From the NCBI GenBank assembly GCA_004212095.1, contig RXIJ01000033.1:1-43014 (forward strand): DNA of 43,014 nucleotides, written 5' to 3'. This document shows, in pieces, positions 1-43,014 of the stretch. Both the position numbers and the translations under genes were made by a program. Positions within the stretch are counted from its first letter, which is position 1, and the number at the start of each line of letters is the position of its first letter. The notes under the pieces are model-generated. The model was not told the origin of the DNA, searched no databases, and was given only the letters and a program-made list of their open reading frames with translations. The stretch is from Methanosarcinales archaeon. Lineage in GTDB: Archaea > Halobacteriota > Methanosarcinia > Methanosarcinales > EX4572-44.

Positions 1-255
1 CGGCATGAAGTATGTAGAGCAGTGCATGCAGAACAGAATGCAATCATCCAGAGTGCACTGCATGGCATCAGCATAAAGGATGCCACCATTTATTGCACTC
101 ACCAGCCCTGCAGACTCTGTGCCAAGATGCTAATCAACGCACACATCAAGCGGGTGGTGTTCGGGGAATCGTATCCGGACCGGGAAGCAATTAATTTTTT
201 CAATATGGCAACAGTTGAAGTAGTGCAGTTAGAGAGCAAGATAGAAGAAAAGTGA
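1..255 (+). CDS. dCMP deaminase/ComEB-type cytidine deaminase family protein (5' truncated by window edge)
   Basis: Frame 1 is open from base 1: [19 protein letters not shown]...[22 protein letters not shown] and PCxxC zinc motifs present. Confidence 0.9.
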
Positions 256-1673
256 TGAAAATTTATATTAAAACGTATGGCTGTACTGCCAACCATGCGG
301 ATTCTAGATATATTGCCGAGGCAATTACCAGTATCGGTCACACACTCTGTGATGAAGCAGATGCAGATATGATTATTGTTAACACCTGCACGGTTACAGA
401 ATGTACCGAGCAGAGAGTGCTCTCATACATCCGGAGTCACCACCATGACCACCACAGTGACAACCATGGAAAAGATATGATCGTTGCAGGATGCCTTCCC
501 GCGGCACAGCCAGAGTATATGCGCCAGCTTGGAATTGACAAATTCATTACACCAAGAACACTTAACGATATTACAAGGCTTATTCCTGAAAACACTACAA
601 AGCCAACTACTAAAAACACTGCATCAAGTTTGATACCCCCAAATCCCCCTCCAACCAGCACAGCCATTGCCGTTCCAATGGAAACAATGGGGTCTGGGCC
701 TAAAATAGCTCAAAATCCCCCTCCAACCAGCACAGCCATTGCCGTTCCAATGGAAACAATGGGGTCCGGGCCTAAAATAGCCCGCAACAATCTTCCAACC
801 AGCACAGCCATTGCCGCTGTAAATATTGCTACGGGATGTATTGGAGACTGCTCCTATTGCATCGTCAAAAAAGCAAGAGGAGAACTTACAAGCAAATCCA
901 TACCAGAAATAAAACAGGAGGTTACCAAACTTATATCAAATGGAATATGGGAGATTCAACTTGCCGGACAGGACACAGCATGCTATGGTCTGGATACAGG
1001 ATACAGCCTGCCAGAGCTATTGGACGAGCTATCAAACATTCCAGGGGACTTTCGCATCAGAGTGGGAATGATGAACCCTGCTGCTGCAAAGAATATTACA
1101 GATGAACTGATTGAAGCCTACCAAAATGAGAAGATATACAAGTTCCTGCATCTGCCGGTACAAAGCGGCTCTGACACCGTACTTGAAGATATGAAGCGCC
1201 ATTACAAAACAGAAGACTACCGCAAGATCATAAGTGCATTTAGAAGCCACTATCCGGATGGAATCGTCTCCACTGATTTTATTGTGGGGTATCCGACTGA
1301 GAGAGGTGAGGATTTTCAGGACACGCTTGTGTTGTTAAGAGAGGTGCAGGCATTTAAAGTTAACATCACACGTTTTTCACCACGCCCCCACACAAAAGCC
1401 AGCCAGTTAAAAGAGATTTCCAGTGGAATAAAAAAGGAACGCTCAAGAGAGCTTACAAAAGAACATCATCGAATAGCCAGGCAAATTCTTCATCGCTACA
1501 TTGGCAAAACCTGTAATGTAACAGTCACCAAACGTGGAAAAAATAACACCAGCGTCACCAGGGATAATAATTATCGATACATCGTGATAAAAGAAAAACT
1601 ACCACTCACCTCACACCACAGAGTCAAAATAACAGATGCAGCAATTACATATTTAGTAGGAGAGAGGATGTGA
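252..1673 (+). CDS. tRNA threonylcarbamoyladenosine methylthiotransferase (MtaB/CDKAL1-like radical SAM MTTase)
   Basis: N-terminal [18 protein letters not shown]-type domain, radical SAM motif [12 protein letters not shown]-terminal TRAM-like region. Contains an in-frame tandem repeat insert. Confidence 0.93.
641..815 (+). repeat. 72-bp in-frame tandem repeat, about 2.4 copies, inside the MTTase gene
   Basis: aaatccccctccaaccagcacagccattgccgttccaatggaaacaatggggtc/tgggcctaaaatagc repeats at 641 and 713. A partial third copy (ccaaccagcacagccattgccg) starts near 795. Confidence 0.97.
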
Positions 1674-1736
1674 GTTTGCAGCCTAACATTTAATAGACCA
1701 ACATTGTTATATGTGTTTTTACCTAAATGTAATATT

Positions 1737-1901
1737 ATGAACTCTATGAATTTGAAGAACATCGTCTTGCTTGTTGCAGCAGTGATTGTTGCACTCCTGT
1801 TTTTTCGCTTGCTTTTTAACTTTGTCGTATGGATTATATATGCAGTGCTGTTTTTAGTAATTGTATACGTGGCATATAATTTTTTAAAGAGGACTTTATG
1901 A
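1737..1901 (+). CDS. small hydrophobic membrane protein
   Basis: MNSMNLKNIVLLVAAVIVALLFFRLLFNFVVWIIYAVLFLVIVYVAYNFLKRTL; two predicted TM stretches. The ATG at 1737 is preferred over 1704. Confidence 0.5.
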   Translation: MNSMNLKNIVLLVAAVIVALLFFRLLFNFVVWIIYAVLFLVIVYVAYNFLKRTL

Positions 1902-2002
1902 ACTATTCCACTCCCTTTATGTCATCATGATTCAGTGTTTAAAGGTTTTTTCATTTTAAAAATAAAAAGAGTGCGTGGACATTCCACGCACACAACACAG
2001 AC

Positions 2003-2398
2003 TTATCGATTAAGTTCTTTACCCTGTCTGCCATTACCGCGACCATTTCTATCTTGCAATGGCTCATAATCGTCGTCCTGTCCGTTTGGAATGCCATCGC
2101 CGTCAGAGTCCCTACCGTTGGTGCCGATATTGTCACAGACACCATCATAATCTTCATCGGTAAAGTTCATGCCGCCGCATCCACATCCGCAGTTGCCAAG
2201 ATTGTCACAGACACCATCATAATCTTCATCGACAAAGTTCATGCAGGTGCCGATATTGTCACATATTCCATCGCCGTTAGTATCCATATATTTGGCGCTG
2301 CAAATGCCGCCACCATGTCCGTACTGGGCAGCAGCAATTCCTGCGAAGAGTGCTACCAGTGCAACGATCAGGATTCCAGTTATTGTTTTTGTCTTCAT
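2003..2398 (-). CDS. secreted protein with acidic DxDxDG calcium-binding-like (TSP3/EF-hand-like) repeats and a Cys/Gly cluster
   Basis: Signal peptide MKTKTITGILIVALVALFAGIAAAQ followed by MDTNGDGICDNIG, VDEDYDGVCDNLG, TDEDYDGVCDNIG, DSDGDGIPNGQDDD. Confidence 0.8.
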   Translation of the reverse strand: MKTKTITGILIVALVALFAGIAAAQYGHGGGICSAKYMDTNGDGICDNIGTCMNFVDEDYDGVCDNLGNCGCGCGGMNFTDEDYDGVCDNIGTNGRDSDGDGIPNGQDDDYEPLQDRNGRGNGRQGKELNR

Positions 2399-2514
2399 TT
2401 TTGTCTTCACCTCCTGTTCGAGTTTAGCCCATTTGGGCAATACTCAATTGGTGGGCTTAATAAATATCATTATTCCAGAATTATATCCCAATCTAACCAG
2501 AATCATACCCAAAT

Positions 2515-2823
2515 TCACTCCGAACTGAGGTATAGCAGCACCAGTAGCGCCATAAATTCTAGTGTGTCCGGTATCACGTCAAGCGGCCCGAGTACGCACA
2601 TCCGACGCCCGTATGCAGCAGTATGCATGCATGGAGTCGATGTGACTGCCTGTAAGAGCAGGATAAACACAAATATCATCAAACCCAGTGTGAACTTCGA
2701 TTTGATCTGTGCGTAACTTCGGATATAAATAGCAAGCAATAAAACCAGCAGTACTACATTTGCTGTGGTTATGATCGTCTTTATGTTCATTATGAGTACT
2801 GGATCGTACATAGATAGTTGCAT
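2515..2823 (-). CDS. hypothetical membrane protein
   Basis: ORF with about three hydrophobic segments (TIITTANVVLLVLLLAIYI, FTLGLMIFVFILLLQAV, FMALLVLLYL). Confidence 0.6.
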   Translation of the reverse strand: MQLSMYDPVLIMNIKTIITTANVVLLVLLLAIYIRSYAQIKSKFTLGLMIFVFILLLQAVTSTPCMHTAAYGRRMCVLGPLDVIPDTLEFMALLVLLYLSSE

Positions 2824-2835
2824 ATTATCACCTAT

Positions 2836-3123
2836 TTACTTTAATTTATTCCCAATTTTCTCCCAAATCTCTTCAAATAGCGCATAATTTCCCTCCATGA
2901 CTGATGATAAAAAATACATTGTGCCATAGCCGCCACCCACAGATGTGATCATGCCGTTGTCGGAAAGAACCTTTAGATGGTGTTTTATCGTCTTATAGTC
3001 CAATCCCAACACTTCTGATAACTGATTGGCATTATATGGGCGGTCATGCATCGCCTTGATTACGCGAGCACGGTTCACGCCACCTTTTGTGCCTGCAATC
3101 AGCCACCAGAGTAAGCGTTTCAT
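2836..3123 (-). CDS. winged-helix (ArsR-like) transcriptional regulator
   Basis: VNRARVIKAMHDRPYNANQLSEVLGLDYKTIKHHLKVLSDNGMI. Confidence 0.88.
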   Translation of the reverse strand: MKRLLWWLIAGTKGGVNRARVIKAMHDRPYNANQLSEVLGLDYKTIKHHLKVLSDNGMITSVGGGYGTMYFLSSVMEGNYALFEEIWEKIGNKLK

Positions 3124-3292
3124 AGCATGTAATTAACAGGCATGCTTTATAATCATAATCTCTTGAGAGCCCCAAAAAAAGCAGAGGAATGGGCAAACCA
3201 ACCCTTCACAGAAGCGTACATGGCAATCACCTGCACTTGCCGCCTATACATTGTAGTAACAAGCCCGGTGATCTAAGCATGGCACATCATAT

Positions 3293-4030
3293 TTACAACC
3301 GTTTTGGTAGGCTTCTCCCGTGAAGTTTTATTGCAACCGTCATAAAGATTACAAAGAATATCATAAGGGCCGTGGCATCAACTAAAATCGAATAGTAATT
3401 GGTCCCTTGGAACGAATATCTGCACAGGTCAGTTATGTAGGTCAGGGGAGATACCAATGCCAGCATCTGTCCCCATTGCGGCAGTTCCCCGACTGGGATA
3501 AATATACCGCTTATGAATACCAGTGGAAATTTTACCATTGTAGATATCATCATCACCGTGGATGTCATGCTAGTCGGTGTGGATGAGAATATCAGCCCCA
3601 TAGCTGAGAAGCAGAATGCAGCCAGTACAATGCCAGCGGCAAGGATGAACGGATGTTCGACTGTCACACCGATTGCCATTCCAACCATTATTGGAACGAG
3701 AGATATCCCAACCCCAAAGAGCACGGATGCCAGCATATCACCCAACAGGATCGCTGTGATGGAAACCGGGGCTGCTGCAAGTCGCTCCAGGTTTCTGGTC
3801 TGTGTCTCGGTGGGTGCGATCACAGGAGTGATCGACATTGATGTGAAGAAGATCGTCATGCTCAGCAGTCCTGCGATAAGAAAATCAACAGTTAGGTCCC
3901 TTCCTATCACGAACGCCAGAAAAAGGAATACTGGAAAGAGAATACCAAATATTACTACAGGTCCCTTCATATAATAAATCCTGATATCTTTTTTGGCAAT
4001 TGCACAGGCACGTTTTAGCTGATCGATCAT
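3293..4030 (-). CDS. ABC-2 type transporter permease
   Basis: Multi-TM; SMTIFFTSMSITPVIAPTETQTRNLERLAAAPVS typical of ABC-2 permeases. Overlaps the adjacent ATPase gene by 4 bp. Confidence 0.88.
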   Translation of the reverse strand: MIDQLKRACAIAKKDIRIYYMKGPVVIFGILFPVFLFLAFVIGRDLTVDFLIAGLLSMTIFFTSMSITPVIAPTETQTRNLERLAAAPVSITAILLGDMLASVLFGVGISLVPIMVGMAIGVTVEHPFILAAGIVLAAFCFSAMGLIFSSTPTSMTSTVMMISTMVKFPLVFISGIFIPVGELPQWGQMLALVSPLTYITDLCRYSFQGTNYYSILVDATALMIFFVIFMTVAIKLHGRSLPKRL

Positions 4031-4968
4031 CCCTTCTCCTCTATGAGTTTGATGAAGACATCTTCAAGCGTTGGTGCCAGCGTGTTTAGCATCACGATTT
4101 CCAGATTATTTGACCGGGAATAATCCACTAGTTGATATATCGTCCTACCGGGTTCGTTTGTATACAACCGTAGTTTATCGCCACTCATCCGGACATCGAT
4201 AACTCCTGATAGGTCTAAAAGATCAGAGGCATCTACAGGCATGTCAAAACTGACCTCCACCCATTTTAACCCAGCAATTCTCATTTTGAGCTTTTCCGGG
4301 GCGTCTATGGCTGCTATCTTTCCATGATTGATGATTGCGACTCTGCTGCACAGCTGGTTTGCCTCCTCCATGTAATGAGTGGTGAGAAAAATGGTTTTCC
4401 CTTCTTTATTCAACTCCAACACCATATCCTTAATCAAACGTGCACTTATAACATCCAGACCCGATGTTGGCTCATCGAGAAAAAGTATTTCCGGGTCGTT
4501 CATGAGAGACATGGCGAAGATGAGTTTTTGCTTCATTCCTTTGGAGAATGTCTTAACCTTGTGATCTTTTCGGTCATATAGGTTAAACTTGTTCAAAAGC
4601 TCTTTAGCTCTATTTTTAGCATGATTTTTTGGTACACCGTACAGGTCTGCCATAAACTGTAAATTATTCCACGCAGAAAGTTCGTTGTATGCATTTGACA
4701 ATTCCGGAACAACTCCAATGATCTGTTTGGCTTTAATCGGTTCACTCCGCAGATTAAAACCCATGATACTAACCCTGCCAGAAGTTGGTTTGATAAGTCC
4801 GGTAAGTATCCGCACAGTTGTAGTCTTACCTGCACCGTTTGGTCCCAAAAAACCAAATATTTTTCCTTCTTCCACTTCAAAACTGATATGGTCAACTGCT
4901 GTAAGTCCATTGTAATCTTTTGTTAGTCTCTCGACATTAATCACGGTTTTCATAGTCTTGAGCCCCAT
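4027..4968 (-). CDS. ABC transporter ATP-binding protein (start may be MKTVINVERL at about 4953)
   Basis: Walker A GPNGAGKTT, signature FSKGMKQKL, Walker B ILFLDEPTSGLD. Confidence 0.95.
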   Translation of the reverse strand: MGLKTMKTVINVERLTKDYNGLTAVDHISFEVEEGKIFGFLGPNGAGKTTTVRILTGLIKPTSGRVSIMGFNLRSEPIKAKQIIGVVPELSNAYNELSAWNNLQFMADLYGVPKNHAKNRAKELLNKFNLYDRKDHKVKTFSKGMKQKLIFAMSLMNDPEILFLDEPTSGLDVISARLIKDMVLELNKEGKTIFLTTHYMEEANQLCSRVAIINHGKIAAIDAPEKLKMRIAGLKWVEVSFDMPVDASDLLDLSGVIDVRMSGDKLRLYTNEPGRTIYQLVDYSRSNNLEIVMLNTLAPTLEDVFIKLIEEKG

Positions 4969-5266
4969 TTCCTAACAAATCGATGACTATTTGCGTTGTT
5001 TTTAGTTTCCAGATTTTCTCAGGCGCGCCTCCCCCCTTTTCTCTGTACTCAGAAACTTCAATGATTCCAGCGTGACTCAACTCTGATAGGTGGTAGTACA
5101 ATCCGGAAGAGGTTAGTCTTGCGTTGTGCTCGGTTAAAAATTCATATATCTCCTTTGTGCTCTTGCTGCCCACTCCAATAAAATCAATGATTGTCCATCT
5201 GGTCGGGCAGTGAAGTGCGCTTATGCATGTTTTAAATCTTAGCATACGTGGATGGCAATTACACAT
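4937..5266 (-). CDS. winged-helix transcriptional regulator, likely controlling the downstream ABC operon
   Basis: CPTRWTIIDFIGVGSKSTKEIYEFLTEHNARLTSSGLYYHLSELSHAGIIEV; overlaps the ABC ATPase start. Confidence 0.8.
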   Translation of the reverse strand: MCNCHPRMLRFKTCISALHCPTRWTIIDFIGVGSKSTKEIYEFLTEHNARLTSSGLYYHLSELSHAGIIEVSEYREKGGGAPEKIWKLKTTQIVIDLLGNGAQDYENRD

Positions 5267-5461
5267 TGTATCACCTGAATATTACAGTGTTTTACAACAA
5301 TATTACAGGCTTAAATATGTTTCGATGTGACAATAAACAAGCAATAACCGAATGGCTTAAGTATCGATTGCTTAGAAAATAAATAACCACTCACCTTTTA
5401 GAAACAAAGGTACCGATAACGATAAATCGTTTATTTCCACTTAATATTCATTGCCGTCCTA

Positions 5462-5841
5462 TATGGTGTAAGGTGGGGAAACAGAACTTGTATTCAAAGA
5501 ATTGAAAAGCAACTACCGGATGGATCAGATACCAGGTAAAAACCCAAATATAGCGAAATGCTTGGTTTGGATCGCTATTCTGACGTTAATGTGCCCAGCG
5601 TCGAATACTTCGGCCGGTTTGTAATGCAAATCCCGAAAATGCAAACACGTACACACATCTGCGATTGGCAAGGGTATTTAGTGAACAATCAGACCGATTA
5701 TTAAACGAGGTGCTTGAATGTATGGGGCTAAAACCGGATATGCTTACTTTATATGACATTTGTATTGGTCAAGGATGTAATCCAAATGTTAAGCGAGAAA
5801 GGTTGATGGAACGATTGTGTTACTTAACCGAACACGGATGA
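5462..5841 (+). pseudogene. C-terminal remnant of an IS4-type DDE transposase
   Basis: Conceptual frames give YGVRWG(frameshift)ELVFKELKSNYRMDQIPGKNPNIAKCLVWIAILTL* and then ENANTYTHLRLARVFSEQSDRLLNEVLECMGLKPDMLTLYDICIGQGCNPNVKRERLMERLCYLTEHG*. Confidence 0.75.
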
Positions 5842-5905
5842 AAATCTGTCAGATTATTATGCTGAATAACAAAGGCTAAATATTTCTAAGCCTAACACGT
5901 GCTGG

Positions 5906-6832
5906 ATGATTATCGGTACACGTGGAAGCAAGCTTGCTCTTGCACAAGCACTAATTGTTCAGAAAAAACTGCGTTCCTTCGGCACAGAGGCAACACTGAA
6001 AATTATCAAAACAAGAGGCGACAAGATCACCGATCGTCCGTTACATGCTGTTTCTGGTTTTGGCGCTTTTGTATGTGAAATTGATGAGCACATGTTTGCA
6101 GATAATATTGATATTGCTGTACATTCGATGAAAGATGTGCCAACAGAGCGGCCGGAAGAGTTAACCATAGCAGCAGTGTTAAAGCGAGACTCTCCTTATG
6201 ATGCGCTTCTAACGAGAGACAACGTCACACTTGAGGAGTTACCAGAGAGTACTGTTATTGGGACAGCAAGTCTTCGCCGCCGCTCCCAACTGCTGCGATA
6301 CCGCAAGGATATTATTGTGAAGGATATACGCGGCAATATTGACACTCGCCTTCGGAAACTGCATGATGGAGAATATGACGGTATTATTCTCGCTGAAGCC
6401 GGCCTTAATCGTATGAAATGGGATTTACCATGTAAGAGGCTCTACACAGAGCATTTTTGCCCATCTGCAAACCAGGGCAGCATCGCAGCAGTAACCAAGA
6501 AGAATAGTGAAGCAGAGTCTGTAGTAAAGGTGCTTGACCACCAGCAGACCAGAATCGAAACCGAGGCAGAACGCATAATAATCAGTGTGCTTGGTGGTGG
6601 TTGTGTGGTTCCTATTGCAGCTTTTGCAAAGAGCATGAACAGGTACATGCACGTTACAGCAGAAGTTTTATCCATCGATGGAAAACGATACACAAGAGTG
6701 GAAGAAGATATTACCTTAAAAGACTATGAAGTGCATGCACGAGATCTCGGTGAAAAACTTAAAAAATCAGGTGGTTATGAACTGATCAATGAAGCTAAAA
6801 AATATTTTTCACACGTGAGAGGAGAAACATGA
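5906..6832 (+). CDS. hemC: porphobilinogen deaminase (hydroxymethylbilane synthase)
   Basis: IIGTRGSKLALAQA, AVHSMKDVPTERPEELTIAAVLKRDSPYDALL, GTASLRRRSQL, GGGCVVPIAAFA. Confidence 0.97.
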   Translation: MIIGTRGSKLALAQALIVQKKLRSFGTEATLKIIKTRGDKITDRPLHAVSGFGAFVCEIDEHMFADNIDIAVHSMKDVPTERPEELTIAAVLKRDSPYDALLTRDNVTLEELPESTVIGTASLRRRSQLLRYRKDIIVKDIRGNIDTRLRKLHDGEYDGIILAEAGLNRMKWDLPCKRLYTEHFCPSANQGSIAAVTKKNSEAESVVKVLDHQQTRIETEAERIIISVLGGGCVVPIAAFAKSMNRYMHVTAEVLSIDGKRYTRVEEDITLKDYEVHARDLGEKLKKSGGYELINEAKKYFSHVRGET

Positions 6833-7581
6833 GAGATAAAAAAAATTATGGAGTTGTGTATCTTGTTGGATCAGGTCCGGGGGACCCGGAACTGCTCACA
6901 ATAAAAGCAAAGAGGCTCATCACCGAAGCAGATGTTATACTCTATGATCAGCTACCAGGGAAAGAGATACTTGCTATGATGCCTGATTCTGCTGAGAAAG
7001 TAGATGTCGGAAAAAAAGCAGGGCAGCACACGCTTCCACAGGAGAAGATCAATGAAGTGCTTGTTAAAAAAGCAAAGGAGGGCAGAATGGTTGTGCGTCT
7101 AAAAGGTGGCGACCCATACGTGTTTGGGCGTGGTGGCGAAGAGGCAGCAGAACTGCGTGAAGAGGGCATTCATGTTGAAGTTGTACCAGGCATTACTTCT
7201 GCCATTGCAGCACCAGCATGCGCTGGCATACCAGTAACGCACAGGGAGCACGCCTCGATGTTTACAATAATCACCGGACACGAAGATCCAACAAAGAATG
7301 ACACCTCCCTTGACTGGAATCTCCTTGCACAGTTCAATGGCACACTGGTTATACTCATGGGTGTAAAGATGCTTGAGCGAAACGTCAGCGAATTAATAAA
7401 ATATGGCAGAAACAAGGACACGCCAGTAGCTATTATTGAAAAAGGCACCAGAGCAGACCAGAGAGTTACTACAGGCACTCTTGCTTCCATTGTAGAGATT
7501 GCAAAACAGCAGCAGATAAAAGCACCTGCCGTAATCGTAATTGGAGATGTGGTGAGCCTGTATAAGGAATTGAAGGGGTGA
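6829..7581 (+). CDS. cobA: uroporphyrinogen-III C-methyltransferase
   Basis: VYLVGSGPGDPELLTIKAKRLI, VRLKGGDPYVFGRGGEE, VVPGITSAIAAPACAGIPVTHR. Overlaps hemC by 4 bp. Confidence 0.96.
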   Translation: MRDKKNYGVVYLVGSGPGDPELLTIKAKRLITEADVILYDQLPGKEILAMMPDSAEKVDVGKKAGQHTLPQEKINEVLVKKAKEGRMVVRLKGGDPYVFGRGGEEAAELREEGIHVEVVPGITSAIAAPACAGIPVTHREHASMFTIITGHEDPTKNDTSLDWNLLAQFNGTLVILMGVKMLERNVSELIKYGRNKDTPVAIIEKGTRADQRVTTGTLASIVEIAKQQQIKAPAVIVIGDVVSLYKELKG

Positions 7582-7592
7582 GTCCTACTTTT

Positions 7593-7611
7593 TGCACAAC
7601 TTCGCTGTGTA
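7593..7611. repeat. dispersed hairpin B copy (CTTCG-loop family)
   Basis: tgcacaacttcgctgtgta: 6-bp arms around ACTTCGC, 3' of cobA. Confidence 0.65.
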
Positions 7612-7629
7612 GAAGCCCCAATATTTCCA

Positions 7630-7649
7630 CACCCGATTAAAATCGGGTG
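7630..7649. terminator. perfect 9-bp inverted repeat between convergent genes
   Basis: CACCCGATT-AA-AATCGGGTG. A structured 3' end or terminator role is inferred. Confidence 0.4.
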
Positions 7650-7720
7650 CATCCACCGAGAGAGGTCGCGTATTGGCATAGGTATGGACAGAAGTGGAGT
7701 GAGAATATGTAAGCGATTTC

Positions 7721-8863
7721 TTATCCATGATCCTCATTAATCAGTTCTATTCCTTCTGGCTCATCAAGATACCAAGTTCTCCCTCTTTTTTCCAATATCC
7801 CAGTTACTCGAATCCTTTTAGAATTCCTGTGTGCATCAATAGCTAAGCGATATGAACTATCATCAGGTTTGATTGTTACAGGCATGGCTTCCTCTTCTTC
7901 GAGTGTCACTATTCTAACCACATTTTCTTTTTCCGATGGCTTTTTTCTAAGTTGGAACACATAACCAACCAACTCACGTTTTTCCTTATGAGTGTCCCCC
8001 TTCAATATCTCTGCTGCTTCAGTTAGATATCCTTTTGCAGAAGGCTGCAATGAAATATCTGTATGAATGTCGCTCGGGATTGGCCACATGGGTTCCAAAT
8101 TCACAGAAATATTTAAATCATTGCCTATTCCAATATCAATAATATCCAATAACGTATCGCACATATTTGCATTGAGTCCTGTAGAATAATTATCAACTAT
8201 TGGGGCTGAGCTTTCTTCCAGAATGGAATCTTCGACATTCATAGTACCTCGGATAACGCGTAATATTGCCCCCCTTCCAAACGGTGCTGAGGTAACATTC
8301 CCTTGCAAATCAATTTGCAGGATTTTTGGCCTTTCCAGTTGGCAGTGAATATTTGCTACGAAACTTCCATATTGACTTTGTCCGATTCGGTAAGTTTCAA
8401 CAGATTTCATCGCATCTGGGAACATGCGTGAAACACTCTTCTGTAGATCAAGTTCTGCGCATGTGCTATAAACAAGAAGGTCATACACACTTTTGTATAA
8501 AGATATCCCTTGTTTAATTGGTATGCTTCCGATTTTAGTTTTCAGTGTTGGGATTCGAACTTTAAGCATATCTCCAAAAACCAATATTTGAGATAACACG
8601 TCCTCAAAGTCTCTTTCCTCAAAAGCCGAAATACAATCTACAGCAATCTCTACCACTCTATTGTAATCTATCAATTCCCTTTTTGATGGTATTAGCACCT
8701 CAAGATATTTGTTTTCTTGAATAGGATGAGGCGATCTAAATTTTAGTAATTCTACACGTCCAAATGGTTCTTCCTCCCAACCTCTATCTTTAAGATAATT
8801 TTTTAGATTTTGGATGTTCACTTGTTCTATGGGATATTTCCTTGGGGGCAGTCCATAATTCAT
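7721..8863 (-). CDS. hypothetical protein, 380 aa, coupled to the upstream DUF4365-like gene
   Basis: Long ORF with 4-bp overlap (ATGA) with the upstream gene; C-terminus RIRVTGILEKRGRTWYLDEPEGIELI. No family recognised. Confidence 0.8.
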   Translation of the reverse strand: MNYGLPPRKYPIEQVNIQNLKNYLKDRGWEEEPFGRVELLKFRSPHPIQENKYLEVLIPSKRELIDYNRVVEIAVDCISAFEERDFEDVLSQILVFGDMLKVRIPTLKTKIGSIPIKQGISLYKSVYDLLVYSTCAELDLQKSVSRMFPDAMKSVETYRIGQSQYGSFVANIHCQLERPKILQIDLQGNVTSAPFGRGAILRVIRGTMNVEDSILEESSAPIVDNYSTGLNANMCDTLLDIIDIGIGNDLNISVNLEPMWPIPSDIHTDISLQPSAKGYLTEAAEILKGDTHKEKRELVGYVFQLRKKPSEKENVVRIVTLEEEEAMPVTIKPDDSSYRLAIDAHRNSKRIRVTGILEKRGRTWYLDEPEGIELINEDHG

Positions 8864-9378
8864 GGGAGTTCACCTCCTTTAATACGATCCATAATAGACT
8901 TTAAAGACGAATCGGTGAACATCTGTTCTTTCGGAATCTTGATTCCTTGAGTTACTCTATTTGTTGAAGCGGGCATCCCTCTCAGTGACATCCAATAACC
9001 ACAATGCCTTAATGTTGTACATTCTTCATAAACCGATAACCAATCATCTTCATCGCTCGGCATACAATATAAAATAAGTATAGCAGGATTGGCACGGTCT
9101 TCTAAAATAAGCGTATTATATGTACCAATTTTAAGATCATAATGAATACAGTTGTCATCATTAGAATTTATAAAATTATGGGAAGCTTTTGCTTGGATAT
9201 GTAGGCGGCGTCCAACATCAACTCTTCTTTTTCCGATTTGCTCTACATCACCAATTTCAAGATCAATTCCATAATCATGTCCTGACGGGCGACCACAATT
9301 ATAACCTGCTTTAGCAGCTACTGATGAGATGTATGCAGAACTTAAATCTTCTTGGCGGTGTTCTCGTGTCAAGCTCAT
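8860..9378 (-). CDS. DUF4365-like protein (putative PD-(D/E)XK-fold nuclease domain)
   Basis: SSAYISSVAAKAGYNCGRPSGHDYGIDLEIGD...LHIQAKAS...YDLKIGTYNTLI...ILYCMPSDEDDWLSVYEECTTLRHCGYWMSLRGMPAS: DxGID...QxKA core and C/W-SLRG motif of DUF4365. Confidence 0.8.
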   Translation of the reverse strand: MSLTREHRQEDLSSAYISSVAAKAGYNCGRPSGHDYGIDLEIGDVEQIGKRRVDVGRRLHIQAKASHNFINSNDDNCIHYDLKIGTYNTLILEDRANPAILILYCMPSDEDDWLSVYEECTTLRHCGYWMSLRGMPASTNRVTQGIKIPKEQMFTDSSLKSIMDRIKGGELP

Positions 9379-9473
9379 TTGGCCACCTTCATTTCACTTT
9401 CCACAGTACATGGTATCGTATTTAACATGATCTCCAATCCATATAAAGATGGCTATGTGGTCTACACTCAATC

Positions 9474-9675
9474 CAGTCACTATACCCTGTGCTTATAGGT
9501 ACAGGGATTGTTAGCGTTTTTGGCATACAAAGGTTTCATTTTTATTTTGTCTTGTGTAGAGATATATTTCTCCACAACTTCCAGATCCATGATAGCATCC
9601 CGGAGCCAATATGTGATTGAGTCACCATTCCTTTAGATGTGGAAAGTGTTGTCTCAATATTCTACTGCTTCTACT
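9474..9675. repeat. degraded dispersed repeat, copy 1 (homologous to 42560-42776)
   Basis: cagtcactataccctgtgcttataggtacag...atatatttctccacaacttccagatccatgatagcatcccggagcc matches the second locus in the same orientation. Confidence 0.8.
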
Positions 9676-9862
9676 TTTTATCTTCTTGGCTTATACAGCT
9701 TACAGAATACTTTGGTGGATATTTTATGAAGAGGTGGACGTGATCAACATTCACAGCCATATCTATGATTTGAATGTCAATTTCACTGCACGTTTTTCTG
9801 ATGATACCTTCTGTAACAAGGGTAAATCCCCAACCAATATTTTTCCTTGACTTTCAAAGAAG

Positions 9863-10086
9863 CGTAAATTGACCCACTGATTTTTCTTAAAAACCGTTAG
9901 CCATTGGACACGTTGCGGTCATGCAAGATGTATGACCTAACTTTTGATATTACCATAGTGTTGCCTCGCACAAAAAATAGATGGAAAGCTATGAAAGAAG
10001 AAAGGCAAAGATACTTGAGAAACTTGCTGATCTGCAACGAAGGCTTGAGAGCAACAGAGGCAAGGAGCGGGATGTAAGTTTTTAGG
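9863..10086 (+). pseudogene. IS/transposase-like remnant
   Basis: Short frame MESYERRKAKILEKLADLQRRLESNRGKERDVSF*, plus gcgtaaattgaccca and ccattggaca sequences shared with 32113-32604. Confidence 0.4.
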
Positions 10087-10129
10087 GTATGTTTGAAAGT
10101 CAAGTTTGAAAGTTACCAGTATTTCTGCA

Positions 10130-10214
10130 CTTGATTTCTCCGCAATCAAGAATTATTTTCTGCACAACGAAGTTGTACGGCAGTTAGGTTAATCTCTGTA
10201 CACGAAGGGTACGG
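10130..10214. repeat. composite hairpin element (A-linker-B-spacer-B')
   Basis: CTTGATT/AATCAAG hairpin, AATTATTTT linker, CTGCACAA-CGAAG-TTGT.., spacer gttaggttaatct, then CTGTAC-ACGAAGG-GTACGG. Confidence 0.8.
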
Positions 10215-10734
10215 TTCTGCAGAATCATCAGCGCATCGAGTGACGTCACTTTGTTATCGCCACTTATGGCAGCTCCCACAACAGCGGGAATTGCTCCAAC
10301 CGCCATCTGTAGTGCTATAAATGCATCATTCGCTGTTACTACCCAGTCCAGATTGAGATCGCCTCTTAGGATTGGATCACGAAATGCATACAGGTAGCCA
10401 GGGTCTGAGCCGATGAAGAGGATTCTATCAGAAACTGCTGGCTGTGCTAGTTCCAGTTGCAAGTGTCATAAGTCCAGATTGAGATCGCCGGTCTCTGCAT
10501 TGAAACCGTAAACTGTGCTTTTATCATAGTTTGCTGTGGTGTAAACCATGCCGTTTGCAACAACTGGCGATGAGTCGCACTTTCCGCCTCCCAGAAGATC
10601 GTGTTTGTCACAGGCGCATATCCACTCACATTCCCGGTGCGCTCTGGGTTATGATGGAACTGTGGCCAGTCTGTAGATACTATGGATGTGGTGAGCGCAA
10701 GCAGTAAAATAATCGTTAATATTTTTGTGTTCGT
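10184..10734 (-). pseudogene. degraded secreted PQQ/beta-propeller-repeat protein with C-terminal dockerin-like domain
   Basis: Pieces in three frames: ILTIILLLALTTSIVSTDWPQFHHNPERTGNVSGYAPVTNTIFW; GGGKCDSSPVVANGMVYTTANYDKSTVYGFNAETGD; PAVSDRILFIGSDPGYLYAFRDPILRGDLNLDWVVTANDAFIALQMAVG...SGDNKVTSLDALMILQ. The expected start codon reads ACG. Confidence 0.75.
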
Positions 10735-10871
10735 GTGTGCTGTGCCTCCATTGGTTTAATGTACTATATTATTTGCTGTAACTTAAATATATTTGTTGTA
10801 CCTGACTGAACACTTGTGAGTTAACCTGTGAGAGTTAAGGTTTTAACCTTACGCACCTTTGTTTAGAGATA

Positions 10872-11189
10872 ATGCTTAAACAACGATTTGTTCCGGACAC
10901 AAGTGCGCTTACAGATGTGCGGGCAAGAGAAAAAACAGGTGACCAAACCTTCAATGTTTATATATCCAGTATACTGGATACTATTGCAGAAGCAAGACTC
11001 AGACTTGGCATAAGCTGCTATATCCCCTACCCGTCAGTATACAACGAACCCTTAGAGTTTGCAAAGAATGATGACTGTGGTGAGGGGATTTGCAGATGGT
11101 CAGAACAACTTGGACTCCGCTTTGTTGATGCTAAAACATTTCCTCTGATGCTTGGTAAGTATCTATCTAAAACAAGGGAAATTAAGTAA
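10872..11189 (+). CDS. RNA ligase partner-like (PIN-type) protein with apparent internal in-frame deletion
   Basis: N-terminus MLKQRFVPDTSALTDVRARE...LDTIAEARLRLGISCYIPYPSVYNE joined to the C-terminal motif WSEQLGLRFVDAKTFPLMLGKYL. 105 aa versus my recollection of over 200 aa for full-length members. Confidence 0.7.
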   Translation: MLKQRFVPDTSALTDVRAREKTGDQTFNVYISSILDTIAEARLRLGISCYIPYPSVYNEPLEFAKNDDCGEGICRWSEQLGLRFVDAKTFPLMLGKYLSKTREIK

Positions 11190-11492
11190 ATGATTACTGC
11201 TTACATATCAACCCTTGCCTTTGTGGTGATATTGTTTCTGACACTGCGGGATATTCGCATATTTCATAGAACCAATATTTATGCCTACAGAAGGGGAGCA
11301 CTTCGCGGATTAATTGCAGGTTTTGTTGCACTGTTTGGTCTTATGCTCTCAATTAATCCGGACATTTCTCCAACGATAGGATTGCTGTTAACATTTATCG
11401 CTGTTATGATAAATAAAAAAGAAGCAAGAAAGGATATATTCACACATAATGAAACCACACTCCAGCGATTTCTTGGTGCAGGTAATAAATAA
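11190..11492 (+). CDS. hypothetical membrane protein
   Basis: MITAYISTLAFVVILFLTLRDIRIFHRT...LRGLIAGFVALFGLMLSINPDISPTIGLLLTFIAVMI; directly follows the preceding gene. Confidence 0.65.
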   Translation: MITAYISTLAFVVILFLTLRDIRIFHRTNIYAYRRGALRGLIAGFVALFGLMLSINPDISPTIGLLLTFIAVMINKKEARKDIFTHNETTLQRFLGAGNK

Positions 11493-11610
11493 TGTTTGGT
11501 GACTCACAAAAACTGTATGTGAGCGAAACCCGCAGGCATCACGCGGGCGTGGCGTTTATACTTTCATATACGTTAAAAAATATTAAAAAAATATAGTAAT
11601 ATTTTACAGA

Positions 11611-11829
11611 CTATAACTTATCTTTCAAGGCTTGCTTTATATCCTCTGCAGTTACAGTCACTCGATTAGCATGCTTTGCAAGATCAACAGCGCGTCTTGC
11701 AATCTTGGTGCCGTATTCTTCGAGATGCTCTGCCAAAGCTTCGCGTCCAGTTTCACTAACTCGGGTTGCACCCGCACGTTTGATAATTCGCCCTACCGGA
11801 GCGAATGATAATATATTTGTTTTTGCCAT
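11611..11829 (-). CDS. archaeal histone
   Basis: [72 protein letters not shown]; 72-aa histone fold. Start assigned at 11829 rather than the ORF extension to 11970. Confidence 0.95.
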
Positions 11830-11940
11830 ATAATCACTTCGTTTATCCAATAGCCGAGAAGACCCCTTGCGATAGCTGAGGGATGAATCGGCTCCTTTTT
11901 TTGTGGGCAGTTTAACATAATGGTAGTCGCAACTACATGC

Positions 11941-11959
11941 CAGACCTGGCCCAGGTCTG
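11941..11959. promoter_or_regulatory. perfect 19-nt palindrome upstream of the histone gene
   Basis: CAGACCTGG-C-CCAGGTCTG. Confidence 0.45.
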
Positions 11960-12132
11960 TTGGTTCTCATTGGGATTGTTAAGAGGGGGTTTTTAAACCT
12001 GTCACACTGAGAGTTTCCTCTCTATTTAATGACAAATCACAGTTGCTACGGACTTGGGGAGCATCCATAGGTGTGTATGTATTTATCCTTCCTAACTGCT
12101 GCGTGTTTTCCTTTCTTTTGCTTTCGCTCCCT

Positions 12133-12192
12133 AATCAACCAGTTGCCCTTGCTCCTCACGGTGCAAGCCCCTTCCGAGAGGGAGGGGTGATT
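12133..12192. other. candidate structured RNA/DNA element in the histone-Gar1 intergenic region
   Basis: AATCA...TGATT outer arms enclosing CTTGC..GCAAG and CCCCTTCC-GAGA-GGGAGGGG hairpins. No coding frame recognised. Confidence 0.3.
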
Positions 12193-12496
12193 GACCTAAG
12201 TTGACTAATAGTGGGGTAATACTCCACATACAGCCAATTAAAGCTCTAATTTAGAATTAACGGTATATAAACCTTGTGTAATCATTGAGCTCATTCTTTC
12301 CTGTTTCAAGTGCTATTGTGTTATCAATCAATGAAAAGTGTGAATAATCCTGCTTCTCCGAAATCCATCAAGTCTCTGACTACAGGTTGATGTTAAGAGT
12401 TAGGCTAATTAGTAAAATGCTAATTAGTAAATAGCTTGCGAAGATTTTATATACTATTAATAACATGTATATTAATGGTGTGAACGAGGTGAATAC

Positions 12497-12736
12497 TTGA
12501 AGCGTTTAGGTGTAATACTTCATGTGATACACAATGGTAACTTGATAGCACGGAGTGTTACTAAACTAACAAACACTGCATTAAATACTACTGTCTGGAA
12601 TGAACAGGTAAAAAAGATTGGAAAAATTGTAGACATATTTGGTCCGGTGTCGAGACCGTATTTTTCAATAAAGCCTTCTAAAAAGTCGGATTTTAAGATA
12701 CATGAACTAAAAGATAAAAATTTATATTTAAAATAA
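12497..12736 (+). CDS. gar1: H/ACA RNP protein Gar1
   Basis: KRLGVILHVIHNGNLIARSV...VKKIGKIVDIFGPVSRPYFSIKP; located directly upstream of TFB. Confidence 0.88.
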   Translation: MKRLGVILHVIHNGNLIARSVTKLTNTALNTTVWNEQVKKIGKIVDIFGPVSRPYFSIKPSKKSDFKIHELKDKNLYLK

Positions 12737-12771
12737 AATTTTTATTAGCAAACCTATGAGGAGAATGTTGA

Positions 12772-13782
12772 ATGTCAGAAACTGAAGTGATACGAGAGAA
12801 CATATTGTCTGAGCGAAAAAAAATAAAAGAAGTCATCAAACAAAAAAAAGAGAGAGAAAAATCTGAACTTGAAAAAACACAAATCGAGTGCCCAGAGTGT
12901 GGTAGCTACAATCTTGTTCATGATTATGAAAGGGCAGAACTCGTGTGCAGTGACTGTGGGCTTGTAATAGATACAAACTTTATTGACCAGGGGCCGGAGT
13001 GGAGAGCCTTTGATAATGATCAACGAATGAAACGTTCAAGAGTTGGTGCACCTATGACATACACCATTCACGACAAAGGTTTGTCCACGATGATTGACTG
13101 GCGAAACAGGGATACGTATGGAAAATCCATTTCTGCCAAAAATCGTGCACAGTTGTACCGACTACGAAAATGGCAGCGCCGCATACGGGTAAGCAATGCG
13201 ACAGAGAGAAACCTCGCCTTTGCATTATCGGAACTGGATCGGATGGCATCAGCCCTTGCACTATCTCGAAACATCAGAGAAACTGCTGCTGTTGTCTATC
13301 GAAAGGCAGTCGGGAAAAACCTCATACGCGGTCGAAGCATCGAAGGTGTGGCAGCATCAGCTTTGTATGCAGCATGCCGACAATGTAACGTGCCGCGAAC
13401 ACTTGATGAGATAGGCGAAATCTCAAGAGTTAGCAGAAAAGAGATCGGAAGAACCTATCGATTCGTTGCCAGGGAATTAAGCCTCAAACTAACCCCAACA
13501 TCTCCAGTGGATTATGTGCCTCGCTTCTGCTCAGGATTGCATCTTAAAGGTGAAGTAGAAAGCAAAACCGTGGAAATACTGCGACAGGCAGCTGAAAAAG
13601 AACTCACGAGTGGGCGAGGCCCAACCGGGGTTGCAGCTGCAGCCATATATATTGCATCCATCCTCAACGGGGACAGAAGAACCCAGCGCGAAGTTGCGGA
13701 TGTTGCAGGGGTAACAGAGGTAACCATACGCAATCGATACAAGGAACTCGCAGAAGAACTTGACATAGAAATCATACTCTAA
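12772..13782 (+). CDS. tfb: transcription initiation factor TFB
   Basis: Zn ribbon [25 protein letters not shown]-finger [29 protein letters not shown], two cyclin repeats. Confidence 0.98.
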
Positions 13783-13792
13783 GACCATTTTT

Positions 13793-15874
13793 TTGTCAAA
13801 TATCTTCTACCTGTGCTTCTGGTGGCTTGCCATTTTTATACTTGGGGCAGCCACTTATCCAATTTCTTATCGATTATTCCCTGCACTGAAAGATCGATAC
13901 GGGTTTTCAAAAATCCTTGGTTTATCGTTATTCACGTATCTCTCCTATCTTTTTTCTGTTGATAAAACAATCATCATATTTATTGTTATAATTGTCTTTG
14001 GAATTGTTGTTTTTCAGAAACTGAGGCTGAAACTGACTCTTCCCCCATTTTGTAGTTTCTATGAAGTGCTGTTTGCTGCCTCTTTTTTCTTGTTTGCGTT
14101 AATCCGCTCTTTTTATCCTGAGATCAACGGAGCAGAGAAATTCATGGATTTTGCTATTTTAAATGCAGTCTTCAGAGCAGAAAGTTTTCCTCCGCTCGAT
14201 CCATGGCTTTCCGGAGAGAATCTTGATTTTTATTATTATTTTGGACATTTGATGGTATCAAGCATCGCAAAGCTCACAGGCACACCTGTGGGGGTGGCCT
14301 ACAATCTTGGTCTTTCGATGTTTTTTGCTCTTGCAGTTACTACCGCTGCATCACTTGGATACAATCTTACCAACAAACGAAAGTATGCGATGTTGACAGC
14401 GTTCTTTGTGGTAATCTCAGGCAATCTCAAGTCAGTGCTTCTTGCATTTAGCATTGCATACTCCGGAATTTTATCGAACATTCCTTACTATTGGGAAAGT
14501 TCGCGAGTGATACCAAATACTGCAAATGAGTTTCCATGCTTCACTTTTCTGCACGGAGACCTGCATGCACATCTTGCAGCAATACCCTTGCAGTTATTAC
14601 TCCTCGTATTGTTATTGAACCTGTATCGTGAGAAAAACGTGGCATTTTTCACCTGCGTGTGTACTGGTTTTGTGCTTGGATTTTTGTTTCCAACCAATTC
14701 ATGGGATTACCCGACTTACCTCTCTATCACTGCTTTTTTAGTGTTCTACGCTGCTGGAGTGAACAAGAAGGCGTTTTCAACACTCTTGGCGATCGTTATC
14801 TCAAGCCTGCTTTTATTTGCACCTTTTTATGAAGCTTTCAATCACAGCGGAGTTGCTGGCATCAGTATGGTCAGCACGTATACGGTTATTCAGCACTACG
14901 TACTGGTATTTGGTTTATGCCTTCTACCATTAGTGTTTTTTGTGCTCTATCGTAGTGTGCCAACACTGAAGCACGAGCGCCCGGTCAGGATTGCATGTGT
15001 GCTTGTGTGTTTTACAATCATCTTGTTTGTCTCATCCAAAACAGGTTTTCAACTGCTTGCACCACTCCTATTTCTCATATCCCTGTGTGCATACAACCTT
15101 CAAAAAACACGTAAAAAAGATCAAGCGGATGACGAGTCATTTATTATGCTACTTGCTCTCACCGGACTACTTATTTCATTATTTTGTGAAATATTCTACA
15201 TTAACGATGCGTTTACCGTACCCTTTGAGAGGTTCAACACAGTGTTCAAGTTATACATGCAGACCTGGATTTTATTTACTGTGGCAGGAGTTTATGCAGT
15301 GTATCACTTTGAATACAAACTTAATGGTGTAAAGCAAAAGGTGTGGCTTGGATTCGTTGTGCTCTTAGTTATCAGTGGGCTGATTTTCCCAGCTGCTACA
15401 GTACTATTTAAAACTAATATGTTTTCAGGTGAAGCCAATCTCGATGGCATGGCATACTTAGAAAAAATATATCCCGGGGATTATCATGCAATCAGGTGGA
15501 TGCGATTGAACCTTGCAGACGATGTTATAGTGCTTGAACGTTTTGGAGAAAGCTACACATTATCCAGTCGTATTTCTACTAACACAGGAATTCCCACTGT
15601 TCTTGGCTGGGCTGGACATGAAATCATGTGGCGGCTTGACAGAGCAAAGGTAAATCAAAAAATCAACGATGTGAACACGATCTATACTACCCGGAACAGA
15701 TCTGATGTGTTATCATTAATAAATAAATATAATATAACTCATATATACGTTGGAACCATGGAACAGCAATACTATGGAAAGGCAGTGTTAAAATTCAAGA
15801 ATGACTCATCGTTTAAGCCCATCTATAAAGATGTGCACAATTCAACCACCATCTACGAAATTATGATTGGTTAG
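13793..15874 (+). CDS. DUF2298 (YYY-type) polytopic membrane protein
   Basis: EKFMDFAILNAVFRAESFPPLDPWLSGENLDFYYYFGHLMVSSIAKLTGTPVGVAYNLG; many TM segments. Confidence 0.88.
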   Translation: MSNIFYLCFWWLAIFILGAATYPISYRLFPALKDRYGFSKILGLSLFTYLSYLFSVDKTIIIFIVIIVFGIVVFQKLRLKLTLPPFCSFYEVLFAASFFLFALIRSFYPEINGAEKFMDFAILNAVFRAESFPPLDPWLSGENLDFYYYFGHLMVSSIAKLTGTPVGVAYNLGLSMFFALAVTTAASLGYNLTNKRKYAMLTAFFVVISGNLKSVLLAFSIAYSGILSNIPYYWESSRVIPNTANEFPCFTFLHGDLHAHLAAIPLQLLLLVLLLNLYREKNVAFFTCVCTGFVLGFLFPTNSWDYPTYLSITAFLVFYAAGVNKKAFSTLLAIVISSLLLFAPFYEAFNHSGVAGISMVSTYTVIQHYVLVFGLCLLPLVFFVLYRSVPTLKHERPVRIACVLVCFTIILFVSSKTGFQLLAPLLFLISLCAYNLQKTRKKDQADDESFIMLLALTGLLISLFCEIFYINDAFTVPFERFNTVFKLYMQTWILFTVAGVYAVYHFEYKLNGVKQKVWLGFVVLLVISGLIFPAATVLFKTNMFSGEANLDGMAYLEKIYPGDYHAIRWMRLNLADDVIVLERFGESYTLSSRISTNTGIPTVLGWAGHEIMWRLDRAKVNQKINDVNTIYTTRNRSDVLSLINKYNITHIYVGTMEQQYYGKAVLKFKNDSSFKPIYKDVHNSTTIYEIMIG

Positions 15875-16065
15875 TGCTCTCTTTATGTTTGCAATTGAGG
15901 GCCATCATGAGATAATCGACCGATAAGTTATTCCAAAGCTTAGGTAACACGAGATGATATATATGATAATGCCAATCATTGGGATTATCAGTTTTTTTGA
16001 TGACAGAGTACTTCTCAAGTATATGGGAAGTAAGATCACAAGAAAATGGAGAGTATTTGAGTTAT

Positions 16066-17226
16066 ATGTATTCAGATAGAATTAATTCGCTTCCCCCCTA
16101 CCTATTTGCAGCAATTGATGAAGGAAAGAAGGAAGCAGTAAGAAAAGGGGTTGATGTTATTGATATCGGTGTTGGCGATCCTGACCAGCCAACTCCATCG
16201 CATATCGTAGAATCTCTTTGCGTTGCAGCAAGGGACGCAAGCACCCACACCTATCCATCGTATAAAGGATTAATTACGTTTCGAGAGACTGCTTCTACAT
16301 GGTACAGCGAGCATTTCGGTGTGAACGTTGATCCACTGACTGAAGTACTCACACTCATTGGTTCAAAGGAAGGGATTGCACACGCACCCCTTGCATTTTT
16401 GAATTCTGGCGATATCGCGCTTGTGCCAGACCCTGCGTATCCTGTGTACAAAGTTGGAACGATATTTGCTGGAGGTATGCCATACATGATGCCCCTTAGT
16501 AAGGAAAACGGATTCCTGCCAGACCTTGAGGCAATACCAAAAAATATAGCAAAGAAAGCCAGGATCATGTTCCTTAACTATCCAAACAACCCGACATCAG
16601 CAACAGCAGACAAATCATTCTACAAGGAAGTTGTAGAGTTTGCAGCAGAGAATCATATCGTTGTGCTCTCTGATAATGCCTATTCAGAGATCACATTCGA
16701 TGGATACCATGCTCCGAGCTTTCTTAATGTAGATGGTGCAATAGACGTGGGAATCGAGTTTCATAGTCTTTCCAAGACATATAATATGACAGGGTGGCGT
16801 ATTGGCTTTGCTGTTGGTAACAAGGATGTCCTTGATGGTATTGGCAGGATAAAGACAAACATTGATTCAGGAGCCTTTGAAGCGGTGCAGCGTGCAGGCA
16901 TAACTGCGATGAGCGGTTCGCAGGATTGTATAGAGAACATGAGGAAAATATATATGAATCGGCGGGATGCACTGGTTAAAGGGCTGCACAATATAGGAAT
17001 TGCAGTTGAACCCCCGAAAGCAACCTTTTATATATGGGCGACTGTACCGGAAGGATATTCTTCAATAGACTTTTCAACACTCCTGTTAAATGAAGCTGGC
17101 ATCGTTGCAACACCAGGTGTCGGGTTCGGAGAATGCGGTGAGGGATACATACGTTTTGCACTCACGCAACCCGTAGAGCGTATAGAGGAAGCTTCAAAGC
17201 GCATGAAACAACTCGAACTCGATTGA
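16066..17226 (+). CDS. dapL: LL-diaminopimelate aminotransferase (class I/II aminotransferase)
   Basis: [45 protein letters not shown]...[19 protein letters not shown]. Start assigned at 16066 (ORF opens at 15979). Confidence 0.92.
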
Positions 17227-17280
17227 TTGTATTTATACAGAGCTATGTAATCCTGTGGTCATAAAAGAAACTCGAAGAAT

Positions 17281-17931
17281 ATGATTGACTTTGATTTGCA
17301 TGTTCACTCAATTTATTCAAAGGACAGCCTTTCAACTATTGACAGGATTATACAAAGAGCGGAATTGGTCGGGCTTTCTGGTATAGCCATCTGTGACCAT
17401 GACACTACACAAGGTGCTATCGTAGCTATGACACGTGCAAAGGAACTCAAGTCAGCGATTCAGATCATACCTGGTATTGAAGTATCAACCACACGGGGAC
17501 ATATGCTGGTACTTGGTGTAACAGAAGATTTACCACCAAAACAAACACCACAGAAAACAATAAAAGCAGCACAAAAGCTGGATGCTGTGACTATTGCAGC
17601 TCATCCCTTCAAACGCATCACAAAAAATCTTGGATATGTTGGGGGCATGGATATTGATGCAATTGAGACGCTTAATTCCAGATGTCGATTCTGGTGCTCA
17701 AACAAAAAGGCAAAAAAAATGGCAGAAGAGCTTGGAAAACCGCAGGTTGGAGGAAGCGATTCTCATGTACCGGAAATGGTAGGAAGAGCCTACACCAGAG
17801 TTACATCAGTAAAGCACAGTGGAATTCTTGAAGCAATACGAGAAGGGGATACAATACCAAAAGGCAGATCCACACCAACGAGAGCAATACTTAAACAAGC
17901 ATATCGAGGAATACGTCAAAAATTTCGTTAA
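17281..17931 (+). CDS. PHP domain metal-dependent phosphoesterase
   Basis: DFDLHVHSIYSKDSLSTID, ICDHDT, IPGIEVSTTRGHMLVLG, AAHPFKR, GGSDSHVPEMVG. Confidence 0.93.
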   Translation: MIDFDLHVHSIYSKDSLSTIDRIIQRAELVGLSGIAICDHDTTQGAIVAMTRAKELKSAIQIIPGIEVSTTRGHMLVLGVTEDLPPKQTPQKTIKAAQKLDAVTIAAHPFKRITKNLGYVGGMDIDAIETLNSRCRFWCSNKKAKKMAEELGKPQVGGSDSHVPEMVGRAYTRVTSVKHSGILEAIREGDTIPKGRSTPTRAILKQAYRGIRQKFR

Positions 17932-18064
17932 AAGAGGATTAACACCAGCGATGTTAGAAGATATTGAAGAGAAAACGTGGACTGGGGTGCCCCCCACTGC
18001 ACAAAGCACAAAGCATTTATGGCGATAACACGTTAAAAAATCAAACAAGGATTGAAACTTTTTA

Positions 18065-18616
18065 ATGAGAAAACTGACAGTAATTCCTGAGCGCTGCTCT
18101 GGATGTCGATTGTGTGAACTTGCTTGTGCCATCAATGCGTTTGGTGTAAATAACCCCAAGAAAGCAAAACTCAGGGTTTTCTCGCTGTACCCGCACCCGG
18201 TGATTAAAAAACCTATTGTGTGTAACCAGTGCAGGATTCCAAAGTGTAGTGAGAATTGCCCCACTGGCGCTATTTACATAGAGGACGGTATCGTTAAGAT
18301 TGATGAAAAAACGTGTGTAGCTTGCCAGATGTGCGTAACTTCGTGTCCTTTTGGAGCCATTTTCGTGCATCAGGAGATAGCTGTTCCATTCAAATGCGAG
18401 TTGTGCGGAGGAAATCCAAAATGTGTGGAAGTATGCCCAAAAAAAGCAATCCTATACACTCCGGAACACATACTTGGGCAGTCCATGCGTCTTGCAGGCG
18501 TACTTAAGTATGCACACATGAAAGAAGTGGAATACTTTGAACACGGCATCGTTAAAAAACTGCGGTATGCTGATACGGAAAAGAGTAAAAATTCAGGAGA
18601 TAACAATGACAATTAA
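18065..18616 (+). CDS. polyferredoxin-type 4Fe-4S protein
   Basis: CSGCRLCELAC, CNQCRIPKCSENCP, CVACQMCVTSCPFGAI, CELCGGNPKCVEVCP; precedes the AOR gene. Confidence 0.92.
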   Translation: MRKLTVIPERCSGCRLCELACAINAFGVNNPKKAKLRVFSLYPHPVIKKPIVCNQCRIPKCSENCPTGAIYIEDGIVKIDEKTCVACQMCVTSCPFGAIFVHQEIAVPFKCELCGGNPKCVEVCPKKAILYTPEHILGQSMRLAGVLKYAHMKEVEYFEHGIVKKLRYADTEKSKNSGDNNDN

Positions 18617-20441
18617 AGGCGGATATTGTCAAAAAATACTCGAAATGGATTTATCTAAAAACAAAAAGCATGTTATAGAAGTATCTGATAATTTCGCTGT
18701 AAAATATGTTGGTGGGCGTGGCTGGGGTGCTCGCATCATCTGGGAAAACCTCGAACAGATCAAAGATCCGCTTTCTCCTTCAAACATTGTTGTAATAGCA
18801 CCAGGCCCCCTTAGCGGCTTGTACCTGCCAGCTTCCGGGAAAACCTCCTTTTCATCTATCTCGCCTGCTACAGGATTGTATGCTGACAGCAACATGGGCG
18901 GCATGTTCGCAGTTGAGATTAAACAGGCCGGGTACGATGCAATAATCATTCGTGGTCGGGCAGAGAAACTTTCTTATCTATTCATTGATGATGATTGTGT
19001 TGAATTAAAAAGTGCAAAAAAGTACAAAGGTCTTGGATGCACTGAGACTGAACGTCACTTAAAAGAGGATCTTGGCGATGAAACACTTCGAATAGCAACA
19101 ATTGGTCCTGCTGGTGAAAATCTGGTCAAGTTCTCATGCATCAACAGCGAGTGGAGCAGGAATGCCGGACGCACTGGCATGGGGGCAATCTTTGGTTCAA
19201 AAAACCTGAAAGCAATAGTAATTCGCGGCACAAAAGATCTCCCTGTTTTTGATTTAACACGACTTGTGGAACTTGGCGAACATGCCTACAAAACTCTAAA
19301 AAGTCACCGGTTATTTGAATTCTGGCAGCGCCAGGGTCTGATGACTGTTGTTGATTATGCAAATGCTGCTGGCATCATGCCAACCCATAACTTTAAAGAT
19401 ACTTGCTTTGACGATGCTGATAAAATAAATGGCGAGGTAATGGAAACCTTCTATAAAATTGGGGATACCGCATGTTACGCCTGTCCAATGACCTGTGGAA
19501 ATGTTAACCTTGTGAAAGAGGGCAAGTATGCAGGCACTGTAACCGAGGGACCGGAATATGAAACAGCTTGCATGTTCGGTTCAAACGTGGGAATTAATGA
19601 TTTCGCAGCCGTACTTAGAGCTAACTATCTCTGTGATGAATATGGAGTTGATACGATCTCGACAGGAAACTTGATTGCAGCAGTAATCGAAGCTTATGAA
19701 AAAGGGATTCTAACACTTGACGAGCTTGGTGGCATGGCACTCCACTGGGGAGACTCTGATTCAATCATGGAACTGATCAGAAAAATCGGTAAGCGTGAAG
19801 GCATAGGAAATGTCATTGCAGAAGGATCGTACGGGCTGATAAAAAAATGGCCAGCTATCAAACAACTCATATCGCAGGTGAAAGGACTTGAACAGTCGTC
19901 CTACGATGTGCGCTCTGCTATCACGATGGCACTTTCCTATGGCACATCAGATATTGGGGGACACCATGCACGAGCATGGACCATAGCAAAGGAACTGGAA
20001 GTTGGTTCCGACTGGACACTCGATGAAAAAGCGGAAATTGTGATATATCAGCAGACAGTACGCCCACTTTTCGATATGCTTGGCGTATGCAGACTCCCAT
20101 GGGTAGAACTTGGATTTAGTGAAAGCGCTTATGCAGAGTTCTACAGTGCAGCAACAGGCATAGAGACAGGTTTGGAAGAACTTCTTAAAAGGTCAGAAGC
20201 TGTGTATAACATCACCCGTGCAATTAATATCAAGCTCGGTGCAACGATAAAAGATGATTTTCCATCATGGCGATGCTTCAACGAGCCAATAAAAACAGGA
20301 CCACTGGCAGGAAAAAAATTAGAGATGGAAGAGTATACAAAAATCCTCCAGTTGTACTACAACAAAAGAGGCTGGAATGAAAACGGGGTTCCTCTGCCAA
20401 AAACTCTTGACAGGTTGGAACTAACCGATATTGAAATATGA
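18606..20441 (+). CDS. aldehyde ferredoxin oxidoreductase family (tungsten-dependent)
   Basis: KYVGGRGWGARIIWENL, GPLSGLYLPASGKTSFSSISPATGLYADSNMGG, CYACPMTCGN, GPEYETACMFGSNVG. Confidence 0.95.
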   Translation: MTIKGGYCQKILEMDLSKNKKHVIEVSDNFAVKYVGGRGWGARIIWENLEQIKDPLSPSNIVVIAPGPLSGLYLPASGKTSFSSISPATGLYADSNMGGMFAVEIKQAGYDAIIIRGRAEKLSYLFIDDDCVELKSAKKYKGLGCTETERHLKEDLGDETLRIATIGPAGENLVKFSCINSEWSRNAGRTGMGAIFGSKNLKAIVIRGTKDLPVFDLTRLVELGEHAYKTLKSHRLFEFWQRQGLMTVVDYANAAGIMPTHNFKDTCFDDADKINGEVMETFYKIGDTACYACPMTCGNVNLVKEGKYAGTVTEGPEYETACMFGSNVGINDFAAVLRANYLCDEYGVDTISTGNLIAAVIEAYEKGILTLDELGGMALHWGDSDSIMELIRKIGKREGIGNVIAEGSYGLIKKWPAIKQLISQVKGLEQSSYDVRSAITMALSYGTSDIGGHHARAWTIAKELEVGSDWTLDEKAEIVIYQQTVRPLFDMLGVCRLPWVELGFSESAYAEFYSAATGIETGLEELLKRSEAVYNITRAINIKLGATIKDDFPSWRCFNEPIKTGPLAGKKLEMEEYTKILQLYYNKRGWNENGVPLPKTLDRLELTDIEI

Positions 20442-21268
20442 GTGTGGGCTTTGTGAGAGTTGCATTCAAGCTTGCTTATATTGGCACTAAATATTTAGGT
20501 TTCCAGTTGCAGCCAGCGCAGCTTACGACAATTGAGTCTGCAATTTTTAAAGCACTAACAGATACTGGCATCATCGAAAGCCTCAGGATAGCAGGATATC
20601 AAAGTTCCGGTCGCACCGATCAGGGAGTGCATGCTACAGGACAGGTCATAGCATTTAACACCAGAAAAAGAGAACTTGCCGTACCAAGAATTTTTAATAG
20701 CAAACTTCCAAAAGATATATGGGCATGGGCATACGCAGGGGTTGCTGATGATTTTGACCCGCGAAGGGCTGCTATCTTTCGCGTGTATCGTTATATGATC
20801 TGGGGCATGTATGATATGCCAATGATGAGACGCGCTACAAAAATTTTGAGCGGCACACACGATTTCTCGAATTTTTTGACACAGGACAACGATGAACGCA
20901 GTACCGTAAGGACCATACATCGTATAGACATTCGAGTAAGTGGCGGCTTTACCATACTGGATGTTACAGCTAATAGTTTCGCATGGCACATGGTTAGAAA
21001 AATAGCCACAGCCCTTGCAATGATTGGAAGTGGAATACGTGACAATGAGTGGTTGATCCAGATGCTTGAGCCTGCTAAGTTTGAAGAGGGACTAAAACCA
21101 GCACCAGCACACGGACTTATACTGAGAAACGTTGAATATGAAAACATTAAGTGGGTTCTAGACAACTATTCAATGAAAAGATCTGCAGAAAAACTTAAAG
21201 AACGCCTCTCATGGCACAGCACCATGTCAGAGATATTAAAAGAGATGCAGACTACCATGCTCAAATAA
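20438..21268 (+). CDS. truA: tRNA pseudouridine synthase A
   Basis: YIGTKYLGFQLQP, SSGRTDQGVHATGQVIAFNT, FDPRRAAIFRVYRYMIW, NSFAWHMVRKIATAL. Confidence 0.95.
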   Translation: MSVGFVRVAFKLAYIGTKYLGFQLQPAQLTTIESAIFKALTDTGIIESLRIAGYQSSGRTDQGVHATGQVIAFNTRKRELAVPRIFNSKLPKDIWAWAYAGVADDFDPRRAAIFRVYRYMIWGMYDMPMMRRATKILSGTHDFSNFLTQDNDERSTVRTIHRIDIRVSGGFTILDVTANSFAWHMVRKIATALAMIGSGIRDNEWLIQMLEPAKFEEGLKPAPAHGLILRNVEYENIKWVLDNYSMKRSAEKLKERLSWHSTMSEILKEMQTTMLK

Positions 21269-21269
21269 T

Positions 21270-22304
21270 ATGCACATTTGTTTCGAGCTTTCTGGTGAGA
21301 ACAGGACACTGCCAGCAGCAGAGGTATACGCATCTCTCTCTGCAGAAGAAATAGGATATCGTGTGGTAAAACAGGATCAAAGAGTGATTATCCTAAACAT
21401 AGACAAAAACAATGTAACAAAACTGCAATTACTTAGAGAGCGACTATCAATGACCCATCGCCTCTACCAGGTGATAACCACATCTGCACCAGAAAAACAA
21501 GCAGTACTTGATGCAATCAACCGAACAGATTTATCCGGTTTTATCAAACAGGGTCAAACATATTGTGTGCGGGTGCGTAGATTGCAGTGTTGTCCACTGA
21601 TCAAAACGCCACAGGTGCTTGAACCGGAGATAGGCGAAATCATATACAGATATGGCAACAGGGCAGACCTTCAAACTCCGGATGTGTGCTTTAAACTGTT
21701 GCTTATTTCAAAGATTGCTATTTTTGGAATATTATTGCAGCAAATCAATCGCTCGTCATTTGGAGAGCGAAAGCCGATGAACAAACCGTTTTTTTATCCC
21801 GGCGTCCTCATGCCGCGCATATCACGGACGCTCATCAACCTGTGTGAGATTAAAAAAAACGAGCTCTTGCTTGACCCTTTCTGTGGAACGGCTGGAATAC
21901 TTGTAGAGGCAGGACTCCTAAATGTTGATGTGATAGGTTCGGACATCCAACGGAAAATCGTTTCCGGAGCAAAAATGAACCTTGAATATTACCTGAAAAA
22001 ATACACTCTTATGTACCAGGATGCAGCACATCTTGCACTGAAAGATGAAAGCATTGATGTTGTTGTCACTGATCCGCCCTATGGGCGTTCAACTCGCATA
22101 AAAGGCGTGGAGACAAAAAAATTAATTGAAGATGCAGTAAAAGAGATATGGCGTGTGTTGAAAAAAGGAAAAAAAGCAGGAATAATATACAAGGAGGAAA
22201 TAGATGGCCTGATAACAGGAGCAGGTTTTTCCATAGTAGAATACCATCAGGAACGGGTACATAAAAGTCTGACCAGGCACATGTACATTATAAAAAAGGA
22301 GTGA
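21270..22304 (+). CDS. tRNA (guanine10-N2)-dimethyltransferase (Trm-G10-like)
   Basis: RSSFGERKPMNKPFFYPGVLMPRISRTLINL, DPFCGTAGILVEAGLL, VVTDPPYGRSTRIKG. Confidence 0.92.
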   Translation: MHICFELSGENRTLPAAEVYASLSAEEIGYRVVKQDQRVIILNIDKNNVTKLQLLRERLSMTHRLYQVITTSAPEKQAVLDAINRTDLSGFIKQGQTYCVRVRRLQCCPLIKTPQVLEPEIGEIIYRYGNRADLQTPDVCFKLLLISKIAIFGILLQQINRSSFGERKPMNKPFFYPGVLMPRISRTLINLCEIKKNELLLDPFCGTAGILVEAGLLNVDVIGSDIQRKIVSGAKMNLEYYLKKYTLMYQDAAHLALKDESIDVVVTDPPYGRSTRIKGVETKKLIEDAVKEIWRVLKKGKKAGIIYKEEIDGLITGAGFSIVEYHQERVHKSLTRHMYIIKKE

Positions 22305-22330
22305 GTGGAGACTGGTTTTTTTTATATCCA

Positions 22331-22404
22331 CTGCACAACTTCGTTGTGCAGAGATTAACCTAACAACTACACAACTTCGTTGTGTAAAAAACAACTCTTG
22401 ATTA
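22331..22404. repeat. composite hairpin element, inverted orientation
   Basis: CTGCACAA-CTTCG-TTGTGCAG (22331-22351), agattaacctaac spacer, TACACAA-CTTCG-TTGTGTA (22368-22386), then aaaaacaact linker and CTTGATTA. Confidence 0.85.
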
Positions 22405-22649
22405 TGTGAGCGTTTCAGCAACTTAATTTTTAGGGGAGGGTTGTAAACTCTCCGGGTGTTGGTGCTCATTATAGAAATATCCATGTTGGAACACCCGTAT
22501 CTTCTTTTTAAATCTGATTTTGTCCTACAATTCACGTTTTTATCCAAAAATGAATCGAAAAATCTATGTATAAGGAAAACAAAGTATGTACAATGAGTGT
22601 TACAATGTTATCTATTTTGAAAACAAACATCTCGTAGATTCAGCTTCTC

Positions 22650-23414
22650 TTGTCTGATTTTCCCAACGGTACCCCGGAACCAGAGAAAATCATATCAGAG
22701 CGATTTTCGATGGATAATAAACCGTATCATGTGAATAAGGAAGTGATTCTCTTAACAGATAATCATTTTGAACTTGTTAATCCGATTTGTCCATATTGTG
22801 GCTCTTATCATGTGATTCGGCAGGAGTTACGGGAGCAAAGTCCGATACTGGGTGAGTTTGGATATTGTGAGATCTATATGAGGCGTTATTTGTGTAAAAA
22901 ATGCAACAAAAAGTTTGTAACCCAGTTAAACTTAATCATAGAGTCGAATCATCGATATGCATCGATATTCAAAGGGAAAATAGATTACACAACAGTTTAC
23001 AACTTTTTAAAATTAGTATTTGCAGATAAACCGCTTATCACAATAATAACGGATCACAAGAGGCTGTATAATAGCATAATCGAGAAAATGGGAGCTTTAC
23101 ATCAATTATGCGTATTCTATCTATTCAAAATGATAAAAAAGGATGTGTATGATCGTTTGAAGTCTAAAGCTGTCTCATATTGGAATAAAATCAAATTATG
23201 CATCTATTTCACAAAAATTAAGGAAATATTCAGGACATGCAATTTTGATATTGCAATAGAAAGATTAAATAAATTATTATATATAATCAAGCATAATTCA
23301 CCACACAAAGGTATGTCCAGGTGTCTTACCTTCATTCCAAACTCAACCGTTGGCCAGTACTGGTTGAGTTTTGGGTCATCAGTTCTGGCAGGGAAAGTTA
23401 CATATCTCATGTGA
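22650..23414 (+). pseudogene. transposase-like ORF with apparent internal deletion and an atypical C-terminus
   Basis: N-terminal Zn ribbon CPYCGSYHVIRQ...RRYLCKKCNKKFVTQL, then FLKLVFADKPLITIITDHKRLYNSIIEKMGALHQLCVFYLFKMI. The DDE core looks shortened. Confidence 0.55.
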
Positions 23415-23450
23415 GGAATGGTTGATACTATATCAATCGAGGAGTATTGT

Positions 23451-24350
23451 ATGAAATTAAATGAGTTTTTAACAAGTAAAAATGTTGACAGTGGACTTGC
23501 AGAGCTTGTTGAGTTACTTGCTGAGCAGTCACAGACTATCAAAAGAGGTTTTCTTGGGCACACAGAAGATGTTGCAGGCACCATCAATATTTATGGTGAG
23601 GAGCAGCTTGTACTGGATAAATGGGCAGATGAAGTAATAGTAAGCTCACTGCAAAAATCAAAACTTGCACACTGGATAACTTCTGAAGAACAGCCGGAAG
23701 TAATTGAAATTGAAGATGCGAAACATAATTTTGGAATAACCCTTGATCCACTTGATGGATCATCGTTGATACCAGTAAATCTTACAGTAGGAACAATCAT
23801 AGGCATCTATCCCGGGGAAGTGCTTCACCCAGGTAAAAACATGATCTCTGCTATGTATTTCCTTTATGGGCCCCTAACCACACTTACTATATCGATCGCT
23901 GGAGGAGTGCATGATTTTGTGCTTGACCGTAACAATGAATACATCCTGCAAAAGGAGAATCTCACCATTCCGGATGGTAAAATATATGCATCCGGAGCAC
24001 TCAGAAAAGATTGGCTCCCCTCCCACACCACCTATGTCAACCAGCTCGAAGAAGAAGGATATAAACTGCGATACAGCGGCTCGTTCGTAGCAGACGTACA
24101 CCAGATACTTCACAAAGGTGGAATATTTTCTTATCCAGCGTATAAAGGCAAAGAGTCAGGCAAACTACGTTTACTGGTTGAAGCAAACCCACTTGGGAAA
24201 ATCGTCACAGATGCTGGCGGCGCTATTAGCAATGGAAAAGAAAACATTCTTGATGTTATGCCAACGGCGATATCAAATAGAACACCTATATATATCGGAG
24301 GCAAAAAAGAGATTGAACAAATTGAAGACATTGTTAAAAAAGCTGCTTGA
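23451..24350 (+). CDS. fbp: fructose-1,6-bisphosphatase class I
   Basis: GEEQLVLDKWADE, GITLDPLDGSSLIPVNLTVGTIIGIYPG, LRYSGSFVADVHQILHKGGIFSYPA. Confidence 0.92.
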   Translation: MKLNEFLTSKNVDSGLAELVELLAEQSQTIKRGFLGHTEDVAGTINIYGEEQLVLDKWADEVIVSSLQKSKLAHWITSEEQPEVIEIEDAKHNFGITLDPLDGSSLIPVNLTVGTIIGIYPGEVLHPGKNMISAMYFLYGPLTTLTISIAGGVHDFVLDRNNEYILQKENLTIPDGKIYASGALRKDWLPSHTTYVNQLEEEGYKLRYSGSFVADVHQILHKGGIFSYPAYKGKESGKLRLLVEANPLGKIVTDAGGAISNGKENILDVMPTAISNRTPIYIGGKKEIEQIEDIVKKAA

Positions 24351-24373
24351 CTGCACAGGTCGATTTTTAAGTA

Positions 24374-24546
24374 CTTGATTACTTCGTAATCAAGAGTTAT
24401 TTTCTGTACAGCGAAGTTGTGCAGTGCTTTCGTAATCAAGAGTTATTTTCTGTACAGCGAAGTTGTGCAGTGCTTTCGTAATCAAGAGTTATTTTCTGTA
24501 CAGCGAAGTTGTGCAGTGCTTTCGTAATCAAGAGTTATTTTCTGCA
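24374..24546. repeat. tandem array of the composite hairpin element, 46-bp period
   Basis: Full element CTTGATTA-CTTCG-TAATCAAG-AGTTATTTT-CTGTACAG-CGAAG-TTGTGCAG at 24374-24424. The cgtaatcaagagttattttctgtacagcgaagttgtgcagtgcttt period starts at 24385, 24431, 24477 and 24523 (last copy partial). Confidence 0.97.
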
Positions 24547-24644
24547 CTCGATTGCTAGTGCACTCGAGAGATATCATCTATGCAAAAGCTGTGCTTTGCA
24601 GGTGTGCAGGTATGCAAGGAATGTTTTATTAAGAAGGTTTTATT

Positions 24645-26387
24645 ATGGAAATTATTAAGGTCAAAGACTTAACAAAAAAATACAAAATAAAAAACACCGG
24701 TGATGTTGTTGTTGGACTAAACAATGTATCCTTTACAATGAACGAAGGAGAGACACTTGGAGTAATTGGAAAAAGTGGCGCAGGAAAGTCAACACTGCTC
24801 CATATACTAAGAGGTATTGAAGAGTTTGACGAAGGAGAAGCTACTATTGATGGGGTAAGGCTAACACCAGATTCTCCCAGCAGCGATTTTTCAAAGGTGC
24901 ATAAAAAAACTGCCATGCATTCCCAGCGATCTTTTGCATTATGGGGGCAGTCGATTTTACACAATGTGATGCGAAAAATCTGTGCAGCGCAAAAGGGATC
25001 TGAAGAGCTTCCGGAGCAGGACAGTACAGATTATGAATCCATCAAAGATGAGGCAATGGAAATCATAGAACTCGTTGGATTAAAAAATAAATATAAATAT
25101 TATTACAATATTTTAAGTGGTGGCGAAAAACAGCAGGTACTGCTTGCCCGTCAACTCGCATTTAAACCAAGAGTGCTTCTTCTTGACGAACCAGCCACTA
25201 TGGCAGATCCAATTACACGAAAAAACATTATCGATACCATAAAAAAAATACACGAAAAACTTGGACTCAGTACTGTATTGGTGTCTCATATGCCAGAAGT
25301 ACACGAATACCTTTCAGACCGGCTAATAATGCTTGAAAATGGATGTATTGTGAACGAAGGCTCAACATCCAAAGTGCTTGAAGAATTCACCAGGCAAATC
25401 ACAGAACCAGTACCACTTGAACCAATAACCTCCAAAACTGAAAAGATTATGCGGCTTAAAAACGTATATAAAAAATATCGTTTAGTCACAAGCAGTGAAC
25501 TGGTACAAACCATCGAAATGAAAAGCATCAACTTTTCCATACCAAAAGGCATAATAATGGCAATGATCGGACCTTCGGCAAAGGGAAAAACAGTGCTCAT
25601 TCGACTGCTTGGTGGGATTGAAAAACCAGACGATGGTGAAGTACTTGTTAATGTTGGTGGCGAATGGATTGATATTTCCAAGTACGGACGAAAGTCTATC
25701 ATCGCACGCCAGAAGGTAGAGGTCATGCACCAGGAATTTGGATTAATGTACAATGAAACAATATCAGAACAATTTGCCTATCGTCTGGGCTTAAAAAGCA
25801 TCGAAACAATCGATAGAGCTATGGCACAGGCAGAAGAGCTTGGTATCACAGACCTGAAACTTGATGTATTGTACAGACTTGCTGACCTTCCGGAAGACGA
25901 GGCAAAAGCAGCACTTAAAAAAATGGGGCTCGAAGCCGACATATTCTCTGAGCTGTTTCCAAGCTTTCCCGAAACAGAAGCAAGAAACGTAGCAAAACCA
26001 GTGCTTGAAGCATTGAATCTTTCGGAAGATATACTTGATCGTCACACTCATGAATTAAGCTGCGGTGAAGAGGTTAGAGTAGCAATTGCACTGCACATGG
26101 TGAGCAAACCGGAAATATTGCTTCTTGATGAACCTTTCGGAGATTTGGATCCATTATCTCTCAGGGATGTGCTGAATGCCATTAAAAAACTCAATAAAGA
26201 ACTCAAAACAACAATCATTGTAGTCAGTCATCAACTCGATGCAGTAAAAGAGATAGCACATGAAGCTGTGTTCATTGAAGCAGGCATCACCAGATGGGGT
26301 GAACCGGAAGAAGTCTGTGAAGTATTTTTGGAGCGAATGAGAGAGATAGAGGCTAATCCAGAGGAAAAAGAGATAGTAACTAATTAA
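24645..26387 (+). CDS. atwA: methyl-coenzyme M reductase system component A2-like double ABC ATPase
   Basis: Two NBDs (GKSGAGKST / GPSAKGKTV; SGGEKQQVLLARQL / SCGEEVRVAIALH) with A2-type inserts. Confidence 0.9.
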   Translation: MEIIKVKDLTKKYKIKNTGDVVVGLNNVSFTMNEGETLGVIGKSGAGKSTLLHILRGIEEFDEGEATIDGVRLTPDSPSSDFSKVHKKTAMHSQRSFALWGQSILHNVMRKICAAQKGSEELPEQDSTDYESIKDEAMEIIELVGLKNKYKYYYNILSGGEKQQVLLARQLAFKPRVLLLDEPATMADPITRKNIIDTIKKIHEKLGLSTVLVSHMPEVHEYLSDRLIMLENGCIVNEGSTSKVLEEFTRQITEPVPLEPITSKTEKIMRLKNVYKKYRLVTSSELVQTIEMKSINFSIPKGIIMAMIGPSAKGKTVLIRLLGGIEKPDDGEVLVNVGGEWIDISKYGRKSIIARQKVEVMHQEFGLMYNETISEQFAYRLGLKSIETIDRAMAQAEELGITDLKLDVLYRLADLPEDEAKAALKKMGLEADIFSELFPSFPETEARNVAKPVLEALNLSEDILDRHTHELSCGEEVRVAIALHMVSKPEILLLDEPFGDLDPLSLRDVLNAIKKLNKELKTTIIVVSHQLDAVKEIAHEAVFIEAGITRWGEPEEVCEVFLERMREIEANPEEKEIVTN

Positions 26388-26389
26388 GT

Positions 26390-27418
26390 ATGGTGCTGCG
26401 CACAATCGACTGGGACAGCGAAAAGAATACCATTCGCCTGTTGGATCAGACACTTCTACCAACAGAATACAAAACGATTGAGTGCAGCACGGTCAACTCC
26501 CTCTGTGAGGCAATTAAAACACTACGAGTCAGGGGCGCTCCCGCGATTGGGGCAGCAGGAGCGTACGGCATAGCACTTGCAGCACATAAAAGCAAAGCTT
26601 CTACAGCACTGGAATTATTAGATGAATTGGAATCCAAAGCAGCACAGATAAAGAGCACACGTCCAACAGCGTCAAACCTCTCTTTTTCAGTAGAACGAGT
26701 GATAAACACAATTAAATCGATTGCTGCTACAAAAGTAGATATAATCGATGTCGCCACCGAAGAAGCACAGCTAATTGCAGACGAAGACATTATCATCAAC
26801 AAAAAACTGAGTAAACATGGTGCAAAATTACTTGAAGATGGTGATACAGTGATGACACATTGCAATGCCGGACGATTTGCCTGTGTTGGTTGGGGAACTG
26901 CTCTTGGAGTGGTACGATCGGCAGTAGAAGATGGAAAAGAAATAAGAGTCGTTGCCTGCGAAACAAGACCTTTACACCAGGGAAGCCGTATCACCACGTA
27001 TGAACTGATGGAAGACAAAATACCAGTAACTCTGATCACTGACAGTACGGCAGGATACGTGATGCGTCGCGGGCTTGTTGACAAAGTAATCGTTGGAGCA
27101 GATAGAATTACAGAGGATGCTGTATTCAACAAAATTGGAACCTACACTCACAGCGTGCTTGCAAAGGAACATGACATCCCGTTCTGTGTTGCAGCACCAG
27201 CGTCCACTGTAGACTGCAAACACAGCGAGGACGAGATAACAATCGAAGAGCGAGACCCTGATGAGCTTCGATACTTCAAAGGAAGCCAGGTTGCTCCATA
27301 CAATGTGCCAGTATACAATCCCGCCTTTGATGCCACACCAATGGAAAACATAACTGCCGTAATCACAGAAAAAGGGGTATTCCAGCCGCCATTTCTAATA
27401 GAAGAGCTGATAATATAA
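26390..27418 (+). CDS. mtnA: S-methyl-5-thioribose-1-phosphate isomerase family
   Basis: LRVRGAPAIGAAGAYGIALAA, THCNAGRFACVGWGTALGV, ETRPLHQGSRITTYEL, VGADRITEDAVFNKIGTYTHSVLAKEHDIPF. Confidence 0.93.
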   Translation: MVLRTIDWDSEKNTIRLLDQTLLPTEYKTIECSTVNSLCEAIKTLRVRGAPAIGAAGAYGIALAAHKSKASTALELLDELESKAAQIKSTRPTASNLSFSVERVINTIKSIAATKVDIIDVATEEAQLIADEDIIINKKLSKHGAKLLEDGDTVMTHCNAGRFACVGWGTALGVVRSAVEDGKEIRVVACETRPLHQGSRITTYELMEDKIPVTLITDSTAGYVMRRGLVDKVIVGADRITEDAVFNKIGTYTHSVLAKEHDIPFCVAAPASTVDCKHSEDEITIEERDPDELRYFKGSQVAPYNVPVYNPAFDATPMENITAVITEKGVFQPPFLIEELII

Positions 27419-27488
27419 TTCTTGCAAGGGTGGTTCGATTTCTTGCTTGACGTATAAGAGGGTATAAACGCAACCACGTTCTCTTGCA

Positions 27489-27600
27489 CTTGATTGCTTG
27501 CGAGAGTCAAGAGTTATTTCTGCACAACGAAGTTGCTTGTTTCCGTCGCGCAAGGATGCACCGTTTTTGCTGCACAATCAAGAGTTATTTCTGAATAGCG
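27489..27600. repeat. one near-complete and one partial copy of the composite hairpin element
   Basis: cttgattgcttgcgagagtcaagagttatttctgcacaacgaagttgc (27489-27536) and aatcaagagttatttctgaatagcg (27576-27600). Confidence 0.8.
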
Positions 27601-27780
27601 GTCTGTTATAAGAATTATTGCTGTACCGCAGAACAGTAACGCAATAGTATACAGAGCACTAATCATACTAAGCTCATTAGGACCAAATACCAGCACAATA
27701 CCAAATGCCACAATCGTGGTAATGATATATAAAATAATAAAGTTCTTCAAATCCCCTGATTCATATTTGGTTTCTTTCAT
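27514..27780 (-). CDS. small membrane protein; C-terminal about 20 aa encoded by hairpin-element sequence
   Basis: FIILYIITTIVAFGIVLVFG / ISALYTIALLFCGTAIILITDRYSE, followed by ITLDCAAKTVHPCATETSNFVVQK read from the repeat. Confidence 0.5.
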   Translation of the reverse strand: MKETKYESGDLKNFIILYIITTIVAFGIVLVFGPNELSMISALYTIALLFCGTAIILITDRYSEITLDCAAKTVHPCATETSNFVVQK

Positions 27781-27789
27781 TTTATTTCC

Positions 27790-28461
27790 TCAGTAATTTT
27801 TTTCTATCAATCCATCCTTCAGATAGATAACTCTGTCAACGTATTCTTTGTGCCACTCTTCGTGTGTGACCATTACGATCGTCTGGTTTAATTCCTCGTT
27901 TAACTCCTTAAATAGCTCCAGAATTTGTCGTGAGGATTTTGTATCCAGGTTTGCGCAGGGTTCATCTGCAAAGAGTATTTTTGGCTTATTGATAAGTGCT
28001 CTTGCGATTGCAACTCGCTGTTGCTCTCCTCCGGAAAGCTCCTGTGGAAGGTGATGCAGTCTGTCACCAAGACCAACGGTTTTTAAGAGGTCACTACTTG
28101 ATTTTAAGTATAATTCTTTTTTTTCTCCTCGCATCATGGCTGGAAGGCAAACATTCTCTGTAGCGGTAAGTTCGGGTAGTATTGCGTATTCCTGGAAGAC
28201 ATAACCCAGTCGTGTCAGTCTGTATACGGTTTTTTCGTGGTCTGAAAGGCTTAAAACGTCGACCCCATCAATCATAATCTTACCTTCTGTTGGAGTGTCA
28301 AGCAGACCAAGCTGATGGAGTAGTGTGCTTTTTCCTGAACCACTTGGCCCCATCATAGCAACGAACTCGCCCTCGTCAATCTTGCATGTTACTCCTTTGA
28401 GTGCGTGAACCTCAACTTTGCCCATGACATAAATTCTCTTTAGGTCTTGAACTCGTATCAT
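27790..28461 (-). CDS. ABC transporter ATP-binding protein (LolD/MacB type)
   Basis: GPSGSGKSTLLHQLGLLD, LSGGEQQRVAIARAL, ILFADEPCANLD. Confidence 0.95.
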   Translation of the reverse strand: MIRVQDLKRIYVMGKVEVHALKGVTCKIDEGEFVAMMGPSGSGKSTLLHQLGLLDTPTEGKIMIDGVDVLSLSDHEKTVYRLTRLGYVFQEYAILPELTATENVCLPAMMRGEKKELYLKSSSDLLKTVGLGDRLHHLPQELSGGEQQRVAIARALINKPKILFADEPCANLDTKSSRQILELFKELNEELNQTIVMVTHEEWHKEYVDRVIYLKDGLIEKNY

Positions 28462-28462
28462 T

Positions 28463-29662
28463 CTAACCCCAGATTGATTTTAATATGTTCTCATTTGCAG
28501 TCTTCCATGAAGGGACAAACCCAGCAATTAGCGAAACAGCGATTAGGCCAGTTATGCTCTGGATTATAAGTTGTTGTTCTACCAGTGGTTTGACATTACC
28601 CATAGGAAAATCTATGGGATTTGCTATCATGTAAGATATTAAAAAGTACAGCAGAAGTGATCCTATTGTAATTCCTGAGAAGCAGTAGAATAATGACTGT
28701 ATTACATAAGAACGGATTATAATGCTTTTTTCTATTCCAACAGCTTTTAAGATGCCTATCTGTTTTCTTTTGTTGACCGTGTTAATGTAGATGATGATGA
28801 ATATCACGATAACTGCCATTATCAGACTGATAACAGTTGAGATAACAGTGATAAGCGAAAAACTGCTGATTATATCTCCTGTAATTCCACCAGCCTTATC
28901 TTCCCATGTTTTTATGTCCTCACTTATTCCAAGTTCCATAAATTTCTTCTTAAACACTTCTTCAGTCCCTCTCTGGTTAAGTTTAACAAGAATTTCTGAG
29001 GCTTTGTTCTCCATTCCAAGAACCGACTCCATCTCTTTTTCTGTGATGAATGCAGAGCCGTCAGCCACAAAAGATTTTGTTTTAAAAATTCCTTTAACTC
29101 GATACTCTCTTATAATTCCGTTTCTGAAGGTTACCGTGATTTTATCGCCAACTCTCACGCCGCCAAGGTCTCGCTCTTCAGCTTCTTTCCCCTCTTTGCC
29201 AGCCAGATCGATGCCCAGTAAAATTTCATCGGTATCAGCTTCACTCAGATAGTCTCCCTCTATTATCCCTGTGTGGGTTTTTGTAACCGTTACTTCATCA
29301 ATGGGGTTTATTGAATAAATCGCCCCACTCACAAATTTATCTTCGCAAGCGAACGTTGCGCCAGAAATATAGTGTGCCGATGCTCCGGCAACGCCAGGCA
29401 AACTGTTCACTTTCTTCCGGATGCTGTCAACATTATTTATGTAGAGATTATCCTTCTTTGGCTCAATAAAAATATTAGAATACGTGTAGTCTATCAGCAT
29501 CACATTCATACCTTCCCCAATGCCTGAAACGATTGAAGGGAGGAATACAAGATTTACAAATATCATAGACATTATCGCAACTGTTAAAATGGTTGTACCT
29601 ATGTTGCCCCTTCTCAGAGATTTATACGCTAAGAAAAAGGAAATTTTAAAGTTATTGAGCAT
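28463..29662 (-). CDS. ABC transporter permease (FtsX/MacB type)
   Basis: N-terminal TM, periplasmic MacB-like domain, C-terminal FtsX: INTVNKRKQIGILKAVGIEKSIIIRSYVIQSLFYC. Confidence 0.92.
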   Translation of the reverse strand: MLNNFKISFFLAYKSLRRGNIGTTILTVAIMSMIFVNLVFLPSIVSGIGEGMNVMLIDYTYSNIFIEPKKDNLYINNVDSIRKKVNSLPGVAGASAHYISGATFACEDKFVSGAIYSINPIDEVTVTKTHTGIIEGDYLSEADTDEILLGIDLAGKEGKEAEERDLGGVRVGDKITVTFRNGIIREYRVKGIFKTKSFVADGSAFITEKEMESVLGMENKASEILVKLNQRGTEEVFKKKFMELGISEDIKTWEDKAGGITGDIISSFSLITVISTVISLIMAVIVIFIIIYINTVNKRKQIGILKAVGIEKSIIIRSYVIQSLFYCFSGITIGSLLLYFLISYMIANPIDFPMGNVKPLVEQQLIIQSITGLIAVSLIAGFVPSWKTANENILKSIWG

Positions 29663-29670
29663 GGTTATTC

Positions 29671-30936
29671 CTATGTCTTTCGCTTTTCACCTGCAATCTT
29701 AAAATAGTAGAAACCAACAATAACCAGAACAAGGAGGATAATCATAACAGCGCCAACTGCTGCACTCACCTTTTTATCACCTTTAACAACAAGGTTCAGT
29801 TCTTCTATAATAGTGTGTTCTCCAAAATCATCTTCATAGTCTATTGAAAGAGTGTAATTGAACTCGCCGCCTCTGTCTGGTATTATGGTGAATACCGCAG
29901 GGCTGTCATCATCGGCTTCTATTTCTCCAAGAAAAGCTTCTTTCACTCCTGAAAATGGCAGATCTTTTATGGATGCTTTAATAGACTTTGCATCTCCCTT
30001 CCCCACGTTTTCAAGCCTGATCATTAGTGTCATCTCTTCATTAACTTTCCCAAGCAAAGGGTCGGTTTTGATGCTTGCAATGCTCAGTTTGGCTTTGCCC
30101 TGCACATCAAAACCAATGACTTCAGTTAGAGTTATATTTAATTTATTAGCTTCATCAACTCCTGTAAATTTGATTGGAATGCTATATGATGTTATCTTGG
30201 CATCTTTGCTGATCTTTAAATGGAACAATACTGTTTCTGATTCTCCAGCATTCAGTTTTTGAATGAATTTACTACTGTCATCCAGTGCAATTATTTCTGG
30301 AAGATTGTCCAGCACCAAACTTACCCTTATATTCTTAACGTTGCCTGTTCCTACACTCTTAAGATCTGTTTTAAGGATAATTTCATCTCCCGGAGTTATA
30401 ATCTGTGGAGAAATAGAAGAGTTTAGCAGCGCAAGATCTGGCTTTCCTTCAACATTGATTTTAATATTTTCCCTTGTACCAACGTTTCCCCCATCTGTTT
30501 TTGGTATCTTAAAAATTAACTCATATTCTCCAGACCTTGCAAGTGGGTCAACAGTGAAATAATAGTACGCATCGTAACTACTATATGGAGAGATCTTTGG
30601 TATTATCATCTCTGTACTTGTATGATGTTTAGCCTCCCAATGTGCCGCGTATTCGGTACTGATATATTTGAAATGAAATGGAAAAATTTCTTCTAAGTTC
30701 AGAACAACATCCTTGGCAGGATCGTTTCCATAATTTTGAATGCTAATTTTTACGAGTATATCTTCTCCGGGTCTTGCTGGCTGAGGACTGATTTCTGTTG
30801 CCAATATCCCAATGTTAACACTCGACGGTGTTTCATAAACACCCGCAGAAATTAATGGGCACAGTACAACCACGATTAACAGAACTGTTGCCAATCCGAA
30901 CATTATATCCATTTTCTTGATTTGTATCATTCTCAT
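29671..30936 (-). CDS. COG1361/CARDB-like exported S-layer-domain protein with C-terminal TM
   Basis: Signal peptide; repeated PGEDILVKISIQNYGNDPAKDVVLNLE / PGDEIILKTDLKSVGTGNVKNIRVSL / VNEEMTLMIRLENVGKGDAKSI; C-terminal VGAVMIILLVLVIVGFYYF. Confidence 0.85.
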   Translation of the reverse strand: MRMIQIKKMDIMFGLATVLLIVVVLCPLISAGVYETPSSVNIGILATEISPQPARPGEDILVKISIQNYGNDPAKDVVLNLEEIFPFHFKYISTEYAAHWEAKHHTSTEMIIPKISPYSSYDAYYYFTVDPLARSGEYELIFKIPKTDGGNVGTRENIKINVEGKPDLALLNSSISPQIITPGDEIILKTDLKSVGTGNVKNIRVSLVLDNLPEIIALDDSSKFIQKLNAGESETVLFHLKISKDAKITSYSIPIKFTGVDEANKLNITLTEVIGFDVQGKAKLSIASIKTDPLLGKVNEEMTLMIRLENVGKGDAKSIKASIKDLPFSGVKEAFLGEIEADDDSPAVFTIIPDRGGEFNYTLSIDYEDDFGEHTIIEELNLVVKGDKKVSAAVGAVMIILLVLVIVGFYYFKIAGEKRKT

Positions 30937-30972
30937 TGCCTCGATATCTTTTCAAAAGTTTTATCTCACATA

Positions 30973-31060
30973 GTTGTTAAAACAACCATTGAGTTGTATC
31001 GTAATATGTGTAGAAGGTATAAACAGTTTACACTCTTAATACAACGTGCAAGGAGTTGTA
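30973..31060. promoter_or_regulatory. candidate TrmB operator sites in a divergent promoter
   Basis: GTTGTT-AA-AACAAC (30973-30986) and TACAAC-N9-GTTGTA (31040-31060), the latter ending just before the ATG at 31062. Confidence 0.45.
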
Positions 31061-31061
31061 A

Positions 31062-31910
31062 ATGGATAAAAGAAGGCTGCTTCGAGAACTTGGGTTGACA
31101 AAGTACGAAACTGACGCATATTTAAACATCTTAGAGCGAGGAATGGTAGAAGCAAGCACAATAAACAAAGAAGCAAAAATCCCATTTGGAAAAATCTATG
31201 AAACATTGAACATGTTAGCCAGCAAAGGATTAATTGATGTCCAAAATACACGACCAAAGAAATATAAGGCAAAAAAACCAGAATTAGCATTCGACAATCT
31301 TTTTAAAGATAAAAAAGAAGATATGGAAAATGATTTACAAAAAACAAGAGAGACAATAACACAGATCCGAGAAGAAATAACCAAAATACATACAAAGCAA
31401 CCAAAAGAAAAAATATTCTGGACAACTGCTGTCGGCGATGAAGTGGGAGAACTGATTCGATCTAACTTTGAAGAAGCTGAAAAAGAAATTTGTATTCTTA
31501 TCTACTACAAACACCAGCAAACCCCTAAACATCAATTTGAAGGAGAAAAATTGTCTATAATGAATGAGGTCATTAAAGCCATAATGCGCGGCGTCAAAGT
31601 AAAAGCACTGCTCTCTAGGGATTTCAAACTTCAGCACATGAACGTTCTTAAAAAATTCAACACGATAGAAAAAACATTGAAAACTATTGAAATAAGGATT
31701 GTAGATGATCCTCCGCCAGCCCATTTCATGATCATCGACTCCGAAAAAGTTGTTCTACGAGTAGACGATCCTACAGACTTAAATAAAATATTAGCCATAA
31801 TAAAAATATGGGACGTAAAATTAGCAAAAAAACTAAAAGACAAATTTGACGAAATATGGAATGAATCAGAACCGTTTGAACTAACACAACATACTAACTC
31901 GACTGAGTGA
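31062..31910 (+). CDS. TrmB-family transcriptional regulator
   Basis: LRELGLTKYETDAYLNILERGMVEASTINKEAKIPFGKIYETLNMLASKGLIDV; C-terminal PLD-like effector domain HFMIIDSEKVVLRVDDP. Confidence 0.92.
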   Translation: MDKRRLLRELGLTKYETDAYLNILERGMVEASTINKEAKIPFGKIYETLNMLASKGLIDVQNTRPKKYKAKKPELAFDNLFKDKKEDMENDLQKTRETITQIREEITKIHTKQPKEKIFWTTAVGDEVGELIRSNFEEAEKEICILIYYKHQQTPKHQFEGEKLSIMNEVIKAIMRGVKVKALLSRDFKLQHMNVLKKFNTIEKTLKTIEIRIVDDPPPAHFMIIDSEKVVLRVDDPTDLNKILAIIKIWDVKLAKKLKDKFDEIWNESEPFELTQHTNSTE

Positions 31911-32147
31911 AATTCATGTATGTTCGGTTAAGAGATTAATCATTCCAAACTATTAATATATTTATATATCAAATCGATTATCATATTTTGTGATGTTGAT
32001 ATGGATATAAATAATGAAAAGAAGGTCGATCCTACGGTAGAGACGATCGTTGAGATATTTTCGGAATAGTTTCTGAGAAACACTGCACGATAGACGGGGG
32101 TTGTTAAAAGGGAGCGTAAAATTGACCCAGTCATTCTTTTTTGAGTG

Positions 32148-32331
32148 CTAACGCCTGGGTTTGGGGTGCGTTTTTTGAGTGCTATCAGAGGGCTTAAGCG
32201 GGAATACGAGGAAAAAACAGATATAAAACTCAGGTATAAGCAGTTTCTACGACCGGTTTACACCTGAAATGGTGAATTTTCTTAGGAGATGCGTGCTTCA
32301 TGCTTTTGAGCGACAAATTAAAGTATTTTGA
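32148..32331 (+). pseudogene. N-terminal remnant of an IS4-type transposase
   Basis: LTPGFGVRFLSAIRGLKREYEEKTDIKLRYKQF(frameshift)YDRFTPEMVNFLRRCVLHAFERQIKVF*. Confidence 0.6.
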
Positions 32332-32658
32332 AGATTTGTGTCATTCTTTTCACCCACCCCAAACAAGAAAATCTTCCCCTCAGTTGGATTTACCCGGGAT
32401 TTTAGCCGTTTAATATTTTCACATCCGCATTTGATTTTTTCCTCGGTTGCAAGTAATTAAAGGAACTGAAAACCACGGACCAAGTCAAATCGGATGGCAG
32501 GAGCCTATGGGGAAGTTGGGAGTGCACTTTAGTTATATCAGTCAGAAAGCCAAAAGTAACTGCATGAATCGCTGCAGCTTCCATTGGACAGGTACGCGGT
32601 CATCAGAGTGTGTTTGACGCTATAGCATCAAAGGAGCGTGAAAGCACAACCTTAAAGT

Positions 32659-34263
32659 ATGACAGCGAAACTTCCATACGAGAACCATAAAATTTTTCAC
32701 AGCAAAATAGCCATGATCGACCCGTCCAAACTACCAGAACACCCAGGATGTTACCTTTTCAAAGATGCTACCGGTGAGATTATCTATGTCGGAAAAGCTA
32801 AGAATCTGAGAAAAAGGGTTAAGAGCTACTTTCAGAAGAACGATCTCGACCCAAAGACCATGGCGATGGTTAAGAGGATTGATTTTGTTGATTTTATCGT
32901 GACTGACAATGAGGTTGAGGCATTGATCCTTGAGAACAACCTCATAAAGAAAAACAAACCAAAATATAACATCGACTTGAAGGATTCAAAGCGGTATGCG
33001 TACATCGAACTAACAGACGAGAAGTTTCCACGGCTTCTCGTTGCAAGAAGAAGAGTTGGCACTGGCAAGTTCTTCGGACCATTCGTCTCAGCTGCCGCAC
33101 GCGATTATATCTTATCTTCCCTGAAGAAGACATTTCAGGTTAGAACATGCAAAAGGATGCCGAAGAAGCCGTGTTTGAGGCACCAGATTGACTTGTGTCA
33201 AGCGCCATGTATAGGAAAGATTGATAGCACCGAGTATTCTGACAGGATGAAAGTAATCGAGTCAATCCTCAAAGGCAAAACAGATGAACTCATTAAATCC
33301 AAAAAAAACGAGATTCTGGAAGCATCGGCAGAGTTAGACTTTGAGCGTGCTCTCAAATTGCGTAACCAGATCGAAGCGATCGAATGGCTGAAAGAAAAAC
33401 AGAACGTGCAGCTCAATAAAAAATACGATGAAGATATAATCAATTACATCGTAAGAAATAGTAGGGTTTATCTTATCCTGTTTAACATCTACAAGGGCAT
33501 CCTTGAAAATAAACAGGAGTTTGAATTCGATTGCAGCGATAAGTTCCTTGAAGAGTTCCTGGTCCAGTATTATTCAGGAAATACAATACCTGCCGAGATA
33601 ATACTCCCTCGCGAGATTAATGGTTCGCTGATTTCATTTCTCAGAGTCAAAAGAGGGGATAAAGTAGCTGTAAAGGTTCCAAAGATCGGAGACAAGAAGC
33701 AACTACTGTATCTCGTCCGGAAGAACATCGAAGCATCATTTTTTTCTGATATCGAGAAACTTGATGACCTTAAAGATAAACTTCACCTGACGAAGCCTCC
33801 GATTGTAATCGAGTGCTTTGACATATCGCACATCTCAGGAACGTCTACCGTGGGGTCCATGGTGCAATTTAGGAATGCATTGCCTGATAAAAGCAATTAC
33901 AGGCGGTTTAAGATCAGGACAGTTGAAGGCATAGACGACACGAGAGCGATTGGTGAAATTGTCAGGAGGCGATACGCAAGGCTTCTCAACGACGGCTTGG
34001 ATCTTCCTGACCTGATTGTAATCGATGGCGGCATAGGACAGTTGAATTCCGGAGCAAGAGAGCTTAAAAAACTTGGTCTTGAAATTCCCATCATATCCAT
34101 TGCAAAGAGGCTTGAAGAAGTGTACCTGCTGGAACTCGCGTTTCCGCTGAAACTTCCCAAGAAAAGCAAAGCACTGAAACTGATACAGCAGATAAGGGAT
34201 GAAGCACACAGGTTTGCAATCAGTTATAGCAGGTTGCTACACAAAAAGGAATTATTAAAATGA
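32659..34263 (+). CDS. uvrC: excinuclease ABC subunit C
   Basis: GIY-YIG domain LPEHPGCYLFKDATGEIIYVGKAKNLRKRVKSYF; UVR motif; C-terminal IECFDISHISGTSTVGSMVQF...DLIVIDGGIGQLNSG. A start at about 32713 is also possible. Confidence 0.97.
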   Translation: MTAKLPYENHKIFHSKIAMIDPSKLPEHPGCYLFKDATGEIIYVGKAKNLRKRVKSYFQKNDLDPKTMAMVKRIDFVDFIVTDNEVEALILENNLIKKNKPKYNIDLKDSKRYAYIELTDEKFPRLLVARRRVGTGKFFGPFVSAAARDYILSSLKKTFQVRTCKRMPKKPCLRHQIDLCQAPCIGKIDSTEYSDRMKVIESILKGKTDELIKSKKNEILEASAELDFERALKLRNQIEAIEWLKEKQNVQLNKKYDEDIINYIVRNSRVYLILFNIYKGILENKQEFEFDCSDKFLEEFLVQYYSGNTIPAEIILPREINGSLISFLRVKRGDKVAVKVPKIGDKKQLLYLVRKNIEASFFSDIEKLDDLKDKLHLTKPPIVIECFDISHISGTSTVGSMVQFRNALPDKSNYRRFKIRTVEGIDDTRAIGEIVRRRYARLLNDGLDLPDLIVIDGGIGQLNSGARELKKLGLEIPIISIAKRLEEVYLLELAFPLKLPKKSKALKLIQQIRDEAHRFAISYSRLLHKKELLK

Positions 34264-36191
34264 AATTTAAACTTAAATCGGATTTCAAGCCAGAGGGTTC
34301 GCAGCCAGAAGCAATACGAAAGTTGGTTGCAGGCATAAGAAAGAATTATAACTACCAGACTCTTCTCGGTGTCACAGGCTCAGGAAAGACGTTTACCATA
34401 GCAAACGTCATAAATGAGATCCGGAAACCTACACTGGTTCTCGCCCACAACAAAACCCTTGCAGCCCAGTTGTACAATGAGTTCAAAGAGTTCTTTCCAT
34501 GGAACCGGGTTGAGTACTTCGTGTCCTACTATGACTTCTACCAGCCGGAATCATACATACCACAGAAAGACCAGTACATCGAAAAAGATGCCCAGATAAA
34601 CTCCAAGATCGAGCAGATGAGGCTTGCCGCAACCGCATCATTGTCTTCAAGAAAGGATGTAATAATCGTTGCATCAGTTTCATGTATTTACGGTATCGGA
34701 AACCCCGAAAACTTCAAAAAAATGGGGTTTGAACTAACGATCGGACAAAAAATACCAAGAAACGAATTCTTGAAGAAACTTGTAGCGATACAGTTCGAAA
34801 GAAACGATACCGAACTTATGCCAGGGCGTTTCAGGGTAAGGGGCGATACAATCGATTTTATCCCGGGATACTTCAACAATATCATACGTGTGGAGATGTT
34901 CGGGGATGAAATCGAGACAATTGCCGAGATTAACAAAAATACGGGTAATGTCATAGAAAAAATCAAATATTTCTTTATTTATCCTGCAAGACACTTTGTA
35001 ATCCCTGAAAACCGGATCAAAGAAGCGATCGAATCGATGAAATCGGAACTTGAGAGAGATCTGCCGAAATTGGGAATGATTGAAGCCCACCGACTGAGAG
35101 AGAGAACCCTGTATGACATCGAAATGATCGAAGAAACAGGTTTTTGCAAGGGGATTGAGAATTACTCACTCCATTTCGACGGGAGAAAAAGAGGAGAAAA
35201 ACCCTATTCTCTCCTTGACTACTTCGGGGACGATTTTCTGATCATAATAGATGAAAGCCACCAGACAATCCCACAACTACACGGGATGTACAATGGAGAC
35301 TATTCCAGAAAGAAGAATCTGGTTGACTACGGTTTCAGGCTCCAGACAGCACTTGACAACCGTCCCCTGAAATTTAATGAGTTTGAAAAGTACATGAAAC
35401 AAAACAGGGTGATTTTCACATCAGCAACGCCGGGAAAGTACGAACGACACGAGTCAAGGCAGGTGGTTGAGCAGATTATAAGACCCACAGGTCTCGTTGA
35501 TCCGGTGGTCTTTGTACGACCAATAAAAGGTCAGATCGATGACCTGAAAAAAGAGATTGGTGTTACGATAAAACGCGGCGACCGGGTGCTTGTTACAACG
35601 ATTACAAAGAGGCTTGCCGAAGAATTAACAGAATACCTGGCAGAACAGGGGATAAAAACAAGATACCTTCATTCCGACATCAACACACTCGAACGAACCG
35701 AAATAATAAGAGAACTCCGGCTGGGAAAGTTTGACGTTCTTGTCGGGATAAATCTCCTGAGAGAAGGGCTCGACATACCGGAAGTCGGGTTCATCGGGAT
35801 ACTTGATGCTGACAAGGAAGGGTTCCTGCGGGACACCAAAAGCCTGATACAAACCATAGGAAGGGCTGCACGAAACGTGAACTCAAAAGTAGTGCTGTAC
35901 GCAGATAAAGAGACCGATTCCATAAAACAAGCTGTAAAAGAAACAGAACGGCGGAGAAAGCTTCAGACAACATATAACAAGGAGCATGGCATCACTCCTG
36001 AAACGATCGTAAAGGCAATCAAGGAAAAGGAGATCGAAGTAAAGGACACAAAACACATACCAAAAAAGGATATTCCAAACCTAATTATAGAAATTGATGC
36101 AGAGATGAGGCAAGCTGCTGACAAACTCGACTTTGAAAAGGCAATTGTACTTAGAGAGAAGATTACCGAACTCAAGAAAAGAATCGGGTGA
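34260..36191 (+). CDS. uvrB: excinuclease ABC subunit B
   Basis: LLGVTGSGKTFTIANVI, YYDFYQPESYIPQKDQYIEKDAQIN, IIIDESHQTIPQ, GLDIPEVGFIGILDADKEGFLR, C-terminal UVR domain. Confidence 0.98.
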   Translation: MKFKLKSDFKPEGSQPEAIRKLVAGIRKNYNYQTLLGVTGSGKTFTIANVINEIRKPTLVLAHNKTLAAQLYNEFKEFFPWNRVEYFVSYYDFYQPESYIPQKDQYIEKDAQINSKIEQMRLAATASLSSRKDVIIVASVSCIYGIGNPENFKKMGFELTIGQKIPRNEFLKKLVAIQFERNDTELMPGRFRVRGDTIDFIPGYFNNIIRVEMFGDEIETIAEINKNTGNVIEKIKYFFIYPARHFVIPENRIKEAIESMKSELERDLPKLGMIEAHRLRERTLYDIEMIEETGFCKGIENYSLHFDGRKRGEKPYSLLDYFGDDFLIIIDESHQTIPQLHGMYNGDYSRKKNLVDYGFRLQTALDNRPLKFNEFEKYMKQNRVIFTSATPGKYERHESRQVVEQIIRPTGLVDPVVFVRPIKGQIDDLKKEIGVTIKRGDRVLVTTITKRLAEELTEYLAEQGIKTRYLHSDINTLERTEIIRELRLGKFDVLVGINLLREGLDIPEVGFIGILDADKEGFLRDTKSLIQTIGRAARNVNSKVVLYADKETDSIKQAVKETERRRKLQTTYNKEHGITPETIVKAIKEKEIEVKDTKHIPKKDIPNLIIEIDAEMRQAADKLDFEKAIVLREKITELKKRIG

Positions 36192-36216
36192 GATATTAGG
36201 GGCTTGACCTGATACT

Positions 36217-36636
36217 TCAAGCAGCCTCTGCAAACGTCAATAAATAACCATTGCAATCCTCGATGTAAAACTCCTGCATCCCATAAAAAGTGGTATGTAA
36301 CTCCTTTATGATCGTAACGCTATCTTTCACTCTTGCATACAACTCTGAAACACCATCAAGTTCCATATACAATGTAAAAGTGCCACCAATCTCTTTGTCT
36401 TTCAGCGCAGGGATCGCATCAGTCAAACTTCTCTTCGCCTGAAACATTATTTCCACATCCCCAAACTTCACCATCGCATAATCCAGCAGCCGATCCTTCC
36501 GATAAGAAGTTAAAACCTCTTGAATTTCTTCTATAACTCCCATAACAAATTCAAATCCCAAAACTTCTTGGTAAAACTCTACGGTACTGTTCACGTCCTC
36601 GACCATCAAATTCGGAGCGAGTTTATTAATTGCCAT
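36217..36636 (-). CDS. glyoxalase/VOC family protein
   Basis: LAPNLMVEDVNSTVEFYQEVLGFEFV...FTLYMELDGVSELYARVKDS...YGMQEFYIEDCNGYLLTFAE. Confidence 0.9.
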   Translation of the reverse strand: MAINKLAPNLMVEDVNSTVEFYQEVLGFEFVMGVIEEIQEVLTSYRKDRLLDYAMVKFGDVEIMFQAKRSLTDAIPALKDKEIGGTFTLYMELDGVSELYARVKDSVTIIKELHTTFYGMQEFYIEDCNGYLLTFAEAA

Positions 36637-36770
36637 GGTCTTATGTCCAGCCATTCATCGCTTATAAGAGTTACCTTTTCTATGAACTGTCAACTTGGGG
36701 CTGTCAAATTACCACGTGAATTTCGTGTTTTTGATTTGACGAGTCTTTCATTATCTGTTGATGTTTCTTT

Positions 36771-36864
36771 GGTTTTATCCTAAGAAAATGTCTTGTTAAG
36801 GAGTTTGTGTTAAAAAAAGAGGATTTTAGACCTGGTTTTATCCTGAGAACGTGTCTTGTCAAGA
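36771..36864. repeat. imperfect 63-bp tandem duplication
   Basis: ggttttatcctaagaaaatgtcttgttaag at 36771 and ggttttatcctgagaacgtgtcttgtcaag at 36834. Confidence 0.75.
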
Positions 36865-37170
36865 AAAAAGAATCCCAACCAGTGTCAAGCAAGAAGTCTG
36901 ATCCGGCACCCCAACACCACGTAACGTGACAGCCCCTTGATTGCAGCTTTGCACCTAAAGTGTTAATTCAATCCGACTTTAGGGTCAAGTATCATTATGT
37001 TGTCTTATCGGGTTCTGTTGTATTTACCTGCTCCTATCGCCACCCCCTCTCTGTCCATACTTACACCAACAAGCAATCCCACCAGTCATAGATGCCTCTG
37101 ACTGTGTGACAAGCTATTTGATGGAGGGTTGGTAACTGCAAATGATGGATGTTTTGTGCATCTTTTGATG

Positions 37171-37620
37171 TCAACTTTCGTTACTTTTAATATATTCAAT
37201 AATTTCTGCAATATCAGATTTACTAAGAAAAAATTTCTGTAGATGCGTACTTATTAATATAAATACAATACAAATAACCATCAAACTAAGTGAAATAAAC
37301 GAAAACACACACCCAACACTTAAAAATATATTGTTATGTGATATGATAAAAAGTAAACTAAGAATAGCAGAAGTGATTAAAAGCAAAGCACAAAAAGTAA
37401 AAATACCTATAGTTAGTTTGTTTGTGATTTTTGCAATTACTATGTATTTGAAATCTAATAATAACTTGAGTGCGGGAACTATCTCTTTTTTTAGTATAAT
37501 AAGAGATTTGGCTTGGGGAAGTCCAATCATTGCTATTAGAATAACAAAACCCAACGTAGCCAAATCTATCAAAGTTTGTGCTACAATGAGAGTATGACTT
37601 GGGTCATCTGTGATATTCAT
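37171..37620 (-). CDS. hypothetical four-TM membrane protein
   Basis: Four hydrophobic segments (LIDLATLGFVILIAMIGL, KLLLDFKYIVIAKI/LTIGIFTFCALLLITSAILSLLFII, LSVGCVFSFISLSLMVICIVFILI); 4-bp overlap with the upstream gene. Confidence 0.7.
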   Translation of the reverse strand: MNITDDPSHTLIVAQTLIDLATLGFVILIAMIGLPQAKSLIILKKEIVPALKLLLDFKYIVIAKITNKLTIGIFTFCALLLITSAILSLLFIISHNNIFLSVGCVFSFISLSLMVICIVFILISTHLQKFFLSKSDIAEIIEYIKSNES

Positions 37621-38069
37621 AAGTCAATGCTTTTTTCAGAATCCCACCAACTATAGAATTTCTTTTTTAATATTTCCGTCACAATTTGAGGAACATCGAA
37701 TTGGAATAAATTTTCTTTACCAATTATCCCAATTTTATGTGATTTTTCAAGTCGAATATGTTTATCATCGATTATAAGCCAATGCATAGCTTTTTCACAA
37801 GGTTTAATTTGAATTTTATTATCGTGACGTGCGATATCAAAAAGCCATTTCACATCCTTTTTTCTTGATTCTATATCATTTGTTATGATAATTTTGGCAC
37901 TTTTAACTTTTTTTAATGCGTCTTCCATTACATTTTTAACATCATCATCGTTATAAAATTCTGAATTTAATTCCGTTGACATTAAAATGCTTTTTTTAGC
38001 TTTGCCAAATAACTCTATTATTTTCTTTTTTGTATCATCTGATTTGATCGTTTCTTCCATATTATTCAC
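37617..38069 (-). CDS. small phospholipase D-like domain protein
   Basis: LFGKAKKSILMSTELNSEFYNDDDVKNVMEDALKKVKSAKIIITND...HWLIIDDKHIRLEKSHKIGIIGKENLFQFDVPQIVTEILKKKF. Confidence 0.6.
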   Translation of the reverse strand: MNNMEETIKSDDTKKKIIELFGKAKKSILMSTELNSEFYNDDDVKNVMEDALKKVKSAKIIITNDIESRKKDVKWLFDIARHDNKIQIKPCEKAMHWLIIDDKHIRLEKSHKIGIIGKENLFQFDVPQIVTEILKKKFYSWWDSEKSIDL

Positions 38070-38659
38070 TTACCAATCAATTCAACAATCGAACTATCTA
38101 TATGCGTATTAATTCATACTTAACATTATCTCTATATTACGGGTCTGTCAACTTGTTAGGGGTTATGCCAAAACTTTGATTTTTACAGACATTCATACCC
38201 GAAGCCGTAGAAGCGAGACTCGAATTAACAACGGTGTCAAAACAACGCCAGCATCCAATAACTTTACAGCCCCTATAATAGTAGTAATGTTTTGAACCAA
38301 AACGGTGGTTTAATCCATTTGCACTTAACAATCATTGCCAACTACTACATAGATTTTATAAAACTTATATTTATCCCCGATAATCATATTTTAAAAACAC
38401 ACCTTCAAAAACGTGCCCAGTTTGTTTAAATGTGATAAAATAGCATTGAATACTATTAAAATCCTCATGCACCCTCATCCGATGCTCCATTTTTCTAAAA
38501 CGGAGTCGGTGACTTTAGACATAAAATCAGTTGGAGACTTTAGGGTCAACTTCACTACTTTAAGGTTAAACTTGACTTTATGCACAAAGCTCTCGATTAC
38601 ACAAAGTTTAAATCTGTTGATAAATGACTCCAACAAAGAGGAGAGGTAACTTTGATACA

Positions 38660-39562
38660 ATGGATATAACAACTGCAATCATTGTATTTTTGATCACCGG
38701 AATTGGTGTTGGGTTTACAAGTGGTATGCTTGGGGTTGGTGGATGCTTTATTATGACTCCTGCCCAGTACTGGATTTATACGACAATGGGCATTTCCAGT
38801 GATCTTGCAATAAAGGTTGCGTTTGGAACGAGTTTATTTGTGGTGCTTCCAACTGCATTGAGCGGTGCCATAGGGCATACAAAAAGGGGTGTTGTGTGCT
38901 GGAAAGCCGGGTTTGTTCTTGGTATAACAGGAGCTGTCGGAGCAGTTATTGGATCAACTATTGCAGCACACCTTCCGGGAGAGGTGCTGGTTGTAGCTTT
39001 TGGTTGTGTAGTTACTGCTACAGTGGTCAGAATGCTGACAGCAAAACCGCCAGAAGTCAAAGATGCGCCAAAAGACCGCCCACTGACCCTGGCAGTATGG
39101 GGTTTTCCTCTTGGCATTCTTTCCGGCATTGTTGGGATAGGTGGCGGTGTGATAGTGATCCCTGTGATGATTCTTGCATTAAATTTCAAGATGCACCATG
39201 CTGTTGGAACATCAACTGCTTTTATGATATTTGCAAGCCTTGGCGGGCTTCTTGGCTACATCTACAATGGTCTGGCTGCTGGTGTCGGGGGTGCATACCA
39301 GATTGGACACCTTGTTGGATACGTAAATCTTGAATCGTGGCTTGCTCTCACTGTGACATCTGTTCCAATGGCCCGGGTTGGTGTCATGACTGCACACAGG
39401 CTGCCGGAAACGCAGCTCAGGTATATCTTCATCGTTGCCATGCTTTATGTGGGTCTTAAAATGATGGGAGTATTCTCATCTTGGACTTCCTATCTAACTC
39501 GATATTGTTGTGTTTCTCCATCCTTAAGATACAACCATACTGAAATTTGGTTACATCTTTGA
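38660..39562 (+). CDS. TauE/SafE-family sulfite exporter/permease, C-terminus possibly altered
   Basis: ITGIGVGFTSGMLGVGGCFIMTPAQYWIY, FGTSLFVVLPTALSGAIGH, FPLGILSGIVGIGGGVIVIPVMI, VGTSTAFMIFASLGGLLGY. Confidence 0.9.
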   Translation: MDITTAIIVFLITGIGVGFTSGMLGVGGCFIMTPAQYWIYTTMGISSDLAIKVAFGTSLFVVLPTALSGAIGHTKRGVVCWKAGFVLGITGAVGAVIGSTIAAHLPGEVLVVAFGCVVTATVVRMLTAKPPEVKDAPKDRPLTLAVWGFPLGILSGIVGIGGGVIVIPVMILALNFKMHHAVGTSTAFMIFASLGGLLGYIYNGLAAGVGGAYQIGHLVGYVNLESWLALTVTSVPMARVGVMTAHRLPETQLRYIFIVAMLYVGLKMMGVFSSWTSYLTRYCCVSPSLRYNHTEIWLHL

Positions 39563-39990
39563 TGGGGAGTCTCGCTTGACCGGAAGTCGTTTCATGATGT
39601 CTTCGTCCAGAATCTCCGTGATGACACTGTGCTGTACTACATTGCCGAGAGCGATTGGTATGTTGTAGGCTTTGCAAATCTTCATATCCTGCCTCAGCTC
39701 CACCATGCTGGGCTGGTAGGAGAAATCCTGGAGTTGCTTGTGCATGAATCTCTTCGCGGCAGAGGTATCGGCGCTCAACTCGTATCGAGAATTGAACAGG
39801 AGGCAAAGAAGCGAAGGTGTGTCTCTATTGAATTGACGACGAAAAAAAATCTCGTGTCAAGGCACAGCGATTTTACGAGCACATGGGCTTTGCCCGAACA
39901 CAACCACTTATAAACACACTACTTGTAACCAATACTATCATAAGTCAAAAAGCTAAACATTTTTTTCTTTCCATTTTTATAACCTCATAA
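39563..39990 (+). pseudogene. GNAT acetyltransferase, lacking a normal N-terminus and frameshifted at an A8 run
   Basis: LDRKSFHDVFVQNLRDDTVLYYIAESDWYVVGFANLHI...LVHESLRGRGIGAQLVSRIEQEAKKRRCVSIELTTK, then after the shift KSRVKAQRFYEHMGFARTQPL. Confidence 0.75.
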
Positions 39991-40087
39991 AGTCAACGAC
40001 CCTGGATTCCGCTTCGCTCAAATTCAGGGCATCTTATGGGTGCATGAGGTTTTTTATTCAGTATCTGTTGACGTAAATTTCTGCATC

Positions 40088-41008
40088 TCAGAAAAAACCA
40101 ATTGTTAATACATCATCTTCTATAAGAGTTTCTTGATTTAATAACTTTTGAATATGGGTAATTAACCTTTGTATCATATCAAATTGAATTGGATTGTTTT
40201 CAAGAAATTCAGTATATTCGGTTAGGTTATCCATCCTTCCTTTATAAGTACTATATTTACTTCTTACATTTGAACTAAGTCTTTTAGCTTTACGTAGGAT
40301 AATAACTTCATCAATATCAGTTGGTGCTGTACTTACAGGCGTCATGTCAAGCCATTCACATAACAGGAAATATTTAGCACCTGGCACTGAAGTTTTAACA
40401 TCATGAGCCGTGGCAGAAGCTTCTTGAAACATTGTTTTGTCTAAATTAGTCTTACATTCAGCTGCGATATATGCTAGATAAGAAGTTTGAATATTGTTAT
40501 CTGAAAAATCTTCATAAAAAGAAGTCTTAAAATATACTTTTTTCGTAATTGCAAAATCCTGGTCTTTTGTCCTTAAGTTGAGTAATGGGCCCCCTTCAAG
40601 ATTATCTAATGTTGAATTGAAATATATAGATGAGAATGTGTTTGTAGATCCAACCTCTATATTTAAATCTTGAATCTCAGGAATAATTGCTAGGTGTATC
40701 AGTTCTGGTAGGAACTCTTCAATTATACTATTATCAAGTTTTAGTTGACCTTTTTGCCTATAAAGAAAATCATTCTCACTTTTAAAAATTAATTCCACTT
40801 CAATATATTTTTTGTATTGATTAAACAATTCAACGAGATTTTTTAATACAACTGATGGTTCATTACCACTTTCTTTTACTTCATGAATATCACTTTTCCA
40901 CTTTTTATATTTTTCAAGTGCACTTTCAATTCTTCTTTTATCTTCAGAAGGCAATTTATTATTCTTGAGAGTTGCCTTTAATTTTTCATAATGAGGTGTC
41001 TTACTCAT
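40088..41008 (-). CDS. type II restriction endonuclease, Bpu10I-like family
   Basis: NQYKKYIEVELIFKSENDFLYRQKGQLKLDNSIIEEFLPELI; SYLAYIAAECKTNLDKTMFQEASATAHDVKTSVPGAKYFLLCEWLDMTP. Adjacent to a methyltransferase. Confidence 0.8.
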   Translation of the reverse strand: MSKTPHYEKLKATLKNNKLPSEDKRRIESALEKYKKWKSDIHEVKESGNEPSVVLKNLVELFNQYKKYIEVELIFKSENDFLYRQKGQLKLDNSIIEEFLPELIHLAIIPEIQDLNIEVGSTNTFSSIYFNSTLDNLEGGPLLNLRTKDQDFAITKKVYFKTSFYEDFSDNNIQTSYLAYIAAECKTNLDKTMFQEASATAHDVKTSVPGAKYFLLCEWLDMTPVSTAPTDIDEVIILRKAKRLSSNVRSKYSTYKGRMDNLTEYTEFLENNPIQFDMIQRLITHIQKLLNQETLIEDDVLTIGFF

Positions 41009-41010
41009 TT

Positions 41011-42270
41011 TTATTCCTTCGTAAAAATTGGGGATTCATGAACTTTCGTAATTGAAGAAATCGCTTCATTAATATCTTGTTTTGATTCTTCTGGTGCTCT
41101 ACCTAAAGAATTCAACAAAACTTCTAGAGCAAGGTCTTCAAGTATTCTTCTATTGTTACCAACATCTTCTTTTTTATTAGTAAAATGAAGAAGGTCTTCA
41201 TATATACTTTTACCAAATCTATTAGTAAAAACTCTTTCTTGACGACAAATGATATCCAAACCCGATATTTTTGCTACAGAGGCAATGATCTTACTATTAT
41301 AATAATTGGTTTTTCTAACATTTGATTCACGACCAACGATAAATATTATTCTTGCATTCTTTTTACATAGCTGCTTTAAATGTAAAAACGTTGAATACAT
41401 ATCATATATATATTGAATTACAGTAAGGAATCTATTACTTCTATGTTTACGGTTAGATCCAATTTCTGATCTTGCCGCGACTAGAACCTTTTCACCTAAT
41501 AGCTCCGCAGAGGCTCTATACTGTTGATGATAATTAAATACATTAATGTAAGGAGGTGAAGTAATTACTAAATCAATTAAGTCTTTTTCAATAACGACAG
41601 ATCGAGCATCATCGTTAAAGATATTAATGTTTTTTTTTGTGTAAGGTAGATTTCTGATTAAATTTTTTAAATTATCCCAATATTTTCTTATTAGTTCATT
41701 ATTGGTTCCATTTTTATATGAGTCTATTAGGATGACTAATCCTCTTATAAGTATTAGATGTTCAAATTTGATTTCCGATTTAGATTTTTCAATTAAATAC
41801 CCTATCAAATCTTCTTCATTTAACTGATTTGGTTGTAAAAAAGCATCATCATAATCTGTGCTAGTTAAAACTGATTTCTCAAAATATTCTATTATTTGCT
41901 TTCTCTCTGAATAACTATATTTACAAAAATTATAAATGTTTGATAAATGATATGCAGCAGGATTTATTTCAGTTCCATATGCTTCAATATTTTTTCTCGC
42001 GGCTTCTATAATAAGAGTCCCACTGCCTAAGAAAGGATCGAATACGATAGAATTTTCATAAGCATAGTTTTCCAACAAAAGTTCTATTAATTGTGGTGAA
42101 AATTGTCCATTCCAAGATAGAAGATTACTTCTTACTTTATTTTCAATATTCAGCATCCTTTTATCTATTGAATAATCATATGGAATTTCATGCAAAGATA
42201 TAAAATTCCTATTCATAGAGATATTTTTTGATTCATCTAAATTTGAAATTATACTTTGAGTTTTAGCCAT
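41011..42270 (-). CDS. site-specific DNA methyltransferase (amino-MTase, TSPPY motif)
   Basis: VFDPFLGSGTLIIEAARKNIEAYGTEINPAAYHLSN; LIDLVITSPPYINVFNYHQQYRASAELLGE. Confidence 0.92.
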   Translation of the reverse strand: MAKTQSIISNLDESKNISMNRNFISLHEIPYDYSIDKRMLNIENKVRSNLLSWNGQFSPQLIELLLENYAYENSIVFDPFLGSGTLIIEAARKNIEAYGTEINPAAYHLSNIYNFCKYSYSERKQIIEYFEKSVLTSTDYDDAFLQPNQLNEEDLIGYLIEKSKSEIKFEHLILIRGLVILIDSYKNGTNNELIRKYWDNLKNLIRNLPYTKKNINIFNDDARSVVIEKDLIDLVITSPPYINVFNYHQQYRASAELLGEKVLVAARSEIGSNRKHRSNRFLTVIQYIYDMYSTFLHLKQLCKKNARIIFIVGRESNVRKTNYYNSKIIASVAKISGLDIICRQERVFTNRFGKSIYEDLLHFTNKKEDVGNNRRILEDLALEVLLNSLGRAPEESKQDINEAISSITKVHESPIFTKE

Positions 42271-42559
42271 ATATTACATTACCTTTTTTGATTACGTCAA
42301 ACAATTATAAACATATTTGGTGTATTTAGAGTCGCGATGCCTCGGCAACTCATACGAATAACAATTTGAGCCTAACATACACATAACTTCTTCGTTTTTT
42401 GTGAAGTTTTGCATAATCAAAATTTTGGTGATTGTAGCTGGTCATAAACATCTTGTTATCTGCTGTTGCTATGATGTAATTCCTCCGTGCCCATTTTTAA
42501 CGACACGATTGTTATGTTGATTATAGATATCACAAAGGATGCACAAAATAGTCGCCTTG

Positions 42560-42776
42560 CAGTCACTATACCCCGTACTTATAGGTACAGATCTTGTTAG
42601 TGATTTTTTTATAAACATTTTGATTTCTCCCTGTAATTCCCACGTCCCAATATATTTCTCAACAACTTCAAGATCCATGACCAACAGATCCATGATAGCG
42701 CCTCGGAGCCTATAAATGATCAGTGCACCAGTCTCTTAACTGAGGAAAGTGCTGCCTTAAGTATCCTGCTCGTTCT
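42560..42776. repeat. degraded dispersed repeat, copy 2 (homologous to 9474-9675)
   Basis: cagtcactataccccgtacttataggtacag...aatatatttctcaacaacttcaagatccatgaccaacagatccatgatagcgcctcggagcc. Confidence 0.8.
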
Positions 42777-42885
42777 TCCCTTGATTTTTTGTATGTGTTT
42801 CGAGCTCGAAACAAATACGATTTTTTTTACATCAGCCTGAACCACATACCTACCAACAAACATCCAAACACACCACAAAAGACTT

Positions 42886-43014
42886 TCAAGCCTTGCCGGC
42901 AGCCGAAAATGCACTTTCAACAAACATTGGATGCACAAGTTCGATGATCGTTTCAAGATTCACTATATCTTCTTGGTTATATTTTAGAAGCAGTGAAAGC
43001 GCCTCATCACTGCC
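42886..43014 (-). CDS. C-terminus of an RNase H-like/YprB-type exonuclease (5' part outside the window)
   Basis: Minus-strand frame open to the window edge: GSDEALSLLLKYNQEDIVNLETIIELVHPMFVESAFSAAGKA*; YNxEDIVNL motif. Confidence 0.65.
   Translation of the reverse strand, partial: GSDEALSLLLKYNQEDIVNLETIIELVHPMFVESAFSAAGKA

What the first reader, a model, noticed from the sequence alone, without database searches (positions are those of the whole stretch)
7721..9378. Candidate two-gene defence-like module: DUF4365-like nuclease domain plus unrecognised 380-aa partner
The upstream gene has the DxGID...QAKAS and YW-SLRG signatures of DUF4365, a domain I associate with the PD-(D/E)XK nuclease-like fold and often with defence or mobile contexts. 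The downstream 380-aa gene overlaps it by 4 bp (ATGA), implying coupled expression, and has no family I recognise. The pair is isolated among housekeeping genes. Repeat-rich, IS-remnant-rich DNA lies upstream and hairpin elements lie on the far side.
Basis: partly seen in the sequence, partly recalled or inferred. Interest (0 to 1): 0.7.

Follow-up and report, generated by a model that had tools for sequence, protein, structure and literature searches.

The report
Two-gene antiviral candidate: nuclease plus partner
This stretch of an archaeal genome carries a mobile pair of genes, a DNA-cutting-type enzyme and an always-adjacent partner with a nucleic-acid-binding fold, that is already listed (but untested) as a suspected antivirus defence system and travels on prophages, plasmids and defence islands.

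Summary
In detail: two overlapping minus-strand genes (ATGA), A (172 aa, 8860-9378) and B (380 aa, 7721-8863). A is DUF4365 (Pfam 8.8e-25). B has no Pfam family, but it is not unknown: PADLOC-DB 2023 lists the pair as phage-defence candidate PDC-M02 (A 1e-50, B 8.4e-59). I found no published test of it. A's predicted fold best matches the DREN nuclease domain of SPARDA (short Argonaute), and its catalytic residues D39, Q62 and K64 are near-invariant. B ends in an OB fold; the rest matches only phage homologues. A sits directly upstream of B in 36 of 39 distinct loci from archaea, bacteria, phages and plasmids; the three exceptions have mundane causes. Neighbours elsewhere include Gabija, type I restriction, Druantia III, AbiD and a PARIS-like ATPase, and many copies are prophage cargo. 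Here the pair sits after hemC-cobA, where three congeners carry a methylase/ATPase cassette, a MNT-HEPN pair or a transposase. It is more similar to ANME-1 copies (86/79%) than TFB is (63%), implying horizontal transfer. Best reading: a mobile defence module in which B senses invader nucleic acid and licenses nuclease A; inferred, untested. Nostocales plasmids carry a seemingly undescribed short B (N-domain plus OB only).

The parts
8860..9378 (-). Gene A: DUF4365 / PD-(D/E)XK nuclease, 172 aa (PDC-M02A)
   Evidence: Pfam PF14280 8.8e-25; PADLOC PDC-M02A 1e-50; AF2 pLDDT 87; Foldseek best hit SPARDA DREN-APAZ 6e-8, then Hjc resolvases
9187..9264 (-). Predicted active site of A: D39 (9262-9264), Q62 (9193-9195), K64 (9187-9189); E10 at 9349-9351 is also conserved
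   Evidence: D39 35/35, Q62 34/35, K64 35/35, E10 30/34; same kind of residues as D41/Q60/K62 of NbaSPARDA (PMC12205087) and Q62/K64 of TmuRE (PMC10810196)
7721..8863 (-). Gene B: 380-aa partner (PDC-M02B)
   Evidence: No Pfam or NCBIfam family; PADLOC PDC-M02B 8.4e-59 over residues 12-377; AF2 pLDDT 83
8579..8863 (-). B N-terminal domain, about residues 1-95 (YLxxxGW ... P ... DY motif)
   Evidence: W29 38/38, P59 36/38, D66 36/38; retained in the short B of Nostocales plasmids
8000..8578 (-). B central helical domain, about residues 96-288, with GQTxxGS and GLNANMC motifs; missing in short B
   Evidence: G166 and S167 38/38, C235 35/38; absent from L067, L070-L073 and L075
7736..7996 (-). 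B C-terminal OB-fold domain, about residues 290-376
   Evidence: AF2 strand/helix order b-b-b-a-b-b; Foldseek to SSB 3eiv 1.5e-3 and RecG, AspRS, RPA and CST OB folds; G300, L305, Y338, A341, H345, G355 conserved
8860..8863 (-). ATGA start/stop overlap of A and B; SD for B (GGAGGTG) at 8871-8877
   Evidence: junction printed; overlap or near-contact conserved in most relatives
9439..9448 (-). TATA-like archaeal promoter box upstream of A (inferred)
   Evidence: Sequence TTTATATGG printed; not tested
7596..7614 (.). Left arm of a 19-nt inverted repeat (partner 10158-10176) that encloses the module; the arms are copies of dispersed hairpin repeats
   Evidence: 89% complementary; the repeats are multi-copy in the genome
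9379..10871 (.). Mosaic of dispersed repeat and remnant DNA flanking the module
   Evidence: 53 matches genome-wide; dockerin-like fragment at 10184-10462

Best explanation
The pair is a member of the candidate antiviral system PDC-M02: a horizontally transferred two-gene module expressed as one transcript. Gene A is a PD-(D/E)XK nuclease effector of the DUF4365/DREN type. Gene B is its obligate partner, with an N-terminal domain, a central domain and a C-terminal OB fold. Most likely B holds A inactive in a complex and senses invader nucleic acid (single-stranded or replication-intermediate DNA is my best guess, from the OB fold). On sensing, it licenses or oligomerises A, which then degrades DNA and aborts the infection, much as target recognition activates the same nuclease domain in SPARDA but with no Argonaute and no guide. 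Shown here: co-occurrence, correlated divergence, an intact active-site pattern, the folds by prediction, mobility, and company with defence genes. Inferred: single transcript, complex formation, the trigger, the substrate and the antiviral outcome.
For: Both proteins match PDC-M02A and PDC-M02B over full length. A is adjacent to B in 36 of 39 distinct loci. The exceptions: L066 runs into the record origin and the identical plasmid CP101192 has A; in L060 A is displaced by a transposase-like ORF; L041 is an N-truncated remnant beside type I R-M. A and B pairwise identities correlate (r = 0.82; 0 of 2000 Mantel permutations reach it). A's best structural neighbour is the SPARDA DREN domain, and its D/QxK triad matches SPARDA's experimentally supported residues. 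B has an OB fold. Defence company: an ANME-1 copy 82/68% identical lies beside type I R-M, Gabija and PDC-S02 (L037); Rhizobium plasmid beside Druantia III (L056); Entomospira plasmid beside DUF262 proteins and AbiD (L058); Firmicutes beside an AriA-like ATPase (L005). Prophage cargo positions next to terminase, head, tail or integrase genes. The site after cobA holds different defence-like cassettes in congeners. Horizontal transfer: A 86% and B 79% identical to ANME-1 copies, while TFB is 63%.
Against: There is no experiment on this pair or on any PDC-M02 that I could find, and two other PDCs tested in a native host showed no activity (PMC12409345). Many copies have no defence gene within 8 kb. 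An OB fold does not prove DNA binding, since some bind proteins or tRNA. The N-terminal and central domains of B have no identified fold relatives outside phage homologues. Whether B activates or only restrains A is unknown.
Confidence: 0.6

Rival explanations
1. Toxin-antitoxin-like addiction module: A is a nuclease toxin, B a large antitoxin; the pair persists by addiction on plasmids and prophages, with phage protection at most a side effect.
For: Strict pairing, plasmid and phage carriage, neighbours that are TA pairs. In two loci B survives without A (L060, L041), and no clear A-only locus was seen among the A hits I inspected.
Against: B is large, multi-domain and conserved at specific residues in all three domains, more than a simple inhibitor needs. 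Defence-island company is frequent.
Confidence: 0.17
2. Restriction-like or anti-plasmid system: the pair recognises a DNA feature of foreign DNA directly (B as specificity part) and A cuts it without killing the host.
For: PD-(D/E)XK fold shared with restriction enzymes such as EcoRV; neighbours are often R-M systems.
Against: No partner methylase is conserved next to the pair, so self-protection would need another mechanism.
Confidence: 0.12
3. DNA-recombination or repair accessory of phages and plasmids: A is an Hjc-like junction resolvase and B an SSB-like loader.
For: A also matches Hjc resolvases (2e-4) and B's OB fold matches SSB and RecG.
Against: A has QxK like DREN, not the ExK of Hjc (Hjc motif from my own knowledge). 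A prophage carrying the pair already encodes RusA (L018), and most phage copies sit in cargo positions among late genes, not in replication modules. The distribution is sporadic (8 of 394 genomes) and among defence genes.
Confidence: 0.08
4. Not functional in this genome: a decaying passenger left by an element.
For: Flanked by repeat remnants; a sister copy in ANME-1 has a stop in B (L037).
Against: Both window ORFs are intact, with conserved catalytic residues, overlap, SD and TATA-like box.
Confidence: 0.03

Closest known systems
PADLOC candidate system PDC-M02 (PDC-M02A + PDC-M02B)
   Same: Same two proteins over full length, same order, adjacent
   Different: Nothing that sets the window copy apart; this is a member. 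The short B of Nostocales matches the same models in two separate pieces
SPARDA (short Argonaute with DREN/DUF4365-APAZ)
   Same: Same nuclease fold and the same D/QxK residue pattern
   Different: No Argonaute, no APAZ fusion; the nuclease is a separate protein paired with an OB-fold protein
Hjc Holliday-junction resolvases
   Same: PD-(D/E)XK fold, similar small size
   Different: Lower structural score, QxK motif, obligate partner B, mobile distribution
Druantia type III DruH
   Same: One short-B protein has a weak match to one DruH model (6.7e-6), and one M02 copy sits beside Druantia III
   Different: The B profiles do not match the DruH next door; homology unconfirmed

Membership tests
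PDC-M02 (PADLOC) | Protein A matches PDC-M02A models over full length | tested here: met
   1e-50, residues 3-167 on model 2-164/170
PDC-M02 (PADLOC) | Protein B matches PDC-M02B models over full length | tested here: met
   8.4e-59, residues 12-377 on model 11-376/380
PDC-M02 (PADLOC) | The two genes are adjacent, same strand | tested here: met
   4-bp overlap; 36/39 relatives adjacent
PDC-M02 (PADLOC) | Demonstrated antiphage activity | not testable with these tools
   No published assay found; candidate status only (PMC12988326)
DUF4365 / PD-(D/E)XK nuclease | Family profile above curated cut-off | tested here: met
   87.8 bits against 24.3
DUF4365 / PD-(D/E)XK nuclease | Fold and active-site residues D, Q, K in place | tested here: met
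   AF2 plus Foldseek; conservation
DUF4365 / PD-(D/E)XK nuclease | Nuclease activity | not testable with these tools
   Needs purified protein
SPARDA | Short Argonaute (MID-PIWI) gene in the operon | tested here: not met
   Two-gene module; no third gene is conserved with the pair in relatives
SPARDA | Nuclease fused to APAZ domain | tested here: not met
   A is 172 aa, DUF4365 only; B's fold search finds the OB fold, not APAZ
Toxin-antitoxin module | A toxic alone and neutralised by B | not testable with these tools
   Needs an expression assay
Hjc resolvase | ExK catalytic motif of Hjc | tested here: not met
   QxK in 34/35; the Hjc motif is from my own knowledge
Druantia III | DruH + DruE helicase | tested here: not met
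   No helicase in the module; B profile has no match to the DruH of L056

The most novel reading that the evidence does not exclude
PDC-M02 works like a guide-free SPARDA: the DREN nuclease is switched by a separate OB-fold sensor of invader DNA instead of an Argonaute. It exists in two architectures, a full B with a central domain (this window, prophages) and a minimal B of only N-domain plus OB in Nostocales plasmids, which would make a very small self-contained DREN defence unit.
Probability: 0.35. Interest if true: 0.7.

Novelty: new member of a known kind. Interest (0 to 1): 0.42.

Why it matters
DUF4365 nucleases are known mainly as effectors of short Argonautes. A widespread module in which the same effector is paired with a non-Argonaute, OB-fold partner would show that this nuclease is a plug-in effector with more than one sensor. 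The pair's presence in prophages of culturable hosts (Clostridium, Leptospira, Mycobacterium) and on Nostoc plasmids makes it testable in ordinary laboratory systems, although this archaeal copy cannot easily be tested in its host. Its spread between uncultured archaeal orders also shows defence exchange among them.

Tried and rejected
Partner as a housekeeping family: rejected, 1 of 60 relatives and 8 of 394 genomes carry it. Partner as APAZ or Argonaute-like: the fold search finds only an OB fold, and there is no solved relative by sequence. Weak Pfam hits of B (DUF1093, Baculo_F and others): one or two members each, rejected as chance. B homologous to DruH: one weak model hit, not reproduced on a real DruH; the DruH model itself finds only one fragment-like match in 295 archaeal genomes, so no archaeal DruH was at hand to test further. 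Left open, not claimed. Clean empty site by flank comparison: congeners keep hemC-cobA (92-96%) but differ on both sides, so an exact insertion boundary could not be drawn (a first attempt failed on a file name). E. coli homologue of one phage copy: none by DNA.

Full report
OBSERVATION. The window is contig C35 of a 1.46-Mb, 119-contig archaeal genome. At 8860-9378 (-) lies gene A (172 aa) and at 7721-8863 (-) gene B (380 aa); they overlap by ATGA. A good Shine-Dalgarno precedes B's start inside the end of A, and a TATA-like box precedes A, so expression from one transcript is plausible (inferred). G+C of the pair is 0.38 against a window mean of 0.403 with s.d. 0.035, so composition alone is not evidence of transfer.

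IDENTITY. A is DUF4365 (Pfam 8.8e-25). B has no Pfam or NCBIfam family. PADLOC-DB 2.0.0 (2023) has both: A matches PDC-M02A (best 1e-50) and B matches PDC-M02B (best 8.4e-59), each over nearly full length. PDCs are putative defence candidates from a guilt-by-embedding screen, most not validated (PMC12988326). No paper in the library mentions PDC-M02, and none of the ten papers that mention DUF4365 is, by title and abstract, about a DUF4365 protein paired with such a partner. PHROGs also has both as unknown-function phage families (27905 and 27927).

STRUCTURE. AlphaFold2 gives A at pLDDT 87 and B at 83. Foldseek against the PDB puts A first with the DREN-APAZ chains of SPARDA complexes (E 6e-8), then Hjc resolvases, I-Ssp6803I and EcoRV. 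In SPARDA the catalytic residues are D41, Q60 and K62 (PMC12205087), and Q62A/K64A was made as the inactive mutant of TmuRE (PMC10810196). In A the equivalents D39, Q62 and K64 are conserved in 35/35, 34/35 and 35/35 relatives. B's C-terminal part (about 290-376) is an OB fold, with matches to SSB, RecG, AspRS, RPA and CST at E about 1e-3 to 1e-2. The remainder has no listed match in the PDB. In the viral library there are the Leptospira phage LE1 homologue (1.4e-27) and a 270-aa myovirus protein (7.5e-8); the remaining hits are weak. Conserved spots of B include W29, P59 and D66 in the N-domain, G166-S167 and the GLNANMC stretch in the central domain, and G300, L305, H345 and G355 in the OB domain.

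A SHORT FORM OF B. Plasmids of Nostoc, Tolypothrix and Calothrix (L067, L070-L073, L075) carry A followed by a ~180-aa protein that matches B residues ~4-89 and ~288-369 back to back, without the central domain. L074 (Azospirillum) keeps only the N-domain match. tblastn finds the short form in about 17 plasmid records, all Nostocales. PADLOC's full-length models match it in two pieces, so the library does not separate it. This suggests that the core of B is N-domain plus OB, and that the central domain is an optional, perhaps specificity-giving, part (inference).

CO-OCCURRENCE. Over genome contigs, viral contigs, plasmids, phages and archaeal genomes, 39 distinct B loci (90% clustering, window included) were scanned for A; 36 have it directly upstream. 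The rest: L066 is cut by the record origin and its identical plasmid has A; L060's A is displaced by a transposase-like ORF; L041 is an N-truncated remnant with no A upstream, next to a type I methyltransferase. Pairwise identities of A and B correlate (r = 0.82, Mantel 0/2000): the pair is inherited as a unit.

CONTEXT ELSEWHERE. Prophage or viral copies sit just before terminase genes (L013, L016, L018), between primase and major head gene (L021), next to tail-region genes (L009-L012, L019, L022), or after an integrase (L023). The closest viral copy (L008, A 58% and B 45%) is next to a tail-completion gene. Chromosomal and plasmid copies lie beside Gabija + type I R-M + PDC-S02 (L037, Methanophagales), a type I methyltransferase (L041), Druantia III (L056), DUF262 proteins + AbiD + TA pairs + integrase (L058), an AriA-like ATPase (L005), or a Fic protein similar to SoFic (L057). 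Others show no defence neighbour (L055, L059). I did not run a matched random control for the neighbourhood, so enrichment is shown by examples, not by a statistic.

CONTEXT HERE. hemC-cobA (5838-7602) is 92-96% identical in three congeners, whose contigs continue past it. None has the pair. Instead G001 has a D12 adenine methylase and a HATPase_c_3 protein with weak REase_II similarity, G002 has a MNT-HEPN pair, and G003 has a transposase-like gene. The site downstream of cobA is thus a variable cassette site in this genus (four genomes; inference). On the other side 1.5 kb of dispersed repeats (53 matches in the genome) separates the pair from a truncated PIN gene. A 19-nt inverted repeat (7596-7614 / 10158-10176) encloses the module, but its arms are copies of dispersed hairpins, so I do not call it a transposon end.

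TRANSFER. The closest copies are in Methanophagales (ANME-1): A 86%, B 79%. TFB, a core gene, is only 63% identical to those genomes, but 80-81% to two genomes (G219, G268) whose B is only ~24% identical. The gene similarity thus contradicts the species signal: the pair moved between archaeal orders.

MECHANISM. Best guess: A and B form a complex; B's OB fold, with its other domains, senses foreign or replicating nucleic acid; A is then allowed to cut, probably non-specifically as in SPARDA, stopping the infection. Complex formation, trigger, substrate and outcome are inferred. Rivals are a TA-like module, restriction without methylase, a recombination accessory, and decay.

CONCLUSION. The 'unrecognised' partner is catalogued, and the pair is a member of PDC-M02. 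Interest is moderate: the system is untested, widespread, and its effector links it to SPARDA without Argonaute.

Noticed in passing
L067:7330-8399, L070-L073 and L075 (Nostocales plasmids); L074 (Azospirillum, N-domain only): Short form of B (~180 aa: N-domain fused directly to OB, central domain absent) paired with A, in L070-L072 and L075 near a tyrosine recombinase/integrase; seemingly not separated in PADLOC.
   Followed up: partly
window 7582-7720; L051, L052, L053 downstream of cobA: Variable site after hemC-cobA in this genus: PDC-M02, D12 methylase + HATPase_c_3 cassette, MNT-HEPN pair, or transposase in four congeners.
   Followed up: partly
L037:813-9996: Methanophagales defence island: Gabija, type I R-M, PDC-S02 and a PDC-M02 copy whose B has an internal TAA.
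   Followed up: partly
L056:2-9086: Rhizobium plasmid with Druantia III (DruE-DruH) next to PDC-M02; one short-B protein elsewhere weakly matches a DruH model (6.7e-6).
   Followed up: partly
window 9379-10871: Dense mosaic of dispersed repeats, 53 matches across the genome; includes a dockerin-like fragment (10184-10462, 5.9e-4, below cut-off).
   Followed up: partly
window 10872-11189: PIN_5 ribonuclease gene whose best stretch covers only the first third of its family profile (1-65 of 205): likely truncated.
   Followed up: no
L020:6713-9113: Phage copy in which A is split into two pieces ~750 bp apart, with two ORFs in between that look like IS1-type transposase genes (not scanned), while B is intact.
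   Followed up: no
L004:8001-9227 and L008:462-1694: B proteins with C-terminal extensions (408 and ~410 aa) beyond the OB domain, of unknown meaning.
   Followed up: no

Follow-up and report, generated by a model that had tools for sequence, protein, structure and literature searches.

The window analysed here, the whole 43,014-nucleotide stretch of DNA, carries a 51-nt double hairpin at 24374-24424, with a fructose-1,6-bisphosphatase gene upstream (23418-24350) and a gene for a two-domain ABC ATPase downstream (24645-26387). The unit reads exactly CTTGATTA-CTTCG-TAATCAAG / AGTTATTTT / CTGTACAG-CGAAG-TTGTGCAG and two hairpins are predicted from its folding (z = -3.8), in agreement with a preliminary description of this DNA. 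The double hairpin is genuine and well beyond chance expectation: with up to three mismatches, hairpin B (CTGYACARCGAAGTTGTGCAG) has eight matches in the window against 0.01 expected from shuffling, and hairpin A has three (two of which are one palindrome) against none by shuffling. The 51-nt unit passes into a perfect tandem array of 46-bp repeats, 3.5 copies long (24383-24544), which had been missed earlier. The copies previously listed near 7593, 10130, 22331, 24374, 27489 and 27576 are all present, and those seen here lie near 7592, 10130/10160, 22331, 22367, 24374 and 27489/27578. All had been called intergenic, which is correct for the window except at 27489-27593, where the copy overlaps the 3' end of a doubtful 88-aa ORF. 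The features are as follows.

24374..24394, + strand: hairpin A, CTTGATTA-CTTCG-TAATCAAG (sequence, shuffling, fold)
24395..24403, + strand: T-rich linker AGTTATTTT (sequence)
24404..24424, + strand: hairpin B, CTGTACAG-CGAAG-TTGTGCAG (sequence, shuffling, fold)
24383..24544, + strand: 46-bp tandem array, 3.5 copies, the unit being half of A plus linker plus B
24450-24470 and 24496-24516, + strand: further hairpin B copies inside the 46-bp array
10130..10150, + strand: hairpin A copy with a changed loop
10160..10180, + strand: hairpin B copy
10196..10214, + strand: third hairpin slot CTGTACACGAAGGGTACGG, preceded by linker GTTAGGTTAATCT
22331..22351, - strand: hairpin B copy, perfect consensus
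22367..22387, - strand: hairpin B copy TTACACAACGAAGTTGTGTAG
7592..7612, - strand: hairpin B copy, degenerate
27489..27593, + strand: imperfectly paired A-type hairpin, a truncated B and another fragment of A; TCAAGAGTTATTTCTG is present twice, 71 bp apart
36770..36859, strand not assigned: duplication-insert-duplication unit without hairpin

Elsewhere in the window, a 72-bp tandem repeat (633-816; 2.6 copies, 89% match) lies within a radical SAM/TRAM ORF (252-1673), and a degenerate remnant of an IS200-type Y1 transposase, which has many relatives in the genus, occupies 9475-9846. A HEARO RNA (RF02033, 108.8 bits), which we take to be the RNA of IscB/IsrB-type elements, is found at 11959-12195 on the minus strand. 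No nuclease gene was recognised beside it, and the stretch looks like a mobile insertion because another member of the genus (G003, L115) lacks 11851-12195 at the orthologous position.

A search of the window's own MAG (G000; 1.46 Mb in 119 contigs, 79% complete) with hairpin B, allowing up to three mismatches, returned 118 forward matches, some sites being scored on both strands, and none for the backwards-read control. The corresponding forward counts in three other members of the genus were 92, 157 and 146. Two members of the sister genus had no match, and a single one was found in each of three among 55 other genomes of the order. The carriers named in GTDB are the GoM-Arc1 ethane oxidisers Ca. 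Argoarchaeum ethanivorans (two MAGs) and Ca. Ethanoperedens thermophilum. What had been described from six copies is a large, modular, high-copy palindromic family, restricted to one genus of ethane-oxidising archaea. It is REP-like in the broad sense, both in its number of copies and in its position, since 135 of 189 copies fall outside ORFs of 70 aa or longer. The archaeal hairpin also occurs on contigs of two bacterial MAGs (L093, Omnitrophota MAG B134_G9; L126, Desulfobacteraceae Eth-SRB1 Scaffold30). These are probably misbinned archaeal contigs, since both are single short contigs and L093 has a 93% match to Ethanoperedens over 4.3 kb. A viral origin of the hairpin was considered and rejected, as no exact match to it was found in IMG/VR.

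The copies are mosaics of several hairpins, comprising the A type (CTCGATTGC..GCAATCGAG) and B along with other stems (among them CTGCAAAGCGCAAGCTTTGCAG, CTGTACACGAAGTGTACAG, CTGCATACGCAGTATGCAG and CCGCACACGGAGTGTGCGG), with T-rich linkers of ~15 nt between them. By simple pair counts over 305 copies, rather than a covariance model, changes on both sides of a stem numbered 96 against 29 expected under independence, and one-sided mispairs (153) exceeded wobbles (105). Pairing is thus common to the subfamilies and not strongly maintained within hairpin B, so that the earlier claim of stems varying with pairing maintained holds between stem types but only loosely within B. The hairpin would therefore seem to matter at the time of copying, with weak selection afterwards.

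Direct repeats with a score of at least 12 flank 98 of 267 B copies, compared with 8 of 267 random positions, and the long direct repeats around many lone copies consist of unique host DNA. Orthologous empty sites in sister species contain one copy of the duplicated sequence, giving target duplications of 17-40 bp, including the following.

L102 against L107: duplication ATTGCCATATTTACTCA, 17 bp
L223 against L190: duplication TGCATACAGGATAGAGGATT, 20 bp
L233 against L192: duplication GTAATCATCCCTCATATGTAACACCAATTATTTC, 34-36 bp
L239 against L097: duplication of ~34 bp
L169 against L150: duplication of ~25 bp

The copies are therefore mobile and insert with long target duplications; the candidate enzyme is considered below. 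The reading of the family as a REP-like mobile hairpin, one of several offered in the preliminary description, is in this respect upheld by high copy number, restriction to a genus and empty sites in sister species. The 3' end of the inserted piece usually falls at the hairpin base, with 0-4 nt extra, its 5' end is variable, and no inverted ends common to the inserts were found. New copies land between genes or at gene starts and duplicate roughly 30 or 37 bp of the target. Several insertions at apparent gene starts duplicate the Shine-Dalgarno sequence and the start codon (for example AGGTGATATAAAATG and GGTGTAACGAAATG), and one known target is the gene start GGTGTAACGAAATGCAGG.... A preference for G at the start of the duplication and C at its end is weak (p = 0.03 and 0.01, respectively), and no PAM or leader motif was established. 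Units of duplication plus insert can afterwards multiply in tandem, as seen in mini-arrays that repeat the whole unit with periods of 73 (L235), 72 (L165 and L233) and 66 bp (L056); tandem arrays with other periods also exist (35, 46 in the window's array, and ~59 bp). The period-66 mini-array (L056:528-770) begins at the apparent 3' end of a putative tRNA gene.

We searched non-redundant sequence of the genus (~2.0 Mb) for two-copy duplications enclosing an insert of any kind, and discarded native CRISPR repeats as well as coding repeats. The latter included period-66/69 duplications in genes for repetitive surface proteins. Of the 73 events that passed this filter, 33 have periods of 65-68 or 71-76 bp, against 4.5 under a uniform spread, and among host-sequence duplications with periods of 50-110 bp the proportion is 27 of 37; these period windows were set after the data had been seen, but they coincide with native periods that were measured separately. 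Most inserts measure close to 36 bp, and the events of the long-period class have the longer duplications (Mann-Whitney p = 0.04). The native CRISPR arrays of the genus are of two types, one with a 30-bp repeat, a period of 66-68 bp and spacers of 36-38 bp, and the other with a 37-bp repeat, a period mostly of 72-76 bp and spacers mainly of 35-39 bp. The two period classes of the insertions thus match the periods of the native arrays, as off-array integration of spacers would predict. Exceptions to this geometry also occur, with several inserts longer than a spacer (58-138 bp) and accompanied by shorter duplications (17-26 bp). The hairpin-free unit of the window, in which 27-bp copies (36770-36796 and 36833-36859, with mismatches) surround a 36-bp insert, has a period of 63 bp, outside both classes, and is also found in the sister species G003 (L164).

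Most inserts belong to the hairpin family, and a minority lack its motifs, so their origins are not as varied as those of ordinary spacers. Inserts without the motifs have the same geometry, with duplication and insert lengths of 31/36 (L069), 39/35 (L119), 40/34 (L159) and 39/36 bp (L088). An empty site for the L159 insertion is present in G000; for L069 and L119, orthologous flanks across the site were not recovered. No donor for the non-hairpin inserts turned up in the DNA examined, nor did a viral match for one such orphan insert. A second, unrelated hairpin family, CCGTATCGCTTTGCGATGCGG, also serves as insert (L213, 33/38 bp; L088, 41/33 bp) and was located at L213:3940, L088:3816, L222:17709 and L125:7814, with target duplications of a like kind. 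In G003, a 37/35-bp event lies inside the cas operon, adjoining cas6; on the opposite strand, its repeat ends in CTTGAAAC, resembling the GATTGAAAC of the native repeats. The units are not CRISPR arrays proper, being isolated two-copy units or mini-arrays that mostly repeat one insert. In a hairpin-free genome from another family of the order (G009), an exact 39-bp duplication surrounds a 39-bp insert with a period of 78 bp (L318:12845). The sister-genus genome G004, which has the 37-bp CRISPR type in common with the genus and is free of the hairpins, gave no event in either period window over 0.6 Mb, against 9.9 expected.

The inserts and duplications have the sizes that CRISPR memory produces in these cells, an indication that CRISPR machinery spread the family. 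We consider off-target integration of the Cas1-Cas2 spacer type to be about an even bet (probability roughly 0.5) as the means by which this REP-like family was dispersed, and an off-target type I-B adaptation complex, its catalysis putative, would be the simplest single explanation. With slightly less confidence, we tentatively name type I-B Cas1-Cas2-Cas4 itself as the mobiliser of a REP-like family that has no transposase of its own and leaves 30- or 37-bp target duplications. The basic mobile piece would consist of a T-rich linker of ~15 nt and a hairpin of ~21 nt, ~36 bp in total. Hairpin-forming self DNA may have been captured repeatedly as spacer-sized fragments, and the adaptation integrase (Cas1-Cas2, with Cas4) would insert these off-target, treating ordinary chromosomal sites as repeats. 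Since it would take hairpin DNA as spacers and chromosomal sites as repeats, its own rulers would set the sizes of both insert and duplication. Copies would be kept where genes are not disrupted, because the duplication restores the start of a gene that is hit, and most may have no dedicated role as RNA, being by-products or selfish passengers.

Type I-B cas1, cas2 and cas4 were read in G002, and cas1 and cas4 in G003. Neither cas1 nor CRISPR repeats of the 30- and 37-bp types were found in G000 or G001, both of which are incomplete. None of 59 native spacers of the genus contains the hairpin motifs, which could be because self-targeting spacers are lost, and G004 has Cas1 yet shows no such events. 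Placement of spacers outside arrays has a precedent in cells overexpressing Cas1-Cas2 (Nivala et al. 2018, as cited in PMC11788318).

The absence of hairpins from native spacers would be expected if a dedicated transposase or integrase of the genus recognised the hairpin and cut with a stagger of ~30-40 bp, the match to CRISPR sizes being coincidental. We regard this as a doubtful but serious alternative. It would account for the dominance of hairpin DNA among the inserts and for the position of their 3' ends at the hairpin base, and two elements of the IS1634 family are known to make long duplications, of 8-514 bp (PMC2266710). It does not explain why non-hairpin inserts share the same geometry, or why there are two period classes and why these equal the two native CRISPR periods. 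The inserts also lack common inverted ends, and no candidate gene was found, DDE transposases lying outside the systematic search. With variable 5' ends and no shared inverted ends, the inserts do not resemble MITEs of a DDE transposon (such as the IS1634 type).

Replication slippage or template switching at hairpins, copying a short ectopic stretch and duplicating the local target, is improbable as the general mechanism. Slippage does occur here, as the tandem arrays with periods of 35, 46 and ~59 bp show, and variable 5' ends of inserts would be compatible with it, but it predicts broad distributions of duplication and insert lengths instead of two narrow period classes, and does not predict non-hairpin inserts of equal size. 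The same variable 5' ends, combined with a fixed 3' end at the hairpin and long target duplications, recall target-primed reverse transcription, in the manner of a SINE, of an RNA bearing a 3' hairpin. This is very unlikely, as only one of the four (incomplete) genus genomes contains a PF00078 reverse transcriptase, in a single copy.

Mobilisation of a REP by a RAYT or IS200-type Y1 transposase had been proposed in the preliminary description, and intact Y1 transposases do exist in the genus, but 52 of 61 genomes of the order contain them, irrespective of the repeat. Of 17 such genes, 6 lie within 600 bp of hairpins, against 23% expected, which is not significant, and IS200/IS605 elements make no target duplication (PMC2817692), whereas the insertions here carry long ones. 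We therefore abandon this proposal as highly unlikely. By eye, the flanks of 72 copies contain no constant GTAG-type head, hairpin B being preceded mostly by TTATTT(T), GGTT or TTAATCT. Least credible of all is the earlier suggestion that selection for structure preserves the copies as 3'-end, terminator or stability elements of RNA: the excess of two-sided stem changes, a mild excess of copies in convergent gaps (26% compared with 19%) and their depletion in divergent gaps (15% compared with 24%) would speak for it, but in co-directional gaps there is no strand preference towards the upstream gene (31 copies on the gene's strand, 49 on the opposite strand), one-sided mispairs are common within hairpin B, insertions duplicate gene starts and no Rfam match was found on the hairpin elements.

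If dispersal by the CRISPR adaptation complex is correct, natural spacer acquisition is not confined to arrays and reshapes the genome, spreading short hairpins beside genes and duplicating gene starts. This would add a route of repeat dispersal to those provided by transposases and reverse transcriptases, and would explain a high-copy REP-like family in an archaeon that has no RAYT. The insertions would then be fossils of off-target integration by Cas1-Cas2, and the preferences of this integration could be read from them.

Even if another enzyme is responsible, a family whose inserts measure roughly 36 bp and whose target duplications measure roughly 30 or 37 bp fits none of the mobile elements with which it was compared, and no description of the hairpin family or its target duplications was found in the literature. 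REP and BIME sequences and REPINs with their RAYTs (PMC2817692, PMC3116915, PMC3733652) are similar in being short intergenic palindromes that form mosaics and number about a hundred or more per genome. The present family differs from them in its archaeal host, its long target duplications and the several unrelated stems of each mosaic, and has neither a constant GTAG-type head nor an associated transposase gene. Archaeal intergenic palindromes of a REP-like kind have been surveyed with RepRanger (PMC12306157), where Argoarchaeum is not mentioned. IS1549 and IS1634 (PMC2266710) also produce variable target duplications that are longer than usual (8-514 bp), but are elements of 1.5-2 kb with a transposase and inverted ends, in contrast to inserts that are mostly ~36 bp and have two preferred periods. 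The insertion signature is thus unlike that of REPs and matches the geometry of CRISPR adaptation in the host. It is comparable to off-array integration by Cas1-Cas2, in which, as relayed by PMC11788318 and PMC9456107 from Nivala et al. (2018), an insert of spacer size is placed outside arrays with a target duplication of repeat size. In those accounts the integration followed overexpression in the laboratory, whereas here it would be natural and genome-wide, with one self-derived hairpin family dominant among the inserts.
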